From: an uncultured Bacteroides sp.
Lineage (GTDB): Bacteria > Bacteroidota > Bacteroidia > Bacteroidales > Bacteroidaceae
Length of the DNA: 64,000 nucleotides
Direction of reading: 5' to 3'
Assembly (NCBI GenBank): GCA_945965395.1
Contig: CAMFND010000150.1
Span: 16,083 to 80,082 of the forward strand
In this document: in pieces, positions 1-64,000 of the stretch
Numbering within the stretch: the stretch's first letter is position 1
Layout of the letters: every line of letters starts with the position of its first letter
Made by a program: the position numbers and the translations under genes
The notes under the pieces: generated by a model
The model's input: only the letters and a program-made list of their open reading frames with translations
Database searches by the model: none
What the model was told of the DNA's origin: nothing

Positions 1-56
1 GAAGTTCAGTGCCCGTCGTCAGCCGGAATTATTCTTCTAACGCAAAACTTGTTTAC

Positions 57-1184
57 ATGAAAGAAAGAGAAAAACGGGTACTGGTTGGTATGAGTGGCGG
101 GATAGACAGTTCGGCTGCCTGCATCATGCTTCAGGAACAAGGGTATGAGGTGGTAGGTGTCACGATGCGTACCTGGGACGTGGCCTCTCATTTCACTCCC
201 GGGAATGACCAGCCCAACGAAGTCATAGAAGCTCAGGAGCTGGCAGCACGTTTAGGTATCGAACACCACGTGGCCGATGTCCGTACAGAGTTCCGGCAGG
301 TCATCGTGCAATACTTCATCGACGAATATATGCGTGGACGCACTCCCAACCCCTGTGTCATGTGCAATCCTTTATTTAAGGAACGGATTCTGTGTGAATG
401 GGCAGACAGGTGTAACTGTGCCTGGATTGCTACGGGGCATTACTGTCAACTGAAAGACCTCAACGGTTATCGTTACATCCTGACCGGAGACGACCCGCTG
501 AAGGACCAGTCCTACTTCTTGTGGAAGCTTCCGCAAGAGATTCTGAGACGCATGATGTTTCCTCTGGGAGGAATGACCAAAGCCAGCGTGCGCGATTATT
601 TGGCATCCAAAGGTTTTGAAGCCAAAGCACGCGGAGGAGAAAGCATGGAAATCTGTTTCATCGAAAAAGATTACCGGGAATTCCTGAAAGAGCATTGTCC
701 CGATATTGATGAGAGAATTGGTCCGGGATGGTTTGTGGACAGCAAAGGCCTGAAACTGGGACAGCACAAGGGGTTTGCCTACTACACCATTGGCCAACGA
801 AAAGGTCTGGAGATTGCTTTGGGCAAACCGGCGTATGTGCTAAAAATCAATCCGGCCAAAAATACGGTCATGTTAGGAGATGCCGACCAGCTCAAAACTT
901 ACTACATGTTAGTGGAGGACTATAACGTGGCCAGCCTGGAGGAGTTACTCAACTGCAAGGAGCTTTCGGTACGTATCCGTTACCGCAGCCGCTCAATTCC
1001 CTGCCGTGTAATTCTGCTGGACAGCGGGCAACTATTAGTCCGGTTTGAGCAAGAGGCTTCCGCTATCACTCCTGGCCAGTCGGCAGTGTTCTACGAAGGG
1101 AATCGTGTACTCGGAGGCGGTTTCATCGCCTCGCAACAGGCAATTAAGAAAATAGTCGCTGAGAATGAAGCTAAATTTCTATAG
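57..1184 (+). CDS. mnmA: tRNA-specific 2-thiouridylase MnmA (start moved from 9 to 57)
   Basis: [37 protein letters not shown]-loop; [13 protein letters not shown] and TGHYC motifs. Confidence 0.93.
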
Positions 1185-1194
1185 CATACCACAA

Positions 1195-1236
1195 AAAAAT
1201 GTCCGGACTGCTCACTAAAGCCTTCCGGACATTTTT
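1195..1236. terminator. Bidirectional intrinsic terminator between convergent mnmA and sulfatase
   Basis: Perfect 13-bp inverted repeat AAAAATGTCCGGA / TCCGGACATTTTT with 16-nt loop; A/T tracts on both sides. Confidence 0.85.
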
Positions 1237-1260
1237 CATTTATAACTACCTCATTACAAA

Positions 1261-2829
1261 TTATTCCTTATCCCGTTCCGGCGAGAAACGCACGGGGTCA
1301 TCATATTGTTCCTGCAGTTTCAGCATTTCTGCCTTCAACTCGTCAACCACTGCCTCATACTCCTTCTGTCCGTACAGATTGTGCATTTCGTGCGGGTCTG
1401 CCTGCAAGTCGTACAATTCCCATGTATCAATGTCATTATAAAAATGAATCAGTTTATAACGGTCTGTACGCACTCCATAATGGCGTTTCACCATGTGCTC
1501 TGCCGGGTATTCATAGAAATGATAGTACAAAGCCTTGCGCCAGTCTTTCGGGTGCTCCCCTTTCAGCAACGGTAACAAAGATACTCCGTGCATATCAGAC
1601 GGAATTTCTACTCCTGCCAAATCCAGGAAAGTAGGTCCATAGTCAATGTTCTGTACCATTTCAGTAATGTCTCCCCGACGAGTGAACCCATCCGGCAAAC
1701 GCATAACTAGTGGAGTACGCATGGACTCTTCATACATAAAACGCTTGTCGAACCAGCCATGTTCGCCCATATAGAATCCCTGGTCGGAAGTATACACTAC
1801 CAGCGTATTCTCCAGTAATCCTTTTTCCTTCAGATAGTCCAATACGCGACCCACATTGTCATCCAACGACTTCACCGTCTTCATATAGTCACGCATGTAA
1901 CGCTGGAACTTCCAGTTGGCCAAATCTTTTCCTTGAGGATTTTTCTTATAGAAGTCTTCGATGATAGGACCATAGAACTTCTCCCATGCTACACGCTGAG
2001 CGGTATCCATTCGGCCGAGGAAACTTTCATACAATGTCTTCAAACGAGAGTGCTTGTCCGGGCGAAGCATCTTCAAGTCATAAATCATATCCATATCCTT
2101 CACAATGCTCATTTCCTGGGCAGCAGCCGCTTCACGTCCCTCATAGTCATCAAAGAAGTTATCCGGCAGAGGGAAGGTTTTGTCTTCATACAAGGCCAGA
2201 TTACAAGTATCTGCCATCCAGTTGCGATGGATAGCCTTGTGGTGAATGAACAAGCAGAACGGTTTCTTGTCATCACGCTTGTGTTCCATCCAGTCGATGG
2301 CATCATCGGTAATGATGTTGGTTATGTAACCGTGCTTCTGAATGGTATCATTCTGTTGCGTAATGAAGTTCGGATTATAGTAATCCCCCTGTCCCGGCAC
2401 AATCTGCCAGTAATCAAACCCTGAAGGCAGACTTTCCAGGTGCCACTTTCCGATAATCGCCGTCTGATAACCAGCCTTCTGCAACAGTTTCGGGAAGGTT
2501 TGCTGTGCACTGTCGAACACACAAGTAGTATTATCATAGAACTTGTTACCACAAGAATGCTTACCTGTAATCATACAGGCACGGCTGGGGCCACTCAACG
2601 AGTTTGCCACAAAACTGTTCGTGAAACGCACTCCCTCATTGGCAATGCGGTCCAGATTGGGAGTTTCCATGTAACGCGTATCATAACAGCTCATCATCTG
2701 TGCCGTATGGTCATCGGTCATGATATACACAATATTGTATTGCTTCTTCTCTTGCTTATCAGCCTGCTGACAAGCTGTAGTTACGGCCGATAAAGCAACC
2801 ATACCGGCAACGGGATAAAATTTATTCAT
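1261..2829 (-). CDS. S1-family sulfatase lipoprotein (Ser-type active site)
   Basis: IVYIMTDDHTAQMMSCY metal site; SGPSRACMITGK (S-x-P-S-R) formylglycine motif; lipobox-like signal (TTACQQ). Confidence 0.92.
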   Translation of the reverse strand: MNKFYPVAGMVALSAVTTACQQADKQEKKQYNIVYIMTDDHTAQMMSCYDTRYMETPNLDRIANEGVRFTNSFVANSLSGPSRACMITGKHSCGNKFYDNTTCVFDSAQQTFPKLLQKAGYQTAIIGKWHLESLPSGFDYWQIVPGQGDYYNPNFITQQNDTIQKHGYITNIITDDAIDWMEHKRDDKKPFCLFIHHKAIHRNWMADTCNLALYEDKTFPLPDNFFDDYEGREAAAAQEMSIVKDMDMIYDLKMLRPDKHSRLKTLYESFLGRMDTAQRVAWEKFYGPIIEDFYKKNPQGKDLANWKFQRYMRDYMKTVKSLDDNVGRVLDYLKEKGLLENTLVVYTSDQGFYMGEHGWFDKRFMYEESMRTPLVMRLPDGFTRRGDITEMVQNIDYGPTFLDLAGVEIPSDMHGVSLLPLLKGEHPKDWRKALYYHFYEYPAEHMVKRHYGVRTDRYKLIHFYNDIDTWELYDLQADPHEMHNLYGQKEYEAVVDELKAEMLKLQEQYDDPVRFSPERDKE

Positions 2830-2850
2830 AAGTCTATTTAGGTTATTTGG

Positions 2851-8443
<5,593 letters not shown>

Positions 8444-8859
8444 TGTATCAAATTTAAAGTTTACATATTTATATAAAAAAAAAACCGTTTCTGCAGTAAT
8501 CCCAAAAAGCCATTTCCTTCCTCTATTCGCAGAGGAGCGCAAACTAAGTCTATTGTTGTGTACAATGCTTTTATTTTTCAGAAATCAACGATATTCCTCC
8601 CAAAAATTATAACCTATATTGATTAAAGAAATTTTAAACCATGAACAAATAAAACCAGCGATTTTTCCCATACTATTTATTTAAGGATTTTAGTTTCGAA
8701 TACAAAAATATGCATTTTTCTTCTCTTCATCACTTTTAAAGACTGATTTTTAAGTCTTAAAAATATCTATTAATAAGATTCAGAAATAAACAAAGCATGC
8801 TTACGATGATGAAATATAGAACTTTTCTGTCTTTTTTGAAGAATCCCTTTACATTTTCT

Positions 8860-8947
8860 ACGTTTCCCCACAGAAGAACATACGTTTTCCGAACCAGAAA
8901 CATACGGTTTCGCACTGAGAAACCTACGTTTCCCTCACGGGAAACAT
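8860..8947. repeat. Tandem array of four 22-bp imperfect-palindromic units (ACGTTTCC..GGGAAACAT type)
   Basis: Units 8860-8881, 8882-8903, 8904-8925, 8926-8947, each exactly 22 bp; e.g. ACGTTTCCCTCACGGGAAACAT. Confidence 0.9.
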
Positions 8948-9059
8948 AAAAATCTATTCAATAAACAGGGATTTACATAAAGACATATCATATAAGAAAC
9001 GCACATCCGTTTTATGATAATAAACGAATGTGCGTGTAATAATTAAGGTTTGTTCCTGC

Positions 9060-10328
9060 TTATTCGTAGTACTCTACTTCGTATGTGGCTACAAACGGGT
9101 TGTTAAGACCGGTTCTAGTCATCTGATATAATGTAATGACATAGTCACCAATAGCAGAATCCTTAATATTCCAATCCGTCATTTCATCTGTCCAATGAAC
9201 TCCTCTTACAACCTTCGTAGCAATCTGCTGAGTTCTCTTTCCATAGAAATCAAACAATCCGAAAACGACTCCCGAATAATCGTAGTGCATAAACCACTCC
9301 CATTGGTAGCTGGTAGTAACTAGACCATTAAAGTCAACGGATATATTGTTCAGCGCATCAGAATTATAACTTAAAACATCTCCACCTTTTTCTGGTGAAA
9401 TCATGTCTTTATTCCCTATCCAAGAGCTACTTTTATAAACCGGCTCCCATTCCTGATTGTCAGTTTTCAAATAAGTAACATACCCGTCACTATCGTATCT
9501 GAAAGTACTATTTACCGTAGTTGAATTACCTTCATACAATGTGGTGAGGTATCCGTTTGCACCTATCACACCATAATTCATCAATTCTCCATTATAATAC
9601 AGATATACCTTGCTATCATCGTACTTAAAATTGAATTTGTTTGTTTTTATCACTGTATTGTTAAGAGTGTTGTAACTCTGTTCCGTATATTCTATGATTC
9701 GAGATTTTTTGTCGTATTGGAACAGATACACTGTCTTACTTACCGTGTTATCATCTGTATATCTTCGTGTAAGAGTAATTTTAGAAACCAGATTTTTCCC
9801 CCATGGTTTATATGGATTATTGTCAGACACGTCACCTAATTCGGGTACATCACCGTCCTCTCCTCCTTCCTCTGGTGCAGGCGAGAAAGCTCTATCGAAG
9901 ATATACATAATGTAATAATACTTACCCTTATAAAAATATTCATAAATGATTACCAACTTATCCTCCCCAAATGAATATATTTCCCAATTCGTTCCATCAA
10001 GATATAAGTACTCTTCATCATCGGAAATATTCCATTTTCCAGTTTCAGTTTTGCCGTCAGCATAGGTAATAATATAATTCCCTTCTTCATCGAATATGAT
10101 GTCAGGCATTTCTTCCAGACTTCCTTCTATTGCACTGTTATGTACCTCATTACCGTCTTCATCCAGTACCTTGACATTTGATTTTCTCCATCCTCCGATA
10201 ATCATTTTCGAAGCTTCTATTCCAGGTTCTTCAAGTACATACGTCTCATCTCCGTCTGATATGCAACCTGACATGACAAGTGTAAATATAAAAAGAGAAA
10301 TGTACAATTTTATATCTTTCAATTTCAT
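9060..10328 (-). CDS. Hypothetical lipoprotein
   Basis: Signal peptide with lipobox (LVMSGC); lipocalin-like 'GGWRKSNVKV..' region; no firm family call. Confidence 0.75.
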   Translation of the reverse strand: MKLKDIKLYISLFIFTLVMSGCISDGDETYVLEEPGIEASKMIIGGWRKSNVKVLDEDGNEVHNSAIEGSLEEMPDIIFDEEGNYIITYADGKTETGKWNISDDEEYLYLDGTNWEIYSFGEDKLVIIYEYFYKGKYYYIMYIFDRAFSPAPEEGGEDGDVPELGDVSDNNPYKPWGKNLVSKITLTRRYTDDNTVSKTVYLFQYDKKSRIIEYTEQSYNTLNNTVIKTNKFNFKYDDSKVYLYYNGELMNYGVIGANGYLTTLYEGNSTTVNSTFRYDSDGYVTYLKTDNQEWEPVYKSSSWIGNKDMISPEKGGDVLSYNSDALNNISVDFNGLVTTSYQWEWFMHYDYSGVVFGLFDFYGKRTQQIATKVVRGVHWTDEMTDWNIKDSAIGDYVITLYQMTRTGLNNPFVATYEVEYYE

Positions 10329-10353
10329 AAGATTTTCCTCCTGTTTTTGTCCG

Positions 10354-11589
10354 TTATTTTAATATCTCAAACTCCACACGACGATTTATCTTCCGTCCTT
10401 CCTCAGTATCGTTACTTGTGATAGGTTTACTCATGCCATAATAACTATATGATAATCTGTCTGGAGTCACTCCCTTTTTTATCAAATAGGAATATACGGC
10501 CACCGCTCTTTTCTTTGAAAGCTCCAGATTAAAATTCTCATTTCCAACATTGTCAGTATGACCTTTTATTTCCATTCTAAAATTTCCCTGCTGTATCAAT
10601 AATACAATTTTGTCAAGATAGTCGTATGAATCTTTGCTAATACTACTTTCTCCAAATGCAAAGTTTATCTGTTCAATGGCACAGATAGTCTTACCTATAA
10701 TAGATTGCTTATCAGAAAGCAATTGCATAATTTCATCAAGTGTATAACAAGGTTTTTCTTCTATCTTTTCTGCAACAGGTTCAGGTTCTTTTTCCATCAC
10801 TGAAACTGGCGTATAAGCTGGTACAGTTTTCTTTTTCTTAGTTTTCTTGAATATGCTTAATGGTACTGATAAAGAAGCTGATATTTCAAAACTACGATTT
10901 TTACGATTCCCGGTAATATTATAGATATTACGGTTTAAAGAAATAGCACTTCCATCTTTTTCTTTACTTCCATAAGTATCGGTAAAGCCATATTGATAAT
11001 TAGCCTCCAGAGCAAAGAACAGTTTCTTTGTGTCTGTTATCCGCACGGGTATTCTTATACCGACACCTGCCGCTGCGCTGAAATCGAATTTGGAAAAATT
11101 GGCGTTAGTCATATCCAATGCAGGCCACAGCATTGGTTCATTCATATCATAAGTAGTATAGTTTATTTCTCCTCCACGTGTAAAACTGAAAATCGGAGCT
11201 AGATAAATGTATGGACTTATTTTTTCCGGATTATTGAAATTATAAATTACAGGAATACGAATGTCCGTATACTTGGCTTTTAACTTATAATTGAATTTAT
11301 CGCCATACACATCAATTCCATCAACCTCTGAACCACGAGTCAAAAAAAGCAACTCAGGACGAATAGAAAATTTACGAGCTGAACCTAAATCAAATTCAGT
11401 AAAGATACCTCCTACACCAGAAGTTATTCCTCCAGCATCATGTCCGCCAAGATTAGAATAATGCATGTTGGAAATATTCACTCCTCCTTTAACCCCCAAC
11501 CTGATTTTGTCCAATTTGTCAGTGTGCTGTGCTGATGCGGTCAAGAAACAACAGCATAACGCAATGATTGCAATAAATTTATTGACCAT
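10354..11589 (-). CDS. Outer-membrane beta-barrel protein with C-terminal OmpA peptidoglycan-binding domain (start moved to 11589)
   Basis: IKGHTDNVGNENFNLELSKKRAVAVYSYLIKKGV OmpA signature; N-terminal LGVKGGVNISN barrel; signal peptide at MVNKFIAIIALCCCFLTASA. Confidence 0.85.
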   Translation of the reverse strand: MVNKFIAIIALCCCFLTASAQHTDKLDKIRLGVKGGVNISNMHYSNLGGHDAGGITSGVGGIFTEFDLGSARKFSIRPELLFLTRGSEVDGIDVYGDKFNYKLKAKYTDIRIPVIYNFNNPEKISPYIYLAPIFSFTRGGEINYTTYDMNEPMLWPALDMTNANFSKFDFSAAAGVGIRIPVRITDTKKLFFALEANYQYGFTDTYGSKEKDGSAISLNRNIYNITGNRKNRSFEISASLSVPLSIFKKTKKKKTVPAYTPVSVMEKEPEPVAEKIEEKPCYTLDEIMQLLSDKQSIIGKTICAIEQINFAFGESSISKDSYDYLDKIVLLIQQGNFRMEIKGHTDNVGNENFNLELSKKRAVAVYSYLIKKGVTPDRLSYSYYGMSKPITSNDTEEGRKINRRVEFEILK

Positions 11590-11766
11590 TTGAATAAATA
11601 ATGCCCGTAATTCCCCTGACGGATTTTGACAAAAGAAGAAGCGTGGGAACTGTTTTAATTTCTTATCTGTACAGAGGCATCGCCAAACGCCCACCAACCA
11701 AATAATAATAGACAGCCCACGCCTTTATGGATATACTCCTTCCTAGGAATATAATACAAAAGGGGT

Positions 11767-11848
11767 GAGCGTTTTGTTGTCTATTATTCTTGATTGGCTT
11801 TGAAAATTGGCGATTTTCTGTACAAGAATAATATCACTAAAAACGCTC
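11767..11848. repeat. Long imperfect inverted repeat (26-nt arms)
   Basis: GAGCGTTTT(6)TATTATTCTTG at 11767-11792 versus CAAGAATAATA(6)AAAACGCTC at 11823-11848. Confidence 0.75.
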
Positions 11849-12069
11849 TTCGTAATTAAAAAATAACATTCCTACTGATAAACGGTCGGTAATGTTTCTG
11901 CAAAGAAATAATTTTTTTTAATAACGTGCAAATTTTGCATTATCAGTTCATTTAAAACTTACTGAAAAAATTAGTGGTTTACTCAAGGCCATTTACTTTC
12001 TATATCTTAAACCTACTCCGAAAAGTTCGCTTCGCACGCCGCAAAAAAGAATAATTTCCAAATAAATCG

Positions 12070-12077
12070 TATCTTTG
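12070..12077 (+). promoter_or_regulatory. Bacteroidetes -7 element (TATCTTTG) upstream of metG
   Basis: Matches TAnnTTTG about 42 nt upstream of the metG ATG. Confidence 0.6.
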
Positions 12078-12118
12078 CACATCGTAAGGTTGCAACTTAG
12101 AATAAACTATATACGTAT

Positions 12119-14161
12119 ATGGAAAAGAACTTTAAACGGACGACCGTTACATCGGCTCTGCCATACGCCAACGGTCCGGTCCATATCGGTCATCTGGCAG
12201 GGGTTTATGTGCCGGCCGATATTTACGTGCGCTATCTGCGCCTGAAAAAAGAAGACGTGCTCTTTATCGGAGGTTCGGATGAACATGGAGTGCCCATCAC
12301 TATCCGCGCTAAAAAAGAAGGTGTAACTCCACAGGATATTGTGGACCGTTATCACACCCTCATTAAGGATTCTTTTAAAGAGTTCGGTATTTCATTCGAT
12401 GTGTACGGACGTACCTCTTCACCCACTCATCATCAGTTAGCATCAGACTTTTTCCGTAAATTGTATGACAAGCATGAGTTTATCGAAAAAACTTCCATGC
12501 AATATTATGACGAGGAAGCTCACACATTCTTAGCTGACCGTTATATCACGGGAGAATGCCCTCGCTGCCATGCAGAAGGTGCTTACGGTGACCAGTGTGA
12601 AAAATGTGGAAGTACACTTTCTCCTACAGAACTGATTAACCCGAAAAGTGCCATCAGCGGAAGCCAGCCTGTCATGAAGGAAACCAAACACTGGTATTTG
12701 CCACTTGACAAACACGAAGGCTGGTTGCGCAAATGGATTCTGGAAGACCACAAGGAATGGCGTCCGAATGTGTACGGACAGTGCAAGAGCTGGCTGGATA
12801 TGGGGCTGCAGCCTCGTGCCGTAAGCCGCGACCTTGACTGGGGTATTCCGGTTCCGGTAGAAGGTGCAGAAGGAAAAGTATTGTATGTATGGTTCGATGC
12901 ACCTATCGGCTATATCTCTAACACAAAAGAGCTGTTGCCCGATTCATGGGAGAAATGGTGGAAAGACCCTGAAACACGCTTGATTCATTTCATTGGAAAA
13001 GATAACATCGTGTTCCACTGTATCGTATTCCCGGCCATGTTGAAAGCGGAAGGAAGCTACATCCTTCCGGACAACGTGCCTTCTAATGAATTCCTGAACC
13101 TGGAAGGTGACAAGATTTCAACTTCACGCAACTGGGCAGTATGGTTGCACGAGTACCTGCAGGACTTCCCTGGCAAACAGGATGTATTGCGCTACGTGCT
13201 GACTGCCAACGCTCCGGAAACTAAGGACAACGACTTTACTTGGAAAGATTTCCAGGCTCGTAACAACAACGAACTGGTAGCAGTATACGGTAACTTCGTG
13301 AACCGTGCATTGGTACTGACTCACAAATATTTCGATGGAAAGGTTCCGGCTTGTGGTGAATTGAACGACTACGACCGTGAAACACTGAAAGAATTTGCCG
13401 ACGTAAAAGAAGAAGTAGAAAAACTGCTGAATGTATTCAAATTCCGCGATGCACAGAAAGAAGCCATGAACCTGGCCCGCATCGGAAACAAATACCTGGC
13501 AGATACAGAACCATGGAAACTGGCTAAGACCGACATGGCACGTGTGGCTACTATCCTGAACATTTCATTGCAGTTGGTTGCCAACCTGGCCATTGCTTTT
13601 GAACCGTTCCTGCCGTTCAGTTCTGAAAAACTGCGCAAGATGCTGAACATGGAAAGCTTCGACTGGGAACAGTTGGGACGTACAGACTTGCTGGCAGAAG
13701 GCCATCAGCTGAACAAGCCTGAACTGTTGTTCGAAAAGATTGAAGACGACGTCATTCAAGCACAGGTAGATAAGTTGCTGGCTACCAAGAAGGCCAACGA
13801 AGCAGCCAATTACAAGGCAAATCCGATTAAACCGACCATTGCTTTCGAAGAATTTGAGAAACTCGACATCCGTGTAGGTATTGTATTGGAATGCGAAAAC
13901 GTACCTAAGATGAAGAAGCTGCTGAAATTCAAGATTGCCGACGGACTGGAAAACCGTACCATCGTCAGCGGTATTGCTCAGCATTACAAACCGGAAGACC
14001 TGGTAGGCAAGCAAGTGCTGTTTATCGCAAACTTAGCTCCTCGTCAGTTCAAGAACGGTCTGGTGAGCGAGGGTATGATTCTCAGCGCAGAAAACTTTGA
14101 CGGTTCACTATCTGTTACCACTACTTTGAACGAAGTAAAACCAGGAAGCGAAGTAAAATAA
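12119..14161 (+). CDS. metG: Methionyl-tRNA synthetase
   Basis: [22 protein letters not shown] motif; [13 protein letters not shown]-like motif; C-terminal tRNA-binding domain. Confidence 0.96.
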
Positions 14162-14196
14162 CCTTTGCTCTCCTTCCTTCTATTTTTTACACACGC

Positions 14197-14233
14197 ACGC
14201 AGATTTCCGTTGAAACACAACGGAGGTCTGCGT
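14197..14233. terminator. Hairpin downstream of metG (possible terminator)
   Basis: ACGCAGA..CCGTTG / CAACGG..TCTGCGT; no clear U-tract. Confidence 0.4.
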
Positions 14234-14256
14234 CGTCTGTTCCATAAGAAACAAGA

Positions 14257-15702
14257 ATGCCCGAAAACTCTTTAAAAGAAAAAACGGCCAAAGGATTGCT
14301 CTGGGGAGGAATCAACAATGGGGCCATGCAGGTGCTGAATCTGGCATTCGGCATCATTACTGCCCGTATCCTGAACGATAGTGATTACGGAATGGTAGGG
14401 ATGCTGAGCATTTTCTCACTGATAGCCGGTTCTTTACAAGAAAGCGGTTTCACCGCAGCCTTGGTCAACAAAAAGGAAATCAGTCACCAGGATTACAATG
14501 CGGTATTCTGGTTCTGTAGTGGGCTGAGCCTTACACTCTATCTTATCTTGGCCGGATGTGCACCACTGATTGCAGACTTTTATCGTAACAACGAACTGAT
14601 TCCGCTGGCACGTTACTCATTTATCGGGTTCTTTATCGCCAGCCTGGGAATTCCTCACAGTGCTTACTTATTTCGCAACCTGATGGTAAAGCAGAAAGCT
14701 TTATCCAGTATCATTGCACTGGTGGTATCAGGATGTACGGGAGTAGCAATGGCATTGTTAGGCTACTCTTACTGGGGTATTGCCACGCAAAGCATTGTAT
14801 ATGTATCTGTCATCAATCTGTGTTACCTGTATTTCTCTCCCTGGCGACCGACTCTCCAGTTTGATTTCCGACCGCTGAAAAGCATGGTCAGTTTCAGTAG
14901 CAAACTTCTGCTGACCAACATTTTCAATCACATCAACAACAACCTGTTTTCCATTATCTTAGGACGTTATTACTCAGAGCGGGAAGTCGGGCAGTTTAAT
15001 CAGGCCAACAAATGGAATTTGATGGGGCACTCTCTGATTACAGGAATGGTAAGCAGCGTAGCCCTGCCGGTATTACGCCAGGTAGCCGACGACAACGAAC
15101 GTCAGTGCCGTATTTTCCGTAAGATGCTTCGTTTCACGGCATTCATTTCTTTTCCGGTCATGCTTGGTTTGTCACTTATTGCTCCGGAAATGATTACACT
15201 GACTATCGGAAGCAAATGGCTTCCCAGTGCCTATATCCTGCAACTGCTGGCCATTGGAGGGGCTTTCCTGCCCGTAACCAGCCTTTATACCAACCTGCTT
15301 ATCAGCAAAGGGAAATCCAACTTGTTCATGTGGAATACCATTGCACAGGGAGTCAGCCAACTCGTCGTTATGTATCTGCTTTATCCTTACGGCATACAGT
15401 ACATGATTAAAGTCTACATTGCCATCAACGTAGGCTGGCTGCTGGCATGGCACTACTTTGTATGGCGTGAAATCAGACTAAGCCTTTTCCACGCCATCAA
15501 GGACGTGTTTTCATTTGGCCTCATCGCCGCCATGATCATGGCAGGAGTCCATTTCCTGACACATCCCCTCACCAACCTGTATCTGCTGATTACTGCAAAA
15601 ATCTTATTGGCAGGAATTCTTTATCCTCTGGTTATGTGGTTGAGTGGTTCAGCCACTTTCAAAGAGGCCCTGAACTATATCTTTAAAAAGAAACTATCCT
15701 AA
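14257..15702 (+). CDS. Polysaccharide flippase (Wzx/MOP family)
   Basis: Multi-TM protein; KGLLWGGINNGAMQVLNLAFGIITARILNDSDYG N-terminus. Confidence 0.88.
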   Translation: MPENSLKEKTAKGLLWGGINNGAMQVLNLAFGIITARILNDSDYGMVGMLSIFSLIAGSLQESGFTAALVNKKEISHQDYNAVFWFCSGLSLTLYLILAGCAPLIADFYRNNELIPLARYSFIGFFIASLGIPHSAYLFRNLMVKQKALSSIIALVVSGCTGVAMALLGYSYWGIATQSIVYVSVINLCYLYFSPWRPTLQFDFRPLKSMVSFSSKLLLTNIFNHINNNLFSIILGRYYSEREVGQFNQANKWNLMGHSLITGMVSSVALPVLRQVADDNERQCRIFRKMLRFTAFISFPVMLGLSLIAPEMITLTIGSKWLPSAYILQLLAIGGAFLPVTSLYTNLLISKGKSNLFMWNTIAQGVSQLVVMYLLYPYGIQYMIKVYIAINVGWLLAWHYFVWREIRLSLFHAIKDVFSFGLIAAMIMAGVHFLTHPLTNLYLLITAKILLAGILYPLVMWLSGSATFKEALNYIFKKKLS

Positions 15703-15708
15703 CATAAA

Positions 15709-16686
15709 ATGACCGAAAAAATGATATCCCCTACCGTAGCCGTAGTAATGTGTACCTACAATGGAGAGAAATACCTGCGTCAGCAACTGGATTCCATTCT
15801 GGCACAGACCTACCCCATTCAAGAACTGATTGTGCAGGATGACTGTTCTACCGATACCACCCTGGCCATCTTACAAGAATATGAGGCCAAAGTCCCTTTC
15901 ATGAAAGTCATTGAGAATACACATAATCTGGGATTCAATCTTAACTTCAAGACCGCCTGCATGCGGGCCACTGCCGACCTGATAGCGATTTCTGACCAGG
16001 ACGATGTCTGGATGCCTGAGAAAATACAGAAACAAGTGCAGGCTATTGGAGATTACAACCTCTGTTTTTCCGCCCATTTACGAGGAGAACGTATGGAAAC
16101 AGCTCATATTGTCAGTTCACAATATGCGCCGGAAGCTTTATTGTTTGCAGGCATCGCAGGTCATACCATGCTTGTACGCCGTGAATTCCTTCAACGAGAA
16201 GAAATCTGGGTAGACAAGTTTTTCTATGACTGGAGTATTGCCGTCAGTGCCTACCTCTGCGACCATCGAGGCATCGTCAAAGTAAACGAACCGCTTAACT
16301 GGCATCGCTCTCACGAAAATGAGGCTGCACTCAAACAAAACCTGGACTTGTTTCCTAAAAGCAAGAAAAAGCCGACTTACCAGCCTTATCTGTATGGATT
16401 CAGAAACTACCGTAAACTCCAGCAGAAACCAAACTGGAAACGGTTTTACACATTTGTGCGTGAGCATTCCGAACCCTCACTCTACCCACTGCTACATCAG
16501 ATGGCTACACTAATGCTAAAGAATGACGTGATTTCCTTGCTGAAGCTTTGCCGTCTGTGCATGAAGCACCGCCAGACAATTTATCCGGTAAAAGAGAAAG
16601 CACAAGGAGTACGAGGTATGATTCGTGGATTTTTTTATCCGTTCATCTTTTCCTATCGTTGCTCTACCTTTGATTTAAAGCAATAA
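15709..16686 (+). CDS. GT2-family glycosyltransferase
   Basis: VAVVMCTYNGEKYLRQQLDSILAQTYPIQELIVQDDCSTD; SDQDDVW. Confidence 0.92.
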   Translation: MTEKMISPTVAVVMCTYNGEKYLRQQLDSILAQTYPIQELIVQDDCSTDTTLAILQEYEAKVPFMKVIENTHNLGFNLNFKTACMRATADLIAISDQDDVWMPEKIQKQVQAIGDYNLCFSAHLRGERMETAHIVSSQYAPEALLFAGIAGHTMLVRREFLQREEIWVDKFFYDWSIAVSAYLCDHRGIVKVNEPLNWHRSHENEAALKQNLDLFPKSKKKPTYQPYLYGFRNYRKLQQKPNWKRFYTFVREHSEPSLYPLLHQMATLMLKNDVISLLKLCRLCMKHRQTIYPVKEKAQGVRGMIRGFFYPFIFSYRCSTFDLKQ

Positions 16687-16722
16687 AAAATATCCTGACT
16701 ACCTAGTTTTTAACATACAAAC

Positions 16723-16753
16723 TTGGCTGAAAAAACGAGATTCACTAAGTTTG
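16723..16753 (+). promoter_or_regulatory. Bacteroidetes-type promoter (TTG-N20-TAAGTTTG) upstream of licD-like gene
   Basis: TTG at 16723-16725, TAAGTTTG at 16746-16753. Confidence 0.55.
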
Positions 16754-16792
16754 CAGAAAGTATAGTGAATACTGCTTAATTAAAATATTTCC

Positions 16793-17674
16793 ATGAACAC
16801 ATGCTCCAGAAAATATACCCCGCAAGAGTTGGAACAGCTGCACAAAGCTTTATATGAAATACTCGGCGAAATCGTACGCATCTGCGAGAAGCATCAGATT
16901 CCGTTCTTCGTGATTGGAGGAACAGCCATTGGTGCACTGTATGACAAAGCCATCCTTCCATGGGATGACGACATAGACATTGGAATGAAACGGGAAGATT
17001 ATAACCGCTTCCTGAAAATTGCTCCTCAGGAACTAGATTCCCGCTATTTTCTCTCATGGATAGAAACGGACCCGCATACTCCTTACTACTTTGCCAAGGT
17101 TAAAAAGAATCACACCCTTTTCGTGGAAGGACTTTTCAAGAATGTGCCTATGCATCAGGGTATTTTTGTCGATATTTTTCCTTTCGACCGCATTCCTGAC
17201 AATCGCCGGCTGATGAAAATCCAGCATGAGCTGGTCAAGTTCCTGAACTGCTGCCTGATTGGAAAAGAAGCCTGGCTCTGGAAGCATTGCCGCCCTTGTG
17301 AGATAGAAAATCCAACCAACCGGGGATTTATAGGATGTCTGGCTAACTATCTTATCGACGTACTTTTACCCAAAAAGACCATTTTCCGACTCCTGACAGG
17401 GGCACAAACGTTTTTCAATACACGAAAGACCCGCTACTTCAATAATGTCATGACCAAGACCGACCACGTGACGGAAAAAAGTCTGAACCAGTTGGAGCCG
17501 GTGAAATTCGGTCCATTAACTTTAGCAGCTCCTCAAGGACTGGAAGAGTTTCTCCAGTACAATTACCCGAAACTGCACCGCTTCAATGAAGAAGAGCAGG
17601 CTCAGGTAGTAAATCATTATCCAGAAGCATTGTCATTCGATACACTTGCTGAAAACAAAGACACCAAAAACTAA
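16793..17674 (+). CDS. LicD-family protein (phosphocholine/polyol-phosphate transferase family)
   Basis: FFVIGGTAIGALYDKAILPWDDDIDIGMKREDY. Confidence 0.92.
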   Translation: MNTCSRKYTPQELEQLHKALYEILGEIVRICEKHQIPFFVIGGTAIGALYDKAILPWDDDIDIGMKREDYNRFLKIAPQELDSRYFLSWIETDPHTPYYFAKVKKNHTLFVEGLFKNVPMHQGIFVDIFPFDRIPDNRRLMKIQHELVKFLNCCLIGKEAWLWKHCRPCEIENPTNRGFIGCLANYLIDVLLPKKTIFRLLTGAQTFFNTRKTRYFNNVMTKTDHVTEKSLNQLEPVKFGPLTLAAPQGLEEFLQYNYPKLHRFNEEEQAQVVNHYPEALSFDTLAENKDTKN

Positions 17675-17708
17675 TGAAATAAACTTTCATTTTTAATTTT
17701 ATCACATC

Positions 17709-18770
17709 ATGAAATATTACATCCCTGTACATACCGTCCCTGTCAACTACACCGGCTATCCGCCGTCTATTGATATAGCCGTACTAATTTTATTTTTTAA
17801 TCGGCCAGAGCCCCTCGCAGCCGTATTTGAGCAGATAAAAAAGGCACGCCCCTCCAGATTATTTCTTTATCAGGATGGACCAAGAGAAGAAAAAGATATG
17901 CCTGGCATCCTGGCTTGCCGGAAGGTAGTAGATGAAATCGACTGGGAATGTGAAGTATATCAATGGTATCAGGAAAAGAATTTTGGTTGCGACCCCTCTG
18001 AGTATCTTTCCCAGAAATGGGCATTCTCTTTTGTTGACAAATGTATTGTATTGGAAGATGATGATATTCCATCATTATCATTTTTCCCATTCTGCAAGGA
18101 ATTGTTAGATAAATACGCAGATGACACACGTATCAGTATGATAACCGGTACAAACTACGATGAAATCAGTAAAGATATGCCATATGATTATTTCTTTGCT
18201 ACCACCTTCTCTATTTCCGGATGGGCCAGCTGGCGTCGCGTCATCGATCAGTGGGATGAATATTATACTTTCCTGGATGACGATTTTAACCTGCAACAAC
18301 TGAAAGACTATATCAAAGAACGAAAATATCAGAAAGAATTCATTGAATTCTGCCGACACCACCGGGAAAGCGGAAAAGCATATTACGAAACTATTTTCCA
18401 TGCAGCCATATTCTTCAACTCTGGTCTGAGCATTGTCCCGGCTAAAAACATGATCAATAACTTGGGAGCCACAGCCGGGTCTACCCATTTCGGAGGAAGT
18501 AATGACCTGCTGCCCAGAGGTTACCGGCGAATCTTCACCATGCAACGCCATGAATTGAACTTCCCGCTCAAACACCCACGATACATCATTGAGAATGTAG
18601 GATACAAGAACCGCATGTTCCGTATCATGGCATGGGGACACCCATGGATAAAAATTGGACGCTCCTTCGAAGAATTATACCTGAACCTGCGTCACGGAAA
18701 TTTCAAGAACATCGGTAAAGCATTGGCAAACCGCATTAATAAATGGTTAGGACGCAACAAATGGCGCTAA
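17709..18770 (+). CDS. Glycosyltransferase-like protein (GT-A-like)
   Basis: IAVLILFFNRPEPLAAVFEQIKKARPSRLFLYQDGPR; VLEDDDIPSLSFF DxD-like; WASWRR; position inside GT cluster. Confidence 0.7.
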   Translation: MKYYIPVHTVPVNYTGYPPSIDIAVLILFFNRPEPLAAVFEQIKKARPSRLFLYQDGPREEKDMPGILACRKVVDEIDWECEVYQWYQEKNFGCDPSEYLSQKWAFSFVDKCIVLEDDDIPSLSFFPFCKELLDKYADDTRISMITGTNYDEISKDMPYDYFFATTFSISGWASWRRVIDQWDEYYTFLDDDFNLQQLKDYIKERKYQKEFIEFCRHHRESGKAYYETIFHAAIFFNSGLSIVPAKNMINNLGATAGSTHFGGSNDLLPRGYRRIFTMQRHELNFPLKHPRYIIENVGYKNRMFRIMAWGHPWIKIGRSFEELYLNLRHGNFKNIGKALANRINKWLGRNKWR

Positions 18771-18782
18771 TTTGGAGATAAA

Positions 18783-19859
18783 ATGAATTCAAAGCTCAAG
18801 ATTTATTTCTACCATACCCGCCTTACACGGGAAAGTTACGAAGAATGGAAAGATTTCCGGTTTCCCGGACATATTCTTTATGGTCTGCCGTTATTAGAAA
18901 AGTACGGCATCCAGTCTGTCATGCATCGGTATAAGCCTTATGTAACCCGATGGAAACTGATGCTTTATACCACAAAGGAAATACTTTTCTGCAAAGAGAA
19001 ATACGAAGTGCTTTACGGTACATCTTTCCGTGGACTGGAATTAATTATCTTCCTGCGAGCATTGGGGCTATACCGGAAACCAATTGTCGTATGGCATCAT
19101 ACGGCATTGCGTAAATCGCCCAATCGTTTGAAAGAGACTATTTCCCGTTTCTTTTACCGGGGAATTGACCACATGTTTCTCTTCAGTCGTAAACTGATTC
19201 AAGACTCCATCGCAACTCATAAAGTCCCGGAGCACAAGCTGGAACTCATTCATTGGGGACCTGATTTAGCTTTTTACGACCACTTATTGAAAGAGCTGCC
19301 CGCTGAACCACGTGAAGGTTTCATCTCCACAGGAAAAGAGAACCGTGACCTGAAAACCATGCTACAAGCTTTCTCACAAACGGATGAGAATCTGGAAGTC
19401 TTTATTGCAGAAGAATGTGGAAATCTCAACTACAAAAAGATAGCTGACAGTCTGACACTGACAGACGACATCTGCATTCACTATACCGAAGGAGTTATTC
19501 CTTATGAACTGGCCAAGAAAGTAGCCCGAAAGAAAGCCATCGTCATCTGCTGTCTGGATTTTCCTTACACGGTAGGACTAACTACATTAGTGGAAGCATA
19601 CGCTTTAGGAATACCGGTTGTTTGCTCAAAGAATCCGAACTTCGAAATTGATATAGAAAAAGAAGGTATCGGCATCGCCGTGGAATATGGAGATGTAGAA
19701 GGATGGGTGAAAGCCATCCGTTACCTGTCTACTCACCCCGAAAAGGCCGGAGAAATGGGGAAAAATGCCAGAAAGCTGGGAGAAAAACGATTCAATCTGG
19801 AAATTTTCAGTAAGGAAATTGCCCAAAGACTGTTGCACATAAGTACAAAAAACTCCTAA
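18783..19859 (+). CDS. GT4-like glycosyltransferase
   Basis: GT-B C-terminal half: TVGLTTLVEAYALGIPVVCSKNPNF. Confidence 0.82.
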   Translation: MNSKLKIYFYHTRLTRESYEEWKDFRFPGHILYGLPLLEKYGIQSVMHRYKPYVTRWKLMLYTTKEILFCKEKYEVLYGTSFRGLELIIFLRALGLYRKPIVVWHHTALRKSPNRLKETISRFFYRGIDHMFLFSRKLIQDSIATHKVPEHKLELIHWGPDLAFYDHLLKELPAEPREGFISTGKENRDLKTMLQAFSQTDENLEVFIAEECGNLNYKKIADSLTLTDDICIHYTEGVIPYELAKKVARKKAIVICCLDFPYTVGLTTLVEAYALGIPVVCSKNPNFEIDIEKEGIGIAVEYGDVEGWVKAIRYLSTHPEKAGEMGKNARKLGEKRFNLEIFSKEIAQRLLHISTKNS

Positions 19860-19864
19860 CTTTG
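19833..19864 (+). promoter_or_regulatory. Candidate internal promoter (TTG-N21-TAACTTTG)
   Basis: TAACTTTG at 19857-19864, spanning the end of the upstream CDS and ~22 nt before the next ATG. Confidence 0.5.
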
Positions 19865-19886
19865 CAGAAAAATTAAACTATACGCT

Positions 19887-21149
19887 ATGAGAGTACTGAT
19901 CATCAACACCGCAGAACGCATCGGAGGAGCTGCCATCGCAGCCAACCGACTGATGGAAGCTTTAAAGAACAACGGAATAAAAGCCAAGATGCTGGTCCGT
20001 AACAAGCAAACCGATCAGGTGACGGTGGTTGCCCTCAAGAAATCATGGCTCAGAATCTGGCAGTTCACCTGGGAACGAATTGTCATCTGGGCAGCCAACG
20101 GCTTCAAACGGCATAACCTTTTTGCAGTGGATATTGCCAACACAGGTACAGATATTACCTCCTTACCAGAGTTCCGTCAGGCAGATGTGATTCACCTGCA
20201 CTGGATTAACCAAGGCATGCTTTCCTTGAAAGATATCCAACGGATTCTTGCTTCCGGAAAGCCTGTGGTATGGACCATGCACGACATGTGGCCTTTCACC
20301 GGCATCTGCCATTATTCCGGAGAATGCGAGAAATATACCGCACAATGTCATGACTGTCCGCTTCTACTGAAGCCTCATCATCATGACTTGTCGGAAAAGA
20401 CGTTCCATAAAAAGCAAAAACTCTACGCTACGGCTCCCATTACGTTTATAGCTTGTAGCCGATGGTTGGAATCTATGGCACGCAGAAGCAGCCTGCTGCA
20501 AGGACACACCATTACAAATATTCCTAATGCGATTAATACCAACCTGTTCAAGCCGCGTGCCAAAAAATTCGCACGCGAGAAGCTGCATCTGCCCACCGAC
20601 AAGAAGCTTCTTTTGTTCGGCTCCATGAAGATTACGGATAAGCGTAAAGGAATAGACTACCTGATTAAGGCATGCAAACTACTGGCTCAACAGGAACCGG
20701 AATTGAGTCAGCAATTAGGAGTAGTGGTATTAGGAAGTCAGGCCGAACAGTGCAAATCTCTCTTCCCCTTCCCTATCTATCCCATGAATTACGTGAGCAA
20801 TGAAAAAGAGCTGGTAGATATATACAATGCCGTCGACCTCTACGTCACTCCTTCCTTGCAGGATAACCTACCGAATACCATTGTCGAAGCAATGGCCTGT
20901 GGCATTCCTTGTGTAGGATTTAATGTAGGAGGTATTCCGCAAATGATTGACCATTTACACAATGGCTACGTGGCCCAATATAAATCGGCTGACGACCTGG
21001 CCAACGGCATTTGCTGGACGCTGACAGAGGGAGACTACGAAACATTAAGCTCCGAAGCCTATCGCAAGGCTGTGACAACCTACTCTGAAGCAACTGTAGC
21101 CAGCCAATACATTCAAATATACAACCACATCACCGGAAAAAATGCATAA
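19887..21149 (+). CDS. GT4-family glycosyltransferase
   Basis: NTAERIGGAAIAANRLMEAL; DLYVTPSLQDNLPNTIVEAMACGIPCVGFNVGG. Confidence 0.92.
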   Translation: MRVLIINTAERIGGAAIAANRLMEALKNNGIKAKMLVRNKQTDQVTVVALKKSWLRIWQFTWERIVIWAANGFKRHNLFAVDIANTGTDITSLPEFRQADVIHLHWINQGMLSLKDIQRILASGKPVVWTMHDMWPFTGICHYSGECEKYTAQCHDCPLLLKPHHHDLSEKTFHKKQKLYATAPITFIACSRWLESMARRSSLLQGHTITNIPNAINTNLFKPRAKKFAREKLHLPTDKKLLLFGSMKITDKRKGIDYLIKACKLLAQQEPELSQQLGVVVLGSQAEQCKSLFPFPIYPMNYVSNEKELVDIYNAVDLYVTPSLQDNLPNTIVEAMACGIPCVGFNVGGIPQMIDHLHNGYVAQYKSADDLANGICWTLTEGDYETLSSEAYRKAVTTYSEATVASQYIQIYNHITGKNA

Positions 21150-21906
21150 CATTCATCATTTACATCCGAAGTTTTCCATCATCACGGTTACCTATAATGC
21201 CGGAGCCGTACTGGAAGACACTATTCAGAGTGTCATCACCCAGACCTACAAGAATGTGGAATACATCATCGTGGACGGAGGTTCCAAAGACAGAACTTTA
21301 CAAATCATTGAACAATACAAGGAACATATACATACCGTAATCAGTGAGCCAGATAAAGGACTGTATGATGCCATGAACAAGGGAATCAAGCTGGCCACCG
21401 GTGATTACCTTTGCTTCCTGAATGCAGGTGACGAACTGCATGAAGACGATACTCTCCAACTGATGGTGCACTCCATTACAGAGCCCACACTTCCGGATGT
21501 GCTGTATGGTGACACAGCCATTGTGGACGAAGAAGGACACTTCCTGCACATGCGCCGCCTGGCTCCTCCAGAAAACCTGAACTGGAAAAGTTTCAAGGAA
21601 GGCATGCTCGTATGTCACCAGGCTTTCTTCGCACGACGTGACCTTGTAGAGCCCTACAACCTTCATTATCGTTTTTCTGCAGACTTTGACTGGTGCATCC
21701 GAATCATGAAGAAAAGCCAGGTACTCCACCACACTCATCTGGTGCTTATCGACTACCTGAATGAAGGAATGACTACACGCAACCACAAAGCTTCCCTAAA
21801 AGAACGTTTCCGCATCATGTGCAAGCATTACGGTATGATATCTACCGTGCTGCGTCATGCCTGGTTTGTCATCCGGGCCTTGAAAACTAAAAAGCGTCCC
21901 AGTTAA
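21142..21906 (+). CDS. GT2-family glycosyltransferase
   Basis: FSIITVTYNAGAVLEDTIQSVITQTYKNVEYIIVDGGSKDRT; overlaps previous CDS by 8 nt. Confidence 0.92.
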   Translation: MHNIHHLHPKFSIITVTYNAGAVLEDTIQSVITQTYKNVEYIIVDGGSKDRTLQIIEQYKEHIHTVISEPDKGLYDAMNKGIKLATGDYLCFLNAGDELHEDDTLQLMVHSITEPTLPDVLYGDTAIVDEEGHFLHMRRLAPPENLNWKSFKEGMLVCHQAFFARRDLVEPYNLHYRFSADFDWCIRIMKKSQVLHHTHLVLIDYLNEGMTTRNHKASLKERFRIMCKHYGMISTVLRHAWFVIRALKTKKRPS

Positions 21907-21965
21907 GTGGCCTGAGCCTCTTCACTGGAACGCCTTTATTTCTTCAGACAAACTTCCCGGCCTGT

Positions 21966-24464
21966 TTACTTCTTACTTTTCTTTATGGCCAATACAATGG
22001 CTGCCAAAATTGCCAGGCCCAATATACCCAATGCAATGAAAGCAACGGTCTCGGTCACATGGAGTGATTTCGGGTCGAAAGTAAATTCTATTACATGTTT
22101 CCCGGCAGGCACATTCATCGCACGCAGGATATAATCTGCACGACCATGCGATACCTCTTTTCCATCAATGAACGAACGCCATCCCGGATAGTAAATCTCA
22201 GCAAAGACTACCGTACCGCCCTTCGGAGAGTTTACCTCATATTTCAAGGCATTAGGTTCATAGCTTGTCAATAGAATCGTACTCAGGCTGTCTGCACCTG
22301 CAGAAGCTTTCACTTCGTTCTGGAACTTTTTATCTACCACTGCTACGTGGGCCGGATTTACCTGATGCAGCGCTTCTATTTCTTCATTGGCATTGTTCAC
22401 ATACTGCACCTCGTTAACAAACCAGGCATTACCCAATGCATGAGGATTAAATACCGGAATAGTCTTACCCTGCTGCAACGGAATGATGAAATAACGTGTA
22501 TTCAGCATATTCAGCACCGGAGTCAACGTATCGCCTACCTGACTTAAATCAGCTCCTACCGAGGGTAAAGTCTTATACAGAGCCGTAATTTCACCCTGAA
22601 TGTGCTCATCAATCATCTCCTGATAACGGCGAAGCTTCGCTGCATGATACCCTCCAATACTTTTGTGCCAGTAGGCTGTATTGTTCTCATTAAAGGTATT
22701 GACCGACAGATTCAGTACACGATAATCCAAAGATTTGTCCTGAAGTATCTGCTTGTCTGTTTCCGAAGGTTCCAGGAAAGGCTGCATCTCCGTACCCTTT
22801 GCCACAAACTGCTCGTCATACAGATAGCGTTTGTTTACACTCCACATATCTACCAGACAAAGCAAAGCCAGCAAACCAACCAGCAGCTGTGCTTTCAGTT
22901 TTCCGGCACAGTATCCCCATAACAACACAGCTCCAATCAATACGACAAAGAAGCTTCTCCAGGCATCCGAAGTAAAGATGGACTTACGTATCTCCTCCAA
23001 ATTAATTAAAATCGGAGCCAGCTGATCGGCCGGAATCGCATTCTGCAATGCGTTCATTTCGGCAGAAGACACATACGAAGGGAAGAAGAAGCCTGGAGCC
23101 AATGCAAACAGCAAAGAAAGACCTCCCGTCAATGCAAAAGTAATGTAGAACGACTTACGTGATTCATTCCACAACTGCGGGCGTTCTACCACTTCCTTTA
23201 ACGCCATAATGGCCAGCAACGGTATAGTAAATTCTGCAATAACCAGAATAGAAGATACCGCACGGAACTTGCTGTACATGGGCACATAGTCAATAAAGAA
23301 ATCCGTCAGGCCCATAAAGTTATGTCCCCAGGAAAGTAATATGGAGAATACGGTTCCACCCACCAGTGCCCACTTCATCGGTCCTTTTACAATAAACAAT
23401 CCCAGAATGAAGAGGAACATGACAAAGGCACCTACATATACCGGACCGGAAGTACCCGGCTGTTCCCCCCAATACTGTCCCAGCTGACTATACAATCCCA
23501 TATAGTTAGGGTCGGCCTTCTCCATGGCTTTCTCATTTTGAGCCAAAGGAACAGAGGCCCCTCCTTTCACATTCGGAACCAGCAGCGAGAAAGTTTCTCC
23601 GATGCCATAGCTCCACTGTGTGATGTAGCTCCGTTCCAGTCCGCTATTGGTCTGGTTTGCACTATTCTCCTTTACCAGCTCACTTTTGCCACGCATGGTC
23701 TCCTTACTGTACTCATACGTATGATACAAGTTTGACAAGTTCACACACACGCCCAACAGACCGGCAATTACCAGTACCACACTGGCTTTGATAAATTGAG
23801 GCATCTTCTTCTCCCGCCATGCCATCACTCCATACGCAATGGCCATAAACAGCATGACAAACAAGAAATAGTAACTCATCTGCGGATGGTTAGCCACAAT
23901 CTGCAAGGCCACAAACAAGGCCGTCACAATCCCTCCAGCCAACAGCTTACCACGATAAGCTAACACCATACCGGCAATGGTAGGAGGAATATAAGCCAGT
24001 GCTACAAACTTCCAGATATGACCGGCCGCAATGATAATGAAGAAATAAGACGAGAACGCCCAGATAATGGCACCCAAGGCTGACATCCACACTTTAAAAT
24101 CAAATGCACGCAAAAGGATGTAGAAGCCCAGCAGCATGACAAATACATACCACACGTAAGTAGGCAGGAACAGATGATATACCTGCTGAATCCAGCCCAA
24201 CGTATCGGTAGAGTCATAGCTCGGAGACATCTGGTAAGTAGGCATTCCTCCAAAAATGGAGTTTGTCCAGCGCGTACGTTCCCCCGTCTTCTCCAGGTAT
24301 TCACTCATTTCACGTCCAGAACCGATGCCGGCTACCGCATCGTGCTGAGCCAGAATTCGTCCTTCATTTACCGCAGGATAGAAATACGCAAACGAAATAA
24401 GGGCAAAAAGCACGATTACCACTACATCGGGTAATAGTTTCTTGAACAAGTTCATATTATTCAT
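21966..24464 (-). CDS. YfhO-family membrane protein (start moved from 24839 to 24464)
   Basis: Multi-TM, AVNEGRILAQHDAVAG; C-terminal EIYYPGWRSFIDGKEV; the upstream extension overlaps the divergent pfs gene and is implausible. Confidence 0.85.
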   Translation of the reverse strand: MNNMNLFKKLLPDVVVIVLFALISFAYFYPAVNEGRILAQHDAVAGIGSGREMSEYLEKTGERTRWTNSIFGGMPTYQMSPSYDSTDTLGWIQQVYHLFLPTYVWYVFVMLLGFYILLRAFDFKVWMSALGAIIWAFSSYFFIIIAAGHIWKFVALAYIPPTIAGMVLAYRGKLLAGGIVTALFVALQIVANHPQMSYYFLFVMLFMAIAYGVMAWREKKMPQFIKASVVLVIAGLLGVCVNLSNLYHTYEYSKETMRGKSELVKENSANQTNSGLERSYITQWSYGIGETFSLLVPNVKGGASVPLAQNEKAMEKADPNYMGLYSQLGQYWGEQPGTSGPVYVGAFVMFLFILGLFIVKGPMKWALVGGTVFSILLSWGHNFMGLTDFFIDYVPMYSKFRAVSSILVIAEFTIPLLAIMALKEVVERPQLWNESRKSFYITFALTGGLSLLFALAPGFFFPSYVSSAEMNALQNAIPADQLAPILINLEEIRKSIFTSDAWRSFFVVLIGAVLLWGYCAGKLKAQLLVGLLALLCLVDMWSVNKRYLYDEQFVAKGTEMQPFLEPSETDKQILQDKSLDYRVLNLSVNTFNENNTAYWHKSIGGYHAAKLRRYQEMIDEHIQGEITALYKTLPSVGADLSQVGDTLTPVLNMLNTRYFIIPLQQGKTIPVFNPHALGNAWFVNEVQYVNNANEEIEALHQVNPAHVAVVDKKFQNEVKASAGADSLSTILLTSYEPNALKYEVNSPKGGTVVFAEIYYPGWRSFIDGKEVSHGRADYILRAMNVPAGKHVIEFTFDPKSLHVTETVAFIALGILGLAILAAIVLAIKKSKK

Positions 24465-24483
24465 AATTAATGTTTTCGGCAGG

Positions 24484-24522
24484 CAAAGATAACACAATAC
24501 TGCCTGAAAAGTCGTAAATTTG
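24484..24522. promoter_or_regulatory. Back-to-back -7 elements for divergent yfhO-like (-) and pfs (+)
   Basis: Minus-strand TATCTTTG (24491-24484) and plus-strand TAAATTTG (24515-24522). Confidence 0.5.
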
Positions 24523-24545
24523 CCGCTGAAAATCTTTTTTAACGC

Positions 24546-25241
24546 ATGAAAATAGGAATCATTACGGCCATGTCTTCCGAACAGAAGCAACTGGCTAATC
24601 AACTCGAGAACAAGACTGAACGCAAAGAAGGTCCCTTCACCTACATTGAAGGAAACATCAAGCAAAATACCATCATCCTGATGCAATGTGGCATCGGCAA
24701 AGTGAATGCCGCTGCCGGAACGGTCGAACTTATCCGCAACTTCCAGCCCGACTGCATCATCAGTACCGGAGTAGCCGGCGGAATCGACACCTGCCTGAAA
24801 GTGATGGACGTAGTAGTCAGCCAGCAGATTGTGTACCATGACGTATGGTGCGGCGAAGGCAATGCCTACGGACAGATTCAGGGTCTCCCTACTTTCTTCC
24901 AGGGAAATGAAACCCTCTTCCAGTGTGCCCTTTCACTCGATACAGAAACGGCTATCCACGGAGGTCTGATTTGTACAGGCGACAAGTTTATTACCGACCG
25001 CAGCGAACTGGACGAAATCAAGCATAACTTCCCGGAAGGACTGGCTGTGGATATGGAATCGGCTTCCATTGCCCAAGTGTGCTACCTTTATCAGATTCCT
25101 TTCATCAGTTTCCGCATCATCAGTGACACTCCTGGAGCCGACAAGCACTTTGAACAATACCAGAATTTCTGGGGGGAAATGGCCGACCGTTCTTTCCACG
25201 TCACTGAAACTTTCCTGAAAGCATTACCCAACAAACTATAA
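24546..25241 (+). CDS. mtnN: 5'-methylthioadenosine/S-adenosylhomocysteine nucleosidase
   Basis: [43 protein letters not shown]. Confidence 0.93.
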
Positions 25242-25248
25242 TCGCTTT

Positions 25249-25734
25249 ATGAAAAAGATACCAAGCTTTACAGTAGACCATATTCGTTTGCAACGCGGTA
25301 TTTTCGTGTCACGCAAAGATGAAGTTGGAGGTGAAATCGTTACCACCTTCGATATTCGTATGAAAGAGCCTAACCGTGAACCGGCCTTAGGTCCTGCCGC
25401 TATCCACACCATTGAACACCTGGCAGCGACTTTCCTGCGCAATCATCCGGTATGGGCCGACAAGATTATCTATTGGGGACCAATGGGCTGTCTGACCGGA
25501 AACTACCTGATAGTAAAAGGTGATTTGCAATCTAAAGACATTGCTCCGCTGATGACAGAAACCTTCCGCTTCATCGCCGATTATGAAGGTGAAGTGCCAG
25601 GAGCCAGTGCAAAAGACTGCGGAAATTATCTGATGATGAATCTTCCTATGGCCAAATGGGAAGCAGCCAAGTTCTTGCATGAGGTGCTGGAACAGCTCAC
25701 CGAAGAAAACTTAAACTATCCGGCTTCCCTATAA
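25249..25734 (+). CDS. luxS: S-ribosylhomocysteine lyase LuxS
   Basis: [17 protein letters not shown] (HxxEH zinc site); [12 protein letters not shown]. Confidence 0.96.
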
Positions 25735-25795
25735 AATCAAATCACCTGTTTCAGAAACACGAACAGGCTATCACTTTATCAGATGCCGGAAAACA

Positions 25796-25839
25796 AAGCG
25801 TGCCGGCAGGCGCTTTTCAGACAGCCTGCCGGCACGCTT
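25796..25839. terminator. Strong hairpin after luxS
   Basis: Perfect 16-bp inverted repeat AAGCGTGCCGGCAGGC (25796-25811) / GCCTGCCGGCACGCTT (25824-25839). Confidence 0.8.
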
Positions 25840-25840
25840 C

Positions 25841-25928
25841 AGTACTTCTTAGGCAGTACCGAAGTACTTCCCTGGCAGTACTCCAGTACTTTCATGGAAG
25901 TACCGCAGTACTACCTAAGGAGGATTAC
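25841..25928. repeat. Tandem array of four 22-bp units (AGTACTTCC-TGGcAGTACT type)
   Basis: Units start at 25841, 25863, 25885, 25907; the last is degenerate and overlaps the GH2 stop codon. Confidence 0.9.
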
Positions 25929-28330
25929 TCAGCCTTCAATACCACTTCCGTTCCTTTCAAGAGAGGAGAAGTCAGTTTCACACGAATCTCACCTTTCTCA
26001 CCTGTAGTCTGGATATAAGCCAGCAAACGTCCATGGAAAGCACGGTGATGATTATCTGTATAATCACTCATATCTCCGTTATTAGAACCTTCCAGTCCCA
26101 ACAAACGTGCCGGACCTTCGATCTGACAGGTAACGTCGTTATCGCCTAATTTTACGATAGTACCTTGTTCATCCACCACTTCGATCGTTACATGTGCAGT
26201 AGCCTTATCCGGTGACAAGACTTCCTTATCCACAGTAGCCCGCAAGGCGTATGGACGTCCTGAGGTCTTGATTACATAAGATGAAAGCACCTTTCCAGTT
26301 GCATCACAACCTTCTGCACGCAATTCTCCATCCTGATAAGGAATATCCCAGTAAATGATACCGCTCTTATCGTCGTAAGGCTTCATCTGGCCCACTTCTT
26401 TTCCGTTCAGCAACAAACGAGCCTGCGGTGCATTGGTATAACAAACCACCCGAATCAACTGGCCCGGTTCGTAGTTCCACAAATCCCATGCATCCATTGA
26501 TACCCAGTCGTGCTTGGGATATGTACCGATGTAAGTCACAGGTTTCTCACTCCAAAGCGAAGCTCGGAAGTATCCGCGTGGTTTGGGGAAACTGCCAAAG
26601 TCCAACAAACCGGTATACAAACCTCTGGAAGGCCATCTGCCTGATTCACCCAAATAGTCCGTACCCGTCCAGAGGAACTGTCCGAAAATAAATTCCTTGT
26701 CGCGTACCGCATGCCAAGCTTCAATTCCCACACCCGTTTCACTACCGTAAATCACACGGTCAGGATAAGTGGCATGGTCTTCGTCATAACGATTTTCCGT
26801 GTAATTATATCCTACTACATCTACGGCTTGAGGATACTCTGTCTGATTCGACATTACCACTCCGGCCAATGCACCGGTAACAGGACGTGAAGTATCTACC
26901 GCACGTACACAGGCAGCCAGACGTTTCGCAATCTTACCGATACGCATGGCATCCGGCGCATCAGGCTTGTATCCTCCAAACATAGGCTGGTTAATGGTTG
27001 TACCATCCAGAACCGGATGAGAATAAGGGTCATTCGGATAGTCTACCTCATTACCGATGCTCCACAAGAATATACAAGGGTGATTCCGGTCACGACGCAC
27101 CATATCCGTCACATCGCGTTCAATCCATTCCTCAAAGAAATCAAACGAGCCGTCATAGCTTGGTTCACCGACATTCCATCCCTTTATCCATTTCCGTTTC
27201 GGGAATTCCCATTCATCCGAAGCCTCATCCATCACCAGGAAGCCCATTCGGTCACATAAATCATACAATACCGGTGCCTGCGGATTATGGCTCATACGGA
27301 TGGCATTCACACCAATCTCTTTCAGGTTTTTCAGACGGCGCTCCCATACTTCAGGAGGAACTACTGCTCCCAGTACACCTGCATCATGATGCAGACATAC
27401 TCCTTTCACCTTCATCCACTTTCCGTTCAGGGCAAATCCTTTATTGGCATCGAACTTCAACGTACGGAGACCTACATTCGTCGAACTGCCATCTATCCGT
27501 TTGCCGTCACAAAGCAGCTCTGTCTTCAGCGTGTACAGATAAGGTGCATCCAGATTCCAGCGGCGAGGTTTCTTCAGCTTCAATGATACTGTTTCTTTCG
27601 CAATGCCCTCAGCTTTATCCGCCACTTTCTTACGGCCCTGTGCTACCAGTGTACCATCTGCATCATAAAGTGCCGCAGAAACCTCCAATGCGCCAGCGGA
27701 CTTCACATGTTTCTCTACTTCCATATCGACTGCCACTACCGCCTGCTTATCGGTCAGCGAAGTAGCGTGCCAACCTATCCCCCATTGTGCAAAATGAATG
27801 TCAGGAGCGGAAATCATCCACACATCCCGGTAAATTCCAGAACCGGTGTACCAGCGTGAATCGGCATAACGGCTATGGTCTATACGAACTGCCAGCACGT
27901 TATCTCCTTCCTTCAGGTAGGGAGTCATGTCATACATAAAAGATATGTATCCGTTCGGCCGTTTACCGAGCAAGTGTCCGTTCAGATAAACTTCGCTGCG
28001 GTTATATGCTCCCTCAAAATAGATGTAATGGCGTGCAGCCTTATCGGTAACCTGAAAATGTTTCCGATACCATCCTATACCACCCGGCAAATAACCGGTA
28101 CAACTTGCCAGTGAAGGAGAAAGCTGTCCTTCTACCGACCAGTCGTGCGGCAAATCCAGCTTTCGCCACTTACTGTCGTTATACGATACAGAAGCGCCCA
28201 AACTATCGTCCGACAAACTGAATAACCAATTCTCATTGAATTTTTTGGCTTCGCCAAAAGATACTTGGGCTTGCACTGAAAAGCATGCAAGCAAAATGAA
28301 TGAACAAAACAAAAATAATCTGTTTCTCAT
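25925..28330 (-). CDS. GH2 glycoside hydrolase, beta-galactosidase-like (start moved to 28330)
   Basis: LWSIGNEVDYPN acid/base; VIYGSETGVG nucleophile region; signal peptide MRNRLFLFCSFILLACFSVQA. Confidence 0.9.
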   Translation of the reverse strand: MRNRLFLFCSFILLACFSVQAQVSFGEAKKFNENWLFSLSDDSLGASVSYNDSKWRKLDLPHDWSVEGQLSPSLASCTGYLPGGIGWYRKHFQVTDKAARHYIYFEGAYNRSEVYLNGHLLGKRPNGYISFMYDMTPYLKEGDNVLAVRIDHSRYADSRWYTGSGIYRDVWMISAPDIHFAQWGIGWHATSLTDKQAVVAVDMEVEKHVKSAGALEVSAALYDADGTLVAQGRKKVADKAEGIAKETVSLKLKKPRRWNLDAPYLYTLKTELLCDGKRIDGSSTNVGLRTLKFDANKGFALNGKWMKVKGVCLHHDAGVLGAVVPPEVWERRLKNLKEIGVNAIRMSHNPQAPVLYDLCDRMGFLVMDEASDEWEFPKRKWIKGWNVGEPSYDGSFDFFEEWIERDVTDMVRRDRNHPCIFLWSIGNEVDYPNDPYSHPVLDGTTINQPMFGGYKPDAPDAMRIGKIAKRLAACVRAVDTSRPVTGALAGVVMSNQTEYPQAVDVVGYNYTENRYDEDHATYPDRVIYGSETGVGIEAWHAVRDKEFIFGQFLWTGTDYLGESGRWPSRGLYTGLLDFGSFPKPRGYFRASLWSEKPVTYIGTYPKHDWVSMDAWDLWNYEPGQLIRVVCYTNAPQARLLLNGKEVGQMKPYDDKSGIIYWDIPYQDGELRAEGCDATGKVLSSYVIKTSGRPYALRATVDKEVLSPDKATAHVTIEVVDEQGTIVKLGDNDVTCQIEGPARLLGLEGSNNGDMSDYTDNHHRAFHGRLLAYIQTTGEKGEIRVKLTSPLLKGTEVVLKAE

Positions 28331-28435
28331 AGAAATATCAATATTAGTCACATAGATTCTATTCACAATAAATATACTACAAATTATTTACTCTATAAAA
28401 TCTACATGCAGAATAAATTACCCTTACATAGAATT

Positions 28436-28465
28436 GGGCTGCACCGCTTTATTACGATGCAGCCC
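28436..28465. terminator. Hairpin between the SusCD-type genes and the GH2 gene
   Basis: GGGCTGCA / TGCAGCCC with 14-nt loop. Confidence 0.55.
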
Positions 28466-28498
28466 TTATTCTCATTTATCAAAAATCAAATCCTATAA

Positions 28499-29377
28499 CT
28501 ACTCCTCTGCATGATCTAAAGATGCCAAAATCAACTTACCTGACACAGAATGTTCTGCCCCTGCAGAATCCTTATATCTAAAGTTAACAGTAAAAGTCTC
28601 TTCTTCTGCATCATAGGTCCCTTCACTCTCTAAAATCTCCATATTCTTCCATCCCTTTATTGTCAATGTATTGTTTTCATTGATACTAAAGGTTACACCT
28701 TCATCATCCACATTGGCAATATTCTCTGCCCCAGAATTATAAATTCGGATAGTATTGGAGTTTACAGCCACAGCAGTTCTCAATAAACTGAAAGGAATTC
28801 CGTCTTTCTCACCTTCATAATTATAGTTTCCAGAATAAGTATTATATGTGGAAACAGATAATAAAACAGTTGTATTCGGTTCCATCAATTGATACTCTGA
28901 ACATGATTTTATTTTCAATGGAATGGTATACAAAGAGTCACAATGCAAGCCCGAGGTTGTAATCTTTACAGGAACTAACGTTTGTGCATGTCCGGCCGGT
29001 ATCACTACCCTCATTGACTCAAACTTATATAAATCGTTCGGCATCGGAGCATATTGAATGTCATTTTCTGATTTATATTTCTTATTATACTCACCAATAG
29101 CTGTCGGATCTTCTTCTAATTCAACAACGACATCTCTATCTGGCAACAACGAACCACTCACATACACAGAAGTTGTTATATCGACTTCTGCTTGAGCAAA
29201 ATCCACTTTTCGAGTTAACATGTGACCTTCTTCTCCACTACCTACAAGATAAACTTGTTTAATATAATGTTCCATTTCAAGCATATCCTGCTCCCTGCAT
29301 CCTACAACAAAAAAGAGAGACAAACATGCAAAATATAAAATAGCTTTTTTCATTTTCATACTTTTAATTTTTACCAA
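28499..29377 (-). CDS. DUF1735/DUF4361-like PUL surface lipoprotein
   Basis: Lipobox FVVGC; position after SusD; DUF1735-like N-terminal half. Confidence 0.7.
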   Translation of the reverse strand: MVKIKSMKMKKAILYFACLSLFFVVGCREQDMLEMEHYIKQVYLVGSGEEGHMLTRKVDFAQAEVDITTSVYVSGSLLPDRDVVVELEEDPTAIGEYNKKYKSENDIQYAPMPNDLYKFESMRVVIPAGHAQTLVPVKITTSGLHCDSLYTIPLKIKSCSEYQLMEPNTTVLLSVSTYNTYSGNYNYEGEKDGIPFSLLRTAVAVNSNTIRIYNSGAENIANVDDEGVTFSINENNTLTIKGWKNMEILESEGTYDAEEETFTVNFRYKDSAGAEHSVSGKLILASLDHAEE

Positions 29378-31359
29378 TTAGGGTTCTGTGTTAATCGTGC
29401 ATTATGATCTAAAGCAGTCTTCGGTATCGGGAAGAAATACATTTTCTGGCTGAATACACGTTTCATAATTGCTTTACTATCAAGAATCGTACGCTTATAA
29501 AAATCAGTTCTCTGAGCAGATCTTACAGAAGTATTATAACCTGTAATTTTCGCATTATAGGCCTCATCAGCATCTCCCCAACGACGTAAATCGTGATAAC
29601 GATAGCCTTCCAAAGCAAACTCAATCTTTCTTTCCATCTTAATAGCCTCTCTCATCTTCTCCACGTCATTCAGTTCTGCATCGGTAATACCAGGCAAACC
29701 TGCTCTGAATCTAATCATATTAAAATATTTTCTCATCTCTTCTACATCCCTAGTAACAGTAATACCTGTTGCTTCATCAGTATAACTACCCTCGAGTTCA
29801 TTCAAAGCTTCCACGTAATTCAACAAAACTTCTGCATATCTAATGATAGCGAAAGTCTTGGCACGGCTTGTACCCTTTATATTATCCTCCTGATGAATAT
29901 ATTTACGACAAGTATACCCAGTATGATTATAATCTTCCGGGAAATTAGGGTTAGGGCCACCGTTTCCATCATAATAATAAGTTACCTCAATATTAGTCAC
30001 ATCATCACTACCTACATAAGCCGTTCCAGGCCACATGCAATGATTATAACCAATCGTCGCATAAAATCTGGCTTCTCTATAGCAATCTACCAGTGCTGAA
30101 TTAGGCGTTACTGTATAACCATCTGATACTTGCCATCCTTCTCCTCCAATACGGTCTCCCGCATGATCAGCCGAAGGATATGGGTACTGTACACTGGAAT
30201 GATCAATTGTATTTCCATCAATCATCTTATAAGAATCAATCAAATCAAGACAGACATTCAGTCCATTACCTCCTCCTAACACATACGGAGTAGCAATCCA
30301 CTGATTGGAGTTGTCATTAGACCCTCTTCCCACCGTCATATTACAATAATAAATGTATTCAGGAACTAATTCCGCATTGATTGATCCGTCGAATAAACTT
30401 TTGTATGACTGATAAGGATCGATATTTCCTGCACCATTAGGGAAATCTGCACTAGGTACCGTAGAAGGAAGAGCTACAGTCTGTTCTGTACGAGCTACAG
30501 TATTCAAGCTATATACGTTCATGTCGATTACACGTTTGGACGCTACTGCAGCCTTCGCCCATTTGCTATTATCGTACGACTGACTGATGAAATTCTTTCC
30601 ATCTTCCGTTTTCCAGTCAGCATAACGTGTATTTCCATTATACCATGGACTGGCTGCATACAAACGTAAGCGTGAAATCATCGCCAAAGCCGCTCCCTTA
30701 GTGGGAATATACTGATAAGCCTGAGTTCTGCTTTCCGGTAACAAACTTGCTGCCTGTTCCATATCATCACAGATATAATCAACGCATTCATCATACGTAT
30801 TTCTAGGATAGGAAGCATCATCCGCTGGAGTATCTACCGCAAACGGAGTATCCGGCACGATAGGTACGGGACCGTATTGTCTTAACAAGCAAAAATAGAA
30901 ATATCCTCTCAAGAAATGTCCACGGCCCGTATAATCTCTCCGTTCCATATCAGACAAATCTTTACACTCACCAATTCTTGAAAGTAAAATATTCGCTTTT
31001 CGGATTCCTTTGTAATAATGTGCCCAATTATTAAAATGCTCACTCTGCGCCGTTTCATTACCCAACATAAAATACATACCGGCATGGCGACCGTCTTGCC
31101 AAGAAGCAAAACACTCATCAGAAGCCAATCCAAACGGGAAAGGAGACTCTGTAAAAAGCCTGCTCTCATCAGGAAGATAAGTGGCAATACCATTAATGTA
31201 TTCGTTTACCAAGACTTTGCTTTGAAAAACAGAATCAATCGTATTTTGGTCATAGAAGTAGGAATCAACATCCAAATATGACTCACATGAGGTCATATTT
31301 GCAGCAACACATGCTCCAATGGTTACAGCTGATAATATATTTTTAATTTTACGTTTCAT
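29371..31359 (-). CDS. SusD/RagB-family nutrient-binding lipoprotein
   Basis: TSCESYLDVD lipoprotein start; RYAEVLLNYVEALNE; EMRKYFNMIRFRAGLPG; MERKIEFALEGYRYHDLRRWGDA. Confidence 0.96.
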   Translation of the reverse strand: MKRKIKNILSAVTIGACVAANMTSCESYLDVDSYFYDQNTIDSVFQSKVLVNEYINGIATYLPDESRLFTESPFPFGLASDECFASWQDGRHAGMYFMLGNETAQSEHFNNWAHYYKGIRKANILLSRIGECKDLSDMERRDYTGRGHFLRGYFYFCLLRQYGPVPIVPDTPFAVDTPADDASYPRNTYDECVDYICDDMEQAASLLPESRTQAYQYIPTKGAALAMISRLRLYAASPWYNGNTRYADWKTEDGKNFISQSYDNSKWAKAAVASKRVIDMNVYSLNTVARTEQTVALPSTVPSADFPNGAGNIDPYQSYKSLFDGSINAELVPEYIYYCNMTVGRGSNDNSNQWIATPYVLGGGNGLNVCLDLIDSYKMIDGNTIDHSSVQYPYPSADHAGDRIGGEGWQVSDGYTVTPNSALVDCYREARFYATIGYNHCMWPGTAYVGSDDVTNIEVTYYYDGNGGPNPNFPEDYNHTGYTCRKYIHQEDNIKGTSRAKTFAIIRYAEVLLNYVEALNELEGSYTDEATGITVTRDVEEMRKYFNMIRFRAGLPGITDAELNDVEKMREAIKMERKIEFALEGYRYHDLRRWGDADEAYNAKITGYNTSVRSAQRTDFYKRTILDSKAIMKRVFSQKMYFFPIPKTALDHNARLTQNPNW

Positions 31360-31365
31360 ATTCTA

Positions 31366-34300
31366 TTAGAATTGTAGGTTTGCTTGTAATGTGAATACTC
31401 TCTGCAAAGGATAAACAGCTCCATTTCCTGAGGCCTGAGCCGGATCCCAAAGTTTGACCTTATCCCAACATGCCAGATTGTCACCAATAAGACTCAATTG
31501 AAAGCCTTGAAGTCCAATCTTCTTCATCTGAGGACAAGTAAAATCATAAGTAATCTGTACATTCTTTAATCTGAGATATCTTCCATCAGCCATCCAGAAT
31601 GTAGAATTACGCTCATTATTTGCATTAGGACCGTATGTCAAACGTGGGAAACGAGCATTAGGATTTTCAGTAGAAGGATCACCTGAATAAGATGCAGGAA
31701 TCCATCTGTTAGAAGGGTCAGCAACAATGCTCAGTACATTTCCTGTCTGCTTTCCGGTGAAAGGATAAAAACCGTTACCACCATACATAAAGTCTACAAT
31801 ACCTACACCCTCAAACAAAGCACTAACCGACAAACGTTTATATTTTAACTCCAATGCAAAACCATATTGAAGTCTCGGAACATTTGAGTTTCCTATCAAC
31901 ACTTCATCGTATTCATCAATTACACCATCACCATTTACATCCTTATATTTAATATCCCCAGGCATTACATCTGCCATGAATGTCTGTTTTGGACTGTTAT
32001 CAATATCTGCCTGATCTTTAAACAAGCCAAGTGCAATTAAGCCTCTTTGGTTTCCATAAGGAGAACCCACCCATGACTGATAAGGATATTTTATTCCACT
32101 CTGTTCGTACTCTGTAAGTTTATTATTTGTATAAGTAAAGTTGGCTCTGGCAGTCAGACTCCAGTCTTTATTAAACTGATGCAAATAAGAGATATTACCA
32201 TCTGCACCCCAACTTTCCATCGCACCTACATTCGCCCATGGCAAAGTTACCAAACCCATTTCATCAGGAATGCTGGCTCTCTGCTGGAAGATACCAGTAC
32301 GGTTTTCATGGAAGAAATCGACTGTCACATCTATCTTTTGTTTAAAGAACTGAGCATCAATACCTATATCAAATTTCTTTGCTTTTTCCCATCTCAAGTT
32401 TTGTGACGCCTCCTGAGATTCTACAATGTTATCGCCACCTCCCCAGATACCAGCACCTGAGCCTTGAGTCATAGTACTCAAAAATGGGAATCGCACACTA
32501 CTATTGATACGGTCATTACCCACAATACCATAAGAAGCCCTGAACTTCCAGAAATCAATAAAGCTTAAATTCTCCTGTACCCATTCATATTGAGTTGGTA
32601 CCCAACCACCAGATATCGCAGGGAATACACCAAACTTCTGACCTTTTGCAAATGCTTCAGAGCCAGTATAACCTAAGTTACCTTCCAGGAAATAAGTATC
32701 TTTAAAAGAATAGGTCGCTCTAGCTGCCAAACCTGTGTAACGTTTTGGAATAGAAGCAATCAATGTCTGTGCTTCACCTGTGACAAAATCATCCATATAA
32801 TACAACAACAAGCCCCCCACTCTGTGTTTTTCATTGAAAACACGATCATAGTTTACACGACCCTCAAAATAGATTTTACGGGTTGTCAGGTTTGAAGATG
32901 AATATACGTCGTCTTTTCTGCTGACCTTTTCAATTAAATCTAATGTTCCATCTTTTTTACGTCCGGTAGCATAATACAATGCAGGAGTCTTTAACTGAGT
33001 CTGATTAAGTAAAGAATAAGTATTAATAGACATCAAAGCCTCTACTTTTAATCCTTTTACCCATTGATCAAAGTCCTGAGTTAGTTTCAATCGCACCGTG
33101 TTAGTCATCTCACTCTTCTTTTTATAACCTGTATAGTTCAATAGTACATACGGATTCTGTTGGTCTGCATTAGCGCCATATGCAGGAAGAGAACCATCTG
33201 AGTAAATAACAGGTACAGTCACAGGAGTCATATTTGCCTGTGCATCCCAAAGTGCCTGGTTATCATCACCATATCCAGGGAAAGAATTAGTTACGATAAT
33301 GGATTCCAATCCCAATTCTACAATAGTAGATTTTGTCAGATTAGCATCTACATTTGCACGGAAATTGTATTTATTGTAGCCTACATTGTTGTCATAATTC
33401 TTGATACCTTTATCTTGCTTATAAATAGCGTCTTTATGCTGAATACCCACACTCATATAATATCTGGCATTACTACCACCACCATTCACACTGATATGAT
33501 GCTGATGATTCCAAACATAATCTTTCAACATAACATCACGCCAGTTTACATTTGGGTACAAATCTGGATCAAGCCCTGTTTGAAATAATTTAAGTTCAGC
33601 TGCATCATATACCGGACGTCCTCCACGTACTACAGATGCTTCGTTCGCCAAATTTGCGTAAGTTAACGCATCTACATACTCTGGTGTTCTTGCAGAATAA
33701 GAAATACCCGCATTACTCTTCACGCTAATTGTCAATTTACCCGATTTACCTCTTTTAGTTGTAACCAGTACCACACCATTGGCACCACGTACACCATATA
33801 CAGCGGTTGCCGATGCATCTTTTAATACAGTAAAACTTTCAATATCTGCCGGATCCAAAGTATTTAAGTCACCCTCAATACCATCAATTAACACCAAAGC
33901 TGAAGCACCAGCACCAAATGTTCCAATACCACGTACCCAAAACTCTGAGAAGTCACTACCCGGCTCACCGCTTCGTGTCACAGCAATAATACCCGGAACA
34001 CGTCCTCCAAGCATGTTACTGACTGATGCAGCAGGAACCTGTAATTCACTACTTTTTACATTTGTAACGGCACCTACGACAGAAATCTTACGCTGAGTTC
34101 CTCGACCGATAACCACCACTTCTTCTGTCTGGTTGATATCTTCTTTGAGTGCAATGGTTTGTCGCGTCATGTCCTTATTGACAACCATCGAGTATTCTTT
34201 AAATCCAATATAGCTAAATACAAGAGTCGTATTACTGGGTACATTTTGCAATACGAAATTACCGTCCAAGTCGGTAATAATACCTTTCGTCGGATCATTC

Positions 34301-34440
34301 TTATATTGAATGGTTACACCCACCAACGGTTCACCCTGTTCAGTCAGTACCACACCCGACACAGTATGACCACCTTGTGCATATACTGACAATACACTAA
34401 TCAGTATGAATGCAAATAACGTTAAAAATCTGTTCTTCAT
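31366..34440 (-). CDS. SusC/RagA-family TonB-linked outer-membrane receptor
   Basis: CarboxypepD-like HTVSGVVLTEQGEPLVGVTI; EVVVIGRGTQRK; plug domain VLKDASATAVYGVRGANGVVLVTTKRGK. Confidence 0.96.
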   Translation of the reverse strand: MKNRFLTLFAFILISVLSVYAQGGHTVSGVVLTEQGEPLVGVTIQYKNDPTKGIITDLDGNFVLQNVPSNTTLVFSYIGFKEYSMVVNKDMTRQTIALKEDINQTEEVVVIGRGTQRKISVVGAVTNVKSSELQVPAASVSNMLGGRVPGIIAVTRSGEPGSDFSEFWVRGIGTFGAGASALVLIDGIEGDLNTLDPADIESFTVLKDASATAVYGVRGANGVVLVTTKRGKSGKLTISVKSNAGISYSARTPEYVDALTYANLANEASVVRGGRPVYDAAELKLFQTGLDPDLYPNVNWRDVMLKDYVWNHQHHISVNGGGSNARYYMSVGIQHKDAIYKQDKGIKNYDNNVGYNKYNFRANVDANLTKSTIVELGLESIIVTNSFPGYGDDNQALWDAQANMTPVTVPVIYSDGSLPAYGANADQQNPYVLLNYTGYKKKSEMTNTVRLKLTQDFDQWVKGLKVEALMSINTYSLLNQTQLKTPALYYATGRKKDGTLDLIEKVSRKDDVYSSSNLTTRKIYFEGRVNYDRVFNEKHRVGGLLLYYMDDFVTGEAQTLIASIPKRYTGLAARATYSFKDTYFLEGNLGYTGSEAFAKGQKFGVFPAISGGWVPTQYEWVQENLSFIDFWKFRASYGIVGNDRINSSVRFPFLSTMTQGSGAGIWGGGDNIVESQEASQNLRWEKAKKFDIGIDAQFFKQKIDVTVDFFHENRTGIFQQRASIPDEMGLVTLPWANVGAMESWGADGNISYLHQFNKDWSLTARANFTYTNNKLTEYEQSGIKYPYQSWVGSPYGNQRGLIALGLFKDQADIDNSPKQTFMADVMPGDIKYKDVNGDGVIDEYDEVLIGNSNVPRLQYGFALELKYKRLSVSALFEGVGIVDFMYGGNGFYPFTGKQTGNVLSIVADPSNRWIPASYSGDPSTENPNARFPRLTYGPNANNERNSTFWMADGRYLRLKNVQITYDFTCPQMKKIGLQGFQLSLIGDNLACWDKVKLWDPAQASGNGAVYPLQRVFTLQANLQF

Positions 34441-34457
34441 TTTATTTGATTTTAAGT

Positions 34458-35768
34458 TTATTCAATAGCAAGTTTACGCACATTATAACCTGCACCTCCG
34501 GCGATGTATAAATTATCCTCAGAATCTACAGCAAGGTCAGTCAAATCACAGAACGACGCCTCCAAAGGAATTCCATCAACTTCGACATCACCCGATTTCT
34601 GTCCTCCTGCAATAGTTGACACATATCCTGAAGGATATGCAATCTTACGGATAGACTGATTTCCGATATTAGCCACATAGATATTGCCCTCACTATCAAT
34701 TGTCAACCCTCTTAACCATTGAAACAAAGCCTCTTTTCTATCACCATCTACATTACCTGGGTGGTTTAAAGCACCTGCATATTCTTCTTGCTGCCATACA
34801 CCACTCTCATCTTTGTAGATTTTCAAAACCGCATGACCAAAATCTTCTGTGGCATAAAAACAATCTTCTACTCGACTGTATGCCAAATAATTCATAGTAC
34901 CTCCATTTAAGTAATTAGACTTTTCGAGCAACTTTTCGACCTTAAGATTTCCATTAGCATCTTTTTCTTTCAGACTCACTCTCACAAATACACCGACGTG
35001 ATTTCTGATATACAGATAATTATCAGTTTTATCCAAAGCACAAGCCCATTGTTCTCCATCTTTCAATTCTTCAATATTCCCCCGAATAAGTTCCGGCCCC
35101 CAGTTATTCGCTCTAGTAAGACGATATATCTTACCAGTATTCCTATATAACTCTACCACATACATAGTATCTCTTTGACTGGTAATAGCTGGTTTACAAG
35201 TACAAAGCCCACTTAAAACAGTAACCACCTGATTATCTGTCTGAGAAATAAGTCGTATTCGCTTTACATGAGTTTCCACAGCCATAATATTATCACCAGC
35301 CACTACACCAATCCCCATCACATCGTTAAATAAAGCTTCCGACAATGTCCCATCCTTATATTCTGATTTCTTATAAGTACCACATATAGTAGAAACTTTC
35401 TGTACCTGATTATACTTAAATGTTTTATCAGTAGTTATTTCTTTACCATCTACTACAACCTTCACAGAATTTTCACCATCTGGTTGTTTGGGTGCCAAGC
35501 AGTAAATCGATGTTCCATTTGTGGATATAATACTCGCTTCTCTCGTATCTGCAAAGAAGACCTTAATCTTAGAAGCATCCGCTCCAAAATTACCTTCTAT
35601 AATCACTTGTTCATTTAACTCACCTTCGGAAGGAATTATACTTTTTATTTCCAAAGGCTTTGACGGATCATAATTGTTTTGTACCTCAGGATACTTTTCA
35701 ATGTTATTACTTGCGCACCCCGAGGTTAAAAGAATGAGCACAAATAATACAAGGCTTAAGTTCTTCAT
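34458..35768 (-). CDS. IPT/TIG-domain lipoprotein with NHL repeats
   Basis: LTSGCASN lipobox; IPSEGELNEQVIIEGNFG; LTIDSEGNIYVANIGNQSIRKI. Confidence 0.88.
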   Translation of the reverse strand: MKNLSLVLFVLILLTSGCASNNIEKYPEVQNNYDPSKPLEIKSIIPSEGELNEQVIIEGNFGADASKIKVFFADTREASIISTNGTSIYCLAPKQPDGENSVKVVVDGKEITTDKTFKYNQVQKVSTICGTYKKSEYKDGTLSEALFNDVMGIGVVAGDNIMAVETHVKRIRLISQTDNQVVTVLSGLCTCKPAITSQRDTMYVVELYRNTGKIYRLTRANNWGPELIRGNIEELKDGEQWACALDKTDNYLYIRNHVGVFVRVSLKEKDANGNLKVEKLLEKSNYLNGGTMNYLAYSRVEDCFYATEDFGHAVLKIYKDESGVWQQEEYAGALNHPGNVDGDRKEALFQWLRGLTIDSEGNIYVANIGNQSIRKIAYPSGYVSTIAGGQKSGDVEVDGIPLEASFCDLTDLAVDSEDNLYIAGGAGYNVRKLAIE

Positions 35769-35894
35769 AAAATTTAATCTTTAAAGTTTCACAAATAGTT
35801 CTTATATCTTAATATAAAACACAATCTATCTTATTTAACAGGGTATCTAATCCTATAAGATTAAATTAGTTTTTATAATTAAAATCAACGAATG

Positions 35895-35902
35895 CAAATA
35901 TA
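35895..35902 (-). promoter_or_regulatory. Candidate -7 element (TATATTTG) for the PUL operon
   Basis: caaatata on + strand, TAnnTTTG on - strand, ~127 nt upstream of the first PUL ATG. Confidence 0.45.
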
Positions 35903-36115
35903 ATAGGATTCATATTGAGAAAAGCTACTTAAATCCATCATTGGAGGGCAATAAATAATGCAATGCATGATTTACTATCCTATAAAAACATCCAAGATAC
36001 CCTAAGCTATTCCACATTACAAAACTTCCTATCAGAAAGAATAGCATACCCCCATACCTGTCTCAGAACCTTATGAAACATGATGGGAAGGAACTGCATT
36101 AAAATAATTTTATAA

Positions 36116-36149
36116 AAATCATGCATTGATAGATTATAAATCATGCATT
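36116..36149 (+). promoter_or_regulatory. Candidate HTCS operator: two AAATCATGCATT direct repeats 22 bp apart; inverted copy at 35962-35973
   Basis: AAATCATGCATT at 36116-36127 and 36138-36149; reverse complement AATGCATGATTT at 35962-35973. Confidence 0.55.
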
Positions 36150-36185
36150 TTAACATTACAGGAAGTATCCTCAAATAAATATTTG

Positions 36186-36193
36186 TATTTTTG
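36186..36193 (+). promoter_or_regulatory. Candidate -7 element (TATTTTTG) for HTCS
   Basis: TAnnTTTG ~23 nt upstream of the HTCS ATG. Confidence 0.5.
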
Positions 36194-36216
36194 AGAAAAC
36201 ATAAAAAGGGAAAAAT

Positions 36217-39200
36217 ATGAAACACTTTTTTATTGCAGTTTGCTTGCTTCAATATATTGTAATTACCAATTTACAAGCCCATACCATAAAAAAATTAGGA
36301 CTAGAGGAAGGACTTTCCAACAGTTACGTGGTAGATATAGTGGAAGATAAAAATGGATATATATGGATTGCGACAGAAGAAGGACTCAACAAACTGGAAG
36401 GAGGAAAATTTACCTCTTTTTATAAAGCAAACAAAGGGAAATTAATCAACTTAACCGGAAACGAACTAAATAGCCTTTTTGATGACCCTAATGAACCTAT
36501 ACTTTGGATTGGGACACAACGAGCTGGATTAATCTCATTTAATTATCAGAATAATACCCAGATCATATATCAGCATAACTACCAAGATCCTCACAGTATT
36601 ATAACAAATGACATAACCAGTATCCACCCTGCAACTGATGGCAACTTGTGGATTACTACTTACTGGAGAGGAATAGAATATTTAGATAAGAAAACCGGGA
36701 AGTTTACACACTACAATCAACAAACCATTCCTGAACTTCCAAGCAATACCGTTTGGACTGCTATAGATGACAATAAAGGAAACCTCTACATTGGTCATTC
36801 AAACCATGGAATGAGTATTCTCTCGACAAAAAATAAAAAAGTTAAGAATTTTACATACGATAAATCCAATAATAATTCACTTCCCAGTAATAATATACAA
36901 TGCATTTTTAAAGATAATACTGGGAATATTTGGGTGGGAACAGAAAAAGGATTAGTGCTTTATAAACCCGAGACAGAAACATTTATCAGATTAGGAGAAA
37001 AAGAGCCTGCTCTTTCTCATCGTATTTATGATATTCAACAATTCAATGAAAATGAATTATGGATTGCCACTGAATTTGGAGGTATTGCCATTATAAATCT
37101 ATCTAAAAGCTTATTTAATACAGCAGAAGAAATACAGTTTATTCAAGCTGGAGACAATGAATATAACTTGAATAATTCAACAGTTCGTTGCTTGTTCCAA
37201 GACTCACATCAAAATATTTGGGCCGGGACGTGGGGAGGAGGTGTAAACTTTCTCAGTTCCAATACAGCCTTATTTAAATCATTCAGTTATTCCTCCAAAT
37301 CATCAGACAGTAATCTTAATACCCCAATTGCCAGCGCAGTATGTCTTGACAAACAAAATTATTTATGGGTTGGAACTGATGGAGGAGGAATAAATGTTTT
37401 AAAAGATGGACAGAGAATAGCAACCTATACAGAGCAGACAAATAATCTTAGTGGAAATTCTATACAAACAGCACTATGCGACAAACAAGGTAACTTATGG
37501 TTCGGCATATTTTATGGAGGAATCATATTTTATGACACACATAAAAAGACTTTCCAGCAAGTCTTCCCAAAAGAATACGCAAACCAAGATGTACGTTCAC
37601 TCTATGAGGATACAGAAGGTAATATTTGGGTAGGCACTAGTGACGGAGTCTTTCAAATAAATCGGGATTCAAAAATAATTCTTCAACATAAACATGTTCC
37701 AGATAACTTAGTACGTACAGTCATCAAAGACAAAAAAGGGCAAATATGGATAGGAAGCTTTGGAGGAGGGATTTTTCTTTATTCTTCAAAGTGGGAATTA
37801 TTAAAAGAATTCAACACATATCAAAACTTCCCATCCAACACCATCAACCAAATTTTTGAAGACTCAAAAGGATATATATGGGCAGCTACAGGAGAAGGTC
37901 TTGTCCAGTTTGATAATAAGTCTCCGTGGGAATATAAGGTTTATCAGCGTAATGAAGGATTAGCAAATACTTTTATTTGGGCCATTGAAGAAGATGAAAA
38001 CCAGAATATCTGGTTCAGTACCAATCAGGGAATCAGCTGTTTTGTCCGAAATGAAAGAAATATTTATAATTACGATTTCAGAGATAATATTCCAATGGCA
38101 AGCTTTACTGGAAGAAGTGTATGTAAAGACAAAAACGGGACTATGTATTTTGGCTCCACTAACGGCCTCTGCTATTTCACCCCCAGCAACATTTTGGAAA
38201 AACGACAGTCTCCTAAAGCTACAATCGGAAAAATTACTATTTTTGAACCCCTTGTCTCTGAAAATAGCAATGAAACAGAGATTTCTTTAATCAACAAAGA
38301 AAGCGTACAGCTAAAATACTTACAAAACAGTTTCAATATCTCATTCAACATACAAGACTACTCACTGAATGAAAGAATAGAGTATGCCTATATGTTAAAA
38401 GGCCTGGAAAACTCCTGGTACACTGTAAAGGATCCTAACAACGTCACTTTCCGCAACCTACCCCCCGGAAAATATGAATTCATGATCAAGACTCGTATCC
38501 GAAACCAAGAATGGTCAGACGAAATATCATCCATAGAAATTATCATTGCTCCCCCGCTCTGGCTTTCCTGGTGGGCTAAATTACTCTATGTAATTAGTGG
38601 TGTAGGTCTGCTTTTCATCGGGCTATGGGCTTACAAACGTAAATTAAATTTAGAGTATTTATATGAATCCGAAAAGAAAAGTCATGAGCAGGAACAAGAA
38701 CTGAATGACGAACGTCTGCGGTTTTATACAAATATTACCCATGAGCTACGCACTCCGTTGACACTGATTTTGGGTCCATTGGAAGATTTGGTAAAAAGCA
38801 ATACGCTTTCCAGCAAAGACCATCATCGGATTTCTGTTATCCATCAGAGTGCCGTACGATTACTGAATCTGATAAACCAGATACTGGATTTCCGAAAAAC
38901 AGAGACACAAAACAAAAGACTTTGCGTTACAAAAGGAAACCTGACGAACGTAGTCTATGAAGTCGGTCTGAAATATAAGGAATTAAACAGTAAACCAGAC
39001 ATCCAGATTCTGATAGAGGCAGAAGAAGAAAACATGTTCCTGTTTTTCGACAAGGAAATTATCACTATGATTTTGGACAACCTGATTTCCAATGCACTGA
39101 AGTATACCGATAAAGGATACATCCGCATCCATACTGAATGGGTTACAGAAAATGGCATACGATATGCTCAGCTCTCTGTGGAAGACACCGGATACGGCAT

Positions 39201-40314
39201 CGGAAAAGAAGCATTGGCCCACATATTTGAACGCTATTATCAGGAAAGCGGAGAGCACCAGGCTTCTGGAACAGGTATCGGGCTGGCCCTGGTAAAAAAC
39301 TTGGTAAAATTACACGAGGGAGATATTCAAGTAAAAAGTCTGCCCGATGTCGGTACGACATTCTACCTACGGCTGCAGGCTGAGAATACATATCCTCAAG
39401 CACTACACGGAGAAGATATGCATACTGAAAAGCAAGATATCAAAGAAGAAGAGTCTACTATAAAACCGGAAGTTATAGAACCGGATAAAAATGCACGTCC
39501 TATTATTTTGGTAGTAGAAGACAATGCCGATATACGCGACTACATTGCCGACTCGTTTACGGATTTATATGAGATAAAGACTGCTGCTAACGGAAAAGAA
39601 GGATTACAAATAGCCACAGATTGTATTCCGGATATTATTGTCAGCGACATCATGATGCCGGTAATGAATGGTGTCACCATGTGTCAAAAGCTGAAAGCAG
39701 ACATTCGTACCAGTCACATTCCAGTTATTCTGTTGACAGCAAAAGACAGTATTACCGATAAGGAAGAAGGCTATCAGGCAGGGGCAGACTCCTATCTGAC
39801 GAAGCCTTTCAGTGCCAGTCTGCTGCAAAGCCGTATCAGCAATTTGCTGACTCAGCGGCGACTTTTATCAGAACGATTTGCCATCCGTCCAGAAAAGCCG
39901 GAAAGACAAAGCATGGAGGAAAAAAGGGCCATTATCACGGAATCTATGAACAAACTAGACAAGGAATTCCTGGATAAAATCACCAATACGATTACCGAAG
40001 GATTAGCTGCTGCAGAAAATATAGATATTACCGTACTTTCCAATGTGATGTGCATGAGCAGTTCCACACTCTATCGCAAGGTAAAGGCACTTACGGGCAT
40101 GTCAACCAACGAATATATCCGGAAAATCAAAATGCAGCTGGCTGAAAAGTATCTGTTGGAAGGGAAATATTCTATCTCGGAAATCGCATTCAAGGTAGGA
40201 ATCAACAGCAACGTATACTTCCGTCAGTGCTTTAAAGAAGAGTTTGGCATGTCTGCTTCCGATTACTTGAAGCAACTGACAGGTAAATCTATTGATGAGA
40301 AAGTCGATGAATAA
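36217..40314 (+). CDS. Hybrid two-component system regulator (HTCS)
   Basis: Periplasmic propeller repeats (GNIWVGTEKGL), Y_Y_Y-like region, HisKA (FYTNITHELRTPLTLILGPLEDL), HATPase, REC (ILVVEDNADIRDYI), AraC-type HTH. Confidence 0.97.
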   Translation: MKHFFIAVCLLQYIVITNLQAHTIKKLGLEEGLSNSYVVDIVEDKNGYIWIATEEGLNKLEGGKFTSFYKANKGKLINLTGNELNSLFDDPNEPILWIGTQRAGLISFNYQNNTQIIYQHNYQDPHSIITNDITSIHPATDGNLWITTYWRGIEYLDKKTGKFTHYNQQTIPELPSNTVWTAIDDNKGNLYIGHSNHGMSILSTKNKKVKNFTYDKSNNNSLPSNNIQCIFKDNTGNIWVGTEKGLVLYKPETETFIRLGEKEPALSHRIYDIQQFNENELWIATEFGGIAIINLSKSLFNTAEEIQFIQAGDNEYNLNNSTVRCLFQDSHQNIWAGTWGGGVNFLSSNTALFKSFSYSSKSSDSNLNTPIASAVCLDKQNYLWVGTDGGGINVLKDGQRIATYTEQTNNLSGNSIQTALCDKQGNLWFGIFYGGIIFYDTHKKTFQQVFPKEYANQDVRSLYEDTEGNIWVGTSDGVFQINRDSKIILQHKHVPDNLVRTVIKDKKGQIWIGSFGGGIFLYSSKWELLKEFNTYQNFPSNTINQIFEDSKGYIWAATGEGLVQFDNKSPWEYKVYQRNEGLANTFIWAIEEDENQNIWFSTNQGISCFVRNERNIYNYDFRDNIPMASFTGRSVCKDKNGTMYFGSTNGLCYFTPSNILEKRQSPKATIGKITIFEPLVSENSNETEISLINKESVQLKYLQNSFNISFNIQDYSLNERIEYAYMLKGLENSWYTVKDPNNVTFRNLPPGKYEFMIKTRIRNQEWSDEISSIEIIIAPPLWLSWWAKLLYVISGVGLLFIGLWAYKRKLNLEYLYESEKKSHEQEQELNDERLRFYTNITHELRTPLTLILGPLEDLVKSNTLSSKDHHRISVIHQSAVRLLNLINQILDFRKTETQNKRLCVTKGNLTNVVYEVGLKYKELNSKPDIQILIEAEEENMFLFFDKEIITMILDNLISNALKYTDKGYIRIHTEWVTENGIRYAQLSVEDTGYGIGKEALAHIFERYYQESGEHQASGTGIGLALVKNLVKLHEGDIQVKSLPDVGTTFYLRLQAENTYPQALHGEDMHTEKQDIKEEESTIKPEVIEPDKNARPIILVVEDNADIRDYIADSFTDLYEIKTAANGKEGLQIATDCIPDIIVSDIMMPVMNGVTMCQKLKADIRTSHIPVILLTAKDSITDKEEGYQAGADSYLTKPFSASLLQSRISNLLTQRRLLSERFAIRPEKPERQSMEEKRAIITESMNKLDKEFLDKITNTITEGLAAAENIDITVLSNVMCMSSSTLYRKVKALTGMSTNEYIRKIKMQLAEKYLLEGKYSISEIAFKVGINSNVYFRQCFKEEFGMSASDYLKQLTGKSIDEKVDE

Positions 40315-40326
40315 TCAGCTATAAAA

Positions 40327-40458
40327 AAACGTCCTTACGTTTGATTTAAAGCACAAGTACATTTGAATCAAAACGCAAGGACGTTTTACTTCAAACACAA
40401 GAACATTTAAAACCAAACGCTTAGACGTTTTAATCCGAACGCCTAAGCGTTTTTTCAT
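40327..40458. repeat. Tandem array of six 22-bp units (AAACGnnnnnrACGTTT type)
   Basis: Units start at 40327, 40349, 40371, 40393, 40415, 40437, each exactly 22 bp. Confidence 0.9.
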
Positions 40459-40477
40459 GCTCATAAACCACATCAAA

Positions 40478-40513
40478 AAAGCGGCCGCTTTCACGAGGAA
40501 AACAGCCGCTTTC
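40478..40513 (-). terminator. Intrinsic terminator for secDF
   Basis: AAAGCGGC / GCCGCTTT; on minus strand followed by a T-run; the two half-sites are also 22 bp apart. Confidence 0.7.
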
Positions 40514-40536
40514 AAACATTATATCAGATTTCTATT

Positions 40537-43530
40537 TTATTCTGCTTCACCAGCCTGTTTCGGTATCTTATGACCCATTGTCAGGTAAGCTACCGGAGCA
40601 GCTACGAACAATGAAGACAATGTACCGATTACTACACCCAGAATCATAGCGAATGCGAAGCTGCGGATGCTGTCACCACCAAGGATGAAGATACTCAGCA
40701 ACACAATCAATGTACTCAAAGAAGTGTTGATGGTACGGGCCAGAGTCGTGTTCAACGAATCATTGAACAGTTGCGTACGGTCGCGTTTCGGATACAAACC
40801 GATGAACTCACGTACACGGTCGAAGATTACCACCTTATCGTTGATAGAGTAACCGATTGCAGTCAAGATAGCACCAATGAATGTCTGGTCAATTTCCAAA
40901 GAGAACGGCATCCATCCATAGCACAAAGAGTATGCACCGATAATTAATACGGTATCCACCATCAATGCTACTGTAGCACCAATACTGAAGGCGATGTTGC
41001 TGAAACGAATCAAGATATACAGACCGATAGCAATCAAGGCCAATACAACTGACCATACAGCTGAAGTCTTAATATCGTCGGCGATGCTAGGACCTACCTT
41101 CTGAGAACTGATGATAGAACCTCCGGCACGATTATCACGGTCGATAAAGATTTCCAGTGTAGTACCTTCACCCAACAAATTACCTTCCTTCAATGCATTG
41201 TAAAGGAACTCTTCAATTTCTGCATCGATTGTAGGAGAATCTTCGTTGATACGGTAGTTGGTAGTCACACGGATTGTCTTACCGTCTGTACCCAAAGCAA
41301 TAGCCTGTACGTTTGCATCACCCACTTTCGGCTGCAGCAAGCTACGTACAGTTTCCGGCTGTACAACCTGTTCGAACTGAACCACGAAGTTACGTCCACC
41401 GGTGAAGTCGATACTCTGTGCAAGACCACGTACAAAGAATGAAATGATACATACTACAATGATAACTCCCCAGATAGTGAACGAACGTTTCGTAATACCC
41501 ATGAAGTTATAGTGTACATTCTGCATCAGATTCTTTGAAATACCTGTAGTGAATTTCAGGTTCAACCACTTGTCTTTGTTCATGAAGTGCTCGTAAACCA
41601 GACGAGTCAAGAATACAGCTGAGAAGAATGAGCAGAGGATACCAATAATCAAGGTAGTGGCAAAACCACGGATCGGACCAGTACCAAAGTTGAACAGGAT
41701 GATACCTGTAATGATAGAAGTCAAGTTAGAGTCGAAGATGGCAGAGAATGCGTTCTTGTAACCTTCAGCCAATGCCTGTTTAGTTCCCTTACCAGCACGG
41801 AGCTCTTCTTTCGTACGTTCGTAAATCAATACGTTGGCATCCACTGCCATACCCAGTGACAATACCATACCGGCGATACCAGACATGGTCAATGCAGCCT
41901 GGAATGAAGAAAGGATACCCAGTGTGAAGAAGAAGTTGATAAACAACGCACCGTTAGCCACCATACCCGGAATGAATCCGTACATCGCACACATATAAAT
42001 CATCAGGACAATCAAAGCCACGATGAAAGATACGATACCCTGGTTGATGGATTCTTGTCCCAGAGACGGACCTACAATGTCTTCCTGTACGATACGTGCA
42101 GGAGCCGGCATCTTACCAGACTTCAATACGTTAGCCAAGTCTTTTGTCTGCTCTGGAGTAAAGTTACCTGTAATTTCAGAATGTCCTCCAGCAATTTCAC
42201 CGTTAGAGCGTGGTGCACTATATACATATCCATCCAATACGATAGCAATTTCACGACCTTCATTCTTTTTGGTCAATTGCGCCCAACGGCGAGCACCTTC
42301 CGTATTCATAGCCATCGTTACACAAGGTTTGTTATACTGGTCATATGAATCACGTGCATCTGTAACAACATCTCCTTCTAACGGTGCACGACCATTACGT
42401 TGAGTAGATTTAATAGCATACAATTCAAAAATACGTCCGCTCTTATCCAAATCAGAGGCTCTTACGCCCCACATCAGTTTCAAGTCGCGAGGCATTATTT
42501 CCTTCACTGCTTTCATGTTCAGGATACGGTTTACGTCAGCAGTATCCTTATAGTCAGCGTAACCTACAATACAGCCTACACCGCTCTGATTCAGCTGCAG
42601 TACAGCCAGCAACGGATGTTCTTTCTTCAGTTCTTCAATATTTGTGTTAGAAGCAGTAGCAGTTTCACCCTTCAATGCAGCAGCCAGACTGTCTTTTGCA
42701 GATACAGCAGAAGCCTCAGCTACAGCAGTTGTATCAGCTTCTACCATTGCAGAATCAGCAGGAGCATCTGCATTCAGCAGGCCACGTGCGCGGTTATCAG
42801 CAGAAGCCAATACCGGAACGATGTCTTTTGCTTCAAATGTTTCCCAGAATTCCAGGTTAGCAGAACCTTGTAAAAGTTTTCTCACACGTTCCGGTTCCTT
42901 GATACCCGGCAATTCTACCATGATACGGCCCATTTTGCCTTCCAGTGTCTGGATGTTCGGCTGAGCTACACCAAAACGGTCAATACGTGTACGCAAAACA
43001 TTGAACGAGTTATCGACAGCAGCACTCACCTCTTCACGTAATACCTTTTCTACTTCAGCGTCAGTACTACGAGTATTTACTTTATCCTTCAACTGCTGAG
43101 TTGCAAACAGTTCGGCAAGTTTGCCTTCCGGTGCCAGTTTCTTGTATTCTCTGATAAACAGAGCGATAAAGTCTTCCTGACTGTTAATTTGCAATTTTGC
43201 AGCTTCCGCTACAGCTTTATTGAAAGCTTCATCCGGTTTGTTGTCGGCCAACGCCTTCACTACATCTGGTACAGAAACTTCCAGAATGACGTTCATACCA
43301 CCTTTCAGGTCCAAACCCAACCCGATTTCCATCTCACGGCATTGTTTCAGCGTGTAAATCCCCAACCACACCTTCTGATTCTGTATGGAATCCAGGTAAT
43401 GTGCCGAACCTTTCGGGTCCTCAGCCGCCTTGTTCATCTGATAACGTGTAACGAATGAGAACGAAAGATAAAAAGCACACGCAAGGGTCAGTAATACCGC
43501 AAAAACCTTTACAAATCCTTTGTTTTGCAT
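40537..43530 (-). CDS. secDF: SecDF fused protein-export membrane protein
   Basis: LGLDLKGGMNVILEV SecD motif; SIDFTGGRNFVVQF SecF motif; duplicated 6-TM blocks. Confidence 0.96.
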   Translation of the reverse strand: MQNKGFVKVFAVLLTLACAFYLSFSFVTRYQMNKAAEDPKGSAHYLDSIQNQKVWLGIYTLKQCREMEIGLGLDLKGGMNVILEVSVPDVVKALADNKPDEAFNKAVAEAAKLQINSQEDFIALFIREYKKLAPEGKLAELFATQQLKDKVNTRSTDAEVEKVLREEVSAAVDNSFNVLRTRIDRFGVAQPNIQTLEGKMGRIMVELPGIKEPERVRKLLQGSANLEFWETFEAKDIVPVLASADNRARGLLNADAPADSAMVEADTTAVAEASAVSAKDSLAAALKGETATASNTNIEELKKEHPLLAVLQLNQSGVGCIVGYADYKDTADVNRILNMKAVKEIMPRDLKLMWGVRASDLDKSGRIFELYAIKSTQRNGRAPLEGDVVTDARDSYDQYNKPCVTMAMNTEGARRWAQLTKKNEGREIAIVLDGYVYSAPRSNGEIAGGHSEITGNFTPEQTKDLANVLKSGKMPAPARIVQEDIVGPSLGQESINQGIVSFIVALIVLMIYMCAMYGFIPGMVANGALFINFFFTLGILSSFQAALTMSGIAGMVLSLGMAVDANVLIYERTKEELRAGKGTKQALAEGYKNAFSAIFDSNLTSIITGIILFNFGTGPIRGFATTLIIGILCSFFSAVFLTRLVYEHFMNKDKWLNLKFTTGISKNLMQNVHYNFMGITKRSFTIWGVIIVVCIISFFVRGLAQSIDFTGGRNFVVQFEQVVQPETVRSLLQPKVGDANVQAIALGTDGKTIRVTTNYRINEDSPTIDAEIEEFLYNALKEGNLLGEGTTLEIFIDRDNRAGGSIISSQKVGPSIADDIKTSAVWSVVLALIAIGLYILIRFSNIAFSIGATVALMVDTVLIIGAYSLCYGWMPFSLEIDQTFIGAILTAIGYSINDKVVIFDRVREFIGLYPKRDRTQLFNDSLNTTLARTINTSLSTLIVLLSIFILGGDSIRSFAFAMILGVVIGTLSSLFVAAPVAYLTMGHKIPKQAGEAE

Positions 43531-43654
43531 GTTACTTTAATTTATTATATTTACTTTTAAAATTTGATACGCTTATTCAAGGTTGCAAATATAGTTTTTT
43601 TTTCATTTATATGCGGAAAGGATTGTAAATATTTAAGGCTTAGAGCCTAAAAAA

Positions 43655-43690
43655 GGGAGTACAGCTTGCAAAAAATGAAGCCATACTCCC
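43655..43690 (-). terminator. Intrinsic terminator downstream of the M3 peptidase
   Basis: GGGAGTA..GCTT / AAGC..TACTCCC; minus-strand T-run follows. Confidence 0.8.
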
Positions 43691-43736
43691 TCTTTCAGTT
43701 ATACTCTGTACAGATTTTTCCTACTATCCGGACATT

Positions 43737-45830
43737 TTATTTCAATCCGCGAGTCTTCAGCAACGCATCCAAACCGGGTTCTGCCCCACGGAAGGTTACA
43801 TACAGTTTCATCGGGTCGTCTGAACCACCTTTTTCCAGAATGTTCTTACGGAAAGAAGTTGCGGTAGCCTGGTCGAACAAGCCATGTTCCTTAAACGCTT
43901 CAAAGGCATCTGTATCCAGACGTTCAGCCCAGATATAGCTATAATAACCAGCTGCATAACCACCCATAATGTGGTTGAAGTAAGTAGAACGATAACGAGG
44001 CGCAATCTGCGGAATCAGCCCTAATTTATCCATCAGCTGTTTTTCAAACTGAAGTACGTCGAATCCTTCCATCGTAGTCAGACAGTGCATTTCCATATCC
44101 AAAATGGCAGCAGCCAACAGTTCTGTAGTCATAAAACCCTGGTTGAACAATGCCTGATTTTCAATCTTGGCAATCAGAGAATCAGGAATAGCCTCACGAG
44201 TCTGGTAATGCTTGGCATACATTTTCAGCACTTCGGGTTCTACCGCCCAATGTTCCATAATCTGTGAAGGAAGTTCCACAAAATCCTGAGCCACAGACGT
44301 ACCAGACACACCTTTATATTTACACTGAGTCAGCAATCCGTGCAATGCATGTCCGAACTCATGATACATGGTGCGTGCCTCATCAATTGTCAGCAAGGAA
44401 GGAAGGTCACCAGCCGGTTTGGTAAAGCTGGCCACATTATAAATCAACGGACGAACCCCTTCCTGCTGTTCACGGAAGTTACTCATCCAAGCACCGCTCC
44501 GTTTGCTGGCACGAGGCATGTAGTCACTATAGAACACGCCCAACAGTGAACCGTCTGCATCCTTCACAATGTAAGTCTTCACATCCTTATTATATACAGA
44601 AATAGAATCACAAGGAGTCAAGGTAATGCCATACAGCTTGTTGACTACCGTACACAGTCCATCGTGCACATCTTCCTGACTGAAATAAGGCTTGATGGCA
44701 TCCTCATTCAAATCATATTTTTTCTGGCGAAGCTTTTCTGCATAATACCACCAGTCCCATGCTTCCAGTTTTTCACTTTTTCCTTCACGGTCCATGATTT
44801 TCTGCAACTCAGCAGCTTCTGCTTTGGCATTCTTGATAGAATATTCCCACAAGCCATACAGCAGGTCAAGTGCATTCTTCGGGTTCTTCGCCATGTTGTC
44901 GGCCAACTGATACTCTGCGAAATTGTTGAATCCCATCAGCTGTGCCTTTTCCAGACGAAGAGCAAGCACCTTTTTCAGCACTTCCTTGTTGTCATTGGCA
45001 TTGCCACGGTTACCCAGACTGGTATATGCCTGATAGATATTCTTTCTCAGTTCACGGTTCTGAGCATACTGGAGCAACGGAGTACGGCTGGATTCCTGCA
45101 AGGTAAATACCCATTTACCGTCTTTTCCGTGCGCCTTGGCTTCCTGCGCAGCTCCCGCAATGACCGCATCCGGCAGACCAGCCAAATCTTCTTTCTTATC
45201 TACCACCAGCAGATAATCGTTGTTGTCGGCCAATACATGATTACCGAACTCAATGGTCAGTGTAGAAAGCTGTTTGTTGATTTCACGCAGACGTTCCTGT
45301 TTCTGGGCATCCAGTCCTGCACCAGAGCGAACAAATTCTTTATAATATTTATCCAGCAAATAATGCTGCTCGGTGGTCAGCTGAATCTTTCCAGCCTCTT
45401 CCTGAGCATGAACGGCAGCCACTCTCTTATACAGTTCCTGATTCAGGAAAATATTATCACTATGCTCAGACAGCATCGGAGCAATCTTTGCTTCCAGCGC
45501 CATCATTTCGTCATTGGTATCAGCTTCAGTTAAGGCAAAGAACACTCCGCTCACACGAGCCAGAATCTCCCCGCTATTATCCAATGCCACAATCGTATTT
45601 TCAAAACTCGGTTCCTCCGGATTCTCTACAATGGCCTTGATTTCCTCATTCTGCTGCTTAATACCTTTCAAGAAAGCCGGTTCATAATGCTCCACCTTAA
45701 TACGGTCAAAGTCAGGTGTTCCATAAGGGGTTTCAAACTCAGACAGGAACGGATTGTCCGTGTCTGCCGCCTGCTGACCGCAGGCACATACCATACAACT
45801 CATAGCTGCTGCAAAAATTAAATTCTTCAT
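43737..45830 (-). CDS. M3-family peptidyl-dipeptidase (Dcp-like), lipoprotein
   Basis: TMYHEFGHALHGLL HEFGH zinc motif; CMVCACGQ lipobox. Confidence 0.94.
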   Translation of the reverse strand: MKNLIFAAAMSCMVCACGQQAADTDNPFLSEFETPYGTPDFDRIKVEHYEPAFLKGIKQQNEEIKAIVENPEEPSFENTIVALDNSGEILARVSGVFFALTEADTNDEMMALEAKIAPMLSEHSDNIFLNQELYKRVAAVHAQEEAGKIQLTTEQHYLLDKYYKEFVRSGAGLDAQKQERLREINKQLSTLTIEFGNHVLADNNDYLLVVDKKEDLAGLPDAVIAGAAQEAKAHGKDGKWVFTLQESSRTPLLQYAQNRELRKNIYQAYTSLGNRGNANDNKEVLKKVLALRLEKAQLMGFNNFAEYQLADNMAKNPKNALDLLYGLWEYSIKNAKAEAAELQKIMDREGKSEKLEAWDWWYYAEKLRQKKYDLNEDAIKPYFSQEDVHDGLCTVVNKLYGITLTPCDSISVYNKDVKTYIVKDADGSLLGVFYSDYMPRASKRSGAWMSNFREQQEGVRPLIYNVASFTKPAGDLPSLLTIDEARTMYHEFGHALHGLLTQCKYKGVSGTSVAQDFVELPSQIMEHWAVEPEVLKMYAKHYQTREAIPDSLIAKIENQALFNQGFMTTELLAAAILDMEMHCLTTMEGFDVLQFEKQLMDKLGLIPQIAPRYRSTYFNHIMGGYAAGYYSYIWAERLDTDAFEAFKEHGLFDQATATSFRKNILEKGGSDDPMKLYVTFRGAEPGLDALLKTRGLK

Positions 45831-45848
45831 CTTCTATTTATTATCAGG

Positions 45849-46907
45849 TTATAACTTCTCTACCAAACACCACAACGGATAGTGGTCGGATGCCGAAATG
45901 GAGTTGTCCACACGGCATTTCAATACTTTAAATCCTTTGTTCACAAATAAATGGTCAATGCGGAAATACAGAAAATTCCGGTTATACGAGAATCCCGGTC
46001 CCCAGCCGGCTTCACGATAAGCATCTGTCAATCCTTTTCCGATGGTGTGATGCGCATACGAAATAGGAGAATCATTGAAATCACCGCACACCAACAAATA
46101 CTTGCCCGACTGCCGGGAGATAGCCTGTGCCACCGAATCCGCCTGCGGTCCACGGATAGCCACGGCATCAGCCAATTTATGCAGCAGGTATTTGCTGTCC
46201 GATTTCACGTTCTGTTCTTCAGGCGATTTCAGCAATCCCTCGTACACTTCCTTATCATGCGCATCCAGCTTATTCGATTCGAGATGATTGCATATCAACG
46301 TCAGTGTATCCCCTTTTATGTTTAGACGAAGCAGAAAGCTGGCATTACTTCCACTTTCATAAGGAATCGGTTCTACCGAAAGAATCGGGAAACGTGACAA
46401 ACAGGCCATCCCATTTCCGTTAGACGCTTTCAGCAACCGTCTGTAAGGATACATGGGAAAAGCCTTCCTGGTCTTTCGGGCATCCCAGTGATATTCCTGC
46501 AGGCAAACCACGTCTGCATCACTTTCCTGAATATAATGTTGCACGGGACGAGATTCATCTTCCGTATCTCCGTACATATTCATGACGTTATAGGTCAGAA
46601 ATTTCAGTACCTCCCCGTCCGTAGGTTCTTCCCCTCCTCCAAACGGAGTATACGTCGCGACTGCCCCTCCTCCAGCCAGTAAAAGCAGTAAAGGAAGGCA
46701 CATAAACTTCCATCCATGAAACAGCCCCACTACTGCAAGAACAATCAAAGCCAACAAGAAAAAGGGAAAAAACAACCCCGCACAGGCCAGCACCGGATGA
46801 GCCACCGGCGATACAAGCGGACTGTAAGCACAGCACAAAAATCCGGTCCCGACAATCAGGTTTCCTAAAATAAAGACTCCTCTAAACGTATGTTTCCAAA
46901 TACTCAT
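45849..46907 (-). CDS. Endonuclease/exonuclease/phosphatase family protein
   Basis: LTYNVMNMYGD, CLQEYHWD, VCGDFNDSPISYAH, ASDHYPLWC. Confidence 0.9.
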   Translation of the reverse strand: MSIWKHTFRGVFILGNLIVGTGFLCCAYSPLVSPVAHPVLACAGLFFPFFLLALIVLAVVGLFHGWKFMCLPLLLLLAGGGAVATYTPFGGGEEPTDGEVLKFLTYNVMNMYGDTEDESRPVQHYIQESDADVVCLQEYHWDARKTRKAFPMYPYRRLLKASNGNGMACLSRFPILSVEPIPYESGSNASFLLRLNIKGDTLTLICNHLESNKLDAHDKEVYEGLLKSPEEQNVKSDSKYLLHKLADAVAIRGPQADSVAQAISRQSGKYLLVCGDFNDSPISYAHHTIGKGLTDAYREAGWGPGFSYNRNFLYFRIDHLFVNKGFKVLKCRVDNSISASDHYPLWCLVEKL

Positions 46908-47818
46908 TTCTTACTTGCATCAAATAAGCTTTTCTTCTCGTCATCCGTCAGACTGTTATAGCCCGACTTACGCAGTTTGTCCAGAATCCGGTCAATTTCT
47001 GCCTCACGTTCCTTTTTCCGGGCATTGTATTCATAATCCGCCTGGCGTCCTCCGTAGTGCACCTTCATCTTGGGTTTACGCCTCACCGGACGTCCCAAGC
47101 CTGCAAACCAGTCGCACACCAGGTTTATCCATTTTGTGGCATCGTGGCCGCTCTGCAATCCTGCCGCAAACCACCATCCGGCCAGTGCTCCACCCAGATG
47201 TGCAATGTGCCCACCTGCATTCTCAGAAGTCATGAACAGCAAATCGAGTGCCACCATAAACAGAGCCACATATTTCAGACGCACCGTACCGATAAACAGG
47301 AACTGTACCGGATAATTCGGTTCACGTACACTTACCGCCACCACAATGGCCAACACAGAAGCCGAAGCACCCAACAAATAGGAAGAATACACGGCATCCT
47401 GAAAATAAGGAAACACATTATATGCCAGCATATAAAGCAATCCGCCGCAAATACCTCCCAGAAAATAAAGTCCACGCAAGTGCTTCGACGAGAAAAAAGC
47501 CAGAAACAGACGACCGAACCAGAACAGCCACAGCATATTAAACAAGATGTGCAGCACACCGGCATGCATGAACATGTAAGTAATCAGGGTCCAGGGCCTA
47601 CGGATAAAGACCTCCGTCCATGCCGGCAGTTCCAGATAGTTCATCCATGGTGAAGAAGGCACATTGAACAAAGTCAGAAAAATCTGCACCAGTGTCACTG
47701 CCAGAAACACCGCTACGTTCACATACACCAGACGCAGCACAATGTCTCCCTGCTGGAACTTTCTTTTCAAATCAGTAATAAATCCGTCCGCCGCCATTTT
47801 TCTTTCTCCAATAAACAA
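46904..47818 (-). CDS. Rhomboid-family intramembrane protease (start may be 47800)
   Basis: YMFMHAGVLHILFNMLWLFWFG; LLGASASVLAI; GHIAHLGGALAGW. Confidence 0.88.
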   Translation of the reverse strand: MFIGERKMAADGFITDLKRKFQQGDIVLRLVYVNVAVFLAVTLVQIFLTLFNVPSSPWMNYLELPAWTEVFIRRPWTLITYMFMHAGVLHILFNMLWLFWFGRLFLAFFSSKHLRGLYFLGGICGGLLYMLAYNVFPYFQDAVYSSYLLGASASVLAIVVAVSVREPNYPVQFLFIGTVRLKYVALFMVALDLLFMTSENAGGHIAHLGGALAGWWFAAGLQSGHDATKWINLVCDWFAGLGRPVRRKPKMKVHYGGRQADYEYNARKKEREAEIDRILDKLRKSGYNSLTDDEKKSLFDASKK

Positions 47819-48446
47819 TCAGTATCAAGCCGAACAACATACCTCCCAAGTGAGCGAAATGGGCTACTCCATCGTTGCTTCCCAATCCTAAAAGCAACTC
47901 CAGCACCGCATATCCAATCACAAAATACTTCGCCTTGATAGGCACTGGTATCGGGAATACAAACATCTGACTGTTGGGAAACAACATACCAAATGCCAGC
48001 AAAATGCCATACACCGCTCCCGAAGCACCTACGGTAGTCAGCTGGTTCAGGAACGCATCCATAGGAATGATACCCAGTCCCGTATTGACCGAATCGTAAT
48101 TAGACCATACCGCCAGATACTCCACATACTGCACCAACTCTTGAATCAGGCCGGCACCAATACCACAAATCAGGTAATACGTCAGGAAGCGTTTAGGTCC
48201 CCACACCTGTTCCAGCACCCGTCCGAACATCCATACCGCAAACATATTGAAGAAGATATGCGAGAAATTGGCATGCATGAACATGTAAGTGATAAGCTGC
48301 CCCAGGTTAAAATCCGAAGCCAGGAAAAAGTGAAGACCCAGCATATTTTCTATATCCACTCCGTATTTCCGGGCCACAAACATCCCGAAGAAACAGAGCA
48401 CATTGATAATAAGCAGGTTTTTCGTTACTGTTGGAAGATTATTCAT
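47772..48446 (-). CDS. Rhomboid-family intramembrane serine protease
   Basis: YMFMHANFSHIFFNMFAVWMFG; TVGASGAVYGILLAFG; VAHFAHLGGMLFG. Confidence 0.93.
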   Translation of the reverse strand: MNNLPTVTKNLLIINVLCFFGMFVARKYGVDIENMLGLHFFLASDFNLGQLITYMFMHANFSHIFFNMFAVWMFGRVLEQVWGPKRFLTYYLICGIGAGLIQELVQYVEYLAVWSNYDSVNTGLGIIPMDAFLNQLTTVGASGAVYGILLAFGMLFPNSQMFVFPIPVPIKAKYFVIGYAVLELLLGLGSNDGVAHFAHLGGMLFGLILIVYWRKKNGGGRIYY

Positions 48447-48512
48447 ATTGTTAAATCATTGATTCAGTTACAAATGTACAACATAAAATCGGGTTTGAAG
48501 GAATATGTATCC

Positions 48513-49163
48513 TTAAATTTCATTGAACGCACGCACCGAGTCACGCAGCACCAGCAAGCTTTCCGGTCCCATATTGAACAGCAGGTCAATCACACTGAGA
48601 TTAGGCAGAAAACCCAGCTTCTGGTCAAACACCTGATAATAAGGTTTGGGAAAGAATGCCTTGTCCGCCTCCCGATAATCCCGTTTGGGATGAATCAGCT
48701 CCCGGAAATCATCGGCACATTCCACCTCCGGCATGTATTCCTCGGTAGGTATCAGGCGAGGCTCCATGTCTATCTGCCGGCACACCCACTCACACAGTTC
48801 CAGGTTAAAGTCAAACAGAAATTCATATTTCTGCTCAAAGAACCGATGAAACTCATCCGCATAGTAATCAAAAAAAGGACTATGCTTGTAAGCGGCTACA
48901 AACGCATTCCAGTGCACATGCCGCCAGTTGCCATGGTCTGAAATACGTACATCCTTCATCACACACTTCAGGTCGTCACTCTTTTCCGTCGGAATGGTCA
49001 GTGCCAACGGCCCGTCGGCCGATGCAATCACACACCGGTTGCGGTAAGTCTGCTTCATATAATGGTCATAACGCTCCACATGCACCGAAGGATAAGCAAA
49101 AAGTTTGGTATAATATTCTACGGGAGCCAGATAGGCCGACCCCAAAATCACTTCATTCTTCAT
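48513..49163 (-). CDS. WbqC-family protein
   Basis: LGSAYLAPVEYYTKLFAYPSVHVERYDHYMKQTYRNRCVIASADGPLALTIP. Confidence 0.85.
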   Translation of the reverse strand: MKNEVILGSAYLAPVEYYTKLFAYPSVHVERYDHYMKQTYRNRCVIASADGPLALTIPTEKSDDLKCVMKDVRISDHGNWRHVHWNAFVAAYKHSPFFDYYADEFHRFFEQKYEFLFDFNLELCEWVCRQIDMEPRLIPTEEYMPEVECADDFRELIHPKRDYREADKAFFPKPYYQVFDQKLGFLPNLSVIDLLFNMGPESLLVLRDSVRAFNEI

Positions 49164-49179
49164 TCTTTCTTAGTTTATG

Positions 49180-50097
49180 TCATTGCACCCGCTGCCAGAA
49201 GCGCCCCTTCCGCGAAGAGTACCAGATGCGCCAGGCCTTCCCTATCAGGTGGTCCTCCGGCACGAACCCGAACAAGCGGGAATCACAAATATTCACCGGG
49301 TCATTGGAAGCCACCCAGTAATAATCCTTGCCAAACGTATAAGCCTCCACGGGCTTTCCCTTCACATACAACGTATCGTGACGAACCTCTGCAGGCTGGT
49401 GTTCATGCACCACAATCGTATTGCAGAGCAAGGTCACATTCCAGGGATACACCTTCACCGGAACACCTTTTGCCGGAATCACATACGGATGCACTTCCGT
49501 TTGGTTCTTTTCATCCAGCGGCACAAGCGGAATCCGCCCCTCCAGTTTCTGCGAAATCAAGTAATATTCATATTGGCTGAAACTCCGTATATATCCCCCG
49601 TCGGAAGTATATCCGGCCAGCGTATTTCCTTTGATGCCCAGCACCGACAGCACGGCCAGCATCAAGTCTTCTGAGGATACCGGATAAGCATACAGCGATT
49701 TGGCGTCCGGACTGAGCACCTCTCCGCCTACCCAGTTCAGGTCGGCATCCAGCATCAGCGTATCTCCCGGCGTACCGATGCAGCGGCTGATGAACAGCTC
49801 TCTCCACTCTATTCCTTTCTCCACCTGCTGGGGATGAGGGTTATTGAACAAGAGAATATCCCCCTTCTCCGCACGCGAAGATGCCAGCCGATGATAGCCG
49901 AAAAGCGAACAAAAAGGCAAACGCAGCCCGTAGCTCCACTTGTTGACCAGAATCCGTTCTCCCTGATAAAGAGAATTTTCCATCCCGGAAGAAGGAATTA
50001 CACAAGTCGTCACAAGCAGGGTCCGCACCAGCCATACGGTCAACACCGTCAGGCCGGCCGCTCTCAACCACCACCATCCGGACTTTCCTTTGTTCAT
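49180..50097 (-). CDS. Signal peptidase I-like S26 protein lacking the canonical Lys
   Basis: CVIPSSGMENSLYQGERILVNKWSYG; LFISRCIGTPGDTLML; SNDPVNICDSRLFGFVPEDHLIGKAW. Confidence 0.88.
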   Translation of the reverse strand: MNKGKSGWWWLRAAGLTVLTVWLVRTLLVTTCVIPSSGMENSLYQGERILVNKWSYGLRLPFCSLFGYHRLASSRAEKGDILLFNNPHPQQVEKGIEWRELFISRCIGTPGDTLMLDADLNWVGGEVLSPDAKSLYAYPVSSEDLMLAVLSVLGIKGNTLAGYTSDGGYIRSFSQYEYYLISQKLEGRIPLVPLDEKNQTEVHPYVIPAKGVPVKVYPWNVTLLCNTIVVHEHQPAEVRHDTLYVKGKPVEAYTFGKDYYWVASNDPVNICDSRLFGFVPEDHLIGKAWRIWYSSRKGRFWQRVQ

Positions 50098-50100
50098 AGA

Positions 50101-51531
50101 TTATTTAATGGAATCCACAAACTTAAACAGACGGTTCCAGCGAATCTTTCCGTCAAACCAGCCACGATCCTGGTTCAGCGACAGCCAGATAAAAATAGGT
50201 TTACCCACAATGTGGTCTTCCGGCACGAAGCCCCAGAAACGTGAATCGGCCGAATTATGACGGTTGTCACCCATCATCCAGTAATAATCCATCTTGAAGG
50301 TGTATTTTGTCGTTTCCTGTCCGTTGATGTAGATTTTTCCGTCTTTGACCTCCAGGCTGTTACCCTCGTAGTTCTTGATCGGACGTTCATACATGGGCAG
50401 GTTATCCAGTGTCAGGTCTATGGTAGCCCCCTTCTTCGGAATCCATATCGGACCGTAGTTATCTACTGTCCAGCCTGTCAGCTTGTTATCCGGATACAGT
50501 CCGCCCGCATCATCATCCGGCACGTTTTCAATGGAAGTTACCAAATCCTTCCGTGCCAGCAAGGCAGCCTTCGCCTTCTCAGTCAACGGCATGTTATATA
50601 CCGATTCCTCCGTATAATAAGCCATCAAATCCTCCTGGCTGATACCCAGTTCATGACATAAATCCTCCGGCAGCATGCCCTTGGTATGCACGAAATAACG
50701 ATACTGTACATTATCCGGTTCCTTGTTGGCCTTACCGTTCAGGTAAATAATCCGGTTTTTGATTTCCAGTGTCTGGCCCGGCATACCCACACAACGCTTC
50801 ACATAATTCTCTCTCCGGTCTACAGGACGGGTAATCACCTCACCATACAGCTGCGGATTTTCGTCAATATACTTGCGTCCTACCGAGTAATAATAATCAT
50901 ACACATCCCGTTGCTGCTCCAGGTTCAGGCTGGCCAGGTCAATAGGCTGCGAAAGTTGCTTGCCGATGGCATAGCTCATGCGATAGATATCTTCTGCCGG
51001 ATTGCCGGTAGCCACCGTATCCCCTGCCGGGAAGTTGAACACCACGATGTCATTCAGCTGCACCTCTCCCAGTCCGGCCACCCGTTTGTAATCCCACTTC
51101 GGCCATTCCAGATACGACTTACAGTTGAACACCGGCAGCGTATGCTGCGTCAGCGGCATGTGGAGCGGTGTCTGCGGAATACGGGCACCATAACTCATCT
51201 TGCTTACAAACAGATAGTCGCCCACCAACAGCGATTTCTCCAGCGACGAAGAAGGAATCACGTAGTTCTGAAAGAAGTACAGATTCACAAAATAGACTGC
51301 CACCAGCGCAAACACGATGGCATCCACCCAGCCCATCACCGTCAGCACGGTCTTGTTGGTCGATTTCTTCCACCATGTCCAGGGAATCTTTTTGGAAATA
51401 TATGCGTCAAAGATGAACGGAACCACTACCAGTCCCAGCCAGCTTTTCAACCAAATCAGAAAAATCAGGTAAAGCACCAGCACTATGCCGAACTTTATCC
51501 ATTGTTTACGCGATGCCTGTATCATACTCAA
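50101..51531 (-). CDS. lepB: Signal peptidase I
   Basis: YVIPSSSLEKSLLVGDYLFVSKMSYG; NYVKRCVGMPGQTLEI; MMGDNRHNSADSRFWGFVPEDHIVGKP. Confidence 0.95.
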   Translation of the reverse strand: MSMIQASRKQWIKFGIVLVLYLIFLIWLKSWLGLVVVPFIFDAYISKKIPWTWWKKSTNKTVLTVMGWVDAIVFALVAVYFVNLYFFQNYVIPSSSLEKSLLVGDYLFVSKMSYGARIPQTPLHMPLTQHTLPVFNCKSYLEWPKWDYKRVAGLGEVQLNDIVVFNFPAGDTVATGNPAEDIYRMSYAIGKQLSQPIDLASLNLEQQRDVYDYYYSVGRKYIDENPQLYGEVITRPVDRRENYVKRCVGMPGQTLEIKNRIIYLNGKANKEPDNVQYRYFVHTKGMLPEDLCHELGISQEDLMAYYTEESVYNMPLTEKAKAALLARKDLVTSIENVPDDDAGGLYPDNKLTGWTVDNYGPIWIPKKGATIDLTLDNLPMYERPIKNYEGNSLEVKDGKIYINGQETTKYTFKMDYYWMMGDNRHNSADSRFWGFVPEDHIVGKPIFIWLSLNQDRGWFDGKIRWNRLFKFVDSIK

Positions 51532-52283
51532 AACTGAAATAAATCATTCATACCTAAGAAGCCCTGGTGCGCAGCCGTATATTCCGCAGCCAGCACCGCT
51601 CCCAATGCAAACCCCTTGCGGTTCTTTGCGTCGTGTGTAATCACGATAGAATCAGCCTCCGATTCATATTTGATGGTATGAATACCCGGCACTTCCCCTT
51701 CGCGGATGGCACTCACGGGCAATTCATCCGGTGCACAGTCGGTCGTACCTGTCACCGTACCGTCGGGAGCGGTCAGTGTGCCCATCACCCATTTCTGCTT
51801 GCGATCCAGGTTTTCCAGAATCCCTTCAGCCAGCGTAATGGCCGTACCACTCGGGGCATCCAGCTTGTGCACGTGGTGAGTTTCTACCATCGACACATCG
51901 TAGTTCGGGAACTGGTTCATAATCTTTGCCAGGTACTTGTTCACCGCCGCAAAGATAGCCACACCCAAGCTGAAGTTAGACGACCAGAACAGCGTCTTAC
52001 CTTCCTCCTGGCACAGACGGCGCATCTCTTCGCCATGCTCTCCCATCCATCCGGTGCTGCCCGATACCACTTTCACCCCATTCTTGAACGCCTCCAGACA
52101 GTTGCCGTAAGCCACTGAAGGAGCCGTAAATTCAATGGCCACATCGGCCGAACGGAAAGCCTCCGAAGCAAAATCTTCCCGATTATTTATATCAATGATA
52201 CTCACAATTTCATGACCTCTGGAAAGGGCAATCTTTTCAATTTCCTTTCCCATCTTTCCATATCCAATTAATGCAATTTTCAT
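51528..52283 (-). CDS. dapB: 4-hydroxy-tetrahydrodipicolinate reductase
   Basis: MKIALIGYGKMGKEIEKIA; VETHHVHKLDAPSGTAITLAE. Confidence 0.95.
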   Translation of the reverse strand: MKIALIGYGKMGKEIEKIALSRGHEIVSIIDINNREDFASEAFRSADVAIEFTAPSVAYGNCLEAFKNGVKVVSGSTGWMGEHGEEMRRLCQEEGKTLFWSSNFSLGVAIFAAVNKYLAKIMNQFPNYDVSMVETHHVHKLDAPSGTAITLAEGILENLDRKQKWVMGTLTAPDGTVTGTTDCAPDELPVSAIREGEVPGIHTIKYESEADSIVITHDAKNRKGFALGAVLAAEYTAAHQGFLGMNDLFQF

Positions 52284-52306
52284 AATTCTGATGATAATTT
52301 TATTCG

Positions 52307-52314
52307 CAAAGATA
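52307..52314 (-). promoter_or_regulatory. Candidate -7 element (TATCTTTG) for the dapB-lepB operon
   Basis: caaagata on + strand ~24 nt upstream of the dapB ATG. Confidence 0.5.
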
Positions 52315-52366
52315 GTGTTTTTCAGTATTAATCATTACATTTACCCAACATTTACAGCTCGTTAAC

Positions 52367-53638
52367 ATGGAACATCTACTCCAGTTTGTATGGAAACACA
52401 AGCTTTTTCCGCTCACTCCGCTGCATACCACGCAAGGACAAACCGTGGAAGTCATTGACCCCGGACTCCCCAATCCCGATGCAGGACCCGACTTTTTCAA
52501 TGCGAAAATCAAGATAGACGGCATTCTGTGGGTGGGAAATGTAGAAATCCACGTGCATGCTTCCGACTGGAAACGCCACCACCATCATCAGGACCGCGCC
52601 TACGACTCTGTGATTCTGCATGTGGCTTCCGACATCGATGCCGAAACCTTCCGCACCGACGGCACACCCATCCCGCAAATGGAGCTGCACTATCCGCCCT
52701 ACCTGTTAGACAACTACCGCGAGCTGATTGAAACCAGCCATTACCCGGCCTGCTACCGCCTCATCCCTCGCCTGTCCAAACTCCTGCTCCACAGCTGGCT
52801 CTCCTGCCTGCAGACCGAACGCTTCGAACAGAAGACACAGCGCATCCAGGCCCAGCTTACCCAAAGCAAAGGCGACTGGGAACAAGCCTTTTTCCTCACC
52901 TTGGCCCGCAACTTCGGTTTCGGCACCAACAGCGATGCCTTCGAACAATGGGCACAGACCATTCCCTTGCAAGCCGTCAACAAGCACCGCGATAATCTTT
53001 TTCAGATAGAAGCCATTTTTTTCGGGCAGGCCGGCCTGTTGCAGGAACTCCCGTCCGACGACTATTCCGCCCAGCTTACCAAGGAATACGCCTACCTGGC
53101 CCACAAATTCGAGCTACAGCCCTCCGAACACCTTCGGTGGAAAATGCTCCGCATGCGTCCGGGCAACTTTCCGCACGTACGCATCGCCCAGCTGGCCAAC
53201 CTCTACCACCGTTCCCAGGGCATGCTCTCCCAGTTGCTGCTGGCCTCTACGGTGAAAGAACTGCGCGACCTGCTGCGTGGAGGTACCTCCCTTTACTGGC
53301 TGACGCACTACGTTTTCGGCGAACCCTCGCCTGCCCGTCCGAAAACCCTCAGCGACGCCTCCATCGACCTGCTGATTATCAATACCGTGGTTCCCTTCCT
53401 CTATGCTTACGGCAAGCACAAAGGCGAGGAACGACTCACCGAACGTGCCGGCAACCTGCTGGAGCAACTCAAACCGGAAAACAACTACATCATCCGGCTG
53501 TGGAAAGAATGTGGTCTGCAAGCCGCCCATGCCGGCGACAGTCAGGCACTCATCCAGCTCAAAAAGAATTACTGCGACACCAAGAAATGTCTGTTCTGCC
53601 GCATCGGATACGAATATTTCAAGAAAAAAGAAGGTTAA
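52367..53638 (+). CDS. DUF2851-family protein
   Basis: MEHLLQFVWKHKLFPLTPLHTTQGQTVEVIDPGLPNPDAGPDFFNAKIKIDG; C-terminal CLFCRIGYEYFK. Confidence 0.82.
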   Translation: MEHLLQFVWKHKLFPLTPLHTTQGQTVEVIDPGLPNPDAGPDFFNAKIKIDGILWVGNVEIHVHASDWKRHHHHQDRAYDSVILHVASDIDAETFRTDGTPIPQMELHYPPYLLDNYRELIETSHYPACYRLIPRLSKLLLHSWLSCLQTERFEQKTQRIQAQLTQSKGDWEQAFFLTLARNFGFGTNSDAFEQWAQTIPLQAVNKHRDNLFQIEAIFFGQAGLLQELPSDDYSAQLTKEYAYLAHKFELQPSEHLRWKMLRMRPGNFPHVRIAQLANLYHRSQGMLSQLLLASTVKELRDLLRGGTSLYWLTHYVFGEPSPARPKTLSDASIDLLIINTVVPFLYAYGKHKGEERLTERAGNLLEQLKPENNYIIRLWKECGLQAAHAGDSQALIQLKKNYCDTKKCLFCRIGYEYFKKKEG

Positions 53639-53679
53639 AAACCCTTCTCACCCCTTACACACGAATCTTTCATTAAATC

Positions 53680-53767
53680 AGTACTTCCTTGGCAGTACTC
53701 TAATACTTTCCTTGGAGTACTACAGTACTTTCGTGGAAGTACTCAAGTACTGACAAGAAAGTACTGA
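53680..53767. repeat. Tandem array of four 22-bp units (AGTACTTCC-TGGcAGTACT type)
   Basis: Units start at 53680, 53702, 53724, 53746, each exactly 22 bp. Confidence 0.9.
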
Positions 53768-53837
53768 AAGCTATTAAATCTGTATTTCTCAATATGTTAC
53801 AGAAATTTATAGAAAATCCATCCCTTTCAAAGAAAAA

Positions 53838-54464
53838 TCATTTCCGTCTTGACAAAGGAATATAGACCGAACACTCCCAGCCTGAAAGTCGGTTACGCAA
53901 GAAAGGAGACATATTGAACTTCCTTGTCATCCCCCATTTGTATTGCACAGCTACTTCCATGAATCTGAAGTCATACGCCAACCTTGCAAATATCGGCAAG
54001 TCGAAGAAACTTTTGTCATAAAAATAAAAAGTAGGCTCCACTCCTACCGACAGATTCAATCCTCGAAACAGGTACCGTCCCACACTTCCAGCAAAAGATG
54101 CCGACCACAGATTACGGATTCCTTCTCCGCCCACATACGTCGTATGCACGTCAGAAGAAAGATAACGGAATCCATAGCTGTAACGGCCATATCTTGCCGA
54201 TAACGACAAGTCGAAGAACCAGCCGGTATCCGGACGATTCAGCCGCCAGCGGTATCCGGCGCCCAAAGTAAAATCAGCCCCCAAACGGGAGTTTGCCAAA
54301 TCGAAAGGCGGTAATCCTTTCTCCGGTGAAACCATCTGGTAGTTTACGGTATTTTTCCCTCCATAAAGCACTAGGCCTGAAGAACGGAGCATCTGTGCAC
54401 GAACTGTCATCCATAAAAAGAAAAGGAATAAGAAAAAAGATAATCGTTTCATACTGATTTCCAA
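53838..54464 (-). CDS. Hypothetical outer-membrane beta-barrel-like protein
   Basis: Signal peptide; alternating aromatic barrel-like strands (LGAGYRWRLNRPDTGWFFDLSLSARYGRYSYGFRYL). Confidence 0.65.
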   Translation of the reverse strand: MEISMKRLSFFLFLFFLWMTVRAQMLRSSGLVLYGGKNTVNYQMVSPEKGLPPFDLANSRLGADFTLGAGYRWRLNRPDTGWFFDLSLSARYGRYSYGFRYLSSDVHTTYVGGEGIRNLWSASFAGSVGRYLFRGLNLSVGVEPTFYFYDKSFFDLPIFARLAYDFRFMEVAVQYKWGMTRKFNMSPFLRNRLSGWECSVYIPLSRRK

Positions 54465-54496
54465 TTAGCGTTATTATTTTTAATCTGGTTTCTGTT

Positions 54497-55633
54497 TTAT
54501 TTGCTTAACGATTCATCATTCAGCGAAATAAACGGGTGATTCTTTTTTATCGAATCCACATTATATTCAACATTAAACACTGCATGGTCAAAATCTGATT
54601 GTGTTTCAGACTCTGACAGTTCCATCCACTCCGTTTGCCGCAAGCAGCAACCACCTACCAGTCCGAAACCGTTCTCCACATTGGTGTAAGTAGCCCGCAT
54701 AGGAGCCAGCTCCACATTACCCAGTTCATTATTCTTCTGCTCATTAAGTGATTTCAAATAACGGTAGAACTCTTCAGACAGACTATATAAATAAACCTTA
54801 TATTGCTTTCTGTTTATAAAAGTTTCATCTTGAATAGAAGTCTTGTAATCAGGTATGTAAGTCATATTCAGGCGAAGTGTGTAATTCTTTCCCTGAATTT
54901 TCTCATCGCTCCAAAAATACAGATTCTGATAGTACGCATAGTTTCCCATAAAAATGTCATCCAAACCAGAAGAAGCATCCAACATTGGCTCATCACTCCA
55001 GTCCATATAAGCAGAAGACGGTTTGCCATAATGCACCTCCGAAGTCCCCTCTTTCCAATACTTCACCCTTTCTTTGACCGTTACCGCATAGTAATTTTCA
55101 ATCTTTGCATAATCGGTAAAATTTATCTGAAGCTGGAGCACACTCAACTCAGAGGGTTTTCGTTCTATTTTAACAGCGTTTAAGGGGAAAGGAGCAGGAA
55201 TAATGGTAAAGGCAGATACTGCTTTCACCCCTTCTACCGAAGCTGTAAGCCGGACACGGTCACTCGTCTCATAGGGCTGCACCACATAATAACTTTTGGC
55301 GGGAACTCCCGGCAATGAATCCTCTGTCCACAACAAAGGAACAGCAATGTCATTCACTTCCAGCCTGATGTCCCTGCCCTTTAATCCATACATTCTCATG
55401 CCTTTGTCATAAACCGGAAGACTGTGCGAAAGACGTACCACCGTAGTATCACCACTTCCAGGATAACTATATACCGTTAATTTAGGAACCTCTGAAATTT
55501 CATCCAAGTCAAAATGATACACACAAGATGACAACAGACTGAAGGCTGCAAGTATTATTATGAGATTCTGTTTGTTTAAATGCATAAATACAATGTTTAG
55601 GAATTTGTTATAATCAATGACATTCCAATGCAT
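54497..55633 (-). CDS. DUF4249-like lipoprotein
   Basis: LLSSCVYHFDLDEISEVPKLTVYSYPGSGDTTVVRLSHSLPV; adjacent to TonB receptor. Confidence 0.75.
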   Translation of the reverse strand: MHWNVIDYNKFLNIVFMHLNKQNLIIILAAFSLLSSCVYHFDLDEISEVPKLTVYSYPGSGDTTVVRLSHSLPVYDKGMRMYGLKGRDIRLEVNDIAVPLLWTEDSLPGVPAKSYYVVQPYETSDRVRLTASVEGVKAVSAFTIIPAPFPLNAVKIERKPSELSVLQLQINFTDYAKIENYYAVTVKERVKYWKEGTSEVHYGKPSSAYMDWSDEPMLDASSGLDDIFMGNYAYYQNLYFWSDEKIQGKNYTLRLNMTYIPDYKTSIQDETFINRKQYKVYLYSLSEEFYRYLKSLNEQKNNELGNVELAPMRATYTNVENGFGLVGGCCLRQTEWMELSESETQSDFDHAVFNVEYNVDSIKKNHPFISLNDESLSK

Positions 55634-55639
55634 GCCGAT

Positions 55640-58243
55640 TCAGAAATTTAAGGTGTAGCTAAAAGAAGGAATTATCGGGAACAGTCCGATAGCCTTTCCT
55701 CTGAAACTTCCATCCACCTGCCGTTCTATCTTTGTATAAAAAGGATTCATACGGCAATAAGCATTATAGATACTCACATTCCAAATTCGCTCGAATCCCC
55801 GCTTGGTAGTCCGCCGGAAATTGATACCCACATCCAGCCGGTGGTAGGCAGGCAAAGTAATATTGTTAGGTTTTCCATACATCGGCTCTAAGTCCGACAG
55901 CTGCGAGGTTCCAGGTAGGCAAGGATTTTCCACATACTGTGTAGGAACCGTCGCATGGTCACCACTACGATAAGTCCACGCTGCATATACATCCATTCGA
56001 TGGCTGAATTTACGACGATAGACAAAATTCAGTTTATGACGATTATCAAACTTGCTGGGATACCAACCGGAATAGAAATCATCAAATTTTTGCTTGCTCC
56101 ATGATAAAGTATAACCAGCCTGAAAGAGGTTCTGCTCATCATGATACACCAGCGATGTTTCCAACCCATACGATTTGCCGTCTCCCACCCGTACCACCTG
56201 TTCCCAGTTTCCGGCAGGCAATGTAAGACTGCCTCCCGCCTCGTACTCCAACATTCGGCTGGTAGTACGGAAATAGCTTTCCACCTCCAGGCGCAACCTC
56301 CACGGAAGTTCCACGTACACACCACCTGCCACCTGTCGCGAATGCATAGGACGTATACGGGAGGTAGAAGGAACCCAACAATCGGTCGGCAAGTTTAAAT
56401 AAGAATTGGATAACTGGTGCGCAAACTGACTCATCTCGGTATAGGAAACTTTTAAAGTGGTACGACTGAACAGACGGTAACTTGCCGATATTCTCGGCTC
56501 CAGCGAATGATATACTGCTCCCGAAACTTGATACATGGTATAACGTCCCCCCAAGTTTATCCGCAGCTTTCGGGTCAGCCTCATATCGTCTTCCGCATAA
56601 AAAGAGAATTCATTCCCCTTGTAATGGCTCTCTACTGATGACAATAACGTATCCGTCATTTCCTCCGTACCTCTTATATCCTGTGATAGCGTATGCTGCG
56701 GACAATAGATATGATACAAGTAATCGCTTCCGAAGCGAACATGATGACTCGCCGTAGGAAGGTAATGAAAATCCATGCGAAAACCTACGTCATCAATAGT
56801 AGAATAACTGTCCCTCTGCATCCGGTCTACAGAATATTCTTTATCATCTTCCCCTTTATAAAAACTATCATCTGACCTGAAGTCATATTTAGACAGATTA
56901 CGGGCATATACCAAAGAAAAGTTACCGGTCAGTTTATGATTGAACTGATTATTCCATGACAACGCGGCAGAAAGATTTCCCCATCTGATATGATATTCAT
57001 CCGTGGTCTGTTCTTTCTCTTGATGGAGCAGATTTCCTGACGGGAAAAGCTGTTTATCCTTCATTTTAAACAAATCTCTTCCAGAATACACACTAAAAGA
57101 AAGCCTGCTCTCATTGGAAAACCGATGTGTGATTTTCGCATTTATATCATGAAAAGCATAACGGGCATTGATATCTTCTTCGGGAAAGAAACGATTGGCA
57201 ATCCGCAAAGCAGGAGCAGAAAGCACGTCCAACCAACTCCGGCGCATACCGAACACAAAAGAAGTTTTTTCCTTTATGACAGGCCCTTCGAAACGTAGCC
57301 TTCCGTCCAGCAGCCCCAACGAGACCATACCATGAAACTCCTTTAAGTCCCCCTCCTTCATACGGACATCTGTCACAGACGAAAGCCTCCCTCCGTAACG
57401 TGCCGGGAAACCACTCTTGTAAAAATCCACGTTCTTCACTATATCCGTATTAAATGCAGAAAACAATCCTCCAAAATGATTCACCTGATAGAGAGGCATG
57501 CCGTCCAATAAGAATAAGTTTTCATCATTCTTCCCCCCGTGTACATAAAGCCCGGAGAGCAGTTCCGTGCCAGCAGATACTCCGGGAAGCTGCTGAATTG
57601 CCTTGACTAAATCCGGTGAACTGAACAGTGAGAATTCCGTATTCAACTGTTCTGAAGTCAACGAAATCTTTCCAGTCTGAGTTGTAAAAAGAGAAGTATT
57701 CAAATCGGCTGTTACCACTACCCCTTCCAATGCAGTGGAACTTTCCTTCAAATAAATAGTACCAGAATAATCTGAACGCAAGTCCAATTCTTTCACCACC
57801 TCTTCATAACCTACATAAGAGAAACGCAAAGTATGCTTTCCTTCCGGTAATGTCAAACTAAAAAAACCATGTTCATCCGTTAAGGTACCGATATGCATAT
57901 TCTGATCATACACCGTGACATTAAGGAGTGATTCCCCATTATCCTGACACACGTGTCCTGAGAAAGTATACTGGCTCGATTTAAACAACAAAACATAGCT
58001 GCCTTTTATCTCCCATTTGATTCCGGTTCCGGAAAAGACTGTTTGCAGATTCTCCTTCAATGACTTACCAGAAGAAAAAATGCCAGATAACCGTATCATT
58101 TCCAAAGAAGAATCATAGACGAAATTCACATGATACAAGTCTTGCATTCGTACGATTGCTTTCTTCAATTCTGAAGTTTCAGAACAAGGATGTCCCCCTA
58201 AACATAAACAGACGGCCGCCACAGTCCACAAGGTACTCATCAT
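55640..58243 (-). CDS. TonB-dependent receptor with STN and carboxypeptidase-like regulatory domains
   Basis: STN-like LKKAIVRMQDLYHVNFVYDSSLEMIRLSGIFSSGKSLKENLQTVFSGTGIKWE; plug and barrel; C-terminal F. Confidence 0.93.
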   Translation of the reverse strand: MMSTLWTVAAVCLCLGGHPCSETSELKKAIVRMQDLYHVNFVYDSSLEMIRLSGIFSSGKSLKENLQTVFSGTGIKWEIKGSYVLLFKSSQYTFSGHVCQDNGESLLNVTVYDQNMHIGTLTDEHGFFSLTLPEGKHTLRFSYVGYEEVVKELDLRSDYSGTIYLKESSTALEGVVVTADLNTSLFTTQTGKISLTSEQLNTEFSLFSSPDLVKAIQQLPGVSAGTELLSGLYVHGGKNDENLFLLDGMPLYQVNHFGGLFSAFNTDIVKNVDFYKSGFPARYGGRLSSVTDVRMKEGDLKEFHGMVSLGLLDGRLRFEGPVIKEKTSFVFGMRRSWLDVLSAPALRIANRFFPEEDINARYAFHDINAKITHRFSNESRLSFSVYSGRDLFKMKDKQLFPSGNLLHQEKEQTTDEYHIRWGNLSAALSWNNQFNHKLTGNFSLVYARNLSKYDFRSDDSFYKGEDDKEYSVDRMQRDSYSTIDDVGFRMDFHYLPTASHHVRFGSDYLYHIYCPQHTLSQDIRGTEEMTDTLLSSVESHYKGNEFSFYAEDDMRLTRKLRINLGGRYTMYQVSGAVYHSLEPRISASYRLFSRTTLKVSYTEMSQFAHQLSNSYLNLPTDCWVPSTSRIRPMHSRQVAGGVYVELPWRLRLEVESYFRTTSRMLEYEAGGSLTLPAGNWEQVVRVGDGKSYGLETSLVYHDEQNLFQAGYTLSWSKQKFDDFYSGWYPSKFDNRHKLNFVYRRKFSHRMDVYAAWTYRSGDHATVPTQYVENPCLPGTSQLSDLEPMYGKPNNITLPAYHRLDVGINFRRTTKRGFERIWNVSIYNAYCRMNPFYTKIERQVDGSFRGKAIGLFPIIPSFSYTLNF

Positions 58244-59070
58244 ACTTGCTTTTTAATATGCACTTTTAATACTTTTTCTATTATCTCGATGATTTCGTCC
58301 AGACTGTGTGCATCGAAATTGGCTGTCAACCGTTTGTCTGTCCGGTCAGCTACCAGCTTTACCCCATAATAACGGGAAAGCTCTGCAAGTACTTTCGGAA
58401 GAGGAGTATTCTCAAATACAAAACTTCCTTTCTTTACAGAATCCGGACGATGGACGATTTGCGGAACATGCTGACCTTTTACCACTTGTGCCTCCATTCC
58501 AGCCAGAAGTTCTACACCTTCCGACTGACCTAGTACAGAAAACCGTACTTTTCCCGATTCCACCTGAACCCATGCGGTATCCGCACGGCTTTCATCCATC
58601 ACGAAACAAGTACCCAACACTTGAACTTCAGCCAACTTTCCTATTACTTTAAACGGACGAGTACAATCTCTTTTTATCATAAAACCAACTTTCCCCGTCA
58701 ATTTCACTTCACGACATACATCTGCATAATCCTTTGTACGGAAACAAATAGAAGAATAGGGATATACCGTAACGACCGAACTGTCCGGCAACTGGTACTT
58801 TACTGCATGTTCGTATGCTGCCAATTCTGTCCACTGCTTCTCAGGAGATATACCCACCCAGACAATAAACGCCAGCAATATAGCCGCAGCCAGCCCAGAT
58901 AAAAATAGGAAATACCGGTTCTTTCCGCCTGCCCTTCCAACCACTCCATGCTTTTCCTTGAAAACTTTCAAAGCCTGCCGTGTGTCCAATTTATTCTTTC
59001 GATAGTGCCTCAACACAAAACGAAGGCATTTTTCTTCTAATTCATTCATGTTTCTGGTGATATTATACAT
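58240..59070 (-). CDS. FecR-family anti-sigma regulator
   Basis: SSVVTVYPYSSICFRTKDYA, FKVIGKLAEVQVLGTCFVM, single TM. Confidence 0.9.
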   Translation of the reverse strand: MYNITRNMNELEEKCLRFVLRHYRKNKLDTRQALKVFKEKHGVVGRAGGKNRYFLFLSGLAAAILLAFIVWVGISPEKQWTELAAYEHAVKYQLPDSSVVTVYPYSSICFRTKDYADVCREVKLTGKVGFMIKRDCTRPFKVIGKLAEVQVLGTCFVMDESRADTAWVQVESGKVRFSVLGQSEGVELLAGMEAQVVKGQHVPQIVHRPDSVKKGSFVFENTPLPKVLAELSRYYGVKLVADRTDKRLTANFDAHSLDEIIEIIEKVLKVHIKKQV

Positions 59071-59123
59071 TCAACCCTATGACAATAGAAACCCCAAAAA
59101 TCACTACGTGAAAACACTGAATT

Positions 59124-59648
59124 TTAGTTAAAGAGAAACATATACACTTTATATGCCCCCTCACGTATCAAACGAAATGCCTTCTGAATATGACTGTCGA
59201 CTGTATGAACCGAAATATGAAACTTTTCAGCAATCTCCTGATACTTCAGGCCATCCCGTTTATGCAAAAGAAAGACCTCACGGCAACGCTCAGGCAAGGC
59301 ATCTATGGCAGTCCACATTCGCGCCTCCATCACACTCCGTTCCTCCACCTCCTCATCCAACAACGTTTCTTCTAATTCAGTAAATGAGACCCCCGATTTG
59401 AACAGATTTTCCTGACTCAAATAATCCAAGCTACGGTTCTTAACCATCACATACAAATAAGCCTTCATATTACTTACCTCACAAGACTTTTCATTATTCA
59501 TTTTCTCCCACAAAGACGAAAAGCAATCCTGCACAATATCTTTGGCCATCTCTACGTCCTGTACATAATGTGTTGCATACAAACACAAAGGTCTATAATA
59601 AAACTTGAATAACTCATCTATATTTAATCTGTCTCTTCCCATGTGCAA
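59124..59648 (-). CDS. ECF RNA polymerase sigma-70 factor
   Basis: FKFYYRPLCLYATHYVQDVEMAKDIVQDCFSSLWE; LPERCREVFLLHKRDGLKYQEIAEKFHISVHTVDSHI. Confidence 0.95.
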   Translation of the reverse strand: MHMGRDRLNIDELFKFYYRPLCLYATHYVQDVEMAKDIVQDCFSSLWEKMNNEKSCEVSNMKAYLYVMVKNRSLDYLSQENLFKSGVSFTELEETLLDEEVEERSVMEARMWTAIDALPERCREVFLLHKRDGLKYQEIAEKFHISVHTVDSHIQKAFRLIREGAYKVYMFLFN

Positions 59649-59743
59649 ATCGATTTCTATTTCAAATAGAGACAGATGAAAATACCAAAATCACCATCCT
59701 ACTTCTGTTAAAAAAGTTAAGTCTTTTCAGTTCTTCATACCTC

Positions 59744-60682
59744 TCACCGCAATGCCTCTTCCACTGCCCGCAGATACCCGTCCAGGCGATTGCTCTTCAA
59801 GATAGCCTTCCGCTGTTTCTTGTCCAGCTCCGGCAACAGGTACTCCCAGCAGGTCTTCAGCTTGGCCAGCAGCTGGGCCTCTCCGCCCTCTATCACCCGA
59901 TGATAATACAGATACATCTGCCGGTGCATCTGCGCTACCCGTGCCTTCAATTCGTTCTCGGACAATTCTCCCTCACGGAAAGCCAGTGCCAGCGCCGGAT
60001 TCGCCAGCAGCCCGCGGCCCAGCATCACCCCTTTCAGCCGGGGAAACGCTTCCAGTACCTCCCGAATGTCGGCCACCGTCAGCAAATCACCGTTGTACAC
60101 TAACGGCCGCTCGCACGCCTCATAGAACGCTCGGAACGCCTCCCGGTCCACCGTCCCCTTGTACTGCTGCTTCCCGATGCGCGGATGAAGCGTCACCTGC
60201 GTCACACACGAACGGTTGAGTAACGGCACGAGCGTCTTCCACTCCTCCGCATCCTGGCCGCCTAACCTCATCTTCACCGAAAAGCGAACCTCCGGAAACA
60301 TCTTCATCGTCGCCAACAGCGCCTCCACCTTCTCCGGAGAAGACAAGATACCCGCTCCCTTCCCACGACGTACAATCAGCGGAAACGGGCAGCCCATGTT
60401 CACATCTATCTCCCGATAGCCCTGCGAAGCCAAAAAGTCCGTCAGCACCTTCAGCTCCTCCGGCTCCGAGGCAATCACTTGCGGAACCAGCCGGGGCACC
60501 GTGTTCTCTTCAGGCGACACGTCGCGCCTGTCCTTGTTACGAATCTCCCCCTTCTCCAACCGGACAAAAGGAGTATAATACGCGTCCACACCTCCCAGGC
60601 ACTGTGCATGTGCATTGCGCCACGCCACTTCCGTAAAGCCCTGCAAAGGGGCTGCATAAATTACTGGTACATTCTCTTTCAT
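59744..60682 (-). CDS. tRNA-dihydrouridine synthase family protein (start moved to 60682)
   Basis: PVIYAAPLQGFTEVAWRN; VNMGCPFPLIVRRGKGAGILSSPE; VTLHPRIGKQQYKG. Confidence 0.9.
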   Translation of the reverse strand: MKENVPVIYAAPLQGFTEVAWRNAHAQCLGGVDAYYTPFVRLEKGEIRNKDRRDVSPEENTVPRLVPQVIASEPEELKVLTDFLASQGYREIDVNMGCPFPLIVRRGKGAGILSSPEKVEALLATMKMFPEVRFSVKMRLGGQDAEEWKTLVPLLNRSCVTQVTLHPRIGKQQYKGTVDREAFRAFYEACERPLVYNGDLLTVADIREVLEAFPRLKGVMLGRGLLANPALALAFREGELSENELKARVAQMHRQMYLYYHRVIEGGEAQLLAKLKTCWEYLLPELDKKQRKAILKSNRLDGYLRAVEEALR

Positions 60683-60689
60683 ATCCCGC

Positions 60690-60717
60690 AAATATAGGAA
60701 TAATTCGCTATCTTTGT
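60690..60717. promoter_or_regulatory. Divergent -7 elements for dus-like (-) and thioesterase (+)
   Basis: Minus TATATTTG (60697-60690); plus TATCTTTG (60710-60717). Confidence 0.5.
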
Positions 60718-60740
60718 GAAAATACATAAACTTCACTCTC

Positions 60741-61145
60741 ATGGAGAAATACATCTTTGAACTGAAAATGAAGGTCCGCGACTATGAATGCGACCTGCAG
60801 GGAATCGTCAACAATGCCAATTACCAGCACTATATCGAGCACACCCGCCACGAGTTTCTCTCCTCCGTCGGCGTCAGCTTCGCCCAGCTTCATCAGCAGG
60901 GCATCGACCCCGTGGTAGCCCGCCTGAACATGGCTTTCAAAACCCCGCTGACCAGCGGCGACGAGTTCATCTCCCGTCTGGCACTCCGCAAGGAAGGCAT
61001 CAAATACGTCTTTGTGCAGGACATCTACCGCCTGCCCGACCTGAAACCCGTCATCAAATCAACCGTAGAAACCGTGTGCGTCATCCACGGACGACTGGGA
61101 GACAGTCCTCTCTTCAATGAAATCTTTGCGCCTTACCTGAAATGA
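60741..61145 (+). CDS. Acyl-CoA thioesterase (4HBT hotdog)
   Basis: VRDYECDLQGIVNNANYQHYIEHTRHEFL. Confidence 0.9.
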   Translation: MEKYIFELKMKVRDYECDLQGIVNNANYQHYIEHTRHEFLSSVGVSFAQLHQQGIDPVVARLNMAFKTPLTSGDEFISRLALRKEGIKYVFVQDIYRLPDLKPVIKSTVETVCVIHGRLGDSPLFNEIFAPYLK

Positions 61146-62254
61146 ACGAAAAAGAACTCCTCTGCCGTTTGGCCCTGCCCCTTCTGCCCGGCATCGGTCT
61201 GGTAAGTGCCCGCCACCTCATTCAGGCTGCCGGAAGTGCCACCATGCTTTTCGAGCATACCCGCGAACTGCCGGCCCTCATCCCCGGCCTGTCGCCCAAG
61301 ATAGCCACCGCCTTCCAGCACACCGAAGTGTTCCGCGTGTGCGAGGCCGAACTGTCGTTTGCGCAGAAACACCAGATTCAATGTCTGACCGAAGACGACG
61401 AAGCTTATCCTTCCCGCCTCCGCGAATGTCCCGATGCCCCGCTCGTGCTGTTCTACAAAGGCTCGGCCAACCTGAACTGCCGCCACATCCTGAGCATCGT
61501 GGGTACGCGCAACGCCACCGACTACGGCAAATCGCTCTGCCAGCGGTTCATGCAGGAACTCAGTACCCTGCTGCCCGACACGCTGATTGTGAGCGGACTG
61601 GCCTACGGCATTGACATCCACGCCCACCGGGAAGCTCTCTCCCGCGGCTTCGACACCGTAGCCGTACTGGCTCACGGACTGGACCGCATCTATCCCGCCG
61701 TACACCGCCGCACGGCTACCGAGATGCTGACACAGGGCGGACTGCTCACCGAGTTCATGAGCGGCACCAATCCCGACCGACAGAACTTCGTGAAGCGCAA
61801 CCGCATCGTGGCCGGCCTCAGCGATGCCACCCTCGTGGTGGAATCCGGTCCCAAGGGAGGTTCTTTGATTACGGCGGAAATTGCCGAGAGCTACCAGCGC
61901 GACTGTTTCGCCTTTCCGGGCCGTGTGGGCGATACCTACTCCACGGGCTGCAACGTGCTGATACAAAAAAACCGCGCTGCCTTGATACAGAGCGCGGAAG
62001 ACGTAGTAAAAGCCATGAACTGGGACCATGCCCCTGTTGTTCCCCAAGTCGTCCAGCGACAACTTTTCCCGGAGCTGAGTCCCGAAGAAGAACAAGTCAT
62101 CACCCATTTACAGAAACATCCCGACGGGATACAAATCAATACGTTGGTAGTAGAAAGCAACATCGCCATCAACCGCATGACCAGCCTGCTGTTCAATTTA
62201 GAGATGAAAGGCGTAGTCCGTGCACTGGCAGGAGGAGTTTACAAAATGGCATAA
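61142..62254 (+). CDS. dprA: DNA-processing protein DprA
   Basis: VGTRNATDYGKSL; VSGLAYGIDIHAHREAL; KRNRIVAGLSDATLVVESGPKGGSLITA. Confidence 0.96.
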   Translation: MNEKELLCRLALPLLPGIGLVSARHLIQAAGSATMLFEHTRELPALIPGLSPKIATAFQHTEVFRVCEAELSFAQKHQIQCLTEDDEAYPSRLRECPDAPLVLFYKGSANLNCRHILSIVGTRNATDYGKSLCQRFMQELSTLLPDTLIVSGLAYGIDIHAHREALSRGFDTVAVLAHGLDRIYPAVHRRTATEMLTQGGLLTEFMSGTNPDRQNFVKRNRIVAGLSDATLVVESGPKGGSLITAEIAESYQRDCFAFPGRVGDTYSTGCNVLIQKNRAALIQSAEDVVKAMNWDHAPVVPQVVQRQLFPELSPEEEQVITHLQKHPDGIQINTLVVESNIAINRMTSLLFNLEMKGVVRALAGGVYKMA

Positions 62255-62258
62255 AAAA

Positions 62259-62278
62259 TGGGAGAACGCTTTCTCCCA
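62259..62278 (+). terminator. Hairpin after dprA
   Basis: TGGGAGAA / TTCTCCCA with 4-nt loop. Confidence 0.5.
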
Positions 62279-62405
62279 ACCTTGTTAACCTTAAATCTAA
62301 TACTATGAAAAAAATCACGTGACAAATGTAAGAATAACACTTATTCTGTGCAAATATTCAACCCTTGATTTTCAGCTTTTTAAAAGTTTTTAAAAGACAA
62401 AAAGA

Positions 62406-62440
62406 ATTCGCCCCGAAACAGCGTGTGCTTCGGGGCGAAT
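62406..62440 (-). terminator. Intrinsic terminator after frdB
   Basis: Perfect 12-bp ATTCGCCCCGAA / TTCGGGGCGAAT; minus-strand T-run follows. Confidence 0.85.
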
Positions 62441-62462
62441 CGTTATCTGTCTGTAAAGAGAA

Positions 62463-63218
62463 TTAGTCTTTCAGTTTTGCTTTGATGAAGTCGCGGTTCA
62501 AACGAGCGATGTTGCTGATTGAAACGCATTTCGGACATTCTGCTTCACAAGCACGAGTGTTGGTACAGTTACCGAATCCCAGTTCGTCCATCTTGGCAAT
62601 CATAGCCTTTGCACGACGCAATGCTTCCGGTTTTCCCTGAGGCAACAGGTTCAACTGGCTTACCTTAGCAGAAACGAACAGCATGGCTGAACCGTTCTTA
62701 CAAGCAGCTACACAAGCACCACAACCGATACAAGAAGCGGCATCCATTGCTTCGTCAGCTACCGGTTTCGGAATCAGGATAGCGTTGGCATCCTGAGGAG
62801 CACCTGTACGTACGCTGATGAAACCACCTGCCTGCATAATCTTATCATAAGCAGTACGGTCTACCATCAAGTCCTTGATAACCGGGAAACCAGCTGAACG
62901 CCACGGTTCTACAGTGATTACATCACCGTCTTTGAAACGACGCATGTAGATCTGGCAGGTAGTAGCACCTGTAGCAGGTCCGTGCGGATGTCCGTTGATG
63001 TACAAAGAACACATACCGCAGATACCTTCACGACAGTCGTGGTCGAACACTACCGGTTCTTTTCCGTCTTCAATCAACTGTTCGTTCAAGATATCCAGCA
63101 TTTCCAGGAAGGAAGTATCGCCTGGAATGTCCTTCATCTGGAATGTATCGAAATGACCTTTTTCCTTAGGTCCGTTCTGACGCCAAACTTTCAGCGTAAA
63201 TGATATATTTTTATCCAT
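62463..63218 (-). CDS. frdB: Fumarate reductase/succinate dehydrogenase iron-sulfur subunit
   Basis: [55 protein letters not shown]. Confidence 0.95.
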
Positions 63219-63253
63219 TTTACTTAGATTCTTTAATTGTTTAACTTCACTGA

Positions 63254-63997
63254 TTAGCTCTTGTAGTTACGAGTCTGTACCTTGATAGCTTCGTAAACCA
63301 GCGGTTCTTTGTACAATACCGGAGCCTTGTCGTCGCTTCCCTGGTATTCCCAGCAAGCTACATAGAAGAAGTTTTCGTCATCACGTTTTGCTTCACCTTC
63401 TTCTGTCTGGTATTCTTCACGGAAGTGACCACCGCAAGATTCGTTACGGTTCAATGCATCGTAAGCAATCAGCTCGCCCATTGTGATGAAGTCGTTCAGA
63501 CGGAAAGCCTTATCCAGCTCTACGTTCAAACCTTCCTTAGAACCCGGGATGAACAGTTCTGTTTCGAATTCCTTACGGATGTCTTTCAGCTTAGCCAGAC
63601 CGGTCTTCAAACCTTCAGCTGTACGGCCCATACCTACGTATTCCCACATTACGCGACCCAGTTCCTTGTGGATAGAGTCTACAGACTTCTTACCCTTGAT
63701 GTTCATCAGGTGGTCAATCTTGTCCTGAACAGCCTTTTCTGCTTCTGCAAATTCAGGCAGGTCAGTAGAGAAACGAGGAACAGTAATCTGGTCGGCCAGG
63801 TAGTTCTGGATAGTGTAAGGCAATACGAAGTATCCGTCGGCCAGACCCTGCATCAATGCAGAAGCACCCAGACGGTTAGCTCCGTGGTCAGAGAAGTTAC
63901 ATTCACCGATAGCGAACAGACCCTTGATAGAAGTCTGGAGTTCGTAGTCTACCCAGATACCACCCATTGTGTAGTGGATAGCCGGATAAATCATCAT
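63254..63997 (-). CDS. frdA: Fumarate reductase/succinate dehydrogenase flavoprotein subunit, C-terminal part (truncated by window edge)
   Basis: [45 protein letters not shown]. Confidence 0.94.
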
Positions 63998-64000
63998 CGG

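What the first reader, a model, noticed from the sequence alone, without database searches (positions are those of the whole stretch)
49180..50097. Signal peptidase I paralog with Ser in place of the catalytic Lys
Adjacent lepB has NYVKRCVGMPGQ, carrying the general-base Lys of the S26 Ser-Lys dyad. The 305-aa paralog reads LFISRCIGTPGD at the same place (codons ATC AGC CGC TGC), so Lys is replaced by Ser while the nucleophile motif IPSSGMENSL and the SRLFGFVPEDH box are kept. Eukaryotic Sec11-type peptidases use His instead of Lys, so S26 enzymes can change the base; Ser there is unexpected. It could be an inactive regulator of LepB or use a different base.
Basis: partly seen in the sequence, partly recalled or inferred. 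Interest (0 to 1): 0.6.

Follow-up and report, generated by a model that had tools for sequence, protein, structure and literature searches.

The report
Dead twin of bacterial signal peptidase
Next to its working signal peptidase gene, this Bacteroides-like gut bacterium keeps a second copy that has lost both catalytic residues yet is preserved by selection across its relatives, so it probably does something other than cutting signal peptides.

Summary
The Ser at the catalytic-Lys position is real. Gly272 and Ser278, which pack against the Lys, are also replaced. The gene encodes a doubly dead signal peptidase I homologue, not an enzyme with a new base.

It is not strain-specific. It lies 3 bp after an intact Ser/Lys lepB, in the order dapB-lepB-lepB2-wbqC. 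It was found in 59 of 60 genomes of the genus and in 30 of 31 sampled genomes of the neighbouring genus g2, with Gly at the nucleophile and Ser, Asn or Gly at the base. Other Bacteroidales families carry Gln, Ala, Cys and other residues. Other Bacteroidia orders have an intact Ser/Lys copy at the same place; several other Bacteroidaceae genera have shrunken it or cleanly lost it. dN/dS of 0.07-0.12 and 32 family-specific constrained sites argue against a decaying duplicate.

Closest known proteins are the inactive homologues SipA (Streptococcus pyogenes) and SpsA (Staphylococcus aureus). Most likely role (inferred): a non-catalytic, membrane-anchored, peptide-binding partner of LepB. A new variant of a known kind.

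The parts
49180..50097 (-). lepB2: 305-aa signal peptidase I homologue without catalytic dyad
   Evidence: Pfam PF10502 79.9 bits; alignment to E. coli signal peptidase I
49984..49986 (-). Gly38 (GGG) at the position of the catalytic Ser nucleophile
49786..49788 (-). Ser104 (AGC) at the position of the catalytic Lys base
49288..49308 (-). Degenerate box E, residues 264-270 SNDPVNI in place of GDNRHNS
49276..49284 (-). Retained DSR (residues 272-274)
   Evidence: invariant in 60 orthologues
50101..51531 (-). lepB: intact type I signal peptidase, Ser96/Lys245/GDNRHNS, 3 bp upstream of lepB2
51528..52283 (-). dapB, first gene of the run
   Evidence: Pfam DapB_N and DapB_C
48513..49163 (-). wbqC-like gene, directly downstream; conserved neighbour
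   Evidence: Pfam PF08889

Best explanation
lepB2 is a pseudopeptidase. A tandem copy of lepB between lepB and wbqC lost its Ser-Lys dyad early in Bacteroidales and was kept for a non-catalytic job. The protein stays anchored in the inner membrane by one N-terminal helix, with an S26 domain in the periplasm whose cleft framework (IPS, GMEN, the I-x-R strand of the old Lys, DSR) is conserved. The most likely mechanism is that it is made together with LepB and binds LepB and/or the signal-peptide region of exported proteins without cutting, acting as a substrate-holding or modulating partner of the cleavage step. Shown by sequence: dyad loss, conservation, gene position, purifying selection. Inferred: periplasmic placement, co-expression, peptide binding, partnership with LepB.
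For: Four catalytic positions lost together: Ser90 to Gly, Lys145 to Ser, Gly272 to Ser, Ser278 to Ile. All 131 distinct long LepB sequences in the same alignment keep S/K and the 11 legible S26 copies elsewhere in related genomes keep S/K, so the loss is specific to this gene. Present in 59/60 genus genomes, in 30/31 genomes of genus g2 and in all sampled g1, g5 and g6 genomes at high score. Order dapB-lepB-lepB2-wbqC in nearly all of 80 named loci. lepB2 starts 3 bp after the lepB stop, median spacing 12 bp over 79 loci. dN/dS 0.07-0.12 against about 0.02 for lepB. 19 sites are at least 90% fixed in both families with different residues and 13 more are constrained only in lepB2, which looks like changed function rather than decay. 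Best PDB fold matches are type I signal peptidases, with SipA further down. Precedent: S. pyogenes SipA lost the same four positions, has no detectable peptidase activity, keeps the peptide cleft and is essential for pilus polymerisation (PMC4049620).
Against: No evidence of physical contact with LepB or of peptide binding. Several Bacteroidaceae genera have shrunk or deleted the gene while keeping lepB, so it is not an obligatory subunit. lepB2 has three to five times the dN/dS of lepB. In SipA a cleft mutation predicted to block binding had no effect on function (PMC4049620), so cleft conservation may be structural only.
Confidence: 0.5

Rival explanations
1. Client-specific, LepB-independent helper: like SipA, the dead copy serves as a non-enzymatic assembly factor for a particular surface structure or class of exported protein, and its place next to lepB is only a relic of tandem duplication.
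For: SipA precedent (PMC4049620). Patchy loss in several Bacteroidaceae genera while lepB stays. Many newly constrained sites lie in the non-catalytic domain (residues 136-183).
Against: The position next to lepB is kept wherever the gene was found, and no pilus or other surface-structure gene lies in the conserved run.
Confidence: 0.25
2. Decaying duplicate with little or no function, on its way to loss.
For: Shrunken copies and clean losses in other Bacteroidaceae genera; long branches of those copies; residues at the dyad positions drift among families.
Against: dN/dS 0.07-0.12 in the window's own lineage, no in-frame stop in the listed full-length copies of the genus, 43 invariant columns over 60 diverse orthologues, retention across many Phocaeicola and Bacteroides species.
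Confidence: 0.12
3. Inhibitory decoy: lepB2 binds signal peptides or LepB and lowers cleavage, tuning LepB output.
For: Directly behind lepB with expected co-expression; retained cleft framework.
Against: Nothing specific points to inhibition; an inhibitor might be expected to be lost easily, but it is kept in most of two large genera.
Confidence: 0.1
4. Active peptidase with unusual chemistry.
For: Fold and cleft framework kept; Ser36 and Ser37 lie next to Gly38 and Ser104 is common.
Against: Nucleophile position is Gly in 60/60; Ser36 becomes Phe or Tyr in some; Ser37 becomes Thr, Ala, Asp, Asn or Arg; Ser104 becomes Asn or Gly; Gly272 and Ser278 equivalents are gone. In SipA, replacing residues at the old site did not matter (PMC4049620).
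Confidence: 0.03

Closest known systems
LepB, type I signal peptidase of Bacteroidota (neighbouring gene; S26A type)
   Same: Same fold and order of boxes, homologous stretch in the non-catalytic domain; profile-profile probability 100%, E 5e-44
   Different: lepB2 lacks catalytic Ser and Lys and the GDNR..S box, and lacks the long LepB-specific stretches at the N-terminus and between boxes C and D (305 against 476 aa)
SipA of Streptococcus pyogenes (signal peptidase-like protein, PDB 4n31, PMC4049620)
   Same: Same four positions lost (Ser90, Lys145, Gly272, Ser278), signal peptidase fold, membrane anchor; appears in the structural match list (rank 18)
   Different: SipA has Asp and Gly at the dyad, sits in a pilus cluster of a Gram-positive and has a tiny non-catalytic domain; lepB2 has Gly and Ser, a large domain, and follows the housekeeping lepB
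SpsA of Staphylococcus aureus (inactive paralogue of SpsB, PMC12445088)
   Same: Inactive type I signal peptidase paralogue beside an essential active enzyme, lacking two catalytic residues
   Different: Gram-positive, reported dispensable; sequence relation not tested here
Sec11-type and SipW-type (ER-type) signal peptidases
   Same: S26 members with a changed general base (own knowledge)
   Different: They keep the Ser nucleophile and use His; lepB2 has neither a Ser nucleophile nor a Lys/His base

Membership tests
Type I signal peptidase as an active enzyme (S26A) | Peptidase S26 fold/profile | tested here: met
   Pfam PF10502 79.9 bits, cut-off 22.9; TIGR02227 77.3 bits, cut-off 47; structural matches
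Type I signal peptidase as an active enzyme (S26A) | Catalytic Ser nucleophile in box B | tested here: not met
   Gly38, Gly in 60/60 orthologues
Type I signal peptidase as an active enzyme (S26A) | Catalytic Lys (or His) base in box D | tested here: not met
   Ser104; Ser, Asn or Gly in orthologues
Type I signal peptidase as an active enzyme (S26A) | Box E GDN(R)xxS with Gly272 and Ser278 | tested here: not met
   SNDPVNI; only the following DSR is kept
Type I signal peptidase as an active enzyme (S26A) | Cleaves signal peptides | not testable with these tools
   needs an assay
Inactive signal peptidase homologue (SipA/SpsA kind) | S26 fold without a Ser-Lys dyad | tested here: met
Inactive signal peptidase homologue (SipA/SpsA kind) | Retained peptide-binding cleft | tested here: inconclusive
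   Framework residues Ile34, Pro35, Ser36, Met39, Ile103 and Arg105 conserved, but the model is weak around the site (residues 267-274 below pLDDT 50)
Inactive signal peptidase homologue (SipA/SpsA kind) | Non-catalytic biological function | not testable with these tools
   only indirect support from selection and conservation
SipA proper | Location in a pilus/sortase gene cluster | tested here: not met
   Neighbours are dapB, lepB, wbqC and two rhomboids

The most novel reading that the evidence does not exclude
Bacteroidales signal peptidase I works as a two-part complex in which LepB cuts and lepB2 is a dedicated non-catalytic subunit that presents or selects preproteins, a bacterial counterpart in organisation to the multi-subunit eukaryotic signal peptidase complex.
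Probability: 0.15. Interest if true: 0.75.

Novelty: new variant of a known kind. Interest (0 to 1): 0.42.

Why it matters
The protein passes the cut-off of the TIGR02227 equivalog model 'signal peptidase I', so by that model it would be named an active peptidase although it has no dyad; counts of signal peptidases in gut Bacteroides would then be inflated. Bacteroidia also preserve the whole series of active tandem copy, dead but conserved copy, shrunken copy and clean loss at one genomic site, which makes a clear test case for how an essential secretion protease gains a non-catalytic relative. If lepB2 modulates LepB, it bears on how Bacteroidetes process their unusual (Q-rule) secretome.

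Tried and rejected
Alternative nucleophile or base near the old site: rejected because Ser36, Ser37 and Ser104 all vary and no Lys or His is conserved in the aligned boxes; invariant His231 and Lys133 lie outside the catalytic boxes by alignment, although distances could not be measured on the model. Strain-specific variant or sequencing error: rejected. Alignment slip that would bring Ser37 to the nucleophile position: rejected because the box aligns without gaps and the same columns read S/K in all long LepB sequences and in active tandem copies. A further S26 gene in this genome: none found beyond the two. The LepB model was too weak to use (pLDDT 67.6, residues 75-154 below 50). The lepB2 model fits the fold, but TM-scores to the best hits are low (0.31-0.37 by query length) with high rmsd, so no geometric argument was built on it. 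Promoter- and terminator-like sites were no more frequent than in shuffles. Literature searches for a described inactive lepB paralogue in Bacteroidetes found none in the held open-access library; this is not proof that none exists. Complex prediction of LepB with lepB2 was not possible with the tools.

Full report
Observation. The ORF at 49180-50097 (-) encodes 305 aa and matches Peptidase_S26. Against E. coli signal peptidase I the first block aligns without gaps: E. coli IPSGSMMPTLLIGD lies over IPSSGMENSLYQGE. The second block aligns DYIKRAVGLPGD over LFISRCIGTPGD, so Lys145 is Ser104 as reported. In the third block GDNRDNSADSR lies over SNDPVNICDSR; Gly272 and Ser278, which pack against the Lys (PMC4049620), are Ser and Ile, while DSR is kept. 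Profile-profile alignment of 60 paralogues with 48 LepB proteins gives the same pairing (probability 100%, E 5e-44). Counted over these sets, the nucleophile column is Gly 60/60 against Ser 48/48, the base column is Ser 51, Asn 6, Gly 3 against Lys 48/48, and the Ser278 column is Leu, Ile, Val or Met in nearly all against Ser 48/48.

Not a local accident. The own assembly holds two S26 genes, this one and lepB. The paralogue was found in 59 of 60 genomes of the genus; the one without it is a 79% complete assembly. In a family-wide sample all genomes of the own genus, 30 of 31 of genus g2, and all of genera g5 and g6 have it at high score; g14 has a shorter form. Eighty loci in named genomes, mostly Phocaeicola and Bacteroides species including P. 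vulgatus, B. fragilis and B. xylanisolvens, show dapB, lepB (Ser/Lys), paralogue, wbqC in that order in nearly all. The paralogue starts 3 bp after the lepB stop here; the median spacing is 12 bp over 79 loci.

Wider history. In seven further Bacteroidales families the copy at the same place belongs to the same clade and has also lost the dyad, with Gln, Cys or Ala at the nucleophile and Ser, Gly or Ala at the base; one case has Ser at the nucleophile but Ser, not Lys, at the base (L151). In other orders of Bacteroidia the tandem copy after lepB, often before wbqC, is intact Ser/Lys in most loci fetched, and it is dead (Asp/Gln) in two genomes of one family. In other Bacteroidaceae genera the copy is shrunken (mostly 226-281 aa) or cleanly absent, with wbqC directly after lepB. 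On trees of the S26 proteins the dead Bacteroidales copies form one side of a branch with SH-aLRT 99 (quick search, long branches present), and at least three changes between intact and dead states are needed. The simplest reading is an old tandem pair, one main inactivation in Bacteroidales, further inactivations elsewhere, and later losses. Because the tree search was quick and some branches are very long, a single origin of all tandem copies is not established.

Selection. Against the three closest relatives dN/dS of the paralogue is 0.07-0.12, compared with about 0.02 for lepB and 0.04-0.06 for wbqC. No listed full-length copy in the genus contains an in-frame stop. Forty-three columns are invariant in 60 diverse orthologues. 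Nineteen columns are at least 90% fixed in both lepB and lepB2 but with different residues, and 13 others are at least 95% fixed in lepB2 while variable in LepB; many lie in the non-catalytic domain. This pattern fits a protein kept for another function better than a decaying duplicate.

Structure. The AlphaFold2 model (60-row alignment, pLDDT 82.8) has one N-terminal helix and a mainly beta domain. [quoted passage not shown] TM-scores are low and the loop at the old box E is unreliable, so the model supports the fold only, not a cleft geometry. Placement of the domain in the periplasm follows from homology with LepB and is inferred.

Function. Catalysis by the known mechanism is excluded as firmly as sequence can do it. 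The precedent is S. pyogenes SipA, in which the same four positions changed (to Asp, Gly, Asn, Arg), no peptidase activity was detected, the cleft is preserved and the protein is essential for pilus polymerisation (PMC4049620). S. aureus SpsA is a second inactive paralogue (PMC12445088). The best explanation here is a membrane-anchored, non-catalytic partner that works with LepB at the cleavage step, by binding LepB or the exported chain. I put the inactive state at about 0.95, retention for a function in Phocaeicola/Bacteroides at about 0.85, and the LepB-partner mechanism at about 0.5. The repeated losses show that LepB does not need it in every relative.

Known or new. Inactive type I signal peptidase homologues are a known kind. 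I found no description of this one in the searched open-access library; two papers on the Bacteroidetes Q-rule discuss signal peptidase I without mentioning such a paralogue in the passages found. Differences from the known cases are the Gram-negative host, the place directly behind the housekeeping lepB, the breadth across an order, and the visible series from active to dead to lost. It also scores above the cut-off of the NCBI equivalog model for signal peptidase I, so misannotation as an active enzyme is expected.

Noticed in passing
46904-48446 (-): Two adjacent, different rhomboid-family genes follow wbqC in the same run as the signal peptidase pair, so four membrane-peptidase-family genes (two S26, two rhomboid) sit together; the rhomboid pair is next to wbqC only in part of the named genomes.
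   Followed up: partly
L253-L264: Many Phocaeicola/Bacteroides genomes carry a further ~300-aa S26 gene elsewhere, with intact Ser/Lys (11 of 11 legible), often with box E variants such as GDRGENS or GDKTRDS. The window's own genome lacks it.
   Followed up: partly
L243, L244: In another Bacteroidia lineage the S26 copy between lepB and wbqC is dead with Asp at the nucleophile and Gln at the base, echoing Asp in SipA.
   Followed up: partly
L151 (second S26 ORF, 322 aa): A Bacteroidales copy with Ser at the nucleophile column but Ser instead of Lys at the base and a broken box E (PDNRLTY); the only legible copy within the dead clade with Ser at the nucleophile.
   Followed up: no
L109: In Phocaeicola paurosaccharolyticus JCM 15092 the lepB reading frame is split into 154- and 340-codon ORFs upstream of the dead copy; this could be a frameshift or an assembly error.
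   Followed up: no
43737-52283 (-): A dense same-strand run of eight ORFs (dapB, lepB, lepB2, wbqC, two rhomboids, an endonuclease/exonuclease/phosphatase-like ORF, an M3-type peptidase-like ORF) with short gaps or overlaps at most junctions; the last two names are by eye, not by a family search.
   Followed up: no
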